From NCBI GenBank assembly GCA_021808315.1, contig JAKBBY010000002.1, positions 1 to 64,000 of the forward strand: a DNA stretch of 64,000 nucleotides. Reading direction: 5' to 3'. The notes under the pieces were generated by a model, which made no database searches, had not been told where the DNA came from, and saw only the letters and a program-made list of their open reading frames with translations. The stretch is from Pseudomonadota bacterium. GTDB taxonomy: Bacteria > Pseudomonadota > Alphaproteobacteria > Acetobacterales > Acetobacteraceae. How positions within the stretch are numbered: the first letter of the stretch is position 1; the number at the start of each line of letters is the position of its first letter. A program made the translations under genes and the position numbers. Below are positions 1 to 64,000 of this stretch, in pieces.

Positions 1-25
1 GCGGTGCGGTGGTCAATCGAGGGGG

Positions 26-1444
26 ATGCACGCTGGATTATGCCGACCAATCAAACCCTTGGCGGCGCTGCTGATGTTGATGCCCGTGCTGATGCCCGTG
101 CTGATGCCCGTGCTGATGCTGGCGGGGCTGAGCGGCTGTGCGCGGATGCAGGCGCGCGCGCTTGACCCGGCGCAATCGGCGGCGGCGCTGCGGGCAAAAA
201 ATTTCAGCGATCCGCGCTTGCAGCGTTTTTTAAGCGCGATGGGCGCACGCCCACCCGATCCGAACGGGCCTTACGGGGTGCGGGCTTTGGTGCTGACCGC
301 GCTTTATGAGCGGCCAGATTTGGCGCTGGCCCAAGGGCGGGTGGCGTTGGCGCGAGCACAGCTCACCACGGCGCGGACGCTGCCCAATCCGGTTTTGTCG
401 CTGACGCCGAGCTATAATGCGACAGACGGACTGCCTTCGCCGCTGAAAATTGGCCCGATTATCGATTTCGTGATCGGCAGTTTCGGGGCGCGGCAAGCGA
501 CGATTGGCGCTGCAGCGGCGCGCTATCAGGCGGCGCGGCAATTGATCGAGCAGGCGATGTGGCGCGAGCGCGCCAGGGTGCGCGATGCGCTGATGGCGGA
601 ACAGCAGGCGCGTCAACGCGTGGCATTGGCAGCGCGCGCACGGATTTTGGCGGCGGCGCGCGCATCCGTGCTCGCGAGCCGCTATCAGCATGGCATGGTG
701 GCGGCACAAGCTCTGATGCAGGCCCAATTAGACCAAGCCCAGGCGCGGTTGCGCTTGGTGCAGGCGCAGCGGTTGGCCGCGTTGGCGCAATCGGGATTGG
801 CCGCCGCGCTCGGCGTATCGCCGCAAAATATTGCGCACATCCAACTGGATCGGGGCGCGATCCGGCCCGTGCCGAGCGGGCCAGCGCTGCAGGCGGCGGT
901 CATGCGGGCGATGCAGGATCGCCCCTCGATTATGGCCGCGCTGGAGCGCTATCGGGCCGCGCAGGATCAGCTTCGTGCGGCGATTGATGGGCAGTTTCAA
1001 GGGGTAACGCTGGGACCGGGCTTTCATTATGATCAGGGCCAGAACAAATATTTACTCAATTTTTCGTTACCATTGCCGATTTTCAACCAGAATCAGGGGC
1101 CGATTGCGCAGGCGCGTGCGCGACGGCGGATTGCGGCGGCGCAATTCGTCGCGGCGCAGGAGCGGGTTTTGGCGCAAATCCGACGTGCGAGAGCAGATTG
1201 GGCGGGGAGCCATCGCAGCGTGGCGGCGGCCGCATCGGTGATGGCGGATGCGGTGCGAAACAGGCAGAATGCACAAATGGCGTTCGATCACGGCGCGATT
1301 GGGAAACTGCGCTTGATTGCTGCGCGGCAAACATTGCTGATCGCACAAGGCGAGCTGATGCAGGCGCGGGCGGCGCGGTGGCGGGCGGCGGGCCGGCTCG
1401 AAGACGCGCTGCATGTGATTTTATGGCAGGGACGGAGCGGATGA
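26..1444 (+). CDS. TolC-family outer membrane efflux protein
   Basis: 472-aa ORF with signal/lipobox-like N-terminus (LAGLSGCARM) and TolC/CusC-like coiled-coil repeats; first gene of an RND efflux operon. Confidence 0.85.
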   Translation: MHAGLCRPIKPLAALLMLMPVLMPVLMPVLMLAGLSGCARMQARALDPAQSAAALRAKNFSDPRLQRFLSAMGARPPDPNGPYGVRALVLTALYERPDLALAQGRVALARAQLTTARTLPNPVLSLTPSYNATDGLPSPLKIGPIIDFVIGSFGARQATIGAAAARYQAARQLIEQAMWRERARVRDALMAEQQARQRVALAARARILAAARASVLASRYQHGMVAAQALMQAQLDQAQARLRLVQAQRLAALAQSGLAAALGVSPQNIAHIQLDRGAIRPVPSGPALQAAVMRAMQDRPSIMAALERYRAAQDQLRAAIDGQFQGVTLGPGFHYDQGQNKYLLNFSLPLPIFNQNQGPIAQARARRRIAAAQFVAAQERVLAQIRRARADWAGSHRSVAAAASVMADAVRNRQNAQMAFDHGAIGKLRLIAARQTLLIAQGELMQARAARWRAAGRLEDALHVILWQGRSG

Positions 1445-2361
1445 GCAAAGCAAATGCAGCGATGATGGCGGTGATTTTGGCGTTCGGATGGCTGCCGAAT
1501 GCAGCGTTCGCGCAGTCATCAACCCCCGTCCTCACGCTCTCGGCGACGCAGCGCCATGATGCTGGCGTGAAAATTCGCGCTTTGCCGCTGGTGCGCACCG
1601 CACCGACGCAGCCAATGACCGCGATTGTGCGCAATGCCGCACCGATTTTGGTGTTGCGCGCTTCCTGGGTGCAGCAACAAGCGCGAGCCGGGCTGGCGCG
1701 AGACGAGGCAAGCCGCGCCGAGGCGCTGTATCGGGCCGGGCATAATATTTCCCAAGCGCAATTGCAGCGGGCCGAGGCGGCGCGCGCCGTTGCGGTGGCC
1801 CGGCTCGATGCGCTGCGCGCGCGGGCGATAGGGCTTTATGGCAAGGCCTTAGGGGCGGCGATTATGAGCGATCAGGCACGGGGCGCACCCGCACTCACCG
1901 CGCTGGTGCAGGGGGCACCGCTGATTGAGCTGGTATTTGCCACACCGCACGCAGCCCATGGCGTGGCGGCGGGTTGGACCCGGATTGGGCAAGCCGGGGT
2001 GTTGCCCGCCGGGCTGACCGGCGTGCCGGTTTATTTTTATGGAACGCCGCATCAGGCGCTGCCGGCGGGCGCGGCCTTGCGGCTCGCGGTGCGCACCGGA
2101 CCGGCGCAAATGGGCTATCAAGTGCCGGCCAGCGCGCTGATTTATCGGCACGGGCAGGTGTTGATTTTTGTGCAGCAGGCGCGGGCTGGCACATTCCAGC
2201 CCGTGTCATTGCAAGCGGGGCGCGCGGCGGCGATCAGCCGACAGGATGGCCGCTTGCGCAGCCTGTTCGTGCCGCAAGCCGCTTTGCCCGCGCAGCCGCT
2301 GGTGGTGGTTGCGGGGGCTGGCTTGTTACGCTCTATGATGGTGACGCAGGCGGGCCGATGA
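1441..2361 (+). CDS. RND efflux periplasmic adaptor-like protein (reduced)
   Basis: ORF track gives 1198..2361, but the ATG at 1441 overlaps the TolC stop and starts a signal peptide (MSKANAAMMAVILAFGWLPNAAFAQ); position between TolC and RND permease. Confidence 0.7.
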   Translation: MSKANAAMMAVILAFGWLPNAAFAQSSTPVLTLSATQRHDAGVKIRALPLVRTAPTQPMTAIVRNAAPILVLRASWVQQQARAGLARDEASRAEALYRAGHNISQAQLQRAEAARAVAVARLDALRARAIGLYGKALGAAIMSDQARGAPALTALVQGAPLIELVFATPHAAHGVAAGWTRIGQAGVLPAGLTGVPVYFYGTPHQALPAGAALRLAVRTGPAQMGYQVPASALIYRHGQVLIFVQQARAGTFQPVSLQAGRAAAISRQDGRLRSLFVPQAALPAQPLVVVAGAGLLRSMMVTQAGR

Positions 2362-2380
2362 GAGCGGCGAACGGTTCGTT

Positions 2381-5300
2381 ATGCTAACCGCGCTGATCCG
2401 CACGGCGCTGCAATTTCGGCTGCTGGCGGTGCTGGTGATTGCCGGGCTGTGTTTGCTCGAACTCGCGCGCTTGCCGGGGGCCCATTATGGTGTGTTTCCG
2501 GAATTTGCTCCGCCGACGATCAAGATTGCCACCGAAGCACCGGGCTTTGGGCCGCGCGGGGTTGAGCGGGCGATTACCACGCCGATTGAGCAGGGATTAT
2601 TTGGCTTGCGCGGCGTGACCGCGATGCGCTCACAATCGCAAGCCGGGATTTCGACGGTGCAATTGGTTTTTGCTGGCGATACCCAAGCTGCGGCGGACAA
2701 GACCCGCGTGGCGACGCGACTGGCCGGGATTGAGGCGGGGTTGCCACATGGCGTGGTGCCGGTGATCGCGCCGTTGCAATCAGCGACCGGCACGGCGGTT
2801 GAAATTGGGCTGACCGCGCCGCACCGCTCGCTGATCACGCTCACCGCCTTGGCCGATACGCTGGTGCGCCCGGCGTTGCGGGCGGTGCCGGGGGTTGCGA
2901 ATGTGGTGATTTTCGGGGCGCGACCGCCTGATTTGGCGGTGATGGTGCGGCCCTCGGCGTTAGTGCGATCAGGCTATGGGTTCAACCAGATTGCGCGGGC
3001 GGCGGGGCGGGCGAGCACGCTGCTGGGCGGCGGGTTTATCGATACTGGCAATCAGCGGATTGATTTGGCCATACAGGGCCAAGCCCGCGATGCGGCGGCG
3101 CTGCGCGCCAGTTTGGTGGGCGTTGCCGATGGGTTGCCGGTGACGTTGGGGGATGTGGCGCGGGTGCAGGCAAGCACACCGCCCCGCTTTGGCGCGGCAT
3201 TGATCGAGGGTCAGCCTGGATTATTGTTGATTGTATCATCCTTGCGCGGCGCGAATACGTTGGCGGTGGCCTCTGGCGTGCGGGCGGCGCTCGCCCGGAT
3301 TACACCGGCGCTGCATCGTGAAGACGTCGTGGTGCTGCCCGACGCGCTCGATCCGGCAGGCTTTATTCACGAAGCGCTGGCGGATTTGGGACGGGTGCTG
3401 TTGGTGGGGGCGGGGCTAATTTTAATTGTGCTGATGCTCGCTTTGCGCAACTGGCGCGTGGCATTGATTTCGTTCGTCTCGATCCCGGTGGCACTACTTG
3501 CGGCGATGGCGAGCTTGCAGGCCCTTGGCATGAGCTTGAACACCATGGCCCTCGCTGGCTTGGCAATTGCGCTCGGCGAGGTGGTTGATGATGCGATTGT
3601 TGATGTTGAAAATATTGCTCGGCGCTTGCGCGAAAGTTTGGCGTTAGAAAACCCTGTTGCGCCGTTACTAGTGATTTTGCGCGCCTCCTTGGAGGTGCGC
3701 AGCGCCATTATTTATGCCACGTTCGCGGTGGCGGTGATGTTTACGCCGGTATTGCTGTTGGGCGGCTTGGCCGGGCGGCTCTTTGCGCCGCTGGGCATCG
3801 CCTATATCGCGGCGATTTTATCATCGCTGGTGGTGGCACTCACCCTAACCCCTGCCCTTTCCGGGCTGTTACTGGCCCGGCGACCGACCCTGACGGCGCA
3901 CCGGGCCGGAGACATTCTACGCACGGCGTATCAAACCGGGGCGGCGCGATTTGATCGTCATGGAAGGGCGTTTGGTCTGGTTTTGGTGGTGATAGTGCTG
4001 GTGGCGGGGGCGAGCGTGCCGTTGTTGCGCCCGCAATTTTTACCGCAATTTCGCGAACAGGATGTTATTGCGCATTTTCTGAGCACGCCGGGAACCTCGT
4101 TGCACACCACATTGCAAATTGGGGCGCGGGCGATTGCGCGGGTAAAACGCTTGCCGCAGGTGGGGGTGGTGGTGCTGCATGCCGGGCGCGCCCGGCTGGG
4201 CAATGGCCATCCTGGCGTCAATAAAGCAGAAATTGACATCACCCTCAGCCATGCGGGCAACCAGCATCCGGTGGCCTCCGCGCATAAAATATTGGCTGCG
4301 TTGGCAACGGTGCCGGGATTGCGCTGGTGGGCCAACACGTTTCTGACCGAGCGCATTAACGAGACGTTATCGGGCTTTACCGCACCGCTGACGATTTCGG
4401 TATTCGGGCCGCATTTGGCGGGTATTTCGGCGGATGCGGGGCATATTGCCGGACTGGCAAGGCGCATCCAAGGGGTGATTACCGCCTCGCTCGCGGCACC
4501 GCCCAATCAGCCGGTGATCCGCATTACCCCGCATCGGCGCGCGATGGTGGCGGCGGGATTGACCGATCATGCGGTGGTCGCCGCGATCCATGCTGCCTAT
4601 GCCGGGCAGATTGTTGGGCGGGTTTATCGGGGCCTCTTGGTCGAGCCGATTATCGTGACGCTTCCGTCAACGCTGCGCCATGATCCGCTGGCCCTTGCGG
4701 CGTTGCCGATTGCAGGGAGAAATGGGCGGATCACCCGGTTGGGGGCGATTGCCGCCATCACGCAAATCAACGCCCCTTCGGTGATTTTGCATGATGGCGG
4801 GCGGCGCGTGCAGGTGGTGACGGTGCATACCAAACCCGGTCAAAGTGGCGCCGTGTTAGCCCGTTTGCGCACTGCCATTGCCAAGCTGCATTTGGAGGCG
4901 GGTGATTATTACGTGACCTATGGCGGCAGTGCGATTGCTGGCGGCCGGGCGCAGCGCAGCTTGGCGCTGCATGCGCTCATGGCCTTGGCCTGGGTGATGA
5001 TTTTGCTCGGCCTCGCCTTGCGCGATGCACGCGCGGTTGCGTTGCTCTGTTTGGGGCTGCCGGTTGCGTTAGCGGGCGGCATTGCGGCGGCGTGGATTGG
5101 ATTGGGTGGCAGGCTTGATTTGGGCGCGATGGTTGGTTTGGCGACGTTGTTTGGACTAACGTTGCGCAATGGGTTGCTGCTCCTGATTCATGCCAAGCGC
5201 TTGGTGCAACATGGCGCTATTTGGAATGAAGCGACCGCGCGGCGCGCCGCATTGGACCGGCTGCCCGCCATTTTACTCACCGCCAGCGTGACGGCCCTGG

Positions 5301-5470
5301 CGCTTCTGCCCTTGGCCCTCGCCGCCGGATCGCCGGGCGATGAAATCGAAGGGCCGATGGCAATTGTCATTTTGGGCGGGTTGATCCCGGCGACATTGGT
5401 GAATTTGTTCGCCCTCCCCCACGCGGCAGCGCGCTGGCTGCGGTTCACGCCAACGACCGACGCGTTGTAA
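2381..5470 (+). CDS. Efflux RND transporter permease (CusA/CzcA-like)
   Basis: 1029 aa, 12-TM RND pattern, motif ALGEVVDDAIVDVENIARRLRE in TM4. Confidence 0.9.
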   Translation: MLTALIRTALQFRLLAVLVIAGLCLLELARLPGAHYGVFPEFAPPTIKIATEAPGFGPRGVERAITTPIEQGLFGLRGVTAMRSQSQAGISTVQLVFAGDTQAAADKTRVATRLAGIEAGLPHGVVPVIAPLQSATGTAVEIGLTAPHRSLITLTALADTLVRPALRAVPGVANVVIFGARPPDLAVMVRPSALVRSGYGFNQIARAAGRASTLLGGGFIDTGNQRIDLAIQGQARDAAALRASLVGVADGLPVTLGDVARVQASTPPRFGAALIEGQPGLLLIVSSLRGANTLAVASGVRAALARITPALHREDVVVLPDALDPAGFIHEALADLGRVLLVGAGLILIVLMLALRNWRVALISFVSIPVALLAAMASLQALGMSLNTMALAGLAIALGEVVDDAIVDVENIARRLRESLALENPVAPLLVILRASLEVRSAIIYATFAVAVMFTPVLLLGGLAGRLFAPLGIAYIAAILSSLVVALTLTPALSGLLLARRPTLTAHRAGDILRTAYQTGAARFDRHGRAFGLVLVVIVLVAGASVPLLRPQFLPQFREQDVIAHFLSTPGTSLHTTLQIGARAIARVKRLPQVGVVVLHAGRARLGNGHPGVNKAEIDITLSHAGNQHPVASAHKILAALATVPGLRWWANTFLTERINETLSGFTAPLTISVFGPHLAGISADAGHIAGLARRIQGVITASLAAPPNQPVIRITPHRRAMVAAGLTDHAVVAAIHAAYAGQIVGRVYRGLLVEPIIVTLPSTLRHDPLALAALPIAGRNGRITRLGAIAAITQINAPSVILHDGGRRVQVVTVHTKPGQSGAVLARLRTAIAKLHLEAGDYYVTYGGSAIAGGRAQRSLALHALMALAWVMILLGLALRDARAVALLCLGLPVALAGGIAAAWIGLGGRLDLGAMVGLATLFGLTLRNGLLLLIHAKRLVQHGAIWNEATARRAALDRLPAILLTASVTALALLPLALAAGSPGDEIEGPMAIVILGGLIPATLVNLFALPHAAARWLRFTPTTDAL

Positions 5471-5477
5471 CGGCGCG

Positions 5478-7133
5478 CTATTCCGCGAGGCGAACCGGGG
5501 CGAGTTCGGCCCAGCGTTCAATCGGGTCGGGGTTGGCGGGATGGCTTGTGCCGCCCAGATGACGGAGCACGCCGCTGACAGCGTTCAGGGCCGTGGTCAC
5601 GGCACCTTCGGCCCAGCCTGCGGTCCAGGAAATATCATCGCCGGCCAGAAAAACGCCGCGCTGATGGGCGGGTAAATCCTGCTGCACAAAATGGCTGAAT
5701 AAGCGGCGTTGATAGCGATAATGACCGGGGAGGTTGGCTTTGAACGCGCCCATGAAATTCGGGTCCGACTCCCACGAGACAGTGATCGGCGCACCGATAA
5801 TATGCTTGGCGATATCAAGATCGGGGTAGATTTGACGCAGGCTATGCAGCATCAGGCGCACCCGCTCATCGAGCGGTAAGGCAAGCCATTTTAACGCATC
5901 GTCATTCCAGGTATATGATAGGCAAATGACACCGGGTTGATCCCCACCGTTATCGATCAAATAGGTGCCTCGGGTGAGACGATCCGTGAGTGTCATGCTC
6001 ATCCGGTCATGGCCGGTTTCGGGGTGGCGATCGCGCCAGAACGGGCGATCCACCATCACAAATGTTTTCGAGGATTGCATGTAATGGGTGCGTTCCATCG
6101 CCATCCACAGATCGTGATGGAACAGGCTCTCGGCACAATCGATGCGCGCCGAGAGCAGCCAGACCTGACAGGTGACGATGGCGGCAGCGAAGATGCGTTG
6201 GTTACCGTATCGATCGGTGATCGCGATTTTACCCCCATTGGCCGGGGCGATGCGGGCGACGGCGGGATGCGGGACATTACGATGCAGGCTCGCGAGCGAG
6301 GTGCCGGGGGCGAAATGCGCCATGCGCTCTGGGCTGCGCGCCCAAAGTCGGCGCGGTAATTGTTCAACCCCGCCGATTACCAAGCGATGCTCGTCATCAG
6401 CGCCGGTCGCAACCACGCGGAGAATTTCCAGGATGGAGTTGGGAAAATCGGTATCCCAGCCGCCCGTGCCAAAGCCGACTTGGCCGAACACTTCGCGCGC
6501 GCGAAAGCCTAAATTACGAAAGGCGCTGGATTTCGCAATGAAGCCGGAAAAACTCTCCTCATCCAGCGTTTCGACCAGATGGCGCCAGATCCGCTGGATC
6601 GAGGGCACATCGCGGGTGCGAATTGCGTGGGTGAGAGCTGGAAAATCGGCCCCCTCGGCCAAAGCTTCGCTCCAAGCCCGTTCAACGTCGGCAAAGAGCG
6701 GCGGCAAATCCTCCTTGCGCCGGGCGATATGTTTTTGGCCGGCGAGTTCAATGACGGTGGAGGGGGTGTCTGGCGCTAACGGGTTGGGAAATCCAGTGGT
6801 GCGCAGCCCGACCAGATCGAGATAATGAAACAGCGCGCGCGAGGAAGGCGGGAAGCGCATCGCACCCAGCTCGGCAAAGGCCCCTGCCCCATCCTTGAAC
6901 GGCTCGGAGCGAAGCCGTCCGCCGATCCGATCACTTTCATAAATCACCGGTTTAAGGCCAAGTTTCATCAATTCATAGGCCGCGACAATGCCCGCGATGC
7001 CCGCGCCGATCACCGCGATTTCGGTGCCCTGCGCAGCGGCGGGCACATGGCCGAGACCGGCAGGATGGCGCAGAAAATCATCATAGGCGAAGGGAAAATC
7101 CGGCCCGAACATCGTTATGGGATGATCGTTCAT
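5478..7133 (-). CDS. Flavin monoamine oxidase family protein (tryptophan/lysine 2-monooxygenase-like)
   Basis: FAD-binding AVIGAGIAGIVAAYELMKLGLKPVIYESDRIGGR; C-terminal GDDISWTAGWAEGAVTTALNAV typical of amino-acid 2-monooxygenases. Confidence 0.8.
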   Translation of the reverse strand: MNDHPITMFGPDFPFAYDDFLRHPAGLGHVPAAAQGTEIAVIGAGIAGIVAAYELMKLGLKPVIYESDRIGGRLRSEPFKDGAGAFAELGAMRFPPSSRALFHYLDLVGLRTTGFPNPLAPDTPSTVIELAGQKHIARRKEDLPPLFADVERAWSEALAEGADFPALTHAIRTRDVPSIQRIWRHLVETLDEESFSGFIAKSSAFRNLGFRAREVFGQVGFGTGGWDTDFPNSILEILRVVATGADDEHRLVIGGVEQLPRRLWARSPERMAHFAPGTSLASLHRNVPHPAVARIAPANGGKIAITDRYGNQRIFAAAIVTCQVWLLSARIDCAESLFHHDLWMAMERTHYMQSSKTFVMVDRPFWRDRHPETGHDRMSMTLTDRLTRGTYLIDNGGDQPGVICLSYTWNDDALKWLALPLDERVRLMLHSLRQIYPDLDIAKHIIGAPITVSWESDPNFMGAFKANLPGHYRYQRRLFSHFVQQDLPAHQRGVFLAGDDISWTAGWAEGAVTTALNAVSGVLRHLGGTSHPANPDPIERWAELAPVRLAE

Positions 7134-7963
7134 CGCGGATTACTCCTGGCTTGCACAAGAGGGGCTTGCGCGAGAGGGTGGTATAAAGTGGGTCGCCGAT
7201 CGGCGAGCATGGGATCGCGCGCGCGGATTTCGGCTTGGCGGACAGGGTCGAGCGGGGCGATAATCTGGCCAAAATCGGCGTTCGCTTGGGCCAAGACTGA
7301 ACCATCGGGGGCGATGATCGACGACAGGCCGACATAGTCAAGGGTCTGTTCGGAACCGCAGCGGTTGGCATAAGCGAGATAGACTTGGTTTTCATAAGCC
7401 CTGGCGCGCACGACATGATTGGCGACGACATCATACGGTGTCATCAAAGCGGTGGGGACCAATAACAAATCCGCCCCCGCCAGCCCCATCAGCCGCGCGG
7501 ATTCGGGAAACTCGATATCATAGCAAATGGCAAGACCCACGCGCCAACCTTGCCACACAACCACATCGAAACGATCACCGCTGCACGAAAACATCGCGCG
7601 GTCCAGCGCGCCAAACAAATGCACTTTCCGGTGATTGAGCAGCAATTGGCCGGAGGCATCGATCAGGGCCGCGCTATTTGCGATGCGATCATCCACCCGT
7701 TCAGGATAACCCACACATAACGCGATGTTATGGCGGATCGCGACGCTGCGCAATTGGTCAAATAACGGATCGTGCAGGGTGATGGCGAGGTCAGCGCAGC
7801 GTTCGGCGCCCAGATTATAGCCGGTGAGAAACATCTCCGGCAGCACCAGCAAATCAGCCCCGTTGGTCCGGGCCCTGCGGGCCTCGTCATCGAGCTGATC
7901 CAAAGCCGCAAGCGGTGCGGCGAAGCAGCCTTGGGTTTGGGCAATCGCGATGCGTTGACTCAT
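7130..7963 (-). CDS. Carbon-nitrogen hydrolase (nitrilase superfamily amidase)
   Basis: Start set at MSQRIAIAQTQG; nitrilase motifs LVLPEMFLTGYN, NHRKVHLFG, VGLAICYDIEFPE (Glu-Lys-Cys triad); 4-nt overlap with the downstream monooxygenase. Confidence 0.88.
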   Translation of the reverse strand: MSQRIAIAQTQGCFAAPLAALDQLDDEARRARTNGADLLVLPEMFLTGYNLGAERCADLAITLHDPLFDQLRSVAIRHNIALCVGYPERVDDRIANSAALIDASGQLLLNHRKVHLFGALDRAMFSCSGDRFDVVVWQGWRVGLAICYDIEFPESARLMGLAGADLLLVPTALMTPYDVVANHVVRARAYENQVYLAYANRCGSEQTLDYVGLSSIIAPDGSVLAQANADFGQIIAPLDPVRQAEIRARDPMLADRRPTLYHPLAQAPLVQARSNPR

Positions 7964-7974
7964 GGCGCGGACGC

Positions 7975-8814
7975 TCAAATTTTCGCCCGGCTGGGCAGAT
8001 TTTTGAAGTGCGGGCGCGTTTTGCTCGCACGCGCGCTGATGGCGGCGGTGATGTCGTCGGTGTTCCAAATCGCGGCCTGCATCCAGCCTGCGCGTTCCAG
8101 CGAGTCGGCCACTGAATGATCGCGTGCGTAGAGCAGCGAATTTTTGCTGCCCGCGATGGCGAGCGGTGCGCGGGCAGCGATGGCTTGGGCAGCTTCTTGT
8201 GCGAGATTCAGGGTGCCCGCAGCATCGGCGGCGGTGGCATTGATAAAGCCCAGCGCCTCGGCGCGCAGGGCTGGCAGCGCGTAGCCGGTATAGGCCATTT
8301 GTTTCACAATCGCATCGGGCAATAATGTCGGCAAGCGTTGCAGCGCACCAAGATCAGCCATCATGGCGATATCGATTTCAGCAATTTTGACGTACGAATC
8401 GGTGGTCGCGAAACGCAAATCACAAGCGGCGACCAGTTCGAGGCCGGCACCCACGCATGCGCCTTGGATGGCGGCGATCACCGGGAAGCGCAGCTGTTCT
8501 AAGCGGGCCAACGCGTCTTGCATCAGCCGGGCCGTTTCATAGAAATGGGCGCGGCCAGCGGCGTGATCCGGTTTCATCGATGATCCGTCGGTGAACACCG
8601 ATAAATCCATCCCGGCGCAAAAATGACGCCCCTCACCAGCGATGATCAAAGCACGGGTGGCGCCGGTGGCGTCAAGCTGCTCCAGGGCGGTTGGAAAATC
8701 CCGCCAGAAATCGAGGGTGAGGGCGTTGGCGTGCTGCGGACGGGTTAACGTGAGGGTGGCGATACCATCCTCGGCCATGATCCGAAAATCATCCATGCGC
8801 GTCTCCCGATCCAT
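7975..8814 (-). CDS. Enoyl-CoA hydratase/isomerase family protein
   Basis: Crotonase fold motifs GRHFCAGMDLSVF and AIQGACVGAGLELVAACDLRFA. Confidence 0.88.
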   Translation of the reverse strand: MDRETRMDDFRIMAEDGIATLTLTRPQHANALTLDFWRDFPTALEQLDATGATRALIIAGEGRHFCAGMDLSVFTDGSSMKPDHAAGRAHFYETARLMQDALARLEQLRFPVIAAIQGACVGAGLELVAACDLRFATTDSYVKIAEIDIAMMADLGALQRLPTLLPDAIVKQMAYTGYALPALRAEALGFINATAADAAGTLNLAQEAAQAIAARAPLAIAGSKNSLLYARDHSVADSLERAGWMQAAIWNTDDITAAISARASKTRPHFKNLPSRAKI

Positions 8815-8934
8815 CTGATCGGGCGATCATCGCGACGGATGGCAGGCGCGTCAATGGGCGGTGCTGGAGGCGTTGATCCCGCCACGGGTGAGGTCATGAC
8901 GACCCCACCCTGCCTTGTTTGGGCAAGGCGCGAT

Positions 8935-10155
8935 TTAGAACAGAACGCCCGCTTCGATCAGGGCGGTTGCTTGATTGCGGCTGGTGCCATTGGCGCCATA
9001 CCCCGCCGAGCCGGGCACGCCGAGCGTGGTCAGATGCAGCAAGCCGACATCGCCGCGCACGAACAGATCATTCTTCTGCCATGTCGGCGCAATCGAGATG
9101 CCAAAGCCCTTGGCCCCGGCATTGACGAACCAATTATCCGGCCCGTTGCTGCTGAAATATTCAACCCAACCGGCCAGCGCATAGGGCGATTTGCCGAATT
9201 GGTAGTTGCCGAACACCGCCGCGCCGAAATTGCTGGAGAATTTGGTCAGACCCAGCGAGGTGTCCGGCTTGGCATACACATATTGCACTTCCGGCACGAG
9301 ATTGAGATTGCCGGTGGTGTAGCTGTAAAAACCGCCAATCATCGTTGAATTGACGTAATAAGCGCCATAATTGCCGACGAAGCTTTGATTATACGGCGTG
9401 GTGGCCGACCCATAGATATGCGCATCCAGCCCGGTTTTGCCGAAATTGGTGGCACCGAACAGGTTGAGCACATTATTGCTGTTGAGCGTATAGGTGACCA
9501 AGGCCTGGCCGAAATTCCACACGCCGGTATCAAAACCATCGCCGAATTCAACGGTGGCACTCACCGGCCCCGCCGTGTAGGTGGCTTCCACGCCACGGCT
9601 TTGCGAGTTTTCCACCGCGAAAATATCGGTGGTCAGCACGTTGGTGTTGTTCCAGTCGATGCCCGACTCATAGCCTTCCTGCGAGCCAAGCTGGCCGACC
9701 GAGACGGTGAAATTGCTGGTCGGTGCCAAGGTGACATAACCCGCGTAGAGCGGGCCGGTGGAGAAGGTTTGCACCGAGGTTTGCGAGGGCTTGCCACCGA
9801 GCGCGATTGAGGTGGTGGAGCCGACTTCAATGGTGAATTGCACAAGGCCAGTCGCTTTTTGCAGCTGGATCAGCCCGTTCATCAATTCGGCGCCATTGGT
9901 TTTATCGGTGCCGAGCAGCCCGTAATTGGTGGAATTGCCCGCGCCGGACAGCACATAACCATAGCCATCCAAGCCACCGGATAGTTCGAGCGGGCCGAGC
10001 GGACCGCCATCGATCTTGATATTCGCCGGACCATTGAACGCCATCGCGACCGGGGGAAGAGCCTGCGCGGCCAGCAAAGCAACGCCCGAGCCCATGACGG
10101 CGCGAAGCCATTGGCGGCCTGGTTTTTTGCCAGAATTAGGGTTTAAGAACGACAT
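8935..10155 (-). CDS. Outer membrane beta-barrel porin-like protein
   Basis: Signal peptide, repeated amphipathic beta strands, C-terminal LIEAGVLF ending in aromatic residue. Confidence 0.75.
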   Translation of the reverse strand: MSFLNPNSGKKPGRQWLRAVMGSGVALLAAQALPPVAMAFNGPANIKIDGGPLGPLELSGGLDGYGYVLSGAGNSTNYGLLGTDKTNGAELMNGLIQLQKATGLVQFTIEVGSTTSIALGGKPSQTSVQTFSTGPLYAGYVTLAPTSNFTVSVGQLGSQEGYESGIDWNNTNVLTTDIFAVENSQSRGVEATYTAGPVSATVEFGDGFDTGVWNFGQALVTYTLNSNNVLNLFGATNFGKTGLDAHIYGSATTPYNQSFVGNYGAYYVNSTMIGGFYSYTTGNLNLVPEVQYVYAKPDTSLGLTKFSSNFGAAVFGNYQFGKSPYALAGWVEYFSSNGPDNWFVNAGAKGFGISIAPTWQKNDLFVRGDVGLLHLTTLGVPGSAGYGANGTSRNQATALIEAGVLF

Positions 10156-10344
10156 ACTGCCTCCGTTATGTTCATTGCGTACACCACAAGTCTAAATTTT
10201 AGGCACTTGCGCCCATCCATGTCATCAGCTTCACGAATATGTCACGGACAACGTGATCGTATCAGCAAACGGCATGCCAGCTTACCAACAATGCCGGTTG
10301 AGCGCGCAAAATCGCGCTAAAGTTTCGCCGATGTGTCATTTAGG

Positions 10345-13176
10345 TTACAGCTTGTTCCGGTCAGCGCCCGGATCGGCTGCGAAAAAATCGCGGATTTGCG
10401 CGACAGCCGCGGCGAGGCCGAGGCGCTGCACCGGCACACCGCCGGGAAAGGCGTTGAGCAGGCGGCTCGGCGCTGCGCGATCAATCAACACGAACACGCC
10501 GCGATCATCGGCGCGGCGGATCAGCCGCCCGAAGGCTTGGCGCAGCCGCAAGCGGACAATCGCATCGTCATAGTCGCGCGGTGCGCCGCCGGCGAGAAAG
10601 CTGCGCCGCACCCGATGCAAAATATCCGGGCGTGGCCAGGGTGTGCGCTCCAACACCACGAGGCGCAGCGCGTTGCCGGGCACATCCACCCCATCGCGCA
10701 TCGCATCGGTGCCGAGCAAGCAGGCATTATGCTCAGCGCGGAACACATCAACGAGGCTGGCATTATTCATGGCATCGACATGCTGGGCATAGAGCGGCAA
10801 GCCCGCCGCTTCGAGAGCGGGGGCGATATGGCGATGCACCGCGCGCAGCCGGGCGATCGCGGTGAACAGGCCGAGCGCGCCGCCGCCCGCCGCAATGAAC
10901 AGGCTGCGATAGGCGCTGGCCAGCGCTGCCTCATTCTGGCTTGGAATATCGCGCACGATGATCACGCGGGTTTGGCGCGGGTAGTCAAAGGGTGAGGCAA
11001 AAGCCGCGCGGATGGCCGGGGCGGCGAGATGGGCGGCGCCGGTGCGCGCTTCGGCGGCGCGCCATTTGGCCTCCATCGCGGCTTGCGCGTCTTGACCGGT
11101 TCCTGGGCTGGTCTCTGGGCTGGCGCTATCGCGCAGGGTCGCGGAGGTAATCACTAAGCCATGGGCCTGTGCGCCGATCAGTTCGGCAAAGGCTTCGGTG
11201 GGATCAAGTAAATGGCCCAGGAGCGCAATATCGCGGTCACGCTGGATAAACAGCACGCGGTGAGGGCGATCGCCCGGCTCGGGGGTGGGGCCGGTGACGA
11301 TGGCGAGCAGGCGGCGCCATGCCGTGATTGGGTCGATGGCGCGGCGGGCGAGGCTGCGGCCCAGCGCTTCGATGCGTTGCCGGTCGCGCTCCTCCAGCGT
11401 GTCGGCCTCACGATCAAGGCGGTCGAGCAGCCGATGGCGTAGCGTTGTGAGCGGCGCGGCCAGCCGCTCCAGCGCCCGATCAAGCGCCGCAGCGGTGCTG
11501 ACCAAACCATCGCCCGCCGGGTGCAAATCAACCTCGATGCGGCCTTTGGCTTCGGGCTCGGTGGTCGCGGCGCGGGCTCGGGCGGCGTCATCGAGGGCGG
11601 CGAGAAATTGTTCGGCGGGGGCCGTGCCGACCTGATCGAGCGGATTTTCGGCCCAATCGGGGTTTTCAGCCAGGCGCCGATGGGCCAGCCAAGTTTCGCC
11701 GGGCAGCACGCGGGCGGCGATCAGCACTGCATCGAGCGGGCTACGCAGCGTTTCGTCCGCGGCGCAAAAATCATCGAGCCGCCGGGCGAGGCCGCGTGCG
11801 CGCGAGCGCCCGCCTTCGGCACCGAGCAGCCAGCGGCGCAATTCAGCCATCGCCGCACCGGATAGCTCGACGGCGAAGGCGCTATCCGCCGCATCAAAGA
11901 CGTGATGGCCCTCATCAAACACATAGCGGGTGGGCACTTGCGCATCATCCAGCCCGCCCCAGGCGGCTTGCGCCATCACCAAAGCATGATTGGCGATCAC
12001 CAAATCAGCACCGCGCGCCCGGCGGACCACGTGCTCGATGGTGCAGCGTTTCCAATGGGCGCAGGCGGCGTGAATACATTCGCCACGCCGATCAACAATG
12101 GAAGGCAGGATACCATTGCCAAACAAATCTGCGAACCAGCCCGGTAAATCGCCGCCGGTCACGTCATGATCGCCCGAGAGCAGCGCCCAACGGGCGATCA
12201 GCCCCATCGCGACCAAGCTGTTGGCGCGGGCCGCACCGAGCGCATCTTCATAGTTCAGCAGGCAGAGATAATTTTCGCGCCCTTTGCGCAGCACCACGCG
12301 GGCGCGGCGGCGCACCGGGTCCGGCTCTAGCCGTTCGAGCTCCTGTTCGATCTGGCGCTGCAGGTGCCGTGTATAGGTGGCGATCCAGACCGAACCATCA
12401 TTCTGTTCGGCCCAGAGTGAGGCTGGGGCGATATAGCCCAGGGTCTTGCCGGTGCCGGTGCCCGCTTCGGCGAGCACGCAATGAGGCGCGCCGGCTTGAT
12501 CACGCGGCGCGAAGGCGGCGCTGACGGCGGAGGCGTAATCGGCTTGGGCGGGGCGCGGTTCGGCGCCGGTGCCGAGCATCTGCGCGAGCCGGGCTCGGGC
12601 CGCTTCGGTGCCGACCGGAAAGGCGGTGGGCGGTGGGCGCGGCGCCTGCTCCTCCCATTCGGGCAGGATCGACCAGAGTTTCAGCCCCGCCGGATCGGGC
12701 CGGGCGGCGGGGGTGCCGAGTGCGGCGAGCACGCTGCGCGCCCACGGCCACCCGGCTTGGCCCATCAACGCGGCCAGCCCCGCCGCATGGCGGTTCATTG
12801 GCAAATCACGCCCTTGCAGCAATATGCCGAGCAGAGTGGCGACCCAGTTTTGCATGGCACACGCGGCGGCCTCCAGGCTGGAGGGCGCCGGCTCATCGAG
12901 CGCGCGGGCCAGACCCGCCGGGGTGGGCGCGCAATTTTGCGCGGGCCGGGCAAAGGCGAAGAGTTCCAGAATATCCAGAACCGGGAGCGCCAGCCCCAGG
13001 CGTTTTTGCACCGAGGGCGCGTGGATCACCAAAGGCGGGTTGAGGGTCTTGAGGGTCTTGTGCGCTTCCGGGATGCTGAGCGTGATCAGCTCGCCCTCGC
13101 CCGAGAGAATCACGGCGTGGCCATAAGCGACCACGAGACAGGGCGCGTCGGGGAGCAGAATGGTTGCAGCAGCCAT
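10345..13176 (-). CDS. ATP-dependent DNA helicase, DinG/Rad3-like
   Basis: Walker A AEAGTGTGKTLGYIAPA, DEAH-like FDEGHHVFD, Cys cluster CIHAACAHWKRC for a 4Fe-4S, C-terminal GDGVDVPGN/QAFGRLIRR. Confidence 0.88.
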   Translation of the reverse strand: MAAATILLPDAPCLVVAYGHAVILSGEGELITLSIPEAHKTLKTLNPPLVIHAPSVQKRLGLALPVLDILELFAFARPAQNCAPTPAGLARALDEPAPSSLEAAACAMQNWVATLLGILLQGRDLPMNRHAAGLAALMGQAGWPWARSVLAALGTPAARPDPAGLKLWSILPEWEEQAPRPPPTAFPVGTEAARARLAQMLGTGAEPRPAQADYASAVSAAFAPRDQAGAPHCVLAEAGTGTGKTLGYIAPASLWAEQNDGSVWIATYTRHLQRQIEQELERLEPDPVRRRARVVLRKGRENYLCLLNYEDALGAARANSLVAMGLIARWALLSGDHDVTGGDLPGWFADLFGNGILPSIVDRRGECIHAACAHWKRCTIEHVVRRARGADLVIANHALVMAQAAWGGLDDAQVPTRYVFDEGHHVFDAADSAFAVELSGAAMAELRRWLLGAEGGRSRARGLARRLDDFCAADETLRSPLDAVLIAARVLPGETWLAHRRLAENPDWAENPLDQVGTAPAEQFLAALDDAARARAATTEPEAKGRIEVDLHPAGDGLVSTAAALDRALERLAAPLTTLRHRLLDRLDREADTLEERDRQRIEALGRSLARRAIDPITAWRRLLAIVTGPTPEPGDRPHRVLFIQRDRDIALLGHLLDPTEAFAELIGAQAHGLVITSATLRDSASPETSPGTGQDAQAAMEAKWRAAEARTGAAHLAAPAIRAAFASPFDYPRQTRVIIVRDIPSQNEAALASAYRSLFIAAGGGALGLFTAIARLRAVHRHIAPALEAAGLPLYAQHVDAMNNASLVDVFRAEHNACLLGTDAMRDGVDVPGNALRLVVLERTPWPRPDILHRVRRSFLAGGAPRDYDDAIVRLRLRQAFGRLIRRADDRGVFVLIDRAAPSRLLNAFPGGVPVQRLGLAAAVAQIRDFFAADPGADRNKL

Positions 13177-13230
13177 GCGCGCTCATATCGTGGTTTGCGT
13201 TCGGGCGAAACGGCGGTTACAGCCGGGGCT

Positions 13231-14799
13231 ATGAGTGATTCCCCTTCGCTTCCGAATTCCTGGCCGTTTCGTGAGGCGGCGCGTGTGGCCGAGCGGTTGG
13301 CGCGCACCGGCAAAACCCACGCGCTGTTCGAAACCGGCTATGGCCCGTCCGGCTTGCCGCATATTGGCACCTTTATGGAGGTGGCGCGCACCTCCTGGAT
13401 TCGGCTGGCCTTTACCCAATTGACCGGCATGCCCTCGAAATTGCTCGCGTTTTCCGATGATATGGACGCGCTGCGCAAAGTTCCCGGCAATGTGCCAAAC
13501 CAGGATTTGCTGCGCGGCTTCATTGGCAAGCCGCTGACACAGGTGCCGGACCCGTTCGGCACCCATGATAGTTTTGGCGCGCATAATAACGCGCGGCTGC
13601 GGGCCTTCCTTGACCAGTTCGGGTTCGATTATGAGTTCGCGTCATCGACCGATTATTATCGCGGGGGCCGGTTCAATGACGCGCTACGCACCATCGCGGC
13701 GCATCACGATACGATCAGAGATATTATCGCCCCGACCTTGGGGCCGGAACGGCGCGCGACATATTCGCCGATATTGCCGATCCATCCGGAGACCGGGGTG
13801 GTGATGCAGGTGCGGATCGATCAGGTCGATGCGGCGGCGGCGAGTGTGACGTGGAGCGATCCGGATAGCGGGGCAATTTTTACCACCTCGATCCTTGATG
13901 GCAACGCCAAGCTGCAATGGAAGGCCGATTGGGCGATGCGCTGGTTTGCGCTGGATGTTGATTATGAAATGTCCGGCAAGGATTTGATCGATTCGGTGAA
14001 ATTATCGAGTGCGATTGTGCGCGCCCTGGGCGTCGCGCCGCCGGAAACTTTCACCTATGAGCTGTTTTTGGACGAGGCCGGGCAGAAAATCAGCAAATCG
14101 AAAGGCAATGGCCTCTCGGTCGAGCAATTTTTAGCCTATGGCCCGCCGGAAAGCCTGGGGCAGTTTATGTTTGCTGCCCCGCAGCGAGCCAAGCGGCTCT
14201 ATTTCGATGTGATCCCGAAAGCGACCGATGAATATATCGCCAGCGTCGATGCGCTGCGCGCCGGGCGCGGGGTGGCCGAAGAAAATCCGGCCTGGTTCAT
14301 CCATGGCGGGGTGGTTCCCGCGGCTTCGGGCAGTGCGATCCCGTTCGGCATGTTGTTGAATCTGGCCTCGGTGGTGAATGCCGAAACGCCGGACCTGCTC
14401 TGGGGCTTCATTCGCGCCTACCGGCCCGATGCCAGCCCGGAGTCCGAGCCATTCCTGGCGCGCTTGGTTGATTATGCCGTGCGCTATTATCAGGATTTTG
14501 TGCGACCGGCGAAGCATTATCGCGCGGCGAGCGGTGTGGAGCGGGCAGCCCTTGAGGATTTGGCGGCATCGTTGCGGGCGCTGCCACCTGGAACCGATGC
14601 CGAGGCGCTCCAGACTTTGGTCTATGACGTGGGCAAGCGCCACCCGTTCCCGGCACTGCGCGATTGGTTTGGTTGTTTATATCAGCTTTTGCTCGGCCAA
14701 AGTGAAGGACCGCGCTTTGGCGGGTTCATTGCGCTCTACGGCCTTGCACCCACGATTGCGCTGATCGAAACCGCCTTGGCGCGTGACGCGACGGGGTAA
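13231..14799 (+). CDS. lysS: Lysine--tRNA ligase, class I
   Basis: Track ORF 12481..14799 over-extends; ATG at 13231. HIGH-like PSGLPHIGTF and KMSKS-like KISKSKGNG; class I LysRS pattern. Confidence 0.88.
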   Translation: MSDSPSLPNSWPFREAARVAERLARTGKTHALFETGYGPSGLPHIGTFMEVARTSWIRLAFTQLTGMPSKLLAFSDDMDALRKVPGNVPNQDLLRGFIGKPLTQVPDPFGTHDSFGAHNNARLRAFLDQFGFDYEFASSTDYYRGGRFNDALRTIAAHHDTIRDIIAPTLGPERRATYSPILPIHPETGVVMQVRIDQVDAAAASVTWSDPDSGAIFTTSILDGNAKLQWKADWAMRWFALDVDYEMSGKDLIDSVKLSSAIVRALGVAPPETFTYELFLDEAGQKISKSKGNGLSVEQFLAYGPPESLGQFMFAAPQRAKRLYFDVIPKATDEYIASVDALRAGRGVAEENPAWFIHGGVVPAASGSAIPFGMLLNLASVVNAETPDLLWGFIRAYRPDASPESEPFLARLVDYAVRYYQDFVRPAKHYRAASGVERAALEDLAASLRALPPGTDAEALQTLVYDVGKRHPFPALRDWFGCLYQLLLGQSEGPRFGGFIALYGLAPTIALIETALARDATG

Positions 14800-15017
14800 A
14801 TAAATGGCGCTCTGTGGTAGCAATGCCGCAGGGTCGTAAAACTTGCGTCATCACGCCGCCAGGGTGTCGGCAACGCGTTGTAACCTCATTACATTGACCG
14901 TATGGCGTTGGCATTGGCCCGAACCCGCATGCGTGACATTGATCGGTGCCGTTATCGGCGCGGTGATGGGTGCGGCGGATGGCTGGACCAGTTGTTTCTC
15001 CAGCGGATCGGGCTTTG

Positions 15018-17144
15018 ATGAAATTGCCACGAAAATCGAAGTCCCCCTCGCCGAAAGCGCCGCGCGCGTTGGCGGAGAGCTGTGTGGTGATGGTAACCGG
15101 ATTGGACCGCGACGGGCAGCCTTTGGCGCGGCCGGTTGATTGGGTCGGCGGGCGCGCGCCGGTTGTTTATATGCGCCCCGAGCGCAGCGGCCAGCCGGCG
15201 TTGGCACCCGGCGCGCGGGTGATAGCCCGGCTGCGGCGCATTGGCGGTGATCGTTATGAGGGGCGCACGATCAAATTGCTGGATCGGGTGCCGGTCACGG
15301 TGATTGGCGTGTTCCGGGCCGATCAACCGAGCGATCCGGCGCGCGGCGGGCGGATTGAGCCGGTTGATCGCAAAATCCGCGCGGATTGGCTGGTGCCGCC
15401 GGGGGCGACGGGCGATGCGACTGACGGCATGATTGTGCGCGCCGAACCGCTGGCCGGTGGCGGCTATGGCTTGCAAAAGGCACAAATTATCGACTGTCTC
15501 GGCGACATTGATGATGCGCGCTCAATTAGCCTGATTGCGATTGCGAGCCTCGGCATTCCCGATATTTTTCCGCCCGAGGCCTTGGCGGAGGCCCAAGAAG
15601 CAGGCCCGACGCGCCTTGGTCAACGCACCGATTTGCGCGATGTGGCGCTGGTGACCATTGATGGCGCGGATGCGCGCGATTTTGACGATGCGGTGTTCGC
15701 CGCCCCGGAGCACAATGGCTATCGGTTGATCGTCGCGATTGCCGATGTTGCCTCCTATGTGACGCCCGGCTCGGCGCTGGACCGCGAAGCGCGCCATCGT
15801 GGCAATTCGGTTTATTTCCCTGATCGGGTGGTACCGATGCTGCCGGAGGCCTTGTCGAATGGCTGGTGCAGCTTGCGGCCCGATGAGGATCGGGGCTGTC
15901 TGTTCGTGGAAATGCGGATTGGCGCGGACGGACGGAAAATTTCTCACCGGTTTGGCCGCGGGCTGATGCGCAGTGCAGCGCGGCTGACCTATGAACAAGC
16001 GCAGGCCGCGCAGGATGCCCAGCGCGATGAAGGGCTGCCAGCGGGCACGATTGCGCATTTATTCGGGGCCTATCAGCGTCTGGCGGCGGCGCGGGCGGCG
16101 CGCGGCACGCTCGATCTTGATTTGCCGGAGCGCCAAATTACGCTCGGTGCGGATGGGCATGTCGCCTCGGTCACGCCGCGCCCTCGGCTGGATAGTCACC
16201 GGCTGATCGAGGAATTCATGATCCTCGCCAATGTTGCGGCAGCGGAGGAGCTGGAGCGGCTGGTGCAGCCATGCATGTATCGGGTGCATGCCCCGCCCTC
16301 GGCAGAGAAATTGGATGCGTTGCGCGGGCTGCTGAGCACTTTTTCGATCAGTTTGAAGCCGGGCGACCAATTGCATCCGCGCGATTTGGATCAGATTTTA
16401 CGGCTGGTGGCCGGCACGCCGAGTGCCGCCCTGGTCAATGAAGCGATTTTGCGCAGCCAGTCACAGGCGGAATATGCGCCGGAAAATATTGGCCATTTTG
16501 GCCTGGGTTTGCGCGCCTATGCGCATTTTACCTCACCGATTCGCCGTTATGCCGATTTGCTGGTGCATCGGGCCTTGATTACCGGGTTAAAACTCGGCGC
16601 GGACGGGCTGGATGCAGATGCCAGCGCACGGTTTGCCGAATTGGGCACCCATATCACCATCACCGAGCGGCGGGCGGCGGATGCGGAGCGGCAATCGGCG
16701 GATCGCTATCTGGCGGCGTTTTTGGCGGATCGGATTGGCGATGCGTTCGATGCGCGGATTTCTGGGGTGACGCGGTTTGGTTTGTTTGTAACACTGCTGG
16801 AAACCGGCGCATCCGGCTTCGTGCCATTCGCGAATTTGCCCGAGGATTTCTGGTTCCATGACGAGGCGAGCAACAGCCTTGCCGGGCGGCGCAGCCGGGT
16901 CGTGTATCGGCTGGCCGATTTGGTCGCGGTGCGGCTGGTGGAAGCGCGACCGGTGACCGGCGGGTTGATTTTCGCCATCGCGGCAGCAGCCCCGGCCAAA
17001 GCGGCGGCGCGCCGGGGTCAAGCCGGAGACGCACCGCACGACGCTGCCAAGCCAAGCAAAAAAGCCAAGAAGGCCAAACCGGAAAAACCCGCGCGCAAAC
17101 CGGCCCGCAAAGGCCGCCGCGCTAAGGCCGCGTTGCCAACATGA
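15018..17144 (+). CDS. rnr: Ribonuclease R (RNB domain exoribonuclease)
   Basis: RNB motif VTIDGADARDFDDAVFA, S1-like domain, Lys-rich C-terminus; start MKLPRKSK (upstream in-frame ATG at 14970 possible). Confidence 0.88.
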   Translation: MKLPRKSKSPSPKAPRALAESCVVMVTGLDRDGQPLARPVDWVGGRAPVVYMRPERSGQPALAPGARVIARLRRIGGDRYEGRTIKLLDRVPVTVIGVFRADQPSDPARGGRIEPVDRKIRADWLVPPGATGDATDGMIVRAEPLAGGGYGLQKAQIIDCLGDIDDARSISLIAIASLGIPDIFPPEALAEAQEAGPTRLGQRTDLRDVALVTIDGADARDFDDAVFAAPEHNGYRLIVAIADVASYVTPGSALDREARHRGNSVYFPDRVVPMLPEALSNGWCSLRPDEDRGCLFVEMRIGADGRKISHRFGRGLMRSAARLTYEQAQAAQDAQRDEGLPAGTIAHLFGAYQRLAAARAARGTLDLDLPERQITLGADGHVASVTPRPRLDSHRLIEEFMILANVAAAEELERLVQPCMYRVHAPPSAEKLDALRGLLSTFSISLKPGDQLHPRDLDQILRLVAGTPSAALVNEAILRSQSQAEYAPENIGHFGLGLRAYAHFTSPIRRYADLLVHRALITGLKLGADGLDADASARFAELGTHITITERRAADAERQSADRYLAAFLADRIGDAFDARISGVTRFGLFVTLLETGASGFVPFANLPEDFWFHDEASNSLAGRRSRVVYRLADLVAVRLVEARPVTGGLIFAIAAAAPAKAAARRGQAGDAPHDAAKPSKKAKKAKPEKPARKPARKGRRAKAALPT

Positions 17145-18676
17145 CGCGCTGGCTGCGGTTGCTTGCGGTTTTACTGATCTTGCCCGTGGCGCAGGCGCAA
17201 GCCACCGTGCCCGGCGCCAAAGCACGGTTCAATAGCGATCAGGCGGCGCAAATCTGGGGTGCTGCCTTGACCTTCATGGCGCCGCGTTTGCTCAAGCCGG
17301 TGCCAATCCCGCAACTCGCGGTGTGGGGTTTGTCGGGCCTCACCGCGCTCGACCCTAATCTGACGGTGCAGGCGCTGCAGGGGAAAATTGTGCTCTATGG
17401 CCCGGATCGGGTGATTTATGCGATCCCGGCACCCGGGGACGGGCCGGAGGCCGGACCGCAATGGGGGCAGACCTGTGCGGCGGTGGCCGCGCAAGCCTTT
17501 ACCGCATCGCGCCGGTTGCGACGCGCCGGGACGGGGGCCGTGATTCGCAGCTTTTTCGATGAGCTCTTCAATCATTTCGATCCCTATTCGCGCTACGAAT
17601 CGCCGCGCGAGCAGGATGCAACGCCGGGGCCTGCCGGGCTGGGCCTCACCCTCAGCCGCGATGGCGCGCAGGGCGGTGCGGCGATCATCGCGGCCAAGGT
17701 GGCGGCCAGCGGGCCGGCGGGTCAGGCCGGGATTCAGCCGGGCATGGCGGTCATGGCGGTTGATAGCACCAAAATCACCAATCAACCCGTGGCGGCGGTG
17801 CAAGCGATGCTGTCCGGCCCGGTAGGCTCCATGGTGACGCTGGTCGTGCGCCCGCCCCACAGCCTGCCGCAAACCATCAGCCTGACCCGCGCGGTGGTGC
17901 CGCCGCCCACCGTGTTCAGCAAAATGCGCGATGGGGTCGGCGTGATCCGGGTCACCGCGTTCGGGCCGAATACCGGCCAGGAATTCGCTACCGCCCTGGC
18001 CGGTTTGGTTGGGCAGAGCCCGCAACCGGCGGGTATTGTGATCGATCTGCGCGGCAATCGCGGTGGGGTGCTGCGGCAATCGGTGCTGAGCGTTGATACG
18101 CTGCTCAGTCACGGGGAGATTGTGCAAACAATCGGGCGGGCAGCGGGGGCCAACAAGATTTTTCACGCCGAGGGCGGCGATTTGGCGCAAGGCTTGCCGG
18201 TGGTGATTTTGGTGGATGGGCAAACGGCGAGTGCGGCGGAGGTGTTTACCGCCTCGCTCTCGGATAATGACCGGGCGGTGGTGGTGGGGAGTGCGACCTT
18301 GGGCAAGGGTTTGGTGCAAACCGTCGCACATTTGCCGGGCGGCGGCACCTTATATGTGACGTGGAGCCGGATCATCGCGCCGCGCGGCTGGCCCTTGCAG
18401 GGGCTTGGGGTAATCCCGCAGGTTTGCACCAGCCTCGGCACAGCGGCGGTGCGCCGCCAGATGCAGGCCTTGCGCGACGGGCGGGATTTGATGGACCCCT
18501 CGATTGCCGCGGCCCGCAATGCGCGCCCGCCTTTGGCGCTTGCGCAAATCCTGGAAATCCGCGATGCGTGCCCGGCAACGATTGGCGCAAATGATGATTT
18601 CAGCGTGGCGCGATCGCTGATTGCGCACCCGGCGCGCTATCGCGCGGCGTTGATCCGCCCCATGCGGGCGGGCTGA
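17141..18676 (+). CDS. S41 family C-terminal processing peptidase with PDZ domain
   Basis: PDZ GLGLTLSRDG...GIQPGMAVMAVD, catalytic GQTASAAEVF Ser and TLGKGLVQT Lys, signal peptide. Confidence 0.87.
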   Translation: MTRWLRLLAVLLILPVAQAQATVPGAKARFNSDQAAQIWGAALTFMAPRLLKPVPIPQLAVWGLSGLTALDPNLTVQALQGKIVLYGPDRVIYAIPAPGDGPEAGPQWGQTCAAVAAQAFTASRRLRRAGTGAVIRSFFDELFNHFDPYSRYESPREQDATPGPAGLGLTLSRDGAQGGAAIIAAKVAASGPAGQAGIQPGMAVMAVDSTKITNQPVAAVQAMLSGPVGSMVTLVVRPPHSLPQTISLTRAVVPPPTVFSKMRDGVGVIRVTAFGPNTGQEFATALAGLVGQSPQPAGIVIDLRGNRGGVLRQSVLSVDTLLSHGEIVQTIGRAAGANKIFHAEGGDLAQGLPVVILVDGQTASAAEVFTASLSDNDRAVVVGSATLGKGLVQTVAHLPGGGTLYVTWSRIIAPRGWPLQGLGVIPQVCTSLGTAAVRRQMQALRDGRDLMDPSIAAARNARPPLALAQILEIRDACPATIGANDDFSVARSLIAHPARYRAALIRPMRAG

Positions 18677-18760
18677 ACACGGCAAAATCGGCATCCGTGC
18701 CCGCTGCGGGCTTGACCGCACGGCGCGGCTTCGCCATATCGAAATTTCTGGAGACATATC

Positions 18761-18928
18761 ATGGCCAAATCAAACACTGTTCAAATCAAACTGGTTTCAA
18801 CCGCCGATACCGGGTTCTTCTATGTGACCAAGAAGAATGCCAAGGCGCAGACGGGCAAGCTCGAATTCCGGAAATATGATCCGGTTGCGCGCAAGCATGT
18901 CGCGTTCAAGGAAGCGAAAATTAAGTAA
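18761..18928 (+). CDS. rpmG: 50S ribosomal protein L33
   Basis: 55-aa ORF not in the track: [55 protein letters not shown]. Confidence 0.95.
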
Positions 18929-18936
18929 GTCGCTAC

Positions 18937-18974
18937 GTGAGCGATCGTTCGCGCAACGATCCTCCGCTCCTCAC
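18937..18974 (+). terminator. Stem-loop downstream of rpmG
   Basis: GATCGTT-cgcgc-AACGATC (18943-18961) with partial outer pairing GTGAGC/GCTCctCAC; no clear T-tract. Confidence 0.45.
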
Positions 18975-19055
18975 GGTTTGCTCCATCATCGGGTCGCTTT
19001 TGATCGAATCGGGCGTTCGGTCACAAGCGATTTTATTTTGGGTTGAAAGGCTCGC

Positions 19056-20147
19056 ATGCGCCTGTTCACCTGCCAATCATGCGGCGCGCGGCTCTATTTC
19101 GAGAACCGCTATTGCCATTCTTGCGATCATTGGCTCGGCTATCTCGCCGATTGCGGCGCGCTGACGGCGCTGCGCCGACCGAACGATCATACCGATGATG
19201 AGGATGCCTATCTGGGCCGCTGGACCCCGCTGGTGGACCCGCAACGGCGGGTGCGGTTTTGCATCAATGCCCAATATGATGCCTGCAACTGGCTGATCGC
19301 CGAGCCAGCGCCGGGTGAGCCGCGCGCGCTGTTTTGCGCGGCGTGCCGGTTCAATCAGGTGATCCCGGATATGACCGATCCGGTTAATCTGGCGCGCTGG
19401 CGCAAAATCGAGTCGGCCAAACATTGGTTGATTTACACGCTTGAGCAATTGGGGCTGACCCTGCCAGACCGGCGGGAAAATCCGACGCACGGGTTGGCGT
19501 TTCAGTTTCTGGCGACGCTGCCGGGCGAGCCGCCGCCGCTGACCGGGCATAGCGCCGGGGTGATTACCCTGAATATTGAAGAAGCCGAGGATACGATTCG
19601 CGAGCAGCAGCGCGCCGCACTCGGTGAGCCCTATCGCACCTTGCTCGGCCATTTTCGGCATGAAATTGGCCATTTTTACTGGGATTTACTGGTGCGCGAT
19701 GGCGGACGCCTGGAGGCGTTCCGCGCTGTGTTCGGCGATGAGCGTGCCGATTATGGCGCAGCCTTGGAGCGCCATTACGCACAAGGGGCCCCGCCCGATT
19801 GGCGCACCCATTATATCAGCGCCTATGCGAGCGCCCATCCTTGGGAGGATTTCGCCGAAAGCTGGGCGCATTATTTGCATATTATCGACACGCTGGAGAC
19901 CGCCGGCAGCTACGGTCTGGCCGTGCGGCCACCCGGCCCGGACCTGGAACCGACCCCGGTGGCGGAGACCAACCCCTATCAAATCCCGACCATCGGCGCG
20001 CTCATCCAGCGCTGGCTGCCGCTGACCTTTGCCATGAACAGCCTAGCGCGCAGCCTGGGGCAAGCCGATTTATACCCGTTCATCCTCTCGCCCGCCGTGA
20101 TCGGCAAGCTCGGCTTCATTCACGGCCTGATGCCGCGCCATCAATAG
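19056..20147 (+). CDS. Zinc-ribbon putative zinc-binding metallopeptidase
   Basis: N-terminal CQSCGARLYFENRYCHSC zinc ribbon and HEIGH (HExxH) motif. Confidence 0.82.
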   Translation: MRLFTCQSCGARLYFENRYCHSCDHWLGYLADCGALTALRRPNDHTDDEDAYLGRWTPLVDPQRRVRFCINAQYDACNWLIAEPAPGEPRALFCAACRFNQVIPDMTDPVNLARWRKIESAKHWLIYTLEQLGLTLPDRRENPTHGLAFQFLATLPGEPPPLTGHSAGVITLNIEEAEDTIREQQRAALGEPYRTLLGHFRHEIGHFYWDLLVRDGGRLEAFRAVFGDERADYGAALERHYAQGAPPDWRTHYISAYASAHPWEDFAESWAHYLHIIDTLETAGSYGLAVRPPGPDLEPTPVAETNPYQIPTIGALIQRWLPLTFAMNSLARSLGQADLYPFILSPAVIGKLGFIHGLMPRHQ

Positions 20148-20272
20148 CGCACCGCCCCGCAGGGTGCGGGTCAGCGGTCAAATTTTCCTTGCTTTGTGAC
20201 AGCGTTCCGTCCAGTTTCGTGACGGGGTTGGTCAGTCGCACGATAAATCACACGTCAAGCAAGAGGTGCCTC

Positions 20273-20470
20273 ATGCGATTATTATATTGGCTTGCGATCG
20301 TTCCGGTGTTTTTCCTGTTGATCGGGCCGGTTTTGCACAATCAGGTGCATCCGCTCATTCTCGGCATGCCGTTTCCACTCGGCTGGATTTCAATCTGGAT
20401 CGCGGTCATCGCGCTGGTGATGTTGGTCATCTACCGGCTTGATCCGCGCAATGGGAATAGCGCGCCATGA
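20273..20470 (+). CDS. DUF3311-like small membrane protein
   Basis: 65 aa two-TM protein MRLLYWLAIVPVFFLLIGPVLHNQ...YRLDPRNGNSAP overlapping the start of an SSS symporter. Confidence 0.7.
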   Translation: MRLLYWLAIVPVFFLLIGPVLHNQVHPLILGMPFPLGWISIWIAVIALVMLVIYRLDPRNGNSAP

Positions 20471-21927
20471 CCAGCACCTTGATCATTCTGGCATTGGCCA
20501 CGCTGTTTGCGCTGGGCCTGGGTTTGGTGGCTCGCTCCGGCCATGACATGGGGCTGGAAAGCTGGACCGTCGGCAATCGCGGTTTTGGGGCGATTTTGGT
20601 GTTTTTGCTGATGGCTGGCGAGATCTACACCACCTTCACCTTCCTCGGCGCCTCCGGCTTTGCCTACGGCCAGGGCGCACCAGCCTATTATATTTTGGCC
20701 TATGGCTCGATTGCCTATGTCATGGGCTATTTTCTGCTCCCGGCGATCTGGCAATATGGCCGGGATCATCATCTGGTGTCGCAGCCTGATTTTTTCGCCC
20801 ATAAATATCAAAGCCCGAGCCTGGGGGTGTTGGTCACGCTGGTCGATATCATCGCGCTCATCCCTTATCTGGTGCTGCAACTGACCGGGCTTGGCATTAT
20901 CGTGGCCGTGGCGGGCCATGGCGCGATTGGCAAGGATACCGCCATCATCATCGGCGCGGCGGTGGTGACGATTTATGTGATCGTGTCAGGCATTCGCGGC
21001 TCGGCGTGGACGGCGGTGGCCAAGGACATCATGATCCTCGCGGTTGTTATGTTTCTCGGGATTTATTTGCCGTTTCATCTCTATGGCGGCATCGGTTCGA
21101 TGTTCGATGCGATTGCCAAGGCCAAGCCGGGATTTTTGGTATTTCCGGCGGCAGGGAACAGCGTGTGGTGGTTTGTCTCGACGGTATTGCTGACAGCGCT
21201 TGGGTTTTTCATGTGGCCCCATACGCTGGCCTCCTGCTATGCGGCGCGCGAGGCCAAGACATTTCGCAAAAACGCGATAGTGCTACCGCTCTACCAGTTG
21301 ATTTTGCTGTTTGTGTATTTCGTGGGCTTTGCTGCAGTGCTGCAAATTCCGGGCTTGAAGGGGGCTGCGACCAATCTCGCTTTGTTCAAACTGGTGGTGG
21401 CGCAATTTCCGCCCTGGTTTGTCGGCGTGGTCGGTGCGGCGGGCGTGCTCACCGCGTTGGTTCCCGGCTCGATGCTGACCATGACCACCGCGACGCTGAT
21501 TTCGCGTAACCTCTATGGCGCGATTAATCCGCGGGCGAGCGATGATCAGATCGTGTTCATCGCCAAATGCGCGGTGCCGGTGGTGATGGCGATTGCAGTG
21601 TATTTCACCATCACCGGCAGCTCGACCATCGTGACCTTGCTGCTGGTGGGCTATAGTTTCGTCACCCAAATGTTCCCCTCTTTGTTAGCGAGCCTGTTTC
21701 CAAGGCTCGGCGTCACGCGCGAGGGGGCATTTGCCGGCATCGTGGTCGGGGTCGCGCTGGCCGCTTGGCTGACCTTTAGCCATGCATCGCTCGGCACGCT
21801 GATGCCGTTTCTACCCGCCGGTATTCGTGATGTGAATGTCGGGATCATCGCCTTGATCGGCAATATCGCGGTGCTGGCGGGTGTAAGCCTCGCCACACGC
21901 GGGCGCCAAGCCATCGCCGCCGAATAG
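20467..21927 (+). CDS. Sodium:solute symporter (SSS) family permease
   Basis: 486 aa, SSS TM pattern, ESWTVGNRGFG and WPHTLASCYAAR motifs. Confidence 0.88.
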   Translation: MTSTLIILALATLFALGLGLVARSGHDMGLESWTVGNRGFGAILVFLLMAGEIYTTFTFLGASGFAYGQGAPAYYILAYGSIAYVMGYFLLPAIWQYGRDHHLVSQPDFFAHKYQSPSLGVLVTLVDIIALIPYLVLQLTGLGIIVAVAGHGAIGKDTAIIIGAAVVTIYVIVSGIRGSAWTAVAKDIMILAVVMFLGIYLPFHLYGGIGSMFDAIAKAKPGFLVFPAAGNSVWWFVSTVLLTALGFFMWPHTLASCYAAREAKTFRKNAIVLPLYQLILLFVYFVGFAAVLQIPGLKGAATNLALFKLVVAQFPPWFVGVVGAAGVLTALVPGSMLTMTTATLISRNLYGAINPRASDDQIVFIAKCAVPVVMAIAVYFTITGSSTIVTLLLVGYSFVTQMFPSLLASLFPRLGVTREGAFAGIVVGVALAAWLTFSHASLGTLMPFLPAGIRDVNVGIIALIGNIAVLAGVSLATRGRQAIAAE

Positions 21928-21939
21928 CCGGTGCGGATC

Positions 21940-21964
21940 GCGTCCTGCGCGCGGGGCAGGACGC
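21940..21964 (+). terminator. Stem-loop downstream of SSS symporter
   Basis: GCGTCCTGC-gcgcggg-GCAGGACGC, 9-bp perfect stem 13 nt after the stop; no strong T-tract. Confidence 0.5.
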
Positions 21965-22085
21965 GGTTCGATTGGCAGGATCATGCGCCGTCGTGTAAAG
22001 CACGGGACATGTGTTCATATCCGCTTTATTGGCACCGGATGCGTTGTGCCCCATCCCTGACCGGCTGCGCGCATCGGTGCACATC

Positions 22086-23075
22086 ATGACCCGCGCGCGC
22101 TTATGGTCGGTGATCACCGCGTTGATCGGCGTCAGCTTATTTACGCTAACCATCGCTTGGTTTGGCTGGGCGGGGGTGGTGCGCGCGCTCAGTGCGGTGC
22201 GCGTTTCGGATTTCATCGCCTATCTCGGGGTTCAGGCGGTTATCGTCGCCGGGCTCGCGGTTGCGTGGCGGATGGTGCTGCGCAGCCGACGCGGGGGGCG
22301 GTTTTTGCTGCTCTATTGGGGGCGGCTGGTGCGCGATGCGGCGGGCGAGTTCCTACCGTTCTCGCATGTGGGCGGGTTCATTCTCGGCGGGCGGGCAATC
22401 GCGTTAGGCGGTGTTGCATTCGCCGATGCTGCGGCCTCGACCCTGGCGGATGTGACCATCGAGTTTCTGTCGGAATTGGTGTTTATCAGTGTGGGGTTGG
22501 TGCTGCTGGCGACCTTGGTGCCCAATAACCAACTCGTTATGCCCGTGGCGCTCGGCCTAATGATGGCGGTGCTGGGCGGGGTGGGGTTTATTTTTGCGCA
22601 AAAAGGCGGCTCGCGGATTTTCCGGGCGTTGGCGCTCCGCATCGCCGGGCGTTCGGGCGATCAGGTGGCGATGCGCGCCGATCATTTGCAAGCGGCGCTG
22701 GATGCGATTTACGCGCAGCCACGCCGATTGGCCGGGGCTGGCGTGATGCATTTGCTCTGCTGGTTTGGCACGGGTTGCGCCTCCTTCGTCGCGTTCCGGG
22801 CGTTTGGCACGCCGATTTCGATTTGGCAGGCCGTATCGATCGAGGCCTTATTGCATGCGATCCTGGCGGCAGGATTTTTCGTGCCAGGGCGGATTGGCGT
22901 GCAGGAGGCGGCCTATGCGTTGCTCGGCACAGCGTTTGGCTTACCGCCGGATATTGCGCTTTCCGTGTCGTTGCTGCGCCGTGCCCGTGATTTGATTGTT
23001 GCCGTGCCGGTGTTGCTGATTTGGCAGGGGATCGAGGCGCGACGGTTGCAGCCGCTCTCCAGCGAGGCGCGCTGA
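22086..23075 (+). CDS. HpnL-like / lysylphosphatidylglycerol synthase TM-region family protein
   Basis: Multi-TM UPF0104-like protein, FVPGRIGVQEAAYALLGTAFGL motif; ATG at 22086. Confidence 0.72.
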   Translation: MTRARLWSVITALIGVSLFTLTIAWFGWAGVVRALSAVRVSDFIAYLGVQAVIVAGLAVAWRMVLRSRRGGRFLLLYWGRLVRDAAGEFLPFSHVGGFILGGRAIALGGVAFADAAASTLADVTIEFLSELVFISVGLVLLATLVPNNQLVMPVALGLMMAVLGGVGFIFAQKGGSRIFRALALRIAGRSGDQVAMRADHLQAALDAIYAQPRRLAGAGVMHLLCWFGTGCASFVAFRAFGTPISIWQAVSIEALLHAILAAGFFVPGRIGVQEAAYALLGTAFGLPPDIALSVSLLRRARDLIVAVPVLLIWQGIEARRLQPLSSEAR

Positions 23076-23175
23076 TCGATCACCACGCCGCGCTTGCCGA
23101 TAATGGCTGCCATGATGGGCTTGATTGCGGCAGCTTCTGGTCCCACTCTGCCTATCAACAACGAGGAGCGAACCG

Positions 23176-23496
23176 ATGACGAAACCTGTGACCGATGCCA
23201 GCTTTGCCGCCGATGTGATCGGCGCCGGCAAACCCGTGCTGGTGGATTTTTGGGCTGAATGGTGTGGCCCGTGCCGCGTGATCGGCCCGGCTTTGGAAGA
23301 GTTGAGCGGCGAGTATGCGGGCAAGCTCGACATTGCCAAGGTCAATATCGACGAAAACCCGATGACGCCGACGCAGTTTGGCGTGCGCGGCATCCCAACT
23401 TTGATCATGTTCAAGGACGGCAAAGCGGTCGCGACCCATGTGGGCGCGGCACCGAAATCGACCTTGAAGGCTTTTATCGATCAGAATATCGGCTGA
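23176..23496 (+). CDS. trxA: Thioredoxin
   Basis: Active site [22 protein letters not shown] 23176 inside track ORF 23125..23496. Confidence 0.95.
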
Positions 23497-23499
23497 TCG

Positions 23500-23904
23500 G
23501 TGAGCGACCCGGAGATTGATGCCGGTGAGGCGGTGCCACAAACACCGCCCATGATCCGGACCGTCGCCATGCCGGCGGACGCCAATGCCAATGGCGATAT
23601 TTTCGGCGGCTGGCTGATGTCGCAGATGGATTTAGGCGGCAGCAATCTGGCCGGGCGCGTTGCCCATGGCCGGATTGCCACCGTGGCGGTGGATGCGATG
23701 AGCTTTATTCGGCCGGTGAAAATTGGCGATGAGGTGAGCGTTTACGCCATGCTGGTCGCAGTGGGTCGCAGCTCGATTAAGGTGAATGTCGAGGCGTGGC
23801 GGCGCGCGCGTGATTCCACCACAGAACGGCGGGTCACCAAGGCGGTATTTACCTTTGTTGCGATTGACAGCGAAGGAAGGCCCCGCCCGATCAACGCCAG
23901 TTGA
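23500..23904 (+). CDS. Acyl-CoA thioesterase (YciA-like hotdog)
   Basis: DANANGDIFGGWLMSQMD hotdog thioesterase motif; GTG start. Confidence 0.85.
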   Translation: MSDPEIDAGEAVPQTPPMIRTVAMPADANANGDIFGGWLMSQMDLGGSNLAGRVAHGRIATVAVDAMSFIRPVKIGDEVSVYAMLVAVGRSSIKVNVEAWRRARDSTTERRVTKAVFTFVAIDSEGRPRPINAS

Positions 23905-23994
23905 TCGGGCCAACAGCCCATGCGCCGATCAACGCCAGTTGATCGGGCCAACAGCCCATGCGCCGATCAACGCCAGTTGATCGGGCCAACAATC
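23886..23994. repeat. 38-bp tandem repeat, about 2.8 copies, each with a perfect stem-loop
   Basis: Unit gatcaacgccagttgatcgggccaacagcccatgcgcc starts at 23889, 23927 and 23965; stem (C)CCGATCAAC-gcca-GTTGATCGG(G). Confidence 0.95.
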
Positions 23995-24005
23995 CTTAGG
24001 CCGCT

Positions 24006-25283
24006 TTAGCGGGCGCTCAGCGCACGGGCGCCGATATCGCGGCGCGAAAAACCCTCCGGGAAATCGATCGCATCAACACCGCGATAGGCGCGCTCAATCG
24101 CTGTCCGCAAATCAGCGCCGGTGGCCGTCACCGCGAGCACGCGGCCCCCATTCGCCTGCAAAACGCCATTCTGCTCGATCGTACCGGCGTGGAAAATCAA
24201 CAACGCGTCGAGATGAGCCGCTTGGGCGAGGTCAATTTTCGCACCACGCGCATAGGCCCCCGGATAGCCCTTGGCCGCCAAAATCACCGTCGCTGAGGCC
24301 CCTTCCCGCCAGCTCAACTTTTTGGTGGGATCGAGCGCTCCATGCGCGCCCGCGACGAGCCAGGGCAGCAAATCATCCTCGATCAGTGGCAGCAAGGTTT
24401 CGCATTCCGGGTCACCAAAGCGGGCATTAAACTCGATTAATTGTGGGCCGGTTTGGGTCAGCATTAACCCTGCGAACAAAAACCCGCGAAACGGCATGCC
24501 GCGCTCGGCCATCGCCGCTAGCGTGGGGCGGATGATGCGCGCCATGACGGTTTCGATGAGACGCTCTGGATCATCCAAAGGCGGCGGCGCAATCGCGCCC
24601 ATGCCGCCGGTATTCGGCCCGGTATCGCCCTCGCCGACGCGCTTATGGTCTTGGGCCATGCCCGCGAAAATCGCAGTCTCGCCGTCGCACAGGGCAAAAA
24701 ACGAAATTTCCGGGCCGGTGAGGCAATCCTCGACCAGAATTTCAGCCCCCGCCGCACCATGCACCCGGTCGGCCAGCATGGCGGTGGCGGCGTCCAGGGC
24801 TTCCTCGGTCGATAAAGCGACCACCACGCCCTTGCCGGCGGCGAGACCATCAGCCTTGACCACAATCGGCGCCGGACGCGCGCGGATATAGGCCTGGGCT
24901 TGCGCCAGATCGGTGAAGCGCGCCCACGCGGCGGTGGGAATTTGCGCGACGGCACAAAGCTCCTTGGTAAAAATTTTCGAGGTTTCCAACTGAGCGGCGG
25001 CTTGGCTGGGACCAAAACAGGCGATGTGATGGGCGGCGAGCGCATCGGTCAGGCCCAAGGCCAGGGGCGCTTCGGGGCCGGGGACCACCAGATCGATAGC
25101 CTGCGCGCGCGCAAATTCAACGAGACCCGCGACATCATCGACGGCGATGGCGATATTGCTGCCCCATGAGGCGGTGCCGGGGTTGCCGGGGGCGATGAAC
25201 AGGGCGCTGAGCGCCGGGCTTTGTGCCAATTTCCAGGCTAAGGCGCCTTCACGCGCGCCGCCGCCAACCACCAAAACCCGCAT
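24006..25283 (-). CDS. purD: Phosphoribosylamine--glycine ligase
   Basis: MRVLVVGGGAREGALAWKLAQS, ATP-grasp motifs, FNARFGDPE. Confidence 0.95.
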   Translation of the reverse strand: MRVLVVGGGAREGALAWKLAQSPALSALFIAPGNPGTASWGSNIAIAVDDVAGLVEFARAQAIDLVVPGPEAPLALGLTDALAAHHIACFGPSQAAAQLETSKIFTKELCAVAQIPTAAWARFTDLAQAQAYIRARPAPIVVKADGLAAGKGVVVALSTEEALDAATAMLADRVHGAAGAEILVEDCLTGPEISFFALCDGETAIFAGMAQDHKRVGEGDTGPNTGGMGAIAPPPLDDPERLIETVMARIIRPTLAAMAERGMPFRGFLFAGLMLTQTGPQLIEFNARFGDPECETLLPLIEDDLLPWLVAGAHGALDPTKKLSWREGASATVILAAKGYPGAYARGAKIDLAQAAHLDALLIFHAGTIEQNGVLQANGGRVLAVTATGADLRTAIERAYRGVDAIDFPEGFSRRDIGARALSAR

Positions 25284-25346
25284 TTTTGCTCCTTTTCCAT
25301 CTGCGCCGCTTGCCGCGTTGGCGCGGGCTTAGCATAGTCGCGCCCG

Positions 25347-26705
25347 ATGTCAGAAATATCAGCACCCAAACCGCATAATATCCCAGAAATAACCGTCTCC
25401 GAACTGGCCGGTGCGGTCAAACGCACGCTCGAATCGAGTTTCAACCGGGTGCGGGTGCGCGGCGAAATCACCGAGATGAAAACCTACCCATCCGGCCACA
25501 CCTATATGGCGCTCAAGGATGATGGGGCCAAAATCCGCGCGATTATCTGGAAGGGCAATGCCAGCCGGCTGGGCTTGAAGCCGGAAAATGGCGTGGAAGT
25601 GATCGCCACCGGCAAAATTACCGCCTATTCGGAGCGCTCGGAATATCAGCTGATTATCGAGCGGCTCGATTATGCCGGCGAAGGGGCGATGCTGGCGCGC
25701 ATCGAGGCGCTGCGGCTCAAACTGGCCGATGAGGGTTTGTTCGAGCGTGCGCGCAAACGCCCCTTGCCGTTTTTGCCCCGGGTGATTGGGGTGGTGTCCT
25801 CGCCGCAAGGGGCGGTGATCCAGGATATTCGCACCACCATCGCCCGACGATTTCCAAGCCGGATCATTCTCTGGCCGGTCGCGGTGCAGGGCGAAGGGGC
25901 GGCGGCGCAAATTGCCGCCGCCATCACTGGATTTTCCGCCCTCGCCGCCGACGGGCCGATCCCACGGCCCGATGTGGTGATCGTCGCGCGCGGGGGCGGC
26001 TCGCTCGAAGATTTGATGGCGTTCAATGACGAGGCGGTGGTGCGCGCCGCAGCCTCAAGCCAAATTCCGCTGATTTCGGCGGTGGGCCATGAAACCGACA
26101 CCACCTTGATCGATTTCGCCGCCGACCGCCGCGCGCCAACACCGACCGCCGCCGCCGAATTGGCGGTGCCGGACCGGCTCGGCGTTTCGGCCAGCTTAGC
26201 ACAGCTCGGCGCCCGGCTGACCGGCGCGCTCTCCGGCCAGATCAATGCGCGCCATTTGCGGCTGAACCGCGCCGCCGGGCAATTGCCGGATTTGCCGAGC
26301 CTAATGGCCACGGCCCGCCAGCGGCTTGATGAACGCAGCGAGCGTTTCGCCATGGCCCTGCCCCGCTACGCGCAGGCCAAGCGCCACCGGCTGGAGCAGA
26401 TCGTGGCGCGCCTGCCCGATCCACGGCATTGGCTCACCGGCAAGAGCCATGGGTTGGCGCTGGTGGCGCAACGCTTGGCACCGCCGATGCGCACGGCACT
26501 GCGCGAGCGCCGCATCAAGCTCGATGCCCTCGCCGCGCGGCTGAACGCCCTCTCATATCAAGCTGTGCTGATGCGCGGTTTCGCGCTGGTCACCGCGCCG
26601 GACGGCGCACCAATCTCCGCTGCTGCCACCGCGCGCACGACACCCCATATGATCGTGCGGTTTCAGGACGGCACGGTTTCGGTGCAACCGGAAAAAACGG
26701 GCTAA
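25347..26705 (+). CDS. xseA: Exodeoxyribonuclease VII large subunit
   Basis: OB-fold N-terminus and RGGGSLEDLMAFNDEAVVRAAASSQIPLISAVGHETDTTLIDFAADRRAPTPTAAAE. Confidence 0.95.
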   Translation: MSEISAPKPHNIPEITVSELAGAVKRTLESSFNRVRVRGEITEMKTYPSGHTYMALKDDGAKIRAIIWKGNASRLGLKPENGVEVIATGKITAYSERSEYQLIIERLDYAGEGAMLARIEALRLKLADEGLFERARKRPLPFLPRVIGVVSSPQGAVIQDIRTTIARRFPSRIILWPVAVQGEGAAAQIAAAITGFSALAADGPIPRPDVVIVARGGGSLEDLMAFNDEAVVRAAASSQIPLISAVGHETDTTLIDFAADRRAPTPTAAAELAVPDRLGVSASLAQLGARLTGALSGQINARHLRLNRAAGQLPDLPSLMATARQRLDERSERFAMALPRYAQAKRHRLEQIVARLPDPRHWLTGKSHGLALVAQRLAPPMRTALRERRIKLDALAARLNALSYQAVLMRGFALVTAPDGAPISAAATARTTPHMIVRFQDGTVSVQPEKTG

Positions 26706-27428
26706 TCAGCCTTGGACGGCGCTGAGCGGCCCATCAAACACGATGGGCATGGTCGGCGCGCCGCTGGGTGAGCCGCCGGGCTGCTCCACCGTTACCGCAA
26801 TCAGCACGCCCGGTTTGCGCAAGGAGGCCGGAATATCGCCCGCCGGCAAGCGGGTGAGGCCCGGCTGCAAAAACCCAATCGGCACCGGCTTGACGCCCTT
26901 GGCCACCGCCCAGAGCTCCCACACTTTACCCGCAGGCGGCGCGACATGTCCGAGCGGCAGAATTTGCGCGCTGCCATTCTCGCGGAGCGACACGGTAAAG
27001 AGCGGCTTGTTCCCTTGATTGAGCAGCGCAACCATGCTCGGCGGCGGTGCTGCGGGCCGATTGAACGGACGAATCAGCACGAGCACCAACGCCGCCGCAA
27101 TCGCCAACGCGCCGACAGCGCGCCACAACCCGGCATGATTCCAGAGCGCGGCCAGCCGCTCGCGCCGTGATGCCATTGGTCGCGCCGGGTTGATCGCCGC
27201 GTCAATCGCAGACCAAAGCGACGGCGGTGGCGTGATTGCGGGCGCTGCGGCCAGGGCGAGCGGCGTGAGCCGATCTTCCCAAAACGCGACAGCGCGCGCC
27301 AAAGCGGGGTCGCGCGCCATCTCCGCTTCGAATTGCGCCCGCTCCATCCCACGCAGTAATCCGAGCACATATTCGCCGGCCCGTTGGTCAGGGGGCGGTC
27401 CCTCGCCGGATTCTAAAGATTGGCTCAT
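26706..27428 (-). CDS. Anti-sigma factor (RskA-like)
   Basis: Zinc-finger-like N-terminal region, single TM (AVGALAIAAALVLVLIRPF), RskA-type C-terminal domain; overlaps the ECF sigma gene. Confidence 0.82.
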   Translation of the reverse strand: MSQSLESGEGPPPDQRAGEYVLGLLRGMERAQFEAEMARDPALARAVAFWEDRLTPLALAAAPAITPPPSLWSAIDAAINPARPMASRRERLAALWNHAGLWRAVGALAIAAALVLVLIRPFNRPAAPPPSMVALLNQGNKPLFTVSLRENGSAQILPLGHVAPPAGKVWELWAVAKGVKPVPIGFLQPGLTRLPAGDIPASLRKPGVLIAVTVEQPGGSPSGAPTMPIVFDGPLSAVQG

Positions 27429-27994
27429 GCTTCAAGACACCGTTTCAACGATGCCAACCCTCGTAAAATCCAGCTTTTGATGGTGCCAAGCGGGGTTTTG
27501 GTGAGTTCGGCGATCTCGGAATGCGAATAACCATCAACGAAGGCGAGATTGATCGAACGCTGCCAGGGTTCAGGCAACGTCGCCAAACAGGCCGCGAGCG
27601 CTGATTGATCCTCGACGGATACGGGTAATTCGGCAGCGACATCGGGCAACTCATCCGTGCCGGTATGGCGTTTTTCGGATTCAATCCGATCCAATGCTCG
27701 ATAGCGCAAAATCGCGACCATCCAGCCCATCGCCGAGCCGCGCGCGGTATCGAACCGACCCGCATTGCGCCAAATCTGCAAAAACGCTTCTTGCACCACA
27801 TCCTCGGCTTGCGGGCGATTGCGCAACAGGCGCAGCGCGATGCCCAGTAATTTGGGCGCCGTCAAATCATAGAGTGCGCGTAAAGCCGCCCGATCACGCC
27901 CCGCACAACGGCTGAGCAAGTCGCGCAACCGCGCATCGTCAGCGGTGCCGAGCGTGCTGCTCATCAGAGGGGAAAAATCGATGCCATCAAACAT
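27425..27994 (-). CDS. ECF RNA polymerase sigma factor
   Basis: Sigma2 (AEDVVQEAFLQIWRNAGRFD) and sigma4 (GYSHSEIAELTKTPLGTIKSWI) regions; start could be 27994 (MFDGID) or 27964 (MSSTLG). Confidence 0.88.
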   Translation of the reverse strand: MFDGIDFSPLMSSTLGTADDARLRDLLSRCAGRDRAALRALYDLTAPKLLGIALRLLRNRPQAEDVVQEAFLQIWRNAGRFDTARGSAMGWMVAILRYRALDRIESEKRHTGTDELPDVAAELPVSVEDQSALAACLATLPEPWQRSINLAFVDGYSHSEIAELTKTPLGTIKSWILRGLASLKRCLEA

Positions 27995-28005
27995 GATCGT
28001 AAGCG

Positions 28006-28034
28006 GATACCCAGCGCGAGGCAATCCGGATGCA
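28006..28034 (-). promoter_or_regulatory. Putative ECF promoter for sigma/anti-sigma operon
   Basis: TGCATCCGGAT-N13-GTATC on minus strand. Confidence 0.55.
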
Positions 28035-28116
28035 GCCCCCCAGTGACCGTTGGATGTTGTATTTTTGCCATTGTGATGGACGATGGTGAGCGGATCAATA
28101 AAATCGTCCGCGCGCA

Positions 28117-28145
28117 TGCATCCGGATCTGCGGTTGGATCGTAAC
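28117..28145 (+). promoter_or_regulatory. Putative ECF promoter for DUF3034-globin-HiPIP operon
   Basis: TGCATCCGGAT-N13-GTAAC on plus strand, followed by AGGAGG RBS and ATG at 28171. Confidence 0.6.
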
Positions 28146-28170
28146 CCGGCCACCATAACAGGAGGTCGTC

Positions 28171-29175
28171 ATGCTTAAAATGTTCAAGCCATCTGAAAAG
28201 AAAACCAAATCCTGGGACCGTGCGCCTCGATCGATGGCGTGGCTCGCCAGCACCGCTATCATGGGTGCTGGCCTTGTCGTTGCAGCGCCCGCAGCGCACG
28301 CGCAGGACGCGATGATGGCGCAGGGGGGGCTGCTCGCAACCGGCGGCGTCACCTCGATCAATGGTGTTGGCGGCGGTGGCATCAACCCGTTTGCGGTGAT
28401 TTCGGGTTACGACACCAATGATGAAGTCGGCGTCACCGGGTTTTTCACCCATTTGATCGCCGGGAGCTACACGTTGAATTCTGGTGGTGCCTCGGTTGGT
28501 CTCTTTAACCGCGTTGAGGTATCAGTAGCCCGGCAAAATTTCGACCTGGGCAGCCCCGGCGCCTCTCTCGGTCTCGGCCCGGATTTCAATCTGAGCCAGA
28601 ACATTATCAGCGCCAAGGTTCGCCTATTCGGCAACGCGGTTTACGATCAGGGCACCATGCTCCCGGTGGTGGCCGTGGGCGCTTCCTACCATGAAAACGT
28701 GACCAGCGCCTTTCCGGGCACCAATGAAGCGCTGCCCAAAGCAGTGGGCTCGCATCTCGACGGCACCACCTTCTATGTCGTCGCCACCAAATTATTCATC
28801 GATGGCTTGTTTGGTCACTACACGTTGGTCAGCGCCGGCGCACGCCTGACTAATTCCAACTATAATGGCTTGCTCGGCTTTGGCGGCACCAATGCAGCCG
28901 GACAATTCAAATCAGGCTATCATGTCGAGCCGTTTTTTGACTTTGCTTACTTCCCGGATCGGAAATTCGCCGTTGGGTACGAGTTCCGCGCCATGCCGCA
29001 TTTCGATGTTGCCGGTGCGCTCAATTTGAACACCACCAATAACTGGCAAGATGTTTTCGTGGCCTATTTCCCCACCAAAAATCTCTCAATCACCGCCGCC
29101 TATGCAGCACTCGGCACGATTGCGGGCGCTAAAAACTCGAACGGTTTGTACCTTTCATTCACCGCGACGTTCTAA
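28171..29175 (+). CDS. DUF3034-like outer membrane/beta-barrel protein
   Basis: Signal peptide, QGGLLATGGVTSINGVGGGGINPFAVISGY, alternating beta strands, C-terminal YLSFTATF. Confidence 0.72.
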   Translation: MLKMFKPSEKKTKSWDRAPRSMAWLASTAIMGAGLVVAAPAAHAQDAMMAQGGLLATGGVTSINGVGGGGINPFAVISGYDTNDEVGVTGFFTHLIAGSYTLNSGGASVGLFNRVEVSVARQNFDLGSPGASLGLGPDFNLSQNIISAKVRLFGNAVYDQGTMLPVVAVGASYHENVTSAFPGTNEALPKAVGSHLDGTTFYVVATKLFIDGLFGHYTLVSAGARLTNSNYNGLLGFGGTNAAGQFKSGYHVEPFFDFAYFPDRKFAVGYEFRAMPHFDVAGALNLNTTNNWQDVFVAYFPTKNLSITAAYAALGTIAGAKNSNGLYLSFTATF

Positions 29176-29220
29176 GGCCCGACGACCGCGTTTCTCAAAC
29201 ATGCTCAGGAGCTAACAACA

Positions 29221-29679
29221 ATGACACAGTATCGCCGCAAAAATACCCTCCGCAGCGCGCTCGCCGCGATGATCGCCGCCAGCACCCTCGCCATGGCGCC
29301 GATCATCGCCACGCCAGCCCATGCCAGTTCAACCTATTTCAACGAATTTGGTGGACGGCCCGGCATTACGGCGCTGATCAACACATTTGTTGGCAATGTT
29401 ACCGCTGATAACCGGATCAATTTTTATTTTGCCCACACCAATATCCCAGCCCTGAAGGCGGCCCTAGTCAATCAGGTCTGCAATCTTGAGGGCGGCGGCT
29501 GCCCTTTCAATATGAATATGCGCGCCATTCACGCGCATATGGGCGTTACCCAAGCGGCGTTCAACGCACTCGCTGAGGACATGATCCGCGCCATGGATAA
29601 AGAACATATCCCCACGGCCGCGCAAAATAATCTGCTCGCCAAACTGGCTGCGATGGGGCCAGAGATTGTCACGAAATAA
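29221..29679 (+). CDS. Exported group 1 truncated hemoglobin-like protein
   Basis: Sec signal ending AHA-SS; YFNEFGGRPGITALINTFVGNV and MRAIHAHMGVTQAAFNAL globin motifs with likely proximal His. Confidence 0.8.
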   Translation: MTQYRRKNTLRSALAAMIAASTLAMAPIIATPAHASSTYFNEFGGRPGITALINTFVGNVTADNRINFYFAHTNIPALKAALVNQVCNLEGGGCPFNMNMRAIHAHMGVTQAAFNALAEDMIRAMDKEHIPTAAQNNLLAKLAAMGPEIVTK

Positions 29680-29698
29680 CCATCGACCCGACGTTAGG

Positions 29699-29724
29699 GC
29701 GTGATTGTCGATCACCAATCACGC
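29699..29724 (+). terminator. Stem-loop between globin and HiPIP genes
   Basis: GCGTGATTG-tcgatcac-CAATCACGC, followed by gccagcGTTTTTG. Confidence 0.45.
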
Positions 29725-29783
29725 GCCAGCGTTTTTGCCGATCAATTTCATTGACTTAACCCACGACGCGAAAGGAATTTATC

Positions 29784-30053
29784 ATGAGCGACAATCACTA
29801 CGGTCGTCGTATTGCCCTGAAAGCGATCGGACTTGGTGCCGTAGGATCGGCCATGAGTTTGCTGGCATTACGCTCCGCCGCGGCGGATAACAAATCCAGT
29901 AAAGCGACCGCCGGATACGTTGCCAAACCCGGTCCGGGCGGTGCAGATTGCTCCAGCTGCGCCAATTATATTCCAGCCGGGTCGATGTGCATGGTGGTTC
30001 AGGGCAGCGTCGCCGCCACCGGCTATTGTAATTTCTACGCGCCGAAAAGCTGA
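29784..30053 (+). CDS. High-potential iron-sulfur protein (HiPIP), Tat-exported
   Basis: Twin-Arg N-terminus (YGRRIALKAIGLG) and four Cys in HiPIP spacing: CSSC...C...GYCNFYAP. Confidence 0.88.
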   Translation: MSDNHYGRRIALKAIGLGAVGSAMSLLALRSAAADNKSSKATAGYVAKPGPGGADCSSCANYIPAGSMCMVVQGSVAATGYCNFYAPKS

Positions 30054-30061
30054 TTTTCGCA

Positions 30062-30089
30062 CCCGGCGGCATCCTTGGCTGCCGCCGGG
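30062..30089 (+). terminator. Stem-loop downstream of HiPIP gene
   Basis: CCCGGCGGCA-tccttggc-TGCCGCCGGG, 10-bp perfect stem. Confidence 0.6.
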
Positions 30090-30221
30090 CGCTGCGTGTT
30101 AGTGCCGTTTTGCAGGCTTATACGCTCGTCGCGTGCCTAACGCCGACCAATTCCGGTCAAGAGCATTGTTTTGGCGAGCAACTTTATCCGATCAAATCAT
30201 ACCATCGGATCGGATGTCGCT

Positions 30222-30896
30222 CTAATCAAAATAATAACCAACCCCAGGCCGGGTTTTCAAATGAGTTTCACCAAATGCGCCGAGTTTACGACGCAGATGC
30301 CCGATATAAATCCGCAGATAGTTCATCTCGCGTTCTTGCGCGCTGCCCCAAACCGCCTTCAAAATCGCGCTATGGGTAATCACGCGGCCCCGGTTGCGCA
30401 GCAAAAACTCTAACAAGCGGAACTCAGTGCGGGTAAATTGAATTGTCACGCCCGCCAATTGGCCAGTCAGGGCCGTCATATCAAGTTCTAACCCGTCAAC
30501 GACGAAAACCGGCCCGGCGAGCGGGCCTGATGCGCTCGCCCGCAATGCCGCGCGCAAGCGGGCTAGCAACTCCCCAAGGCTGAACGGCTTTTCAATATAA
30601 TCATTGGCGCCGCCATCAAGCGCTGCGATTTTATCACCATCACGATCGCGCGCTGACAGCACAATAATCGGCATCGCATAATCCCGGCGAATCTCAGCCA
30701 ACAAGGCCTGACCGTCACGATCAGGCAAACCAAGATCGAGCAAAATCAGATCAGGCACGCGCAAAGCGATGATCCTGAGCGCCTCAGCAGCATGATCGGC
30801 ACGCCACACCGTATAATCCGCTGATTCCAACGCGGGTTTCAGGAACCGATGGATCTGCGGCTCGTCATCGACAATCAGAATCGAGCGACCACTCAT
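30222..30896 (-). CDS. kdpE: KdpE response regulator
   Basis: Receiver domain plus OmpR-type winged helix; adjacent to kdpD. Confidence 0.9.
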   Translation of the reverse strand: MSGRSILIVDDEPQIHRFLKPALESADYTVWRADHAAEALRIIALRVPDLILLDLGLPDRDGQALLAEIRRDYAMPIIVLSARDRDGDKIAALDGGANDYIEKPFSLGELLARLRAALRASASGPLAGPVFVVDGLELDMTALTGQLAGVTIQFTRTEFRLLEFLLRNRGRVITHSAILKAVWGSAQEREMNYLRIYIGHLRRKLGAFGETHLKTRPGVGYYFD

Positions 30897-33493
30897 GCGC
30901 TGGGAACCTTGATCGTAATCATCGTGCCGGGCATGCCATCGCGCGGCAAATCCGTTCGCGGACTCATCGCTTCAATCGATCCGCCCATCGCTTCGGCAAA
31001 GGCGCGTGCAATCGCAAGGCCCAACCCGGTGCCGGATGCAACCCGATCACCCCGTTCCGCCCGAAAAAACCGATCAAACACGCGGGGCAAATCATCAGCA
31101 GCAATACCAATCCCTTCATCGGCAATCGAGATCATCACCAACGCCCCATCCCGCCGGGCGACGATGGAGATAGCCGATCCCTGCGGCGCATATTTAACCG
31201 AATTTTCCAAACAATTCACCAAAATCTGCTCTAACAAACTTGGATCCGCCATAACTGTTTGGGCGTCATCCGCTATATTCACGCCGGCATGAAACGCGTC
31301 CGGCACCCGCGCCACGGCGGCCTCAATCAGCGCTGGCAACGCCACAATATCACGGCGCGCTACGATCTCGCCGGTCTCGATCCGCGCCATGCCCGTTATA
31401 TTGGTCAGAAATCGGGTCATTCGCTCAACATCCTGGACAATGCTAGCCAACAAATCCAACCGCACCGCCTCTGTAACCGCACTGCCGGCGGCGAGCAGGG
31501 TCTGCGCCGCACCACTAATTGCGGTCAGCGGTGTGCGCAAATCATGTGACAGCGACGATAGCAGCGCCGTGCGCAAAGATTGGGTTTTGGTCTGGGCGCG
31601 GATTTCCGCGGCCCGCGCCGCAAGGCGCAGCCGCTCAATCGCCATCGCCCCTTGATCGGCCAGCGCACTCAAAGCTTGAACCGTTGGCTCGGTCATCACG
31701 CCCGTCGGTTTCACCCCCAACACCCCCACACTGCCCGCCTCCGTTGCCAACGGAAAAAATCGCCACGCGACCGATGGCAACGTAATCGTGCCAAGTCCGG
31801 CCTCGATTTTATGACGAAACGCAAAATCAGCCGCCGCATGGTCGGCATCGCTGAGGCTTGGCACAGGCTCCAAATCGTCACCCTCAGCGATCAGCACCAT
31901 CGCGGTGCTAGCGAGCGCGGACGCTTCACTTTCAATCGCCCGACTCAACGACGCCGCATCCGTTGCGGCAGCCAGGGTGCGCCCGAACAAGGCCACCCGG
32001 CGCAGCGCATCAATCCGGCTGCGCGCGGCTTCGGCTTCCGTGCGCACCCGCCCTGCCAACGTGCCGGTGAGCAAGCCAACCGCGAGAAACACCACTAACG
32101 CAACAATATCGCGCGGATCGCCAACCGAAAGCGTAAAAACCGGGGGCAAAAAGAAAAAATTCCACAGTAAAAAGCTGATAATCGCCGCAAACAGGCCAAG
32201 GCTCCGCCCATAATGACTAGCCACAGCCACGACAATTCCGGTAAACACAAATCCCATCGCATCACGCGGCACCACCGCACGCATCCCATATCCCAACGCC
32301 GTTGCCGCCGCCATAATGGCAAGGCTGATTCCATAAGGTGCCAGATGGAACTTTGATTTTTTCGGCTTTAGTGTGGCCGGGCGTGCTGCGGGATCGGGCA
32401 CAACATAGAGCGAATAAGCCCGCGCATGCCGCGCGAGCGCGCGCGCCAATGGCCGGGTCGGCCACGCCCGCGCGGCGCCGCGCGCCACCACAATATGCGC
32501 GACGTTATGCTGCGCTGCCGCCGTCAATACCGCCGCGACCGCATCCGCCTGCGTGGTCGTCTCCACCGTGCCGCCCAATTGCAGCGCCAAATCCAGCGCC
32601 GATTGCACATTTCCACCAGCCCCGGCTTCCACATGAAACGCGAGTAAAGGCGCGCGCAGCGCGTCCGCAAGCCGCGCCGCATGGCGCACGACCTGCTCCG
32701 ACGCTGACCCCGCCTCAATCACCGCCATCACCCGCTCTGCCGCAGGCCACGGCCCCGCAATCGCCCGCGCGCGCATATAGGTCGCGATATCGCGATCAAC
32801 CTGTTGCGCTACCCGCCTGAGCGCCATTTCGCGCAGTGCCGCCAAATTGCCGGGGCGAAAAAATCCATCAAGCGCCCGCCGCGCCAAATCGGGCCGGTAA
32901 ATTCGCCCTTGCTCTAACCGCGTTCGTAATTCCGCTGGCGGCAAATCGATCAATTCAATTTCGGTCGCCAGCGTAAGCACCGTATCCGGCAACGTTTCTG
33001 CAACCCGCACGCCAGTAATCCGCGCCACCTGATCATGCACGCTCTCCAAATGCTGCACATTCAGCGTGGTCCAAACATCGATCCCAGCATCAAGAATATC
33101 AACAATATCTTGCCAGCGTTTCGCATGCCGCAATCCGGGCGCATTGGTATGAGCCAACTCATCAACCAGCAGCAACGCCGGCCGTCGGGCAATCGCGGCT
33201 TCGAGGTCAAACTCCCCAATTACATGCCCGCGATACGCCACAGGCTTGCGCGCGAGCACCGGCAAATTCCCAATTTGCGCCTCCGTATCGGCGCGGCCAT
33301 GGGTTTCGATCAGCCCGGCCAGCACATCCAGCCCTTCGGACTGCTTTTGCTGCGCGGCGACCAACATTTCCCACGTCTTGCCAACCCCTGGCGCTGCCCC
33401 GAGAAAAATCTTCAGCCGCCCGCGATGCGCACCGGCGAGTGCGGCGAGCAAGGCGTCCGGGTCAGGTCGTTGATCGTCCGCTGCCGTGGCCAT
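30893..33493 (-). CDS. kdpD: KdpD sensor histidine kinase
   Basis: N-terminal KdpD domain (GRLKIFLGAAPGVGKTWEML), USP domain, four TMs, HisKA SLSHDLRTPLTAI. Confidence 0.95.
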   Translation of the reverse strand: MATAADDQRPDPDALLAALAGAHRGRLKIFLGAAPGVGKTWEMLVAAQQKQSEGLDVLAGLIETHGRADTEAQIGNLPVLARKPVAYRGHVIGEFDLEAAIARRPALLLVDELAHTNAPGLRHAKRWQDIVDILDAGIDVWTTLNVQHLESVHDQVARITGVRVAETLPDTVLTLATEIELIDLPPAELRTRLEQGRIYRPDLARRALDGFFRPGNLAALREMALRRVAQQVDRDIATYMRARAIAGPWPAAERVMAVIEAGSASEQVVRHAARLADALRAPLLAFHVEAGAGGNVQSALDLALQLGGTVETTTQADAVAAVLTAAAQHNVAHIVVARGAARAWPTRPLARALARHARAYSLYVVPDPAARPATLKPKKSKFHLAPYGISLAIMAAATALGYGMRAVVPRDAMGFVFTGIVVAVASHYGRSLGLFAAIISFLLWNFFFLPPVFTLSVGDPRDIVALVVFLAVGLLTGTLAGRVRTEAEAARSRIDALRRVALFGRTLAAATDAASLSRAIESEASALASTAMVLIAEGDDLEPVPSLSDADHAAADFAFRHKIEAGLGTITLPSVAWRFFPLATEAGSVGVLGVKPTGVMTEPTVQALSALADQGAMAIERLRLAARAAEIRAQTKTQSLRTALLSSLSHDLRTPLTAISGAAQTLLAAGSAVTEAVRLDLLASIVQDVERMTRFLTNITGMARIETGEIVARRDIVALPALIEAAVARVPDAFHAGVNIADDAQTVMADPSLLEQILVNCLENSVKYAPQGSAISIVARRDGALVMISIADEGIGIAADDLPRVFDRFFRAERGDRVASGTGLGLAIARAFAEAMGGSIEAMSPRTDLPRDGMPGTMITIKVPSA

Positions 33494-33502
33494 CCTGGCC
33501 GA

Positions 33503-34117
33503 TCATCGCGCGTTTAGTTCTGTCAATGCAAGATTGAGCTTCAGCACATTGACATGCGGCGTGCCGATCACCCCAAGCCATCGGTGCGTTGCACTCTGCC
33601 GCACCAAATGGCGCACCAACAAGATCGGCAGATGCCGCGCTTGTGCCACGGATGGTGCTTGGCGCAGCGCATTCGCCACGGAAATATCCGGATCAAGGCC
33701 AGACCCCGAACTGGTCACCGCATCGTCGGGCACCGGCCCCGGCCCATAAGCCGCCCGATAGGCGGCAATGCGCGCCCGGACATGATCGATCATATTTTTG
33801 TTGGTCGGCCCGGCATTAGAGCCGCCTGATTCTGACGCGTCATAGGGGCTCGCAATCGTTTGTCCTTTCGCATTGGTTCCGGTCAGTGCCGAGGGGCGGG
33901 GTTGAAACCAGCGCGCAGCGTCAATGCCGGGTCCAGAGAAATTTTGCCCAATCAATGCCGAGCCAATCACGCGGCCCTTGACCGTGAGCAAGCTGCCATT
34001 CGCCTCGAACGGCGCTACAAGCTGCGCCAATTCGGTAAAACCCATCGGCAAGAGTATGCCCAGAACCAGGGTCGAGACCAAAACCAGTGATAACGCCGAA
34101 CGGATTTCGCGGATCAT
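33503..34117 (-). CDS. kdpC: Potassium-transporting ATPase subunit C
   Basis: IGQNFSGPGIDAARWFQPRPSA and GSGLDPDISVANA motifs; start at MIREIRSALS. Confidence 0.93.
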   Translation of the reverse strand: MIREIRSALSLVLVSTLVLGILLPMGFTELAQLVAPFEANGSLLTVKGRVIGSALIGQNFSGPGIDAARWFQPRPSALTGTNAKGQTIASPYDASESGGSNAGPTNKNMIDHVRARIAAYRAAYGPGPVPDDAVTSSGSGLDPDISVANALRQAPSVAQARHLPILLVRHLVRQSATHRWLGVIGTPHVNVLKLNLALTELNAR

Positions 34118-34128
34118 GAGATGTCCCC

Positions 34129-36168
34129 TCACGAGAAAATATGCAAGGCACCGAGCAACAGATCGATCACCTTGATGCCGATGAAAGGTGTGACGATACC
34201 GCCCAGCCCATAAACCAACAAATTGCGGCGCAAGAGTGCCGCAGCGCCCACTGCGCGAAATTTGACCCCGCGCAGCGCGAGCGGCACCAGCACCACAATG
34301 ATCAGGGCGTTGAAAATCACCGCTGACAAAATCGCACTACGCGGTGAGGTTAGGTGCATAATGTTTAGCGCCTGCAACCCCGGATAGGTGGCGACAAAAA
34401 TCGCGGGCAAAATCGCAAAATACTTTGAAATATCATTGGCAATCGAGAATGTGGTCAGAGCACCCCGTGTGATCAGCAATTGCTTGCCAATTTCAACGAT
34501 TTCGATCAGCTTGGTGGGGTCGCTATCCAAATCAACCATATTTCCGGCCTCGCGGGCCGCCTGCGTGCCGGTTTGCATGGCGACACCCACATCCGCCTGC
34601 GCTAACGCGGGCGCATCATTGGTGCCATCACCGCACATGGCCACCAAGCGCCCCTCCTCTTGGGCTTTGCGGATATAGCCGAGCTTATCTTGCGGTGTTG
34701 CCTCGGCGATCACATCATCCACCCCGGCTTCGGCGGCAATCGCGGCGGCGGTAATCCGGTTATCACCGGTCACCATCACCGTGCGAATCCCCATGCGCCG
34801 CAAATCGGCAAAGCGCTCCTTGATCCCTGGCTTGACAATGTCCTTCAACTCAATCGCCCCCAACAAGCGATTATCCAGCGCCAGAGCGAGCGGCGTCGCC
34901 CCGGCCCTGGCAATCCGCGACACAATATCGGTAAATTCCGCAGGAGGCGCGCCAGTTAGTCGTAGCACCGAATCCACAGCGCCTTTGCGCCAAGTCTGCG
35001 CACCGACATCAATACCCGAGACCCTTGTATTGGCGCTAAAAGGCACTCGGATCGCTTTATCAGGCGATCCCGCATTGATTTGGTAACGTTCGCGCATCAG
35101 CGCCACGATCGACCGGCCCTCTGGCGTTTCATCGCCCAGCGAGGCCAACAAAGCTGCGTGCGCCATCATTCGCTCATCGACCCCCGGCGCCGGATAGATC
35201 GCCGCCGCCATGCGATTGCCAAAAGTGATGGTGCCGGTTTTATCGAGCAACAGCGCATCAACATCGCCCGCCGCCTCCACCGCCCGCCCTGAGGTTGCCA
35301 CAACGTTAAGCCGGATCAACCGATCCATGCCCGCAATGCCGATGGCTGACAATAATCCACCAATCGTCGTTGGGATCAAACACACAAACAACGCGGCCAA
35401 CACTGCGATTGATAAATGGGTTTGTGAATAGGAAGCAAAGCCACGCAAGGTCGCCACCGCAATAACAAAAACAACGGTCAACCCTGCCAGTAAAATATCA
35501 AGCGCAATCTCATTCGGCGTCTTGCGCCGCTCAGCGCCTTCAACGAGGGCAATCATGCGATCCAGAAAGGTCGCACCCGGCTCGGCCCGAATCCGCACCA
35601 CTAACCAATCCGAAATCACCTGTGTGCCGCCGGTCACGGCTGACCGGTCACCGCCAGCTTCGCGGATAACGGGCGCTGACTCACCGGTAATGGCGCTCTC
35701 ATTGACGCTCGCAATCCCGTGGATGATCTCGCCATCTGAGGGAATTATGTCGCCGGCTTCCACCAGCACCAAATCATCGCAATGCAAATCGGAGGCAGCG
35801 GTCGGTTTATAAAGGGTCGGGGCCCGTGGATCGAGGATCAATTTGGCCACCGTGTCCGACCGCGCCCGGCGCAGCGCATCGGCGCGCACACGCCCACGCC
35901 CTTCAGCAACAGCCTCCGCAAAGGTCGCAAACAGCACCGTGATCCACAGCCAAGCCGCAATCGTCAATGAAAACGCGCTCGGTCTGGCTTCGATTAAATG
36001 CAGCAGCCCAACAATCGTGACTAAAGCGGCAATGATTTCGGTGGTAAAAATCACCGGGTTGCGGATCAATTGTTGTGGATTGAGCTTCAGCACCGCATCA
36101 AGGCTGGCGCGGCGCAAAATCGCGCGATCAAACAGGCTGATCATATCCGTGTCAGTGGTCATGGTCAT
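34129..36168 (-). CDS. kdpB: Potassium-transporting ATPase ATP-binding subunit B
   Basis: P-type ATPase [28 protein letters not shown]. Confidence 0.95.
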
Positions 36169-36173
36169 CTCTC

Positions 36174-37871
36174 TCAAAAGCTCTTGCCGGCATTCATCAG
36201 ATATTGCTCCGCGAGCGGCCCAAGCGTGTCAGCGGGCATGAACTGCAAGCCGCCCAGAATGATGATCACGCCGATCAATAATCCAATAAACAGGCCACCA
36301 TCGGTAGGAAACGTTCCGCTTGAAGACGGTAATTTGGGTTTGAGCGCCAACGATCCAGCAATGGCGAGCACCGGGATCAGCACGGCAAATCGACCAAACA
36401 GCATCGCCATGCCCAATCCATAATCAAGCAATGGCGTATTAGCCGATAGACCAGCAAAAGCAGAGCCATTATTCTCCGTCGCCGAAGTCCAGCCATACAA
36501 CATCTCGGTCAGCCCATGGGGTCCAGCATTGCTGAGCGAACCGATGCCTGACGTGGTCAATAGCGAAAATCCGGCACCCGCCAGGATGAATATGGTTTGC
36601 ACCAAGATTGCTAACATCGCGAGCTTGATCTCACGCGCTTGGATTTTTTTACCCAGATATTCCGGCGTGCGCCCGACCATCAATCCCGCCACAAAAACCG
36701 CGAGCAACGCGAACAAAACGATGCCATACAGGCCCGAGCCAACACCGCCAGGTGCCACTTCATCAAGCTGCATCAAAAATAACGGCACCAACCCGCCGAG
36801 TGGCGTGTCGCTATCCGTCACCGAATCTACAGCGCCGGTCGATGTGCCTGTGGCAGCGCTGTTGAACATTGTGGATTGCGCAATGCCAAAGCGCACCTCT
36901 TTACCCACCATATTGCCCGGTTGCGCGGCAATGCCTGCATGCACCAAAATCGGATTATTACCTGCTTCTGCCGCATAATCGCCAACCATGGCGAAGCCGA
37001 GTATCAGCGCCATCGCCGCAAACAAAGCGATCCCGTCGCGCGGTCGCCCAATCATCTGACCCAGTGTGATCGGCAAGGCGAACCCGATTACTAACATCAG
37101 AACAATTTCAAAACAATTCGTCAGCGCTGTCGGATTTTCAAACGGATGTGCCGAATTGGCATTGAAAAATCCCCCGCCATTGGTCCCCAGTTCCTTGATC
37201 GCCTCTTGCAGCGCAACCGGACCGCGCGCAATGGTTTGCACGCCGCCCGCAAGGGGATGGACGGATGCAAAAGGCGCAAATGTTTGTGGAACACCCGCAT
37301 AAAGCAGCAAGATGGCGGCAATCAACGCCATGGGCACCAAGAGACAGAGAGTTATTCTAGTCATATCGACATAGATATTGCCAAGCGTGGTTAAGCCACC
37401 ACGCACAAAGGCCCGCATCAGTGCGGCGGCAACGGCCATGCCCGCCGCAGCGGAGAGAAACATATGCACCATCAGGCCAAACATTTGCGCACCGTTCGAA
37501 ATTTGGGCCTCCGGCGTATAGGCTTGCCAATTGGTGTTGGTGGCAAAACTAACAGCGGTATTGAACGCCAGCATCGGCGCCATGGCTGGAATATGCTGAG
37601 GATTGAACGGCAGATCATTTTGCAGCCGCAAAATGGCATAGAGCAACAGAACATGGATCGCACTCAGCAGCAGCAACGCGATCGCATAAGCCTGCCAACC
37701 CATCTGCCGCGCCGGATCAATCCCGCATAGGCGATAAAATCCCCGCTCGATTGGCCTAGCAAATCCAATATCGCCGCGAAAGATCGATGCAATATAGCGC
37801 CCAAGCGGCACAGCAGCCGCCAGCACGAACACCAGCACCAGGGTCATAGCACCAAGCCCGTGGAGCGTCAT
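36174..37871 (-). CDS. kdpA: Potassium-transporting ATPase subunit A
   Basis: KdpA selectivity-filter regions ([19 protein letters not shown]); start ATG at 37871 adjacent to the kdpF stop. Confidence 0.95.
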
Positions 37872-37873
37872 GA

Positions 37874-37960
37874 TCAAAAATCCTCTGGCCGGATCAAAGC
37901 CCAAACCAAATAAGCCAACAATCCGAGCGAAACGACCGCACCGAGCGTAATGTCAATCAT
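37874..37960 (-). CDS. kdpF: KdpF small subunit
   Basis: 28-aa ORF not in the track: MIDITLGAVVSLGLLAYLVWALIRPEDF. Confidence 0.92.
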   Translation of the reverse strand: MIDITLGAVVSLGLLAYLVWALIRPEDF

Positions 37961-37962
37961 GA

Positions 37963-38046
37963 TCAGATCCGATCACAAAACACGACATAAGCGGCAAACA
38001 GTGCAAAACTCGCAATAATGACCGCGATGGCCACAAAATCCCCCAT
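37963..38046 (-). CDS. Putative 27-aa single-TM microprotein upstream of kdpF
   Basis: Not in the track: MGDFVAIAVIIASFALFAAYVVFCDRI, preceded by GGAG-type SD, 2 nt before kdpF. Confidence 0.7.
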   Translation of the reverse strand: MGDFVAIAVIIASFALFAAYVVFCDRI

Positions 38047-38137
38047 AATCCGCTCCACTCGATCAATCCCGCATCATTGCGCCGCAATCGCGCAGGCGAG
38101 GACAACACCGATCAATGGGCGCACAGGGCATAAAAAA

Positions 38138-38159
38138 ACGAGCCGAAAACCAGGCTCGT
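38138..38159 (-). terminator. Intrinsic terminator
   Basis: Minus strand ACGAGCC-tggttttc-GGCTCGT followed by a run of T. Confidence 0.8.
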
Positions 38160-38184
38160 CTCATAAAAATCATATAAAAATCAC

Positions 38185-38216
38185 CCCGCCGACCGGTGTA
38201 ATCACCAATCGGCGGG
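38185..38216 (-). terminator. Intrinsic terminator downstream of SSS symporter
   Basis: Minus strand CCCGCCGA-tt-GGTG-atta-CACC-gg-TCGGCGGG, followed by GTGATTTTTAT. Confidence 0.75.
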
Positions 38217-38240
38217 ATTGCTGCAGCTTATCTCAAACGA

Positions 38241-39773
38241 TTAGGCATAATCCGATGCACTCGTGACATCGCGGGTGCGGTCCGAAGCGAAAGCGTGAAA
38301 CACCGGCGATAGCGCTGTCGCGACAATCACATTGAGCGCGAACGTTACAATCGCGATATAGCAGGGAATAACCATACCAAAAATATGGAACGGATAAATC
38401 GCGCCCGCCAAATGATTGAGCAGTGCCAAATGCGTCGCCAGCACAAAACCGCTCGCCCAACCAATCAACAATGCCCAGCCATTATAAAACCGGGTGAACA
38501 AGCTGAACACGATCGAGGGAAAAATCTGGATCATCCACATCCCGCCCAGCAATTGCAATTGGATCGCATATTTCAGCGGCAAGCCAAACACGAAGGCCAA
38601 TGCCCCGACAATCATCACAATCGAGAATAATTTTGCGACCATCGATTCTTGTGCCGGCGAAACACCCCCTTGGATAAATTGCCGCCAAATGTCACGGGTG
38701 AAAATATTCGCCGAGGCAATCGCCATGATCGCGGCGGGCACCAGCGCGCCAATCGCAATCGCCGCAAAGGCAACACCAACGAACCAGCCGGGCAGCGTGT
38801 GCAACAATAAGGCTGGCACCGAGAAGCTTGGGCCAAACTCCTTAAAACCCTTGGCGAATTGCGGCAGCGTGCTCACCCCGGCCACAGCGGCCATTGCGCC
38901 CAGTAAGGTGATCAGCCCGAGCATGAAGGAGTACGCTGGCAAAATAACCGCATTGCGCCGCACCACCTCACGGCTGCGCGCCGACAAAATACCCGTCATC
39001 GCATGCGGATATAAAAACAATGCCATAGCAGAGCCGAGCGCTAATGTTGCATAACCAGAATAAATTCCGGTTCCGCCCTTGGGCGGGTGCGCGAGCAACA
39101 GCTTCGCTGGCGCCAATTTGGTGAAAATCGTGCCAAAACCGCCGAGTTCAGAAGGGATCACAATGACCGCAACAATAATCGTCAAATAAATCAGGATATC
39201 CTTGACGATCGCGATCATCGCTGGCGCGCGCAGGCCAGATGTAAAGGTGAAGGCGGCCAATACCAAGAACGCAATGATCAGCGGCAAGCGAGCACCCAAC
39301 CCAGCGCCGGTGATCCCAAGGCCACCAATCACGGTCTGCATGCCGACAAGCTGCAAGGCGATGTAGGGCATGGTCGCGACGATGCCAGTTAGGCCAACAG
39401 CCAGAGCCAGATAGCGATTGCCATAGCGCCCACGCACAAATTCCGGCCCCGTGACAAAGCCATGCTTGGCAGACACCCGCCAGAGCTTGGGGAAAATTAC
39501 ATATAGAATCGGATAAGCGACGATGGTGTATGGCACAGCAAAAAACGCAAGCGCGCCAGCGCCGAACATCAAGGCCGGCACCGCGATGAATGTATAGGCC
39601 GTGTAAATATCGCCACCGATCAAGAACCAGGAAATCAGCACACCGAACTGCCGCCCGCCGAGGCCCCATTCATGCAATTGCGACAAATCGCCGCCCTTCC
39701 AGCGGGCCGCGACAAAGCCAAGGATCAGCACGCCAATCACTAAGATGGCGAAGATAACTGTTGCAATGGTCAT
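38241..39773 (-). CDS. Sodium:solute symporter (SSS) family permease
   Basis: 510 aa; HEWGLGGRQFGVLISWFLIGGDIYTAYTFIAVP; paralogue of 40224..41756. Confidence 0.9.
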   Translation of the reverse strand: MTIATVIFAILVIGVLILGFVAARWKGGDLSQLHEWGLGGRQFGVLISWFLIGGDIYTAYTFIAVPALMFGAGALAFFAVPYTIVAYPILYVIFPKLWRVSAKHGFVTGPEFVRGRYGNRYLALAVGLTGIVATMPYIALQLVGMQTVIGGLGITGAGLGARLPLIIAFLVLAAFTFTSGLRAPAMIAIVKDILIYLTIIVAVIVIPSELGGFGTIFTKLAPAKLLLAHPPKGGTGIYSGYATLALGSAMALFLYPHAMTGILSARSREVVRRNAVILPAYSFMLGLITLLGAMAAVAGVSTLPQFAKGFKEFGPSFSVPALLLHTLPGWFVGVAFAAIAIGALVPAAIMAIASANIFTRDIWRQFIQGGVSPAQESMVAKLFSIVMIVGALAFVFGLPLKYAIQLQLLGGMWMIQIFPSIVFSLFTRFYNGWALLIGWASGFVLATHLALLNHLAGAIYPFHIFGMVIPCYIAIVTFALNVIVATALSPVFHAFASDRTRDVTSASDYA

Positions 39774-39783
39774 AATGCAGTCC

Positions 39784-40005
39784 TCAGCGTTCTGCGCGAT
39801 AGACGATAAAAATAATCAGCGCCGACAACGGCACCCACAGCAACTGGTACCAATAAAAGAATGGAAAACCGGCAAGTTCTGGCGATTTACTATTGTAAAA
39901 GGGCACCCACAGCGTCGCAATGAACGGGATCAACAGCAACCAACGCAACGGCGAAGACCGCGCCGGAATTTGGTCGGATAAATCTTGTGGATCAGACATC
40001 GTCAT
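39784..40005 (-). CDS. DUF3311-like small membrane protein
   Basis: 73-aa two-TM protein directly upstream of an SSS permease. Confidence 0.72.
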   Translation of the reverse strand: MTMSDPQDLSDQIPARSSPLRWLLLIPFIATLWVPFYNSKSPELAGFPFFYWYQLLWVPLSALIIFIVYRAER

Positions 40006-40223
40006 AGCCCCCCTTGGTAAATATTACCGCACGATCACACGTGCAGCTACGCAAAAGTTTTGGCAACGCAAATAATCATACCGGGATCAATTGCACCTGA
40101 ACCACCGGACTTAGCCGAAACGGTTCAGCAGCTTTCTCTCGGAAGACGAAATGATATCTCTTCGCCCTGCCGGTGATCTAACTGAATACCGGTGTCAGCG
40201 CAAGCGGCTCCGCAGCCGTATCC

Positions 40224-41756
40224 TCACGCATAATCCGACGCAACGGTCCGATCACGGCTGCGATCAGAGGCAATGCGATGAAAGAGCGGCGATAGCACCG
40301 TGGCCACCGCCACATTCACGCCAAATGTTACGACCGCGATATAGCACGGCACGGTAAAGCCGAATAGATCAAACGCGTAAATAGCGCCGCTCAAATGGTT
40401 CAGCAGCGCAAGATCGGTCGCCATTCCAAAACCCACGGCCCAACCAATCAACAAGGCCCAGCCATTGTAAAAGCGGGTGAACAGGCTGAACACCACGGCG
40501 GGAAAGGTCTGGATAATCCACATGCCGCCCAGCAATTGCAGCTGGATCGCGTATTTGAGTGGCAAATCAATCTCGAAAACCAAGCCGCCCAGGATGATCG
40601 CGATGGCGAAGAGTTTCGCAATCAGCGCTTCGACCCCTGATGACATCGAGGGCGCAATAAATTGCCGCCAAATATCGCGGGTGAAAATATTGGCCGCCGC
40701 AATGCCCATAATCCCCGCCGGCACCAACGCGCCAATCGCAATAGCGGCGAAGGCAAGGCCAACGAACCAGCTTGGCATCGTGTGGATCAATAACGCCGGG
40801 AACGAGAAATTAGGGCCGTCAATGCGAAAACCCTCCGCAAATTGCGGCATCTTGCTCACCCCCGCCGCCACGGCCATCACCCCGAACAACGCGACCAACC
40901 CCAACATGAAGGCAAATGCCGGCTGCAAAAATGCGTTACGGCGCACCACGTCGCGGCTGCGCGAGGCTAGAATGCCGGTCATGGCGTGCGGATATAAAAA
41001 CAGCGCCATCGCCGAGCCGAGCGCCAAGGTCGTATAGCCCGAATACAGGCCCGACGACCCCGCAGGCGGATGCGCGAGCAGCAAATGAGCCGCCGATACT
41101 TTGCCAAAAATGGTGCCAAATCCACCCAACTCTGCCGGGATCACGATAAACCCGACAATCACCGTTAAGAAAATCAGTAAATTCTTGACCACCGCAACCA
41201 TCGCCACCGCGCGCAGCCCAGATGTCACGGTAAACAGCGCCACCAGCGTCACCGCCATGATCAACGGCAAATGCGCGCCCAAGCCGGTGCCATTAAACCC
41301 AAGCGCGCCAATCACCGTTTGCATACCCACCAGTTGCAACGCGATATAGGGCACCGTTGCCAAAATGCCGGTCACGCCAATCGCCAACGCCAGCAGCCGG
41401 TTGCCATAGCGCGCACGCACAAATTCGGCGCCCGTCACATAGCCATATTTCGCTGAAACCCGCCATAATTTCGGAAATATCGCAAACAGCACAATGTTGG
41501 CCATCAACGTGTAGGACACTGCGAAATAGGCCAAGGCCCCAACGCCAAACATCAAAGCCGGCACGGCAATGAATGTATACGCCGTATACACATCACCCCC
41601 GACCAAGAACCACGACATCGCCAAGCCAAATTGCCGTCCGCCCAGCCCCCATTCATGCAGTTTCGACAGATCTTGGCCCTTTAATCGGGCCATGCTATCG
41701 ACAATGATCAACACACCAATGACCAGAATAACAAAAATAACCGTTGCTAAACCCAT
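40224..41756 (-). CDS. Sodium:solute symporter (SSS) family permease
   Basis: Start re-set to MGLATVIFVILVIG (41756) by alignment with the neighbouring paralogue. Confidence 0.88.
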   Translation of the reverse strand: MGLATVIFVILVIGVLIIVDSMARLKGQDLSKLHEWGLGGRQFGLAMSWFLVGGDVYTAYTFIAVPALMFGVGALAYFAVSYTLMANIVLFAIFPKLWRVSAKYGYVTGAEFVRARYGNRLLALAIGVTGILATVPYIALQLVGMQTVIGALGFNGTGLGAHLPLIMAVTLVALFTVTSGLRAVAMVAVVKNLLIFLTVIVGFIVIPAELGGFGTIFGKVSAAHLLLAHPPAGSSGLYSGYTTLALGSAMALFLYPHAMTGILASRSRDVVRRNAFLQPAFAFMLGLVALFGVMAVAAGVSKMPQFAEGFRIDGPNFSFPALLIHTMPSWFVGLAFAAIAIGALVPAGIMGIAAANIFTRDIWRQFIAPSMSSGVEALIAKLFAIAIILGGLVFEIDLPLKYAIQLQLLGGMWIIQTFPAVVFSLFTRFYNGWALLIGWAVGFGMATDLALLNHLSGAIYAFDLFGFTVPCYIAVVTFGVNVAVATVLSPLFHRIASDRSRDRTVASDYA

Positions 41757-41969
41757 ACCCCGATCCTCGGCCCGTTTGCCTGACTGAATAGTGGAAACAT
41801 CTTGAGATTGCACAAAACACAACTTCCGCGCTCATGCTGCATATGCATAAAAAACGCAACATCAAAATATCGGGCTCATGACATGATGATCGCGCGATGA
41901 TTCCAAGTGCAACCGATCCATAATAGTGTCGGTTCATCAATGGCCGACATAATGCAGACCAATTAAGCG

Positions 41970-42578
41970 CTAGCGCGCCTCGCCAAAGGGCGCCAAATCG
42001 TCTTGCCGCGCGCTCGCCAGCCGTGCGGCGCGCAGGATTGCCAGCACATCGCCCAGCGCCTGCTCAAGATCATCATTGCGCACAATATAATCAAACTCGC
42101 TCTGATGCGCCCATTCGGATTGCGCCGCCGCCATCCGCCGTGCCACATCCTCGGCGGCATCGCCGCGCCCCTGCAAACGCTCCCGCAACGCAGCCAAGCT
42201 CGGCGGGCGGATAAAAACACCAACGACATCGCCCGGCAGTGCTGCCCGAATTTGGCGGAATCCCTGCCAATCAATATCGAACAACACATCCTGCCCAGCC
42301 TGCAGCCGCGCCGCCACCGGCGCGCGCGGCGTGCCATAAGAGCGGCCAAACACCGTCGCGTGTTCTAAAAACGCCCCCGCCGCCACCATCGCGGCGAATT
42401 GCGCATCGGTCTTGAAAAAATAATGCTCGCCTTCGCGCTCACCGGCGCGCGGCGCGCGCGTCGTTGCACTGATCGAGAGCGCAATCGCTGGGTCCGCCGC
42501 CAGCAAACGACGCGACAAGGTGGTCTTGCCCGCGCCAGAAGGCGCTGCCAGCACCAAGCATAATCCGCGCCGACTCAC
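41970..42578 (-). CDS. gmk: Guanylate kinase
   Basis: LVLAAPSGAGKTTLSRRLL P-loop, ISATTRAPRAGEREGEHYFF. Confidence 0.95.
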   Translation of the reverse strand: MSRRGLCLVLAAPSGAGKTTLSRRLLAADPAIALSISATTRAPRAGEREGEHYFFKTDAQFAAMVAAGAFLEHATVFGRSYGTPRAPVAARLQAGQDVLFDIDWQGFRQIRAALPGDVVGVFIRPPSLAALRERLQGRGDAAEDVARRMAAAQSEWAHQSEFDYIVRNDDLEQALGDVLAILRAARLASARQDDLAPFGEAR

Positions 42579-42581
42579 GCC

Positions 42582-43487
42582 TCACTCCACATTCGCCACC
42601 TGCTCGCGCAATTGCTCAATCGCCGCTTTCAGCTCCAACCCCAGCGTGGTCAATGGCAATGAGGCCGATTTACTGCACAGCGTATTCGCCTCGCGATTAA
42701 ACTCCTGCACCAGAAAATCCAGCCGTCGGCCAACCCCCCGCGCCTCAGCAAGCAACGCGCGCGCCGCCGCGCAATGCGCGTCCAGCCGATCCAGCTCCTC
42801 AGTCACGTCGGATTTTCCCGCCAGAAGCGCAATTTCTTGCGCCAAACGCTCGGGTGCCACCGGCTCCGCACCACCCAGCAACGAGGCCAGCGCCTGTTGC
42901 AGCCGCGCCTGATGCAGCGCCGGTTGCGCCGCGGCCACGCGGCGCGCCTGCAGGGTGAGGTCCTCGACCCGATCGAGTGTCGCCGCCAGAATCGCTGCAA
43001 GCCGCACCCCCTCCGCCCGGCGCGACAGGGTCAGCGCGGCCACCGCCCGCTCAAATAACCCGATAATGCTCTGCTCCAACGCCTGATCTGCCACCGGATC
43101 AGCCTGATCAACCGCATCCGCCCGGCTCAGCACGCCGGGCAGCGCCAGCACCGCCTCGGCACGCGGCGGCGGGGTGCCGGGCAGGCGCACGCGGATCGCC
43201 TCAATCGCGCTCAGCATCGCGCCCAACGCGACTGGATCGACCACCAACCCCGGTCGCTCCTCGCGCTTGCGGCTGATCGTCGCGGTCACATTGCCGCGCC
43301 CCAAAGCCCGCTCGGCGAGCGGGCGCAACGTCGCCTCCAGCCGATCCAGCCCCGACGGCAGCCGCAATTTCAAATCCAACCCCCGACCATTAACGCTGCG
43401 AATCTCCACCACCAGCGCATCGCCCGGCTCAGCGACGCGGGCGAACCCGGTCATCGACGCGAGGTCGGACGGTGGATCAGCGCTCAC
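42582..43487 (-). CDS. yicC: YicC family protein
   Basis: SMTGFARV N-terminus, EIRSVNGRGLDLKLRLP, C-terminal EANTLCSKSASLPLTTLGLELKAAIEQLREQVANVE. Confidence 0.92.
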   Translation of the reverse strand: MSADPPSDLASMTGFARVAEPGDALVVEIRSVNGRGLDLKLRLPSGLDRLEATLRPLAERALGRGNVTATISRKREERPGLVVDPVALGAMLSAIEAIRVRLPGTPPPRAEAVLALPGVLSRADAVDQADPVADQALEQSIIGLFERAVAALTLSRRAEGVRLAAILAATLDRVEDLTLQARRVAAAQPALHQARLQQALASLLGGAEPVAPERLAQEIALLAGKSDVTEELDRLDAHCAAARALLAEARGVGRRLDFLVQEFNREANTLCSKSASLPLTTLGLELKAAIEQLREQVANVE

Positions 43488-44563
43488 AGGCGCATCGTCG
43501 CGCGCAGCGTATCAATCGCAACCAATCGCCCATCGCGCTCAATATGCCAAAAACTCCAGCCATTGCAGCTCGCGGCATTCTGCACCGCCGCCCCCACCTG
43601 ATGGATCGAGCCGCGCACAGCCCCCGCAATAATCGTCCCATCCGCCGCCACCACCGCGCGCACCCGGCGCAGCCGATCATGCAACACCGTGCCCGCCGGC
43701 ACCATGCCCTGCTCCACCAAAGTGCCAAACGGAATGCGCGGCACATCCCGCCGCGACAAAGTAGATGTCAAATAAGGCGGCGCCGCGCGCATCGCTTTCA
43801 ACCGCGCCCACCCCGCCTCGACATAAGCAGGATGCCGCTCAATCCCGATAAAATGCCGATTGAGCCGCTTGGCCACCGCCGCCGTGGTGGCGGTTCCGGC
43901 GAACGGATCGAGCACCACGTCATCAGGGTTGGTCGCCGCCAGGATAACCCGATGCAACAAGGCTTCAGGCTTTTGCGTCGGGTGCAGCTTCAAGCCGTGA
44001 TCATTGCGCAACCGTTCCGCGCCGGTGCATAGCGGCAAGGTCCAATCCGAGCGCATTTGCAAATCTTCGTTCAACGCCTTCATCGCCTGATAATTGAACT
44101 TATAGCGCGAGGTCGGTTCGCGCGCAGCCCAAATCAAGGTTTCATGCGCGTTGGTAAAGCGCCGCCCGCGAAAATTCGGCATCGGATTGGATTTACGCCA
44201 AATCACATCATTCAGAATCCAGAACCCCAAATCCTGCAAAATCGCGCCAATCCGGAAAATATTATGATAGGATCCAATCACCCAGATCGTCGCATCCTTA
44301 TGCAACAACCGCCGACACTCGCTCAGCCAGGCACGGGTAAACGCATCATAGGCGGCGAAATCGGCAAATTTATCCCAATCATCATCCACCGCATCGACCA
44401 GACTATCATCAGGCCGCCGCAACTCGCCGCGCAGCTGCAAATTATAAGGCGGATCAGCGAAAATACAGTCGATCGACGCATCGGGCAGCATACGCATCAT
44501 CTCGACGGCATCGCCGAGAAGCAACTGATCGAGCGGCAATTCGCGAATAGCGTGCACGGGCAA
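43484..44563 (-). CDS. ccrM: Cell-cycle regulated adenine DNA methyltransferase CcrM-like (GANTC)
   Basis: FADPPYNLQLRGEL, DPFAGTATTAAVAKRLNRHFIGIE, C-terminal CcrM extension; TTG (44563) or GTG (44557) start. Confidence 0.9.
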   Translation of the reverse strand: MPVHAIRELPLDQLLLGDAVEMMRMLPDASIDCIFADPPYNLQLRGELRRPDDSLVDAVDDDWDKFADFAAYDAFTRAWLSECRRLLHKDATIWVIGSYHNIFRIGAILQDLGFWILNDVIWRKSNPMPNFRGRRFTNAHETLIWAAREPTSRYKFNYQAMKALNEDLQMRSDWTLPLCTGAERLRNDHGLKLHPTQKPEALLHRVILAATNPDDVVLDPFAGTATTAAVAKRLNRHFIGIERHPAYVEAGWARLKAMRAAPPYLTSTLSRRDVPRIPFGTLVEQGMVPAGTVLHDRLRRVRAVVAADGTIIAGAVRGSIHQVGAAVQNAASCNGWSFWHIERDGRLVAIDTLRATMRL

Positions 44564-44638
44564 TGGGAACCTCAGATATCGTCAGCCGCTTATACCTGAC
44601 GAATCGCCCGTGACCGCGTCAATGGGCTTTTGTCGCGC

Positions 44639-45574
44639 CTAAATAATATCCTCAGCCGCCTCGAGCGAGGGCGCCTTGGCCCGGCCCATCATCAACACTG
44701 CGCGCGGCTTGAGCGATTCATGCTGGTTGCGCCGGTGTAGAATGGTCGTGCCAAAGGCAATATGCCGACATAAATATTGGGTAGGCTCTTCGTTGCGGCC
44801 CTCTTCGCGGAACATTTCGGTGAATTGCACCCGCCCCAAAACCCCCGAGCCGCGCAGACTGCGCGCATGTCGGCGCATGCCATCAACCGCCGAGGCACGC
44901 ACCCGGCGCTGAAACCCGGCCAACACCTCCAATTCCTGATTGTAAAAACTGCGCCGCGCATCCGCCCAGCCGTACGGATCGGCCATCCACTCGAAATGCG
45001 CCCCCACCGCTAGCCCAATGGGCAAAATCCCCGCCTCCAGCAGCCGGGCAAACTCCAATTGCGACACGGTCGCCACCAAAGGCGGGCCGCTATGCGCGTA
45101 GCCCTTGATCGTCACGGCGGTTCCGGTCACCGCATAATCCATCGAGGATCGCGCCTCGGCATCGTTCAACCGGCGCGTCTTCAGCCGCACCTCGACCACC
45201 GCATGCGCCCCCATCAACTCGGCTTCGTGCTGCATGCGGGCAATCGCCGCATTCCAGCCATCACGATGGCCCTCGGTCCAGGAAAAGCCGAAATGAAACC
45301 AGCAATTGCCAGACACCATGCCCAGCGTTTCGATCCCATGGGTGTGCAAGGTGAGCAAATCGGCGGGCGATGCGGTGGACACCCAAGGCAATTTGCCTAC
45401 CGCCGTATGGCGCAACCGCTCGGCAACGAAACCCGGCACGCTATTGCGCCGGAGTGCGACCGACCATTCCTGCATCCGCGCCTCTTGCCGCGCCATCTCG
45501 GCGGGGTCTTGCGCTTGCGGCACCTGGGCGGCGACCGCCCCGACCACGCCCTTCAGTAAATCCTTGAACGACAT
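44639..45574 (-). CDS. Tandem YbjQ/DUF74-like (heavy-metal-binding domain) protein
   Basis: Two DUF74-like repeats, first with IETLGMVSGNCWFHFGF, second degenerate with ILPIGLAVGAHFEWMA. Confidence 0.72.
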   Translation of the reverse strand: MSFKDLLKGVVGAVAAQVPQAQDPAEMARQEARMQEWSVALRRNSVPGFVAERLRHTAVGKLPWVSTASPADLLTLHTHGIETLGMVSGNCWFHFGFSWTEGHRDGWNAAIARMQHEAELMGAHAVVEVRLKTRRLNDAEARSSMDYAVTGTAVTIKGYAHSGPPLVATVSQLEFARLLEAGILPIGLAVGAHFEWMADPYGWADARRSFYNQELEVLAGFQRRVRASAVDGMRRHARSLRGSGVLGRVQFTEMFREEGRNEEPTQYLCRHIAFGTTILHRRNQHESLKPRAVLMMGRAKAPSLEAAEDII

Positions 45575-45584
45575 GGCGCCCTCC

Positions 45585-45986
45585 TCATGACATCAGAAAA
45601 TCATGCAAAACCCGGTGCGCCCCCTCGGCATCGTTCGATAATTTGGCCAAGGCCGCGCTCAACTCATCCAACCATTGCGGCACGGTCAGCGTGTCGCGCT
45701 TCAACACCACCCCGTGGGTGCCGCGCGCCCGGCTCGCCTGCAGCAATCCCGCTTCATTCTCCAACCCGTAGCGCGCGTCACCCGTATCCACCGTAATCGC
45801 GCGCACATGGGCGGTTTTCGAAAATAACCCGTCTTTTTTGCGCACCACCTGCACCCGGCCCGGCAAAGCCTGTTCGAGCCGGATCGCCAAGGCTTCGAGA
45901 AAGGCAGGCTGGTCCGCCGCCGCCCGGCGCATAAACGCCGCGTGCAGATCCAACCCACCCGTGCTGTCACTCATGGGTGCCGTCAC
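45585..45986 (-). CDS. Conserved hypothetical protein in YbjQ-PspA cassette
   Basis: 133-aa ORF embedded in an operon with 10 and 16 nt intergenic gaps; no recognised domain. Confidence 0.75.
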   Translation of the reverse strand: MTAPMSDSTGGLDLHAAFMRRAAADQPAFLEALAIRLEQALPGRVQVVRKKDGLFSKTAHVRAITVDTGDARYGLENEAGLLQASRARGTHGVVLKRDTLTVPQWLDELSAALAKLSNDAEGAHRVLHDFLMS

Positions 45987-46002
45987 GCATCGGTCGTCTC
46001 AC

Positions 46003-46731
46003 TCACGATTTATCCGCCTCGGGCTTGGGGGCTGAACCCTCCATTTCGGCGCGCAATTTGGCTAATTGGTCATCGATCCCGGCCTGATCGCGCAATTTCG
46101 CAATTTCGTGATCATTGCCAGTGCTGTGGTCAGATGGGTCATGGATCACACCCTCATCCATCAACCGTTCCATCGCCTCGGCCTTGGCCGACATCGCATG
46201 GGTCTTATCACGCGCATGCTGGATCAAATCACCCGCACCGCCCAACCCTTTGCCAATCCCGGCCAGTTGCTGATCCACCTTTAGCTCGGCCTCGGCGGCA
46301 TGATGCTCGGCTTTCAGCGATTCTTTCTCAGTGCGGAATTGTTCGATTTTATCTTCGAGCTTTTGCTCATAGAGCTTCAATTTATCGGCCTGCTGTTTGA
46401 CGTGCTCAAGCGAAGCCTGAATCGGCTCCAACCGGTGCTCCTCAGCCGCCTTGTCCGCCAACGCCGCCCGCGCCAAATCCTCGCGCCCGGCTTTCAGGGC
46501 GATGCGCGCATCATTGTCATGTCGGTCGATCAAGGCTTTATGATCGGCAATTTGATGCTCAAGCGTGATTTGCTCGGCGACCACATCCGCCAAATGGCCT
46601 TTGGTCTCCTGCAAGCTGGTCAGCATTTTCTCGTAGGATAAATCAAGCTCGGCATCGGTATCCTCTGCCGCATCAAGAAACTTATTGGCCTTCGCCGCGA
46701 CCAGATTGCTAAAGCGCGATAACAAACTCAT
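46003..46731 (-). CDS. PspA/IM30 family protein
   Basis: Coiled-coil MSLLSRFSNLVAAKANKFLDAAEDTDAELDLSYEKML...; PspA helical pattern. Confidence 0.85.
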   Translation of the reverse strand: MSLLSRFSNLVAAKANKFLDAAEDTDAELDLSYEKMLTSLQETKGHLADVVAEQITLEHQIADHKALIDRHDNDARIALKAGREDLARAALADKAAEEHRLEPIQASLEHVKQQADKLKLYEQKLEDKIEQFRTEKESLKAEHHAAEAELKVDQQLAGIGKGLGGAGDLIQHARDKTHAMSAKAEAMERLMDEGVIHDPSDHSTGNDHEIAKLRDQAGIDDQLAKLRAEMEGSAPKPEADKS

Positions 46732-46752
46732 CTCGATGCTCCCCGTTTGAGG

Positions 46753-47583
46753 TTAATCATTCACCGGCAACACGATTTGCGGGATTAATTTCTCCGGCAG
46801 CACCGATTTATCCTCAACCGGTGTCACCGCTGTCCCCACGGCAAAAAATTCGATCACATGGGGCTGCCAATTATGCGATCCCTCTTTGAGCTGCACCCCA
46901 ACCACGCCCTCGGCCTTGGCCTCACCGGCCTCGCGCTGCATCCGCTCCATCGCCAGCTCGCGCGCATCATACAGCGCTTGGGTAAACACCTCGATTTCGG
47001 TGTTGCGCCCGACATTCCCGAGCGAGCGCATCACGCCCTGATGCGCCATGTGATACACACAGGAGCCCATCACCATTTCCAGCGGGCGATAACCCGATTG
47101 CAGCAACAGCCACAAATCCTGACCCGACAAATCCGAGGTGAATGGCTTGCCGCCCACGCCCTTGAACATCGGATGACCGGCGGAATGCGCAATCGCGGTG
47201 CCAATCGCCATGAATTCCAGAATATCCTGGTCCCATTCCATGCGTTTGACTTCAAGCCGCACGCCAACAATTCCATCGGCATGCAGTGCCGAGGCTTCCT
47301 GCTCCATGCGTGACATCGCCAATTCGCGCGCATGATACATGGCTTGCGAGAGCACGGTCATTTCCTGGTTCTTGCTCCAGGAACTATATTGCACGCCCAC
47401 GTGATAAATGCAGGAGCCGACCACGAGGCCGAGGGGCTCGAACCCAGCCTCGCGCACCATCAAAAATTCATTGACCGAGAAATCCGAGGTAAAAATCCCC
47501 TCATGACTGCCTTCGCTGCGCAAACCGCGCAACCGCTCCAGCGCTTGATGCGATAATTGGCCGGAATTTGGCGCCGTATCCAT
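46753..47583 (-). CDS. Tandem YbjQ/DUF74 (heavy-metal-binding domain) protein
   Basis: Two repeats: GLVVGSCIYHVG...ARELAMSRMEQEA and EMVMGSCVYHMA...ARELAMERMQREA. Confidence 0.8.
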   Translation of the reverse strand: MDTAPNSGQLSHQALERLRGLRSEGSHEGIFTSDFSVNEFLMVREAGFEPLGLVVGSCIYHVGVQYSSWSKNQEMTVLSQAMYHARELAMSRMEQEASALHADGIVGVRLEVKRMEWDQDILEFMAIGTAIAHSAGHPMFKGVGGKPFTSDLSGQDLWLLLQSGYRPLEMVMGSCVYHMAHQGVMRSLGNVGRNTEIEVFTQALYDARELAMERMQREAGEAKAEGVVGVQLKEGSHNWQPHVIEFFAVGTAVTPVEDKSVLPEKLIPQIVLPVND

Positions 47584-47775
47584 GGTTCGCTCCTCCGAAG
47601 GGTGGTCAGACCGTGATGATTTAACGGCCGCTTTGTTACGCTATTAAAATCGATAATCGTGTCAAAGCGCACCGTATCGGGTTTCACCGCACGGTCAAGC
47701 CATACAACCCCCCATCAGTGCCCTGGTGCCGCACATCGATCATGGCTCGCGCAAGCGTGATCTGAACCGGTGTGT

Positions 47776-48177
47776 TCAGGGCCAGCCACGATTGCGGTTG
47801 ACCAGTTGCGCGCGGCTCAACTGGTCCGGCCCCTCAGCAACCGGCGGCGCATGATCCGGCAAATTTTCCGGGTCGGTCCAGCACGTCACCTGCCCCAATG
47901 TGCGCGTGCAATACGGGATCGGCGGCGGTAACGGCGCCGGATTGCGGCAATAGCTCTTGCCCGCATCCAGCCGGGCCAACGAACAATCACGGTGCAAGGC
48001 GAGCGAGACAATTGCATCAGGAATGGTGCGATGGATCGTGGTCAGCGCCACCAGATTCGCCCCGGCACCAAGGCCCGCATCCGCCCCCGCGCTCAAGCCA
48101 CAGCCACTCAGCCCCAGCACGAGGATGATCAGCCAAGGCAAGTTCCCGATCATTTTGATCCATCGTCGATGCGTCAT
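47776..48177 (-). CDS. Small lipoprotein
   Basis: MTHRRWIKMIGNLPWLIILVLGLSGCGLSAG lipobox; within over-extended track ORF 47776..48675. Confidence 0.65.
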   Translation of the reverse strand: MTHRRWIKMIGNLPWLIILVLGLSGCGLSAGADAGLGAGANLVALTTIHRTIPDAIVSLALHRDCSLARLDAGKSYCRNPAPLPPPIPYCTRTLGQVTCWTDPENLPDHAPPVAEGPDQLSRAQLVNRNRGWP

Positions 48178-48369
48178 GCCCGCTTTATCACGCAAAAAGG
48201 TGAAAATTCGGTTACGTTGCTCAAAGCGGTCAGCACCGCTATGTAGGGCGCGATCACGTAATTGGGGCATCGCATCGCTAACCCGATTGCCGGTCACAAA
48301 CGACCCAGACCCAGCGACCCAAACCGAGCGATACCGACCCAGCGACCCAGACAGAGAGCGAGACCAAGC

Positions 48370-49035
48370 GTGCCCGATATTTTTGACGAAGTTGCCGATG
48401 ATCTGCGCGCCGATCGCACGCGCCAATTTTTGCTCCGCTATGCCGGTGCCTTCGTCGGTGCGGCCTTGCTCGTTCTGGCCGGCGTGGGCGGCTACAAATT
48501 CTGGCAATGGCACCGTCATCAACAAGCCCTGCACGCCGCCTCGCTCTATCTCGGCCTGACCGACCGGATTGCCGCCGCCGGCCCCGCTTTGACCAATCAA
48601 GAGCGGCTGACCGATGCGGCGGATTTGCTCAATTTCGCCAAAACCGCCCCGGCTGGCTATAAGCTGCTCGCGCAATTACGCGCGGCGGGCCTGTATCGCG
48701 ATGCCGGGCAATTGCCCAAAGCCCAAGCCCTCTGGTTGCAGATCGGCGCATCCGCCGAGGGGCACCCGGCCCTGCGCGATCTTGGTAATCTGCTCTGGGC
48801 GCAAAGCGCCCTCGGCACCGCCCCCGCCGCGCAAGTGAGCGCGAAACTCAAACCGCTGATGGACCCGAACAACCCCTGGCATGACATCGCCCAGTTCGAC
48901 CAAGCGGTGCTCGATTTGCACCAACATCAGGATGCCGCCGCCAAATCCTTGCTCCAGCGCGTGACCGCTGATCCGGCAACACCAGCGGGCCTGCGCAATC
49001 TCGCGCAAGGCGTGCTCTCAACCGTGCAATCCTAG
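48370..49035 (+). CDS. Membrane-anchored TPR protein (YfgM-like)
   Basis: GTG start VPDIFDEVADDLRADRTRQFLLRYAG, one TM, TPR-like helices; upstream of bamB and der. Confidence 0.8.
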   Translation: MPDIFDEVADDLRADRTRQFLLRYAGAFVGAALLVLAGVGGYKFWQWHRHQQALHAASLYLGLTDRIAAAGPALTNQERLTDAADLLNFAKTAPAGYKLLAQLRAAGLYRDAGQLPKAQALWLQIGASAEGHPALRDLGNLLWAQSALGTAPAAQVSAKLKPLMDPNNPWHDIAQFDQAVLDLHQHQDAAAKSLLQRVTADPATPAGLRNLAQGVLSTVQS

Positions 49036-49044
49036 GTCCGCCCA

Positions 49045-50379
49045 ATGCAGCGTCCCATCAAAATCGCCCGCCGCACCGCGCTCATGCTACCGGTGGGTCT
49101 CCTCGCCAGTTGCGGCCTGTTCGACAGCAAAAAGAAAGCCATCGTCCCCGGCGTGAAAATTCCGGTGATCGCCACCCGCAACCCGCTCAAAATCGACCCG
49201 CAAGCCCCACCCATCAGCCTGCCCGCCGCTGCGACCAACCAAGCCTGGTCACAATCGGCGCGCAACGCCCTGCATGCTACCGGCAATATCGCCCTGCCAG
49301 AGCAGCTCGGCGAGGCGTGGCACAGTTCCATCGGCGCCGGTGCCACCTATCGGCGGGTGCTGCACGCCGCCCCGATTGCCGCAAACGGCCAAATTTTCAC
49401 CATGGATGCCAATGGCTTCGTCGATGCGTTCGATGCCAGCAATGGCCGTCGCGTCTGGCGTAAATCCATGCGCCCCAAACACGTCACCAGCTTCGCGCTC
49501 GGCGGCGGGCTGGGCTTTGCCGATGGCACCTTATTCGTCGCTACCGCCTTTTCCGAGCTCCATGCGCTCGACCCAGCGAGCGGTGCGCTGCGCTGGCAAA
49601 AATCCCTCGGCCAGCCAGCCCGCTCCGCGCCCACCATCGGTGGCGGCTCGGTCTATCTGGTCCAGCTCGACAACACGCTGGTCGCGTATGATGCCAAATC
49701 CGGCGCCTTTGGCTGGCGTTTCCCCGCCGGCGAATCGGTCAATTCCGTGCTCGGCGCCGGTGCGCCCGCCTATCAGCACGGCATCGTGGTCGCCGGGTTC
49801 GGCACCGGGCTGATCGCGGGCATCCACGCCGAAACCGGCACCGCAATCTGGGAACAAAGCCTCGCTGCCGGCTATGATGCCAGCAATCCGCTGAATATCG
49901 CGACCATCCTGGCGGACCCGGTGATCAGCGGCAATCTGGTGATCGTCAATTCTGTCTCCGGCTCCACCGTCGCGTTCGATCTGCGCTCCGGCCGCCGGAT
50001 CTGGAGCCACAGCGCCGGTGCGTCATCCACCCCCGCCGCTGCCGGTAATTGGCTGTTTCTGCTCACCGATGACCAAACACTCGCCGCAATCGATGCCATC
50101 GAAGGCCGCGTCGCTTGGGTGACCCAACTGCCCGCCTTCCGCAACGAGAAATCCGACTCCGGCCCGATCACTTGGCACGGCCCGCTGCTCGCGGGCACCC
50201 GCCTGATCCTCGCAGGCGATGATTCCCGGCTGCTGATGGTCGATGCGATGACCGGCGCGCTGCTCGATCAACCGGCCCACGCCCTGCATTTGCGCGGCAA
50301 AGCCGATCACGCCCCCATCGCCGTCAATGGCCAATTACTGACCCTGACGCGCAATGCCGTCCTGACCAGCTACCGATAA
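49045..50379 (+). CDS. bamB: Outer membrane assembly lipoprotein BamB-like (PQQ-type beta-propeller)
   Basis: Lipobox LLASCGLF; repeated VYAFDA/SGxxxW propeller blades; upstream of der. Confidence 0.87.
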   Translation: MQRPIKIARRTALMLPVGLLASCGLFDSKKKAIVPGVKIPVIATRNPLKIDPQAPPISLPAAATNQAWSQSARNALHATGNIALPEQLGEAWHSSIGAGATYRRVLHAAPIAANGQIFTMDANGFVDAFDASNGRRVWRKSMRPKHVTSFALGGGLGFADGTLFVATAFSELHALDPASGALRWQKSLGQPARSAPTIGGGSVYLVQLDNTLVAYDAKSGAFGWRFPAGESVNSVLGAGAPAYQHGIVVAGFGTGLIAGIHAETGTAIWEQSLAAGYDASNPLNIATILADPVISGNLVIVNSVSGSTVAFDLRSGRRIWSHSAGASSTPAAAGNWLFLLTDDQTLAAIDAIEGRVAWVTQLPAFRNEKSDSGPITWHGPLLAGTRLILAGDDSRLLMVDAMTGALLDQPAHALHLRGKADHAPIAVNGQLLTLTRNAVLTSYR

Positions 50380-50392
50380 GCATCGTCGCACC

Positions 50393-51727
50393 GTGGAACC
50401 CAAAATCGCCATTTGCGGGCGGCCCAATGTGGGTAAATCCACCCTGTTCAACCGGCTCGTCGGTCGGCGCATGGCGCTGGTCGATGACACGCCCGGCGTC
50501 ACCCGCGATCATAAAGAAGGCTGGGCCGAGTTATTTGGCCGCCGCGTGGTGCTGATCGACACCGCCGGTCTGGAAGAAGCCCCGCCCGAAACCCTCGCCG
50601 GGCGAATGCGCGCCTCCACCAGCAGCGCAATCGACGTGGCTGACCTCGTGCTATTTATGTTTGATTGCCGCGCCGGTTTGCTGCCCGATGATCGCCATGT
50701 CGCCGCTTGGCTGCGCCGCTCGGGTCGCCCGGTGCTGGTCGTCGCCAACAAGGCCGAAGGCCGCGCCGGGGCCAATGCCGCCCTCGAAGCCTTCGAGCTC
50801 GGCTTTGGCGAGCCCATCGCTATTTCCGCCGAGCATAATGAGGGCGTGTCCTCCCTCATTGCCACCATGCTCGAAATGCTGCCCGAGACCGGGCCGCAAC
50901 AGCCCGAAGCGGACCGCCCGCTGCATCTCGCGATTCTGGGCCGTCCCAATGCCGGCAAATCCACCTTGCTCAACCGCCTGCTCGGCACCGAACGCTCGAT
51001 CACCGGCCCCGAACCCGGCCTCACCCGCGATGCCATCGCCGCCGATTTTACCGACCGCGACGGACATCGCTACCGGCTGATCGATACGGCAGGCTTGCGC
51101 AAACGCGCCCGCGTCGATGAGGGGCTGGAAAAAATGTCCACCTCCGCAACCATCGAGGCGATGAAACGCGCCGATTCCGTGATCCTCGCGGTCGATGCCG
51201 CACGCGGCATGGATGATCAGGATTTCCAAATCGCCCGGCTGATCGAGCGCGAAGGCCGCAGCCTGATCATCGCCCTCACCAAATGGGATCTGGTCGAAGA
51301 CCGCGACGCCACCCGCCGCGCCATTCGCGAGCGGCTCAATGATTCGCTCTCGCAACTCAAAGACATCCCAGCGATCCCGATCTCCGCTGAAACCGGCGAG
51401 GGCATCGGCAAAATGCTCGCCGCCGTGCAAGACGCCGCCACCATCTGGAACACCCGCATCCCCACCGGCGCGCTCAATCGCTGGTTCGAAGGCGCGCTGG
51501 AACGTTTCCCGCCACCGCTGGTCGAAGGACGGCGGCTGAAACTGCGCTATATCACCCAAGTCAAAGCCCGCCCGCCCAGCTTCATCCTGTTCGGCACCCG
51601 CGTTGAATCCACCCCGGATTCCTATCAGCGCTATCTGGTCAACAGCCTGCGCGATCACTTCAAACTGCCCGGCACGCCAATCCGTATTTCACTCCGTGGC
51701 AGCAAAAACCCCTACGATCCAAATTAG
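50393..51727 (+). CDS. der: Ribosome biogenesis GTPase Der
   Basis: Two G domains (GRPNVGKSTLFN, GRPNAGKSTLLN) and KH-like C-terminal domain. Confidence 0.96.
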   Translation: MEPKIAICGRPNVGKSTLFNRLVGRRMALVDDTPGVTRDHKEGWAELFGRRVVLIDTAGLEEAPPETLAGRMRASTSSAIDVADLVLFMFDCRAGLLPDDRHVAAWLRRSGRPVLVVANKAEGRAGANAALEAFELGFGEPIAISAEHNEGVSSLIATMLEMLPETGPQQPEADRPLHLAILGRPNAGKSTLLNRLLGTERSITGPEPGLTRDAIAADFTDRDGHRYRLIDTAGLRKRARVDEGLEKMSTSATIEAMKRADSVILAVDAARGMDDQDFQIARLIEREGRSLIIALTKWDLVEDRDATRRAIRERLNDSLSQLKDIPAIPISAETGEGIGKMLAAVQDAATIWNTRIPTGALNRWFEGALERFPPPLVEGRRLKLRYITQVKARPPSFILFGTRVESTPDSYQRYLVNSLRDHFKLPGTPIRISLRGSKNPYDPN

Positions 51728-51742
51728 ATCAATATGGGTTCC

Positions 51743-51764
51743 GGTTGACCCGGGATCGTCAACC
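51743..51764 (+). terminator. Stem-loop downstream of der
   Basis: GGTTGAC-ccgggatc-GTCAACC 16 nt after the stop. Confidence 0.4.
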
Positions 51765-51832
51765 CAAACCAATGACATTAATCGGCAAACAAAGGGTCGA
51801 GCGTGATTGACGACACCTCATCACGCGCTCAA

Positions 51833-52102
51833 TCAACGGGTCAATGATTGGTTGGACGATTTGCCGCGAAACCACTGCATCAACGGCGATTGTCGAAACC
51901 GCCAAAATCCATACAGCGCCAAGCCACCCAGCACCATCACCGCCGCACTCACCAGCGCCGCCCACAGCAGCGAAATCCCGATCACCAAAACCACCCCAAC
52001 CATCACAAGTCGCAGCATAACCGTCCCCAACCCTGGTTTCGGGGTCGGCGTAAAACTGCCGTCAGGCTGCATGTCGATAATCGGGCCGGTATCGCGTTTC
52101 AT
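51833..52102 (-). CDS. Small hypothetical membrane protein
   Basis: 89 aa with two hydrophobic helices and basic C-terminus. Confidence 0.55.
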   Translation of the reverse strand: MKRDTGPIIDMQPDGSFTPTPKPGLGTVMLRLVMVGVVLVIGISLLWAALVSAAVMVLGGLALYGFWRFRQSPLMQWFRGKSSNQSLTR

Positions 52103-52169
52103 GATTGTAGCTTGGTGCCCCCCAAGCCGTCATACAAGAGCGGATCGCGCCGAGCCGAGATCAATATCC

Positions 52170-52191
52170 GATCAGTTTGGATCAACTGATC
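52170..52191 (-). terminator. Stem-loop downstream of pseudouridine synthase gene
   Basis: GATCAGTT-tggatc-AACTGATC, 8-bp perfect stem. Confidence 0.35.
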
Positions 52192-52270
52192 AGATAAATT
52201 TTATCGTCAAAACAATAACCTAAAGCATGATCCGTGCGCCCAAGCGAATGGACATGCTCTCGATGAATTT

Positions 52271-52948
52271 TCAGTCAGGCAGCGCCTCGCGCCAGGCCGC
52301 GCGCATCGCGGGCGACCACGGCGCCTCAGCGCGGATCGCTTCACCCTGCAACACCAACTCCAACTGCCGGGCGAGCAAGCTCAACCCCCCCACATCCCCG
52401 TCCTTAATCCCGGCACCATAAACCGGATCGCCAATGATCGGATGACCCATGGCCGCGCAATGCACCCGTAATTGATGGGTCCGCCCCGTCTCCGGGCGCA
52501 ATTCCAACAACGCCCGCCCCGCCGCCACCGCCCACACCCGCCACACCGTGCGCGCCGCCTGCCCCGCCGGATCAACCACCACGCGCCAGCCTTGCGCATT
52601 GCGGCGCTTGGCCAGCGGTGCCTCAATCACCCCGCAAGCCGCCGTCGGCACCCCGCGCACAATCGCTGCATACATTTTGCGCACCGCCCCGGTGCGAAAC
52701 CCGTCCTGGATCGCGCATAACGCCGTCTTGCGCCGCGCCACCATCAAACACCCCGCCGTATCCGCATCAAGCCGATGCGCGAGCCACGGCCCATCATGCC
52801 CGCGCCGCCACAGCGGAAAAAAATCCTCAACACTCGGCCCCGCCTCCCGCTTGGCACCCGAGGCGCCTGGATGACAGGCCAGCCCCGCCGGCTTGTTGAT
52901 AATCAGCACATGGTTCGACTGAAATAAAATATCCGGCACGTGCGCCAT
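52271..52948 (-). CDS. RluA-family RNA pseudouridine synthase
   Basis: IINKPAGLACHPG, AHRLDADTAGCLMVAR, ELRPETGRTHQLRVHCAAMGHPIIGD. Confidence 0.9.
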   Translation of the reverse strand: MAHVPDILFQSNHVLIINKPAGLACHPGASGAKREAGPSVEDFFPLWRRGHDGPWLAHRLDADTAGCLMVARRKTALCAIQDGFRTGAVRKMYAAIVRGVPTAACGVIEAPLAKRRNAQGWRVVVDPAGQAARTVWRVWAVAAGRALLELRPETGRTHQLRVHCAAMGHPIIGDPVYGAGIKDGDVGGLSLLARQLELVLQGEAIRAEAPWSPAMRAAWREALPD

Positions 52949-53904
52949 CAGCCCAACCCAACCTCCACCCGCAGCCAAACCAGCGCAAAACCCAGCGCCA
53001 ACCCCGCCACCGGCCCCATCACCCAGCCGCGCAAAATTCCCGCCAGCGCCGCCCGATCAATCGCCCCGCCGCGCGCCGTCCCCGCCCCCGCCATCGCGCC
53101 GATCAAGGCCTGGTTCATCGAGGTGAACGCGCCAAAACCCACCGCGACCAGCACAATCAGCGCCTGAGCAAATTTCGCCGCAATCGCCATCGGCAAATCC
53201 ATTGTGACCACCTTGAACGCCACCCGCTCCAGCAAAGGCCGCCCCCAGGTCACCGCACCCAGCGCCAAACCCGCCCCGCCCAACATCGCCGCCAACCAAA
53301 CAGAGCCGAACCCCGTGGTGCGAAACACCGATGTCGCGTTGGCAACATCATTCGCCCCCATCGCCAATGAGGCCGCCATGCCGCCCACCGCGAGCAAGCC
53401 GCGCCCGAGCCGCGCCGGATCACCAAAGCGCAGCGCCACGCGCCAAATGCGGTCCAACAGCAACGTGCCGCCCCAGCCGAGAGCAAAGCCAATCCCCGGT
53501 GCCGCCACCCACAATACAACCAAGCCCAACACGTGCCGCCACGCCACCGCGAAACCCAGCGCCAACCCGGCCCCCACCAAAGCGGCCACAAAAATCTGGA
53601 TCGTCGAGGTGGGGATCCGCAGCGCCGTAAATAAACTGGTCAACCCGAACGCGACCGCCAGCACCAGCGCCGCATCCACCTTGTGCAAATCAGCGCCGAT
53701 AATCCCGGTGCCAATCCGCTCCAGCGTGGCATGGCTGAACAGGCTCGCCCCCAAAAACACCAACACCGCCATCAACCCCAGCGCGGCCCGGCGCGATAAT
53801 GCGCCCATGGCATAGGGCATGCCCATACAGGCGCCGGTATAATGCGCCCCCATGCTCCACGCGAAAGCCAGCGCCAGCGCAACCAGCGCGAGCGAGGCGA
53901 TCAC
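52948..53904 (-). CDS. Inorganic phosphate transporter (PiT)-like permease
   Basis: Multi-TM, second PiT signature SLAMGANDVANATSVF; TGATG overlap with rluA-like gene. Confidence 0.78.
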   Translation of the reverse strand: MIASLALVALALAFAWSMGAHYTGACMGMPYAMGALSRRAALGLMAVLVFLGASLFSHATLERIGTGIIGADLHKVDAALVLAVAFGLTSLFTALRIPTSTIQIFVAALVGAGLALGFAVAWRHVLGLVVLWVAAPGIGFALGWGGTLLLDRIWRVALRFGDPARLGRGLLAVGGMAASLAMGANDVANATSVFRTTGFGSVWLAAMLGGAGLALGAVTWGRPLLERVAFKVVTMDLPMAIAAKFAQALIVLVAVGFGAFTSMNQALIGAMAGAGTARGGAIDRAALAGILRGWVMGPVAGLALGFALVWLRVEVGLG

Positions 53905-54554
53905 GCCGCACCGCTGGCATCATCCGCCCGATCCGCAGCCCGATCCGCAGGGTCACCCGAAGCCTGACTGATCGGGCGCAAATGCGGCGGGATCGCAAAA
54001 CCCAAGCGCTGCGGAATATCCCACACTTCGCGCACCTGCCGGATAATCCGAAACCCCGCTCGCTGATAATTGGGCAAAGCCCGTGGATGATCCGCCGTGC
54101 AGGTATTCACCGTCATGCCCCGCACCGGCCCGGAAAAAACCTGATCAATCGCAGCCCCCAGCAGCGCAAACCCCAAACCCTGACCAATCGCCTCGGGCAG
54201 CAAGCCAAAATAGCTCAAATTGACATCGGGCCAGCTCGTCGCATCCAGCTCAAAAAAACCGGCAACCGTCTCGCCGTGCCACAGGCGATACACCGCCACC
54301 GCCGGATCGGCGAGCAGGCGCGCCAGCATCGGCTCGGGCATCATCCGGCGCAGCCACCAAAGCCACGGCCCGCCCACCCGATCATACAAATCGCGATACG
54401 CTGCCACGCTCAAACGCGGCGCCAATTCCAGCCGCGTTCCCGCTGGCAAGGCCGACCAGCGCCGCTCCGGCTTCGCATCGAGGCGCATGAAACTAACCGT
54501 CACGATCACCCGATCAACGGCCTCGCCCGGCAAAGCCTGCCAATAGCTGGACAT
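53901..54554 (-). CDS. GNAT family N-acetyltransferase
   Basis: GLLPEAIGQGLGFALLGAAIDQVF and HPRALPNYQRAGFRIIRQ acetyltransferase motifs. Confidence 0.85.
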   Translation of the reverse strand: MSSYWQALPGEAVDRVIVTVSFMRLDAKPERRWSALPAGTRLELAPRLSVAAYRDLYDRVGGPWLWWLRRMMPEPMLARLLADPAVAVYRLWHGETVAGFFELDATSWPDVNLSYFGLLPEAIGQGLGFALLGAAIDQVFSGPVRGMTVNTCTADHPRALPNYQRAGFRIIRQVREVWDIPQRLGFAIPPHLRPISQASGDPADRAADRADDASGAA

Positions 54555-54560
54555 CTGCGC

Positions 54561-56489
54561 TCAGTCTTCCAGAAAACTCCGCAATTTCCGGCTGCGCGTC
54601 GGGTGCTTTAATTTGCGCAACGCCTTGGCTTCAATTTGCCGGATGCGCTCGCGCGTCACGTTAAATTGCTGGCCCACTTCTTCCAGCGTGTGATCGGTAT
54701 TCATCCCGATACCAAAACGCATCCTTAACACGCGCTCCTCGCGCGGCGTCAGCGACGATAACACCCGCGTCGCCGCCTCGCGCAAATTCGCGTGTACCGC
54801 CGCATCGAGCGGAATGATCGCGTTCTTATCCTCGATGAAATCGCCCAAATGGCTGTCTTCCTCATCGCCAATCGGCGTCTCCAGGCTGATCGGCTCCTTG
54901 GCGATTTTCAGCACCTTACGCACTTTCTCAAGCGGCATGCCCAATTTCTCAGCCAATTCCTCAGGCGTCGGCTCGCGGCCAATTTCATGCAACATCTGGC
55001 GCGATGTCCGCACCAATTTGTTGATCGTCTCGATCATATGCACAGGGATGCGAATAGTGCGCGCCTGATCGGCAATCGAGCGGGTAATCGCCTGCCGGAT
55101 CCACCAGGTCGCATAGGTGCTGAATTTATAGCCGCGCCGATATTCGAACTTATCAACCGCCTTCATCAAGCCAATATTACCCTCCTGGATCAAATCCAGG
55201 AATTGCAAACCCCGGTTCGTATATTTTTTCGCAATCGAAATGACCAAGCGCAAATTCGCCTCGATCATTTCCTTCTTCGCCCGCGTCGAATCACGCTCCC
55301 CGCGCGACACGGTGGCATAAACCCGGCGGAATTCCTCAATCGGCAATTGCGCCTCGGCGGCGATCCGGCCAATTTGCGCCCGCAACTCGGTAATTTGCGC
55401 CGCATGCTTGGTGACAAATAATTTCCAGCCCTTGCCAGGGCGCTCGGCCACATGATCGAGCCAAGCCGGGTCCATCTCATTACCGCGATAGGCGGCGAGA
55501 AAATCCTCGCGTGAAATTTTGCAGCTCTCCGCCAGCCGCAAAAGCTGACCTTCCAGCCCATTCAGCCTTTGGCTCAATTCCTTAAGCTGCACCACCAATT
55601 CTTCGATCCGGTTGGTATGCAGCCGCACCTGCTCAACCTTGGCAACCAGCTCATCGCGCAATTTCTCATAGGTTTTTTCCGAGCGCTTATTGGCCTCGGT
55701 GCCCGCATTCAGCGCATCCAGCCTTTTATGCTGGAGCTTCATGAATTTTTCGTACAAATCCTCAATCACAGTGAATGTCTCAAACACTTCCGGTTTGAGC
55801 TTTTCTTCCACCGCCGAGAGCGACATGCCGCTCCCCTCGCCTTCTTCCTCTTCCTCCGGCTCCTCAACCACCGCTTCAAACCCGGCCTCGCTGGTCGGCT
55901 CGCCACCACCTTGCGTCGCTTCCAAATCAATCACGTCGCGCAGCAGCATCCGGCTCGATTTCAGCGCCTCATGCCAAGCAATAATCGCCCGGAACGTCAG
56001 CGGGCTTTCGCACAGCCCGCCAATCATCATGTCACGCCCGGCTTCGATGCGCTTGGCGATGGCAATTTCGCCCTCGCGCGAGAGCAATTCCACCGTGCCC
56101 ATTTCGCGCAAATACATCCGCACCGGATCATCGGTGCGCCCGGCGCTGGCCTCGCTGATATTGCCCGCAACCGGCTCATCCTCGGCATCAACGGCTTCTT
56201 CCGCCTTCTCGGTCACCGGCTCAACATCGTCACTCTCTTCGCTCTCGACCACCTGGATGCCCATCTCGCTGAGCTGAGACATCACATCCTCGATCTGCTC
56301 GGAACTATTTTGCTCCGCCGGCAGCACCGCATTCAGCTCATCGAACGTGATATAGCCGCGCTCCTTGCCCCGCGCGATCAGCCGCTTCACCGAGGCGGAT
56401 TGAATATCAAGGGTCACAGTCTCCGGCTCGGCCTCGGCGGCAGCGGGCTCGGATTGCGGGGCAGTGGCTGGTTTGATGGCCATAAACAT
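54561..56489 (-). CDS. rpoD: RNA polymerase sigma factor RpoD (sigma-70)
   Basis: Regions 1.1, 2 ([40 protein letters not shown]) and 4 ([32 protein letters not shown]); SD before ATG 56489. Confidence 0.96.
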
Positions 56490-56609
56490 AGTCTCCAACT
56501 CGATCACGCAGTATCGCAAGAAGCATCGCAACCCGAACCATAGGCGGCGAAACAATTTATCTCCGGGTCAGCGCGCCCCGGTTGTATCCTCATCAATCAT
56601 CACATCCGC

Positions 56610-58430
56610 TCAATCGGGCGCATCCTCGTCGCTCTCGCCGCGCTCGGCCCGCTTCAGCGCCTGGGTGAGCGAGACCAGCCGGTCCCAATGGCCCGGATCG
56701 TTGGTCTCGCGCCATCGCCGATGTTGCTCGGCGCATTGGTCGCGCAACCAATCGAGATTCATCAGGCCAAAAATACCATACCAGCAGGCTTCGATGTCGG
56801 GCCGGAGCGCGTCAGGGCGCGACACGATGGATGGCAGCGTTTCAGCCTCAATGCTCGACATTAAATCCCCGAAACCTGATGTGCGGAGATGGTCAACCAA
56901 GGCCGCGCTGTCAAGAGCCTCGGCGCAATTCGCCCACTCAATCAGGGCTGCCCGCAACGCTGTCAGCGATGCAGGCAGATCAAGGGCAACCAGCGCCTCA
57001 TCGAAATTGGGGATCAGCGCCGGATGTTTCAACAAAATTCCGAGCAACAGACGCGCCCGCCGCTCTTGGGTGCGTTCGGGCGCAATCACCGGGCGCACCA
57101 AGCCGAGCGGTCGGCGCACCGGTGCCGCGCCGCGCCGCTGATCGGTAAATCCCGCGCGCTCCGGGCGCGCCGGGCGCGCCGGGCGGGCCGCAAAAAACCG
57201 ATCCAGCAAGCTGCGCCGCATCTCGCTCGCCAAAGCCCGGTCGGTAATCTGCCCCGCCGCCGCTTCCAAGCGCCGCCGCAGCGCCGCACGGCCCTCCGGT
57301 CCCGCCTGATCCGCCCCTTCCGCCAGCAAGCCAAACAAGGCCTCATCCAAGGGGCGCGCGCCAGCCAGCACCGCCGCAAATCCCGCCGCCCCGGCTTTAC
57401 GCACCAGACTATCGGGGTCTTCATCATCCGGCAGCCGCGCCACCATCAATGACCGATCAGCGGCCAAAGACGGCAAAGCCCGCTCAATCGCCCGCAACAT
57501 CGCCCGCCTGCCCGCCTTGTCACCATCCAAACACAGCACCGGCATCGGTGAAACCCGCCATAATTCGGCCAAATGCGCCTCGGTCAGCGCGGTGCCGAGC
57601 GGCGCCACCGCCCCGCCAAATCCGGCCTCATGCAGCGCAATCACATCCATATAGCCTTCCACCACCAGCAGCCGCGCCCCCTGGCGCAAAGCCGCACGCG
57701 CCCGGTCCAGCCCATAGAGCGTGCGACTCTTGGAAAATACCGCCGTTTCCGGCCCGTTCAGATATTTCGGCTCGCCCGCCCCCAGCAGCCGACCGCCAAA
57801 ACTGACAATCCGTCCCCGCCGATCACGGATCGGGAACATCAACCGGCTGTAGAAATAATCAACCGGCCCGCGCTCGCCTTGCTTCATCAAACCGGCCTCG
57901 ACCAGCCGCTCCGCGCTCACCCCCTCGCGCCCCAGCGCCGCGAGCAACGCGCCGCGCCCCTCGCCAGACCAACCCAGCGCAAACCGCTCAATCGCCGCGC
58001 GATCCAACCCACGCTGGGCCAAATAGGCCCGCGCCGCCGCCCCTTCGGGCAGCATCAACCGCCGCTGATACTCTGCGCCGGCCATTGCCAGCACCGCCAT
58101 CACCCCCGCCTCGCGAGAGGCTTGCTCCGCCGCCTGCGGATCAGATTTGGGCAATTGCATCCCCGCCTCGCCCGCCAGCCGTTCCACCGCCTCGGTAAAA
58201 CTCGCCCCCTCGCTCTGCATCACGAAACTGATCGCATCACCATGCGCGCCGCAGCCAAAACAATGGAAATGATCGTCATACACGTAAAATGACGGCGTCT
58301 TTTCGTTATGAAACGGGCAACAGCCCTTTTGCTCGCGCCCCGAGCGAGTCAAGCGCACCCGCTTGCCGATTAGTGCTGCAATCGGCGTGCGCGTGCGCAA
58401 TTCATCCAGAAAAGGCGCCGGCCAATTCAT
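56610..58430 (-). CDS. dnaG: DNA primase
   Basis: Zinc-binding CCPFHNEKTPSFYVYDDHFHCFGCGAHGD and TOPRIM VVEGYMDVIALHEAG. Confidence 0.96.
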   Translation of the reverse strand: MNWPAPFLDELRTRTPIAALIGKRVRLTRSGREQKGCCPFHNEKTPSFYVYDDHFHCFGCGAHGDAISFVMQSEGASFTEAVERLAGEAGMQLPKSDPQAAEQASREAGVMAVLAMAGAEYQRRLMLPEGAAARAYLAQRGLDRAAIERFALGWSGEGRGALLAALGREGVSAERLVEAGLMKQGERGPVDYFYSRLMFPIRDRRGRIVSFGGRLLGAGEPKYLNGPETAVFSKSRTLYGLDRARAALRQGARLLVVEGYMDVIALHEAGFGGAVAPLGTALTEAHLAELWRVSPMPVLCLDGDKAGRRAMLRAIERALPSLAADRSLMVARLPDDEDPDSLVRKAGAAGFAAVLAGARPLDEALFGLLAEGADQAGPEGRAALRRRLEAAAGQITDRALASEMRRSLLDRFFAARPARPARPERAGFTDQRRGAAPVRRPLGLVRPVIAPERTQERRARLLLGILLKHPALIPNFDEALVALDLPASLTALRAALIEWANCAEALDSAALVDHLRTSGFGDLMSSIEAETLPSIVSRPDALRPDIEACWYGIFGLMNLDWLRDQCAEQHRRWRETNDPGHWDRLVSLTQALKRAERGESDEDAPD

Positions 58431-58894
58431 CGGGCGGCTAATTTTTCTTTCACCAGCGCCGAGGTCACCCCCATATCCAAATCCGTCCCATGCGCCTGTT
58501 TCAGCGCCGCGATCACCTTGCCCATATCCTTGGGCCCGGCCGCTTCGGTGCTGACAATCGCCTGCTCCACCGCCGCCGCCAGCGCCGCCCCCTCCAGCGT
58601 GCGTGGCAGAAATTCCTCGATAATCGCGATTTCCGCCGCTTCCTTGTCTGCAAGCGCGGGACGATTGACCGCCCGATATTGCGCTTCGGATTCCCGGCGC
58701 GATTTCACCATGCCGCGCAGCATCGCAATAATCTCGGCATCGGGAATTTCCATCACCCCTTTAGGCCGGGCGGCAATGTCAAAATCCTTCAACCGCGCGC
58801 TCATCATGCGCAGCGTCGAAACCCGCAGCGCGTCACCCGCACGCATCGCCACCTTCACACTCTCCATTATCTGCGCCCGCAACGCTGAACTCAT
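58427..58894 (-). CDS. yqeY: GatB/YqeY domain-containing protein
   Basis: MSSALRAQIMESVKVAMRAGDALRVSTLRMM...; ATGA overlap with dnaG. Confidence 0.9.
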   Translation of the reverse strand: MSSALRAQIMESVKVAMRAGDALRVSTLRMMSARLKDFDIAARPKGVMEIPDAEIIAMLRGMVKSRRESEAQYRAVNRPALADKEAAEIAIIEEFLPRTLEGAALAAAVEQAIVSTEAAGPKDMGKVIAALKQAHGTDLDMGVTSALVKEKLAAR

Positions 58895-58949
58895 TTTTTG
58901 CTCCTTTACTCTGACCATCGGCATGACCCATCGGCATTAGCCCTTTGGG

Positions 58950-59004
58950 CCGGAAAAAATTTCCGGTTTTCCAGCCGCGATATTGAACCCGGATTTAATT
59001 TCCG
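58950..59004. promoter_or_regulatory. Paired palindromes in the yqeY-carA divergent region
   Basis: CGGAAAAAATTTCCG (58951-58965) and CGGATTTAATTTCCG (58990-59004), 12/15 identical, centres 39 bp apart. Confidence 0.6.
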
Positions 59005-59019
59005 ATATGCCTCGCAATC

Positions 59020-60372
59020 ATGCCCCTGTCCATAGAATCCCTGATTGATCGGCTCGGCGGCCCGGACGCCGCCGCCAAACTCACCGCCGTCTCGACCGAA
59101 GCGGTGCGGAAATGGCGCAGCACCGGCGCAATCCCCTCGCGTCATTGGCCCACCGTGCTCGCCGCCACCGGCCTGAGCCTCGATGATCTGCCGGGCGGGG
59201 TCAATCACGCGGCATCCACCCGCAAGCCCGATCGCGCCACCGCCGCCTTGGTGCTCGGCGATGGGCGGGTATTCTGGGGCATCGGCTTTGGCGCGCCCAG
59301 CAGCGCCGATCAACAGCCCGCCGAATTGTGCTTCTCCACCGGCATGGCGGGTTACCAGGAAACCCTGACCGATCCCTCCTTTGCTGGCCAAATCATCACC
59401 TTCACCTTCCCCCATGTCGGCAATGTAGGCACCAATGCCGAGGATATCGAGGCCCGTCAGAGTTTCGCACGCGGCCTCGTGCTCAACCGGCCCATCAGCA
59501 AACCCTCAAACTGGCGCTCCACCGCATCGCTCGATGAATGGTGCGCCCGCATCGGCCTCTCGGGCATCCATAGCGTCGATACCCGCGCCCTCACCCTCTC
59601 CATCCGCGATGACGGCGCCCCCAACGCGCTGCTCGCTTTTCCGCACGACCAGAAATTCGACATCCCCGCCTTGGTCGCCCAGGCGCGCGACTGGCCCGGC
59701 CTCACCGGCATGGACCTTGCGGGCGCAGTGTCTTGCACCCAACCCTATGAATGGACCGAAACACTTTGGGACCGCGTTACCGGTTTCGGCCAGCAAACCG
59801 CGCCCTCATACACGGTGGTTGCGGTCGATTACGGCGCCAAACGCAATATTTTCCGCAATCTCGCGAGCGTCGGCTGCCGGGTGATCGTGGTGCCCGCCAC
59901 CAGCACCGCCGAGGATATTTTGCGCCACCGCCCCGATGGCGTGTTTCTCTCCAACGGCCCCGGTGATCCCGCCGCCACCGCCCGCTATGCGGTGCCCGCG
60001 ATCCGCCGGGTGCTTGAGGCAAAAATTCCGCTGTTCGGCATCTGCCTCGGCCACCAGCTCCTCGCGACCGCCCTCGGCGGCAAAACCTACAAGCTCGCGC
60101 GCGGCCATCGCGGCGCCAATCAGCCGGTGCAAGAGCTCGCGACCGGTCGGGTCGAAATCACCAGCCAAAATCACGGTTTCGCGGTCGATGAAGCCTCACT
60201 GCCGCACGGCGTCATCATCACCCACCGCAGCCTGTTCGATGGCTCGAACGAGGGCATCGCCTGCCCGGCGCAAAATTGCTTCTCGGTGCAATATCACCCC
60301 GAAGCCAGCCCCGGCCCGTCAGATGCCAATCACCTATTCAGCCGCTTCACCGCCATGATGCGCACCCCCTGA
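59020..60372 (+). CDS. carA: Carbamoyl-phosphate synthase small subunit with N-terminal HTH-like domain
   Basis: Canonical CarA from about residue 70 (AALVLGDGRVFWGIGFG) with GICLGHQLLATALG amidotransferase; residues 1-60 resemble Cro/YdaS-type HTH. Confidence 0.94.
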   Translation: MPLSIESLIDRLGGPDAAAKLTAVSTEAVRKWRSTGAIPSRHWPTVLAATGLSLDDLPGGVNHAASTRKPDRATAALVLGDGRVFWGIGFGAPSSADQQPAELCFSTGMAGYQETLTDPSFAGQIITFTFPHVGNVGTNAEDIEARQSFARGLVLNRPISKPSNWRSTASLDEWCARIGLSGIHSVDTRALTLSIRDDGAPNALLAFPHDQKFDIPALVAQARDWPGLTGMDLAGAVSCTQPYEWTETLWDRVTGFGQQTAPSYTVVAVDYGAKRNIFRNLASVGCRVIVVPATSTAEDILRHRPDGVFLSNGPGDPAATARYAVPAIRRVLEAKIPLFGICLGHQLLATALGGKTYKLARGHRGANQPVQELATGRVEITSQNHGFAVDEASLPHGVIITHRSLFDGSNEGIACPAQNCFSVQYHPEASPGPSDANHLFSRFTAMMRTP

Positions 60373-60429
60373 TAGCCCCACGCCCGCGACGATCCCAATC
60401 CCGTCCGCCTGCCCCCACGGAGCCACCTG

Positions 60430-63400
60430 ATGCCCAAGCGCACCGACCTGCACTCGATCCTGATCATCGGCGCCGGCCCGATTGTCATCGGCCAAGCTTG
60501 CGAGTTCGATTATTCCGGCGCCCAGGCCTGCAAAGCCCTGCGCGAGGAAGGCTACCGCGTCATCCTGGTCAATTCCAATCCCGCCACCATCATGACCGAC
60601 CCGGAATTGGCAGACGCCACCTATATCGAGCCAATCACGCCCGAGATGGTGGAAAAAATCATCATCAAAGAGCGCCCGGACGCCCTTCTGCCCACCATGG
60701 GCGGGCAAACCGCGCTGAACACCGCGATGACCTTGGCCAAATCCGGCATTCTCGCCAAGCACGGCGTCGAATTGATCGGCGCCAAGGCCGAGGTGATCGA
60801 TCGCGCCGAGGACCGACTGAAATTCCGCGACGCGATGGCCGAAATCGGGATCGAAAGCCCGAAAAGCCGCATCGCGCACTCGCTCGATGAGGCGAAAGCC
60901 GCCCTAGAAATTGTCGGCTTGCCCGCCGTGATCCGCCCATCCTTCACCCTCGGCGGCACCGGCGGCGGCATCGCCTATAACCGCAGCGAATTCTTCGACA
61001 TCGTCGCGGGCGGGCTCGACGCCTCCCCCACCACCGAAGTGCTGATCGAAGAAAGCGTGCTCGGTTGGAAAGAATATGAAATGGAAGTCGTGCGCGACAG
61101 CGCCGATAATTGCATCATCATCTGCTCCATCGAAAATATCGACCCGATGGGCGTGCATACCGGCGATTCCGTCACCGTCGCCCCGGCCCTGACCCTGACC
61201 GACCGCGAATTGCAAATCATGCGCGACGCCTCGATTGCCTGCCTGCGCAAAATCGGCGTCGATACCGGCGGCTCCAACGTGCAATTCGGCATCAACCCCG
61301 CCGATGGCCGCATGGTGGTGATCGAGATGAACCCGCGCGTCTCGCGCTCATCGGCCCTGGCCTCCAAAGCCACCGGCTTTCCGATTGCCAAAATCGCCGC
61401 CAAACTGGCCGTTGGCTACACGCTCGATGAATTGCGCAACGACATCACCAAAGTCACACCTGCGAGTTTCGAGCCGACCATCGATTACGTGGTGGTCAAA
61501 ATCCCCCGCTTCACCTTCGAAAAATTCCCCGGCACACCCGCCGTGCTGACCACCGCGATGAAATCGGTCGGCGAAGCCATGGCGATGGGCCGCAGCTTCC
61601 CCGAAGCCCTGCAAAAAGCCCTGCGCAGTCTCGAAACCGGCTATGCCGGCCTCGACCCGATCGAGCCACCCGGCGATGGCACGCATGACGCCTATCGCGC
61701 CGCGCTCTCCACCCCGCGCCCGGATCGCTTGCTGATCGCCGCCGCCGCCCTGCGCGCTGGGCTGAGCGTCGCGGACATCCATAACGCCTGCAAATTCGAC
61801 CCCTGGTTCATCGAGCAGCTCGCTTTGATCATCGAGGCCGAAAACCAGGTCAGCACCCAAGGCCTGCCCGATGACGCGGATGGTTGGCGCGCGCTCAAAG
61901 CCATGGGCCTATCCGATAGGCGATTAAGCACCCTGTCCGGCCTCCCCGAAGCCGACATCGCCACCACCCGCCAACGGCTCGGCGTGATCCCCACCTATCG
62001 CCGCATCGATAGCACCGCCGGCGAATTCGCCTCCGCCACCGCCTATCTCTACGCCACCTATGAGGGCGGTTTCGGCACCCCCCATTGCGAGGCCGAGCCG
62101 AGTGCGCGCACCAAAATCGTGATCCTCGGCGGCGGCCCGAACCGGATCGGCCAAGGCATCGAGTTCGATTATTGCTGCGTCCACGCCGCCTACGCCCTGC
62201 GCGATGCCGGGTTTGAGACCATCATGGTCAATTGCAACCCCGAAACCGTCTCCACCGATTACGACACCTCCGACCGGCTCTATTTCGAACCCTTATTCGC
62301 CGAAGACGTGTTAGCCCTGATCAAGCGCGAACAAGCCAACGGCCAACTGCTCGGCTGCATCGTGCAATATGGCGGGCAAACCCCGCTGAAACTCAGCCAA
62401 GCCCTCGCCGCCGCCGGCATCCCCATCCTCGGCACCTCCGCCGATGCGATCGATATCGCCGAAGATCGCGAACGCTTCCAAACCCTGCTGCACCAGCTCG
62501 GCCTGCGCCAGCCCGAAAACGGCATCGCCCGCTCCGCCGATGAAGCCGAAGCCATCGTCGCGCGCATCGGCTTCCCGGTGGTCATCCGCCCGAGCTACGT
62601 GCTCGGCGGGCGCGCCATGGAAATCGTCTATGACCTCACCAATCTGCGCCGCTACATGCGCGAGGCCGTGGTGGTCTCGGGCACCAACCCGGTGCTGATT
62701 GATCGCTATTTGAACGACGCCATCGAAGTCGATGTCGATTGCATCGCCGATGGCGAAACCGTCTATGTCGCAGGCGTGATGGAACATATCGAAGAAGCCG
62801 GCATTCACTCGGGCGATAGCGCCTGCTCGCTGCCGCCCTACTCGCTCTCCCCCGCCATCATCGATGAGTTGCGCGCCCAAACCGAAGCCATGGCCAAAGC
62901 CCTCAACGTGGTCGGGCTGATGAATGTCCAATTCGCCATCCAGCGCGATCAAGCGGGCGGCGACAATGTCTATGTGCTCGAAGTCAATCCGCGCGCCTCG
63001 CGCACCATCCCCTTCGTCGCCAAAGCCACCGGCATCCCGGTCGCCAAAATCGGCGCGCGGGTGATGGCTGGCGAAAAACTCGCCGATTTCCATCTCGACC
63101 CCAGCCTTATGCGCCGCCATGTCGCGGTCAAAGAAGCCGTCTTCCCCTTCGCCCGCTTCACCGGCGTCGATGTGCTGCTCGGCCCGGAGATGAAATCGAC
63201 CGGCGAAGTCATGGGGCTGGATGCCAGCTTCGCCCGCGCCTTTGCCAAAGCCCAGCTCGGCGCCGGCGTCAAATTGCCGCAAGCAGGCACCGTGTTTCTG
63301 TCCGTGCGCGATGCCGATAAATCCGCCATCATCCCCATCGCCCGCCGCTTCATCGAACTCGGCTTTTTGCTCCGCGCCACCCGCGGCACCGCCGCCCATC

Positions 63401-63687
63401 TCGCCAGTGCCGGCATCGCTGCCGAGCCGGTCAATAAAGTGCTCGAAGGCCGCCCCCATTGCGTCGATGCGATTCGCTCCGGCGAAATCGACCTCGTGAT
63501 CAACACCGCCTCCGGCGCGCAAACCGTCGCCGACAGCTTCGATATCCGCCGCTCCGCCCTCACCCACGGCGTGCCGCACTTCACCACCATCGCCGGTGCG
63601 CGCGCCGCCTCGCACGCCATTTCCGCCCTCGCGGCGGGCAACCTTGATGTTGCGCCGCTTCAGTCGTATTTTCGTGCCTCGTTCTGA
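60430..63687 (+). CDS. carB: Carbamoyl-phosphate synthase large subunit
   Basis: 1085 aa, duplicated ATP-grasp and MGS domain. Confidence 0.97.
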
Positions 63688-63691
63688 CGGT

Positions 63692-63717
63692 CCGGGGTCG
63701 TTTTCGCACGACCCCGG
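63692..63717 (+). terminator. Stem-loop between carB and greA
   Basis: CCGGGGTCG-ttttcgca-CGACCCCGG, 9-bp perfect stem; no T-tract. Confidence 0.45.
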
Positions 63718-63793
63718 CTCGAAAACCTGTCTCGTTGCCAACCTCCAGCCTCTCGCCCGATCAACCCGACCGGGCAAGCGTTAAGGATTAGAC

Positions 63794-64000
63794 GTGCAAA
63801 GATTTCCGATGACCGGACCTGGCCTGCAAACGCTCGAAAACGAGCTGCGCCATCTCAAGTCCGAAGAACGCCCCGCCATCATCCGCGCGATCGCTGAGGC
63901 GCGCAGCCACGGCGATCTCTCGGAAAACGCCGAATATCACGCCGCGCGCGAGCGCCAATCCTTCATCGAAGGCCGCATCGCCGAGCTCGAAGAAGTCATC
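63794..64000 (+). CDS. greA: Transcription elongation factor GreA (truncated by window end)
   Basis: GTG start; [69 protein letters not shown]. Confidence 0.93.

Follow-up and report, generated by a model that had tools for sequence, protein, structure and literature searches.

CarA of the Acetobacteraceae, the family of the acetic-acid bacteria and their relatives, begins with an extra HTH domain, and our comparison of the gene across the family makes it very likely that this enzyme subunit is a 'trigger enzyme' that regulates its own gene as single target, probably as a repressor, through two palindromes in the carA promoter. Binding and the sign of regulation are inferred from sequence alone, and any effector is conjectural. 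CPSase supplies both arginine and pyrimidine synthesis as their first enzyme, and the control of its expression is little known outside the enteric model. Here the control is seemingly built into the enzyme, with one protein, two operators and a promoter spacer that is itself an operator, and the design is conserved in a family to which bacteria used for making vinegar and cellulose industrially belong. The stretch of DNA analyzed (the window, 64,000 nucleotides) comes from a metagenome-assembled genome (MAG) of the genus Acidiphilium, and contains the following features.

58427..58894, minus strand: yqeY, divergent neighbor (Pfam PF09424, 2.6e-36)
58950..58966, no strand: putative distal operator CCGGAAAAAATTTCCGG, a perfect 17-bp palindrome kept in the genus alignment and across the family
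58983..58988, plus strand: -35 element TTGAAC; TTG is 95-99% conserved at this register in 95 loci
58989..59005, no strand: putative proximal operator, with CGGATTTAATTTCCG at 58990-59004, occupying the 17-bp promoter spacer
59006..59011, plus strand: -10 element TATGCC; TATR at this register in 95 loci, second-position A in 94%
59020..60372, plus strand: carA with N-terminal HTH, 450 aa (Pfam PF00988 and PF00117; TIGR01368)
59020..59196, plus strand: Cro-like HTH domain, residues 1-59 (NCBIfam carph-isopro), with AlphaFold2 helices at 5-12, 15-22, 26-35 and 40-50
59092..59127, plus strand: recognition helix including both ends (residues 25-36), with covariation between the outer operator base and residues 25, 34 and 36
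59194..59238, plus strand: flexible linker joining the HTH to the enzyme (about residues 59-73); pLDDT is low at 59-63 and secondary structure is absent up to residue 74
60430..63687, plus strand: carB, from the open reading frame list, starting 57 nt past the carA stop and probably co-transcribed with carA; its product, recognized from sequence, is what we take to be CarB

Two palindromes upstream of carA

A first-pass annotation of the window had reported two near-identical palindromes between yqeY and carA, and every part of that description was confirmed. The first, CGGAAAAAATTTCCG at 58951-58965, lies inside the distal 17-bp palindrome and is identical to the second, CGGATTTAATTTCCG, at 12 of 15 positions; the distance from centre to centre (58958 to 58997) is 39 bp, and 15 nt separate the end of the second from the carA ATG at 59020. 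Both are inverted repeats with A/T-rich centres, the distal one being the better palindrome of the two in the Acidiphilium alignment. When up to two mismatches are allowed, CGGAWWWAATTTCCG has five matches in the window (one of them site 1 read in reverse) against 1.4 +/- 1.1 expected, a count that none of 100 shuffles reaches, while exact CGGAAANNNTTTCCG occurs only once in the 2.78-Mb genome, at the distal palindrome.

The HTH domain of CarA

The extra N-terminal domain, of about 60 residues, precedes the CPSase small-chain domain and is a genuine coding feature under amino-acid constraint. This rests on its retention in all 12 same-genus genomes searched, on a within-genus pN/pS of 0.03-0.32 for residues 1-57, where synonymous change far exceeds amino-acid change, and on a match of residues 5-57 to NCBIfam NF046037 (carph-isopro) at 66.4 bits, above the membership cut-off of 38. 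The domain is related to the Pfam families P22_Cro and YdaS and is not filed under either because its scores (18.9 versus 30.2 bits and 14.4 versus 30, respectively) fall below the gathering thresholds. Sequence and profile matches in the PDB are to Cro proteins (2e-4 to 0.04), and a Foldseek search with the AlphaFold2 model of the domain ranks the N15, Xfaso and P22 Cro proteins first (probability 1.0, TM 0.62-0.71, E about 0.02). Together with the model, these matches support a Cro fold with its HTH at helices 2-3. The catalytic part is intact, as judged by a TIGR01368 score of 428 bits and a GATase GICLGHQ stretch that is invariant in 35 relatives.

Conservation of the sites across the family

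Nearly every carA in 150 Acetobacteraceae genomes starts with this HTH. We collected and oriented the carA upstream regions and scanned them for GGAA-N5-TTCC. At least one site within one mismatch was present at all 145 HTH-carA loci (chance, 12% per locus), an exact site at 139 (0.7%), and a pair of sites within one mismatch at 132 (0.8%), leaving 13 loci with one clear site alone. The 80 named loci of the Acetobacteraceae type, from Acidiphilium, Acetobacter, Komagataeibacter, Asaia, Rhodopila, Elioraea and others, all agree, with the caveat that they partly repeat genomes of the 145-locus set. For the start of the last site the commonest position is 27-28 nt ahead of the ATG, and the two sites are most commonly 38-40 bp apart. 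Spacings of 37-41 bp predominate (129), followed by 42-44 (17) and 49-50 (11), with none at 45-48; helical phasing between the two sites is no more than a possibility, since one clade supplies most of the 44-bp spacings.

Chance resemblance in an A/T-rich spacer can be all but ruled out as an explanation. The motif is short and its excess within the window alone is modest, which speaks for chance; against it stand the presence of sites at every one of the 145 loci, the probability below 1% each for exact sites, and the agreement of the named loci. The first-pass annotation had proposed that the palindromes are operators through which the CarA HTH regulates its own gene, an idea that absence of the motif from other HTH-carA genes would have refuted. 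The proposal passes that test, as it does the other computational tests applied, and is supported by sequence comparison, including the contrast, which the annotation had suggested, with carA genes that lack the HTH, where the sites are missing, and a specificity base that varies in step with the two ends of the recognition helix; physical binding and the sign of regulation are inferred, and any effector is conjectural.

Sites follow the HTH rather than yqeY

No sites were found at the nine usable carA loci without the HTH, seven of which come from other families and two from one Acetobacteraceae genus (a tenth locus, L148, is cut off by the end of its contig and is left out). The divergent yqeY still adjoins carA in eight of these nine. 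Conversely, yqeY is absent within about 1.5 kb at 14 of 128 HTH-carA loci, and the ones examined retain their sites. The motif thus tracks the HTH and not yqeY, which we considered as the owner of the motif and rejected. In one small-genome genus of the Acetobacteraceae (G057 and G143; loci L154 and L155), HTH and operators have both been lost, and G057 nests beside a relative that has both (SH-aLRT 99, on a long branch).

Covariation of the operator with the recognition helix

The operators fall into two types, CGGAA-N5-TTCCG in Acidiphilium and some others and GGGAA-N5-TTCCC in most genera. The outer half-site base is G in 389 of 430 arms belonging to CarA proteins with Q34, and C in 36 of 42 arms of those with S34, with some Q34 proteins having C-type or mixed sites. 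An unbiased mutual-information scan over all HTH columns at 177 loci, made without correction for relatedness, placed residues 34, 25 and 36 on top (0.29, 0.28 and 0.23 bits above shuffles, with the next column at 0.14). Since the AlphaFold2 recognition helix spans residues 26-35, these three positions mark its two ends. In a tree built from the CarA body without the HTH, the operator type switches five times; four of the switches accompany a change of residue 25 from G to S or T, and in the fifth (L090/L091) GTE at the start of the helix is replaced by GLD. A phylogenetic sign test would need more switches than these five. The pattern matches what direct recognition of the DNA by the HTH would predict, an inference made without binding data.

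The proximal site is the promoter spacer

Alignment of 95 loci on the proximal site revealed a common order of TTG(A/C)NN, the 17-bp operator, TATRNN, 6-7 nt, and the ATG. This register analysis leaves out loci with the last site farther from the ATG (60-130 nt upstream), as in Acetobacter and Komagataeibacter. The second site had earlier been described as standing in a repressor-like position on the basis of its distance from the ATG, and this holds more strongly than claimed, for the site fills the space between -35 and -10. Blocking of polymerase is the natural reading of this arrangement, and remains an inference. Because the -10 element stands only 6-8 nt ahead of the ATG (6-7 nt in most loci, 8 nt in the window), the carA transcript likely starts at the ATG or immediately upstream of it and probably has no leader, again as inferred from the promoter pattern. 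A stricter generic sigma-70 scan reported nothing, including the TATGCC -10, and a terminator scan was also empty.

Two alternative readings bear on this architecture. In the first, HTH-CarA binds and chiefly activates carA from the distal site, which has its centre at about -61. This is a usual position for an activator, and in Acidiphilium the distal site has the better dyad symmetry; however, the proximal site occupies the spacer in 95 loci, where it should hinder polymerase, and the promoter has its own recognizable -35 and -10, so that we regard activation as unlikely. In the second, the palindromes would act as RNA hairpins, in a leader structure or a terminator, rather than as operators. 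Inverted repeats with A/T-rich centres could be so read, but both palindromes precede the point where transcription is inferred to begin, no terminator was reported by the scan, and the sites covary with CarA residues, which leaves this reading next to no room.

Target range

Genome-wide scans point to a single target. The pair pattern matched in 30 of 60 family genomes, at carA save for an array in G060 and one place in G084. The full 17-bp operator matched 93 times in 100 genomes, compared with 7 matches of its reversed control, and among the places examined its matches outside carA are about at the control level save in G100, with 11 copies. No second copy of the HTH domain was found in the window's genome. 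As matches outside carA are near background and there is no second domain copy, the system looks dedicated to one gene, with operators essentially only at carA, a result shown by comparison. A regulon of further genes with carA sites was considered and rejected, nothing recurrent beyond carA having appeared in the scans.

Two repeats account for exceptions. The array in G060 (C1:2413-2536) is iteron-like, with repeats of GGAACGAGGTTCC, and the 11 places in G100 are copies of a repeated TGGGAAGGTGTTTCCCA element; both are unrelated repeats that fit a loose pattern.

A rival to autoregulation is a separate, stand-alone regulator that binds the palindromes while the CarA HTH serves some other role, such as protein interaction. 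There are no binding data to exclude it, and promoter palindromes are typical of ordinary dimeric regulators. Against it, the sites are gained and lost along with the CarA HTH, the specificity base follows the CarA recognition helix, the genome has no other copy of the domain, and the sites are essentially confined to carA. We consider a separate regulator very unlikely.

Proposed mechanism

In the mechanism that we favor, autoregulation by CarA itself, the Cro-like HTH would dimerize on the two closely similar palindromes (15-17 bp) of the carA promoter, and binding at the proximal site, between -35 and -10, would block RNA polymerase. A second dimer at the distal site, about 39 bp upstream, would probably bind cooperatively with the first, for example through a CarA-CarB tetramer; two dimers on sites at this distance would fit a protein able to form higher oligomers. 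The signal may be the plain level of CarA or, alternatively, UMP or ornithine acting through CPSase oligomerization. In Escherichia coli, CPSase forms dimers and tetramers according to effector, ornithine favoring the tetramer and UMP the alpha-beta heterodimer (PMC6245113), so end-product feedback through the oligomeric state would have the less expected sign.

What comparison shows is conservation of the sites, their dependence on the HTH, the covariation, the promoter register and the single target. Binding, repression over activation, cooperativity and the leaderless start are inferences, and covariation and conservation lend only indirect support to DNA binding and transcription control, that is, to trigger-enzyme status. 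Weighing against the proposal are the absence of binding or expression data, the small number of switches, the mixed sites of some Q34 proteins, and the single-site loci.

Similar fusions in other alphaproteobacteria

Similar HTH domains head other enzymes in other alphaproteobacterial families (HisZ, PyrB, CoaBC, NnrD and GlmU). These fusions were studied less deeply than carA, and the enzyme names come from Pfam matches and sequence recognition. In 14 of 15 loci, HTH-HisZ (family f49, L293-L307) is preceded, close to the ATG, by two TTCAT-N5-ATGAA sites with a spacing of about 39-40 bp, the same layout as at HTH-carA with a different sequence. At HTH-PyrB (f113; L308, L309 and L311), all three HTH loci share the palindrome TTGCG-N5-CGCAA, with its centre about 50 nt upstream of the ATG; it was not found at the checked pyrB siblings without the HTH. 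HTH-CoaBC (f109, L331-L360) carries arrays of TTCACA/TGTGAA half-sites before the gene in many of about 30 loci.

Single or less certain cases were also seen. An HTH fused to an NAD(P)H-hydrate epimerase-like protein (NnrD; L386, G272:C17) has TGTACGTATTTTACGTACA 11 nt before its ATG, one HTH-GlmU (L264, G039) has the palindrome-like GGAATTTAATTCC upstream, and HTH-crotonyl-CoA reductase-like genes (family f131; L274, L275 and L390) show, by eye, CGTCAA and TTGACG half-sites with an approximately fixed 13-bp gap. The proteins L361-L389 are long, probably membrane-anchored, and headed by carph-isopro of the GGIRPMA.KL..P.TTVQGWK type.

Most other carph-isopro proteins in the class are of this long, apparently anchored kind (L361-L389) and lack conserved upstream palindromes, so the domain alone does not imply autoregulation. 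A bolder reading, likely in our view and based on sequence only, is that of a recurrent module in which a Cro-like HTH is placed before unrelated biosynthetic enzymes (CarA, PyrB, HisZ, CoaBC, NnrD, GlmU and perhaps crotonyl-CoA reductase), each with dedicated palindromes in its own promoter. These would form a self-repressing class whose operator varies with the recognition helix.

Comparison with known systems

Trigger enzymes as a kind are already known (PMC8249747). Searches of the literature for HTH-CarA, carph-isopro and YdaS-enzyme fusions returned nothing relevant, including no paper on the function of the carph-isopro domain; NF046037, of which the CarA HTH is a member, only names a domain. 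The literature searched appears to contain no description of the carA case, of the operator-as-spacer promoter or of the recurrence of such fusions across enzymes. The parallel PyrB, HisZ and CoaBC fusions suggest a general route to self-limiting enzymes, and the natural variants of recognition helix and operator are a ready test set for HTH specificity.

Three known systems offer likenesses. E. coli carAB is also controlled by trigger enzymes and end-product regulators (PepA, PyrH, PurR and ArgR; PMC6245113), but there the DNA-binders are other proteins, whereas in the Acetobacteraceae it would be the enzyme subunit itself. The phage Cro proteins of N15, P22 and Xfaso share their fold, and probably their binding mode, with the CarA HTH; Cro acts in a phage switch as a small protein on its own, in contrast to the CarA domain, which heads a housekeeping enzyme. 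PutA, a proline dehydrogenase with a DNA-binding domain, is a metabolic enzyme and trigger enzyme that binds at its own promoter region, as HTH-CarA is inferred to do, and is reported as a single-target regulator (PMC8249747). PutA is a ribbon-helix-helix protein. It serves catabolism and is switched by substrate and membrane, whereas HTH-CarA joins a Cro-like HTH to a biosynthetic enzyme and has a putative operator that is the promoter spacer.
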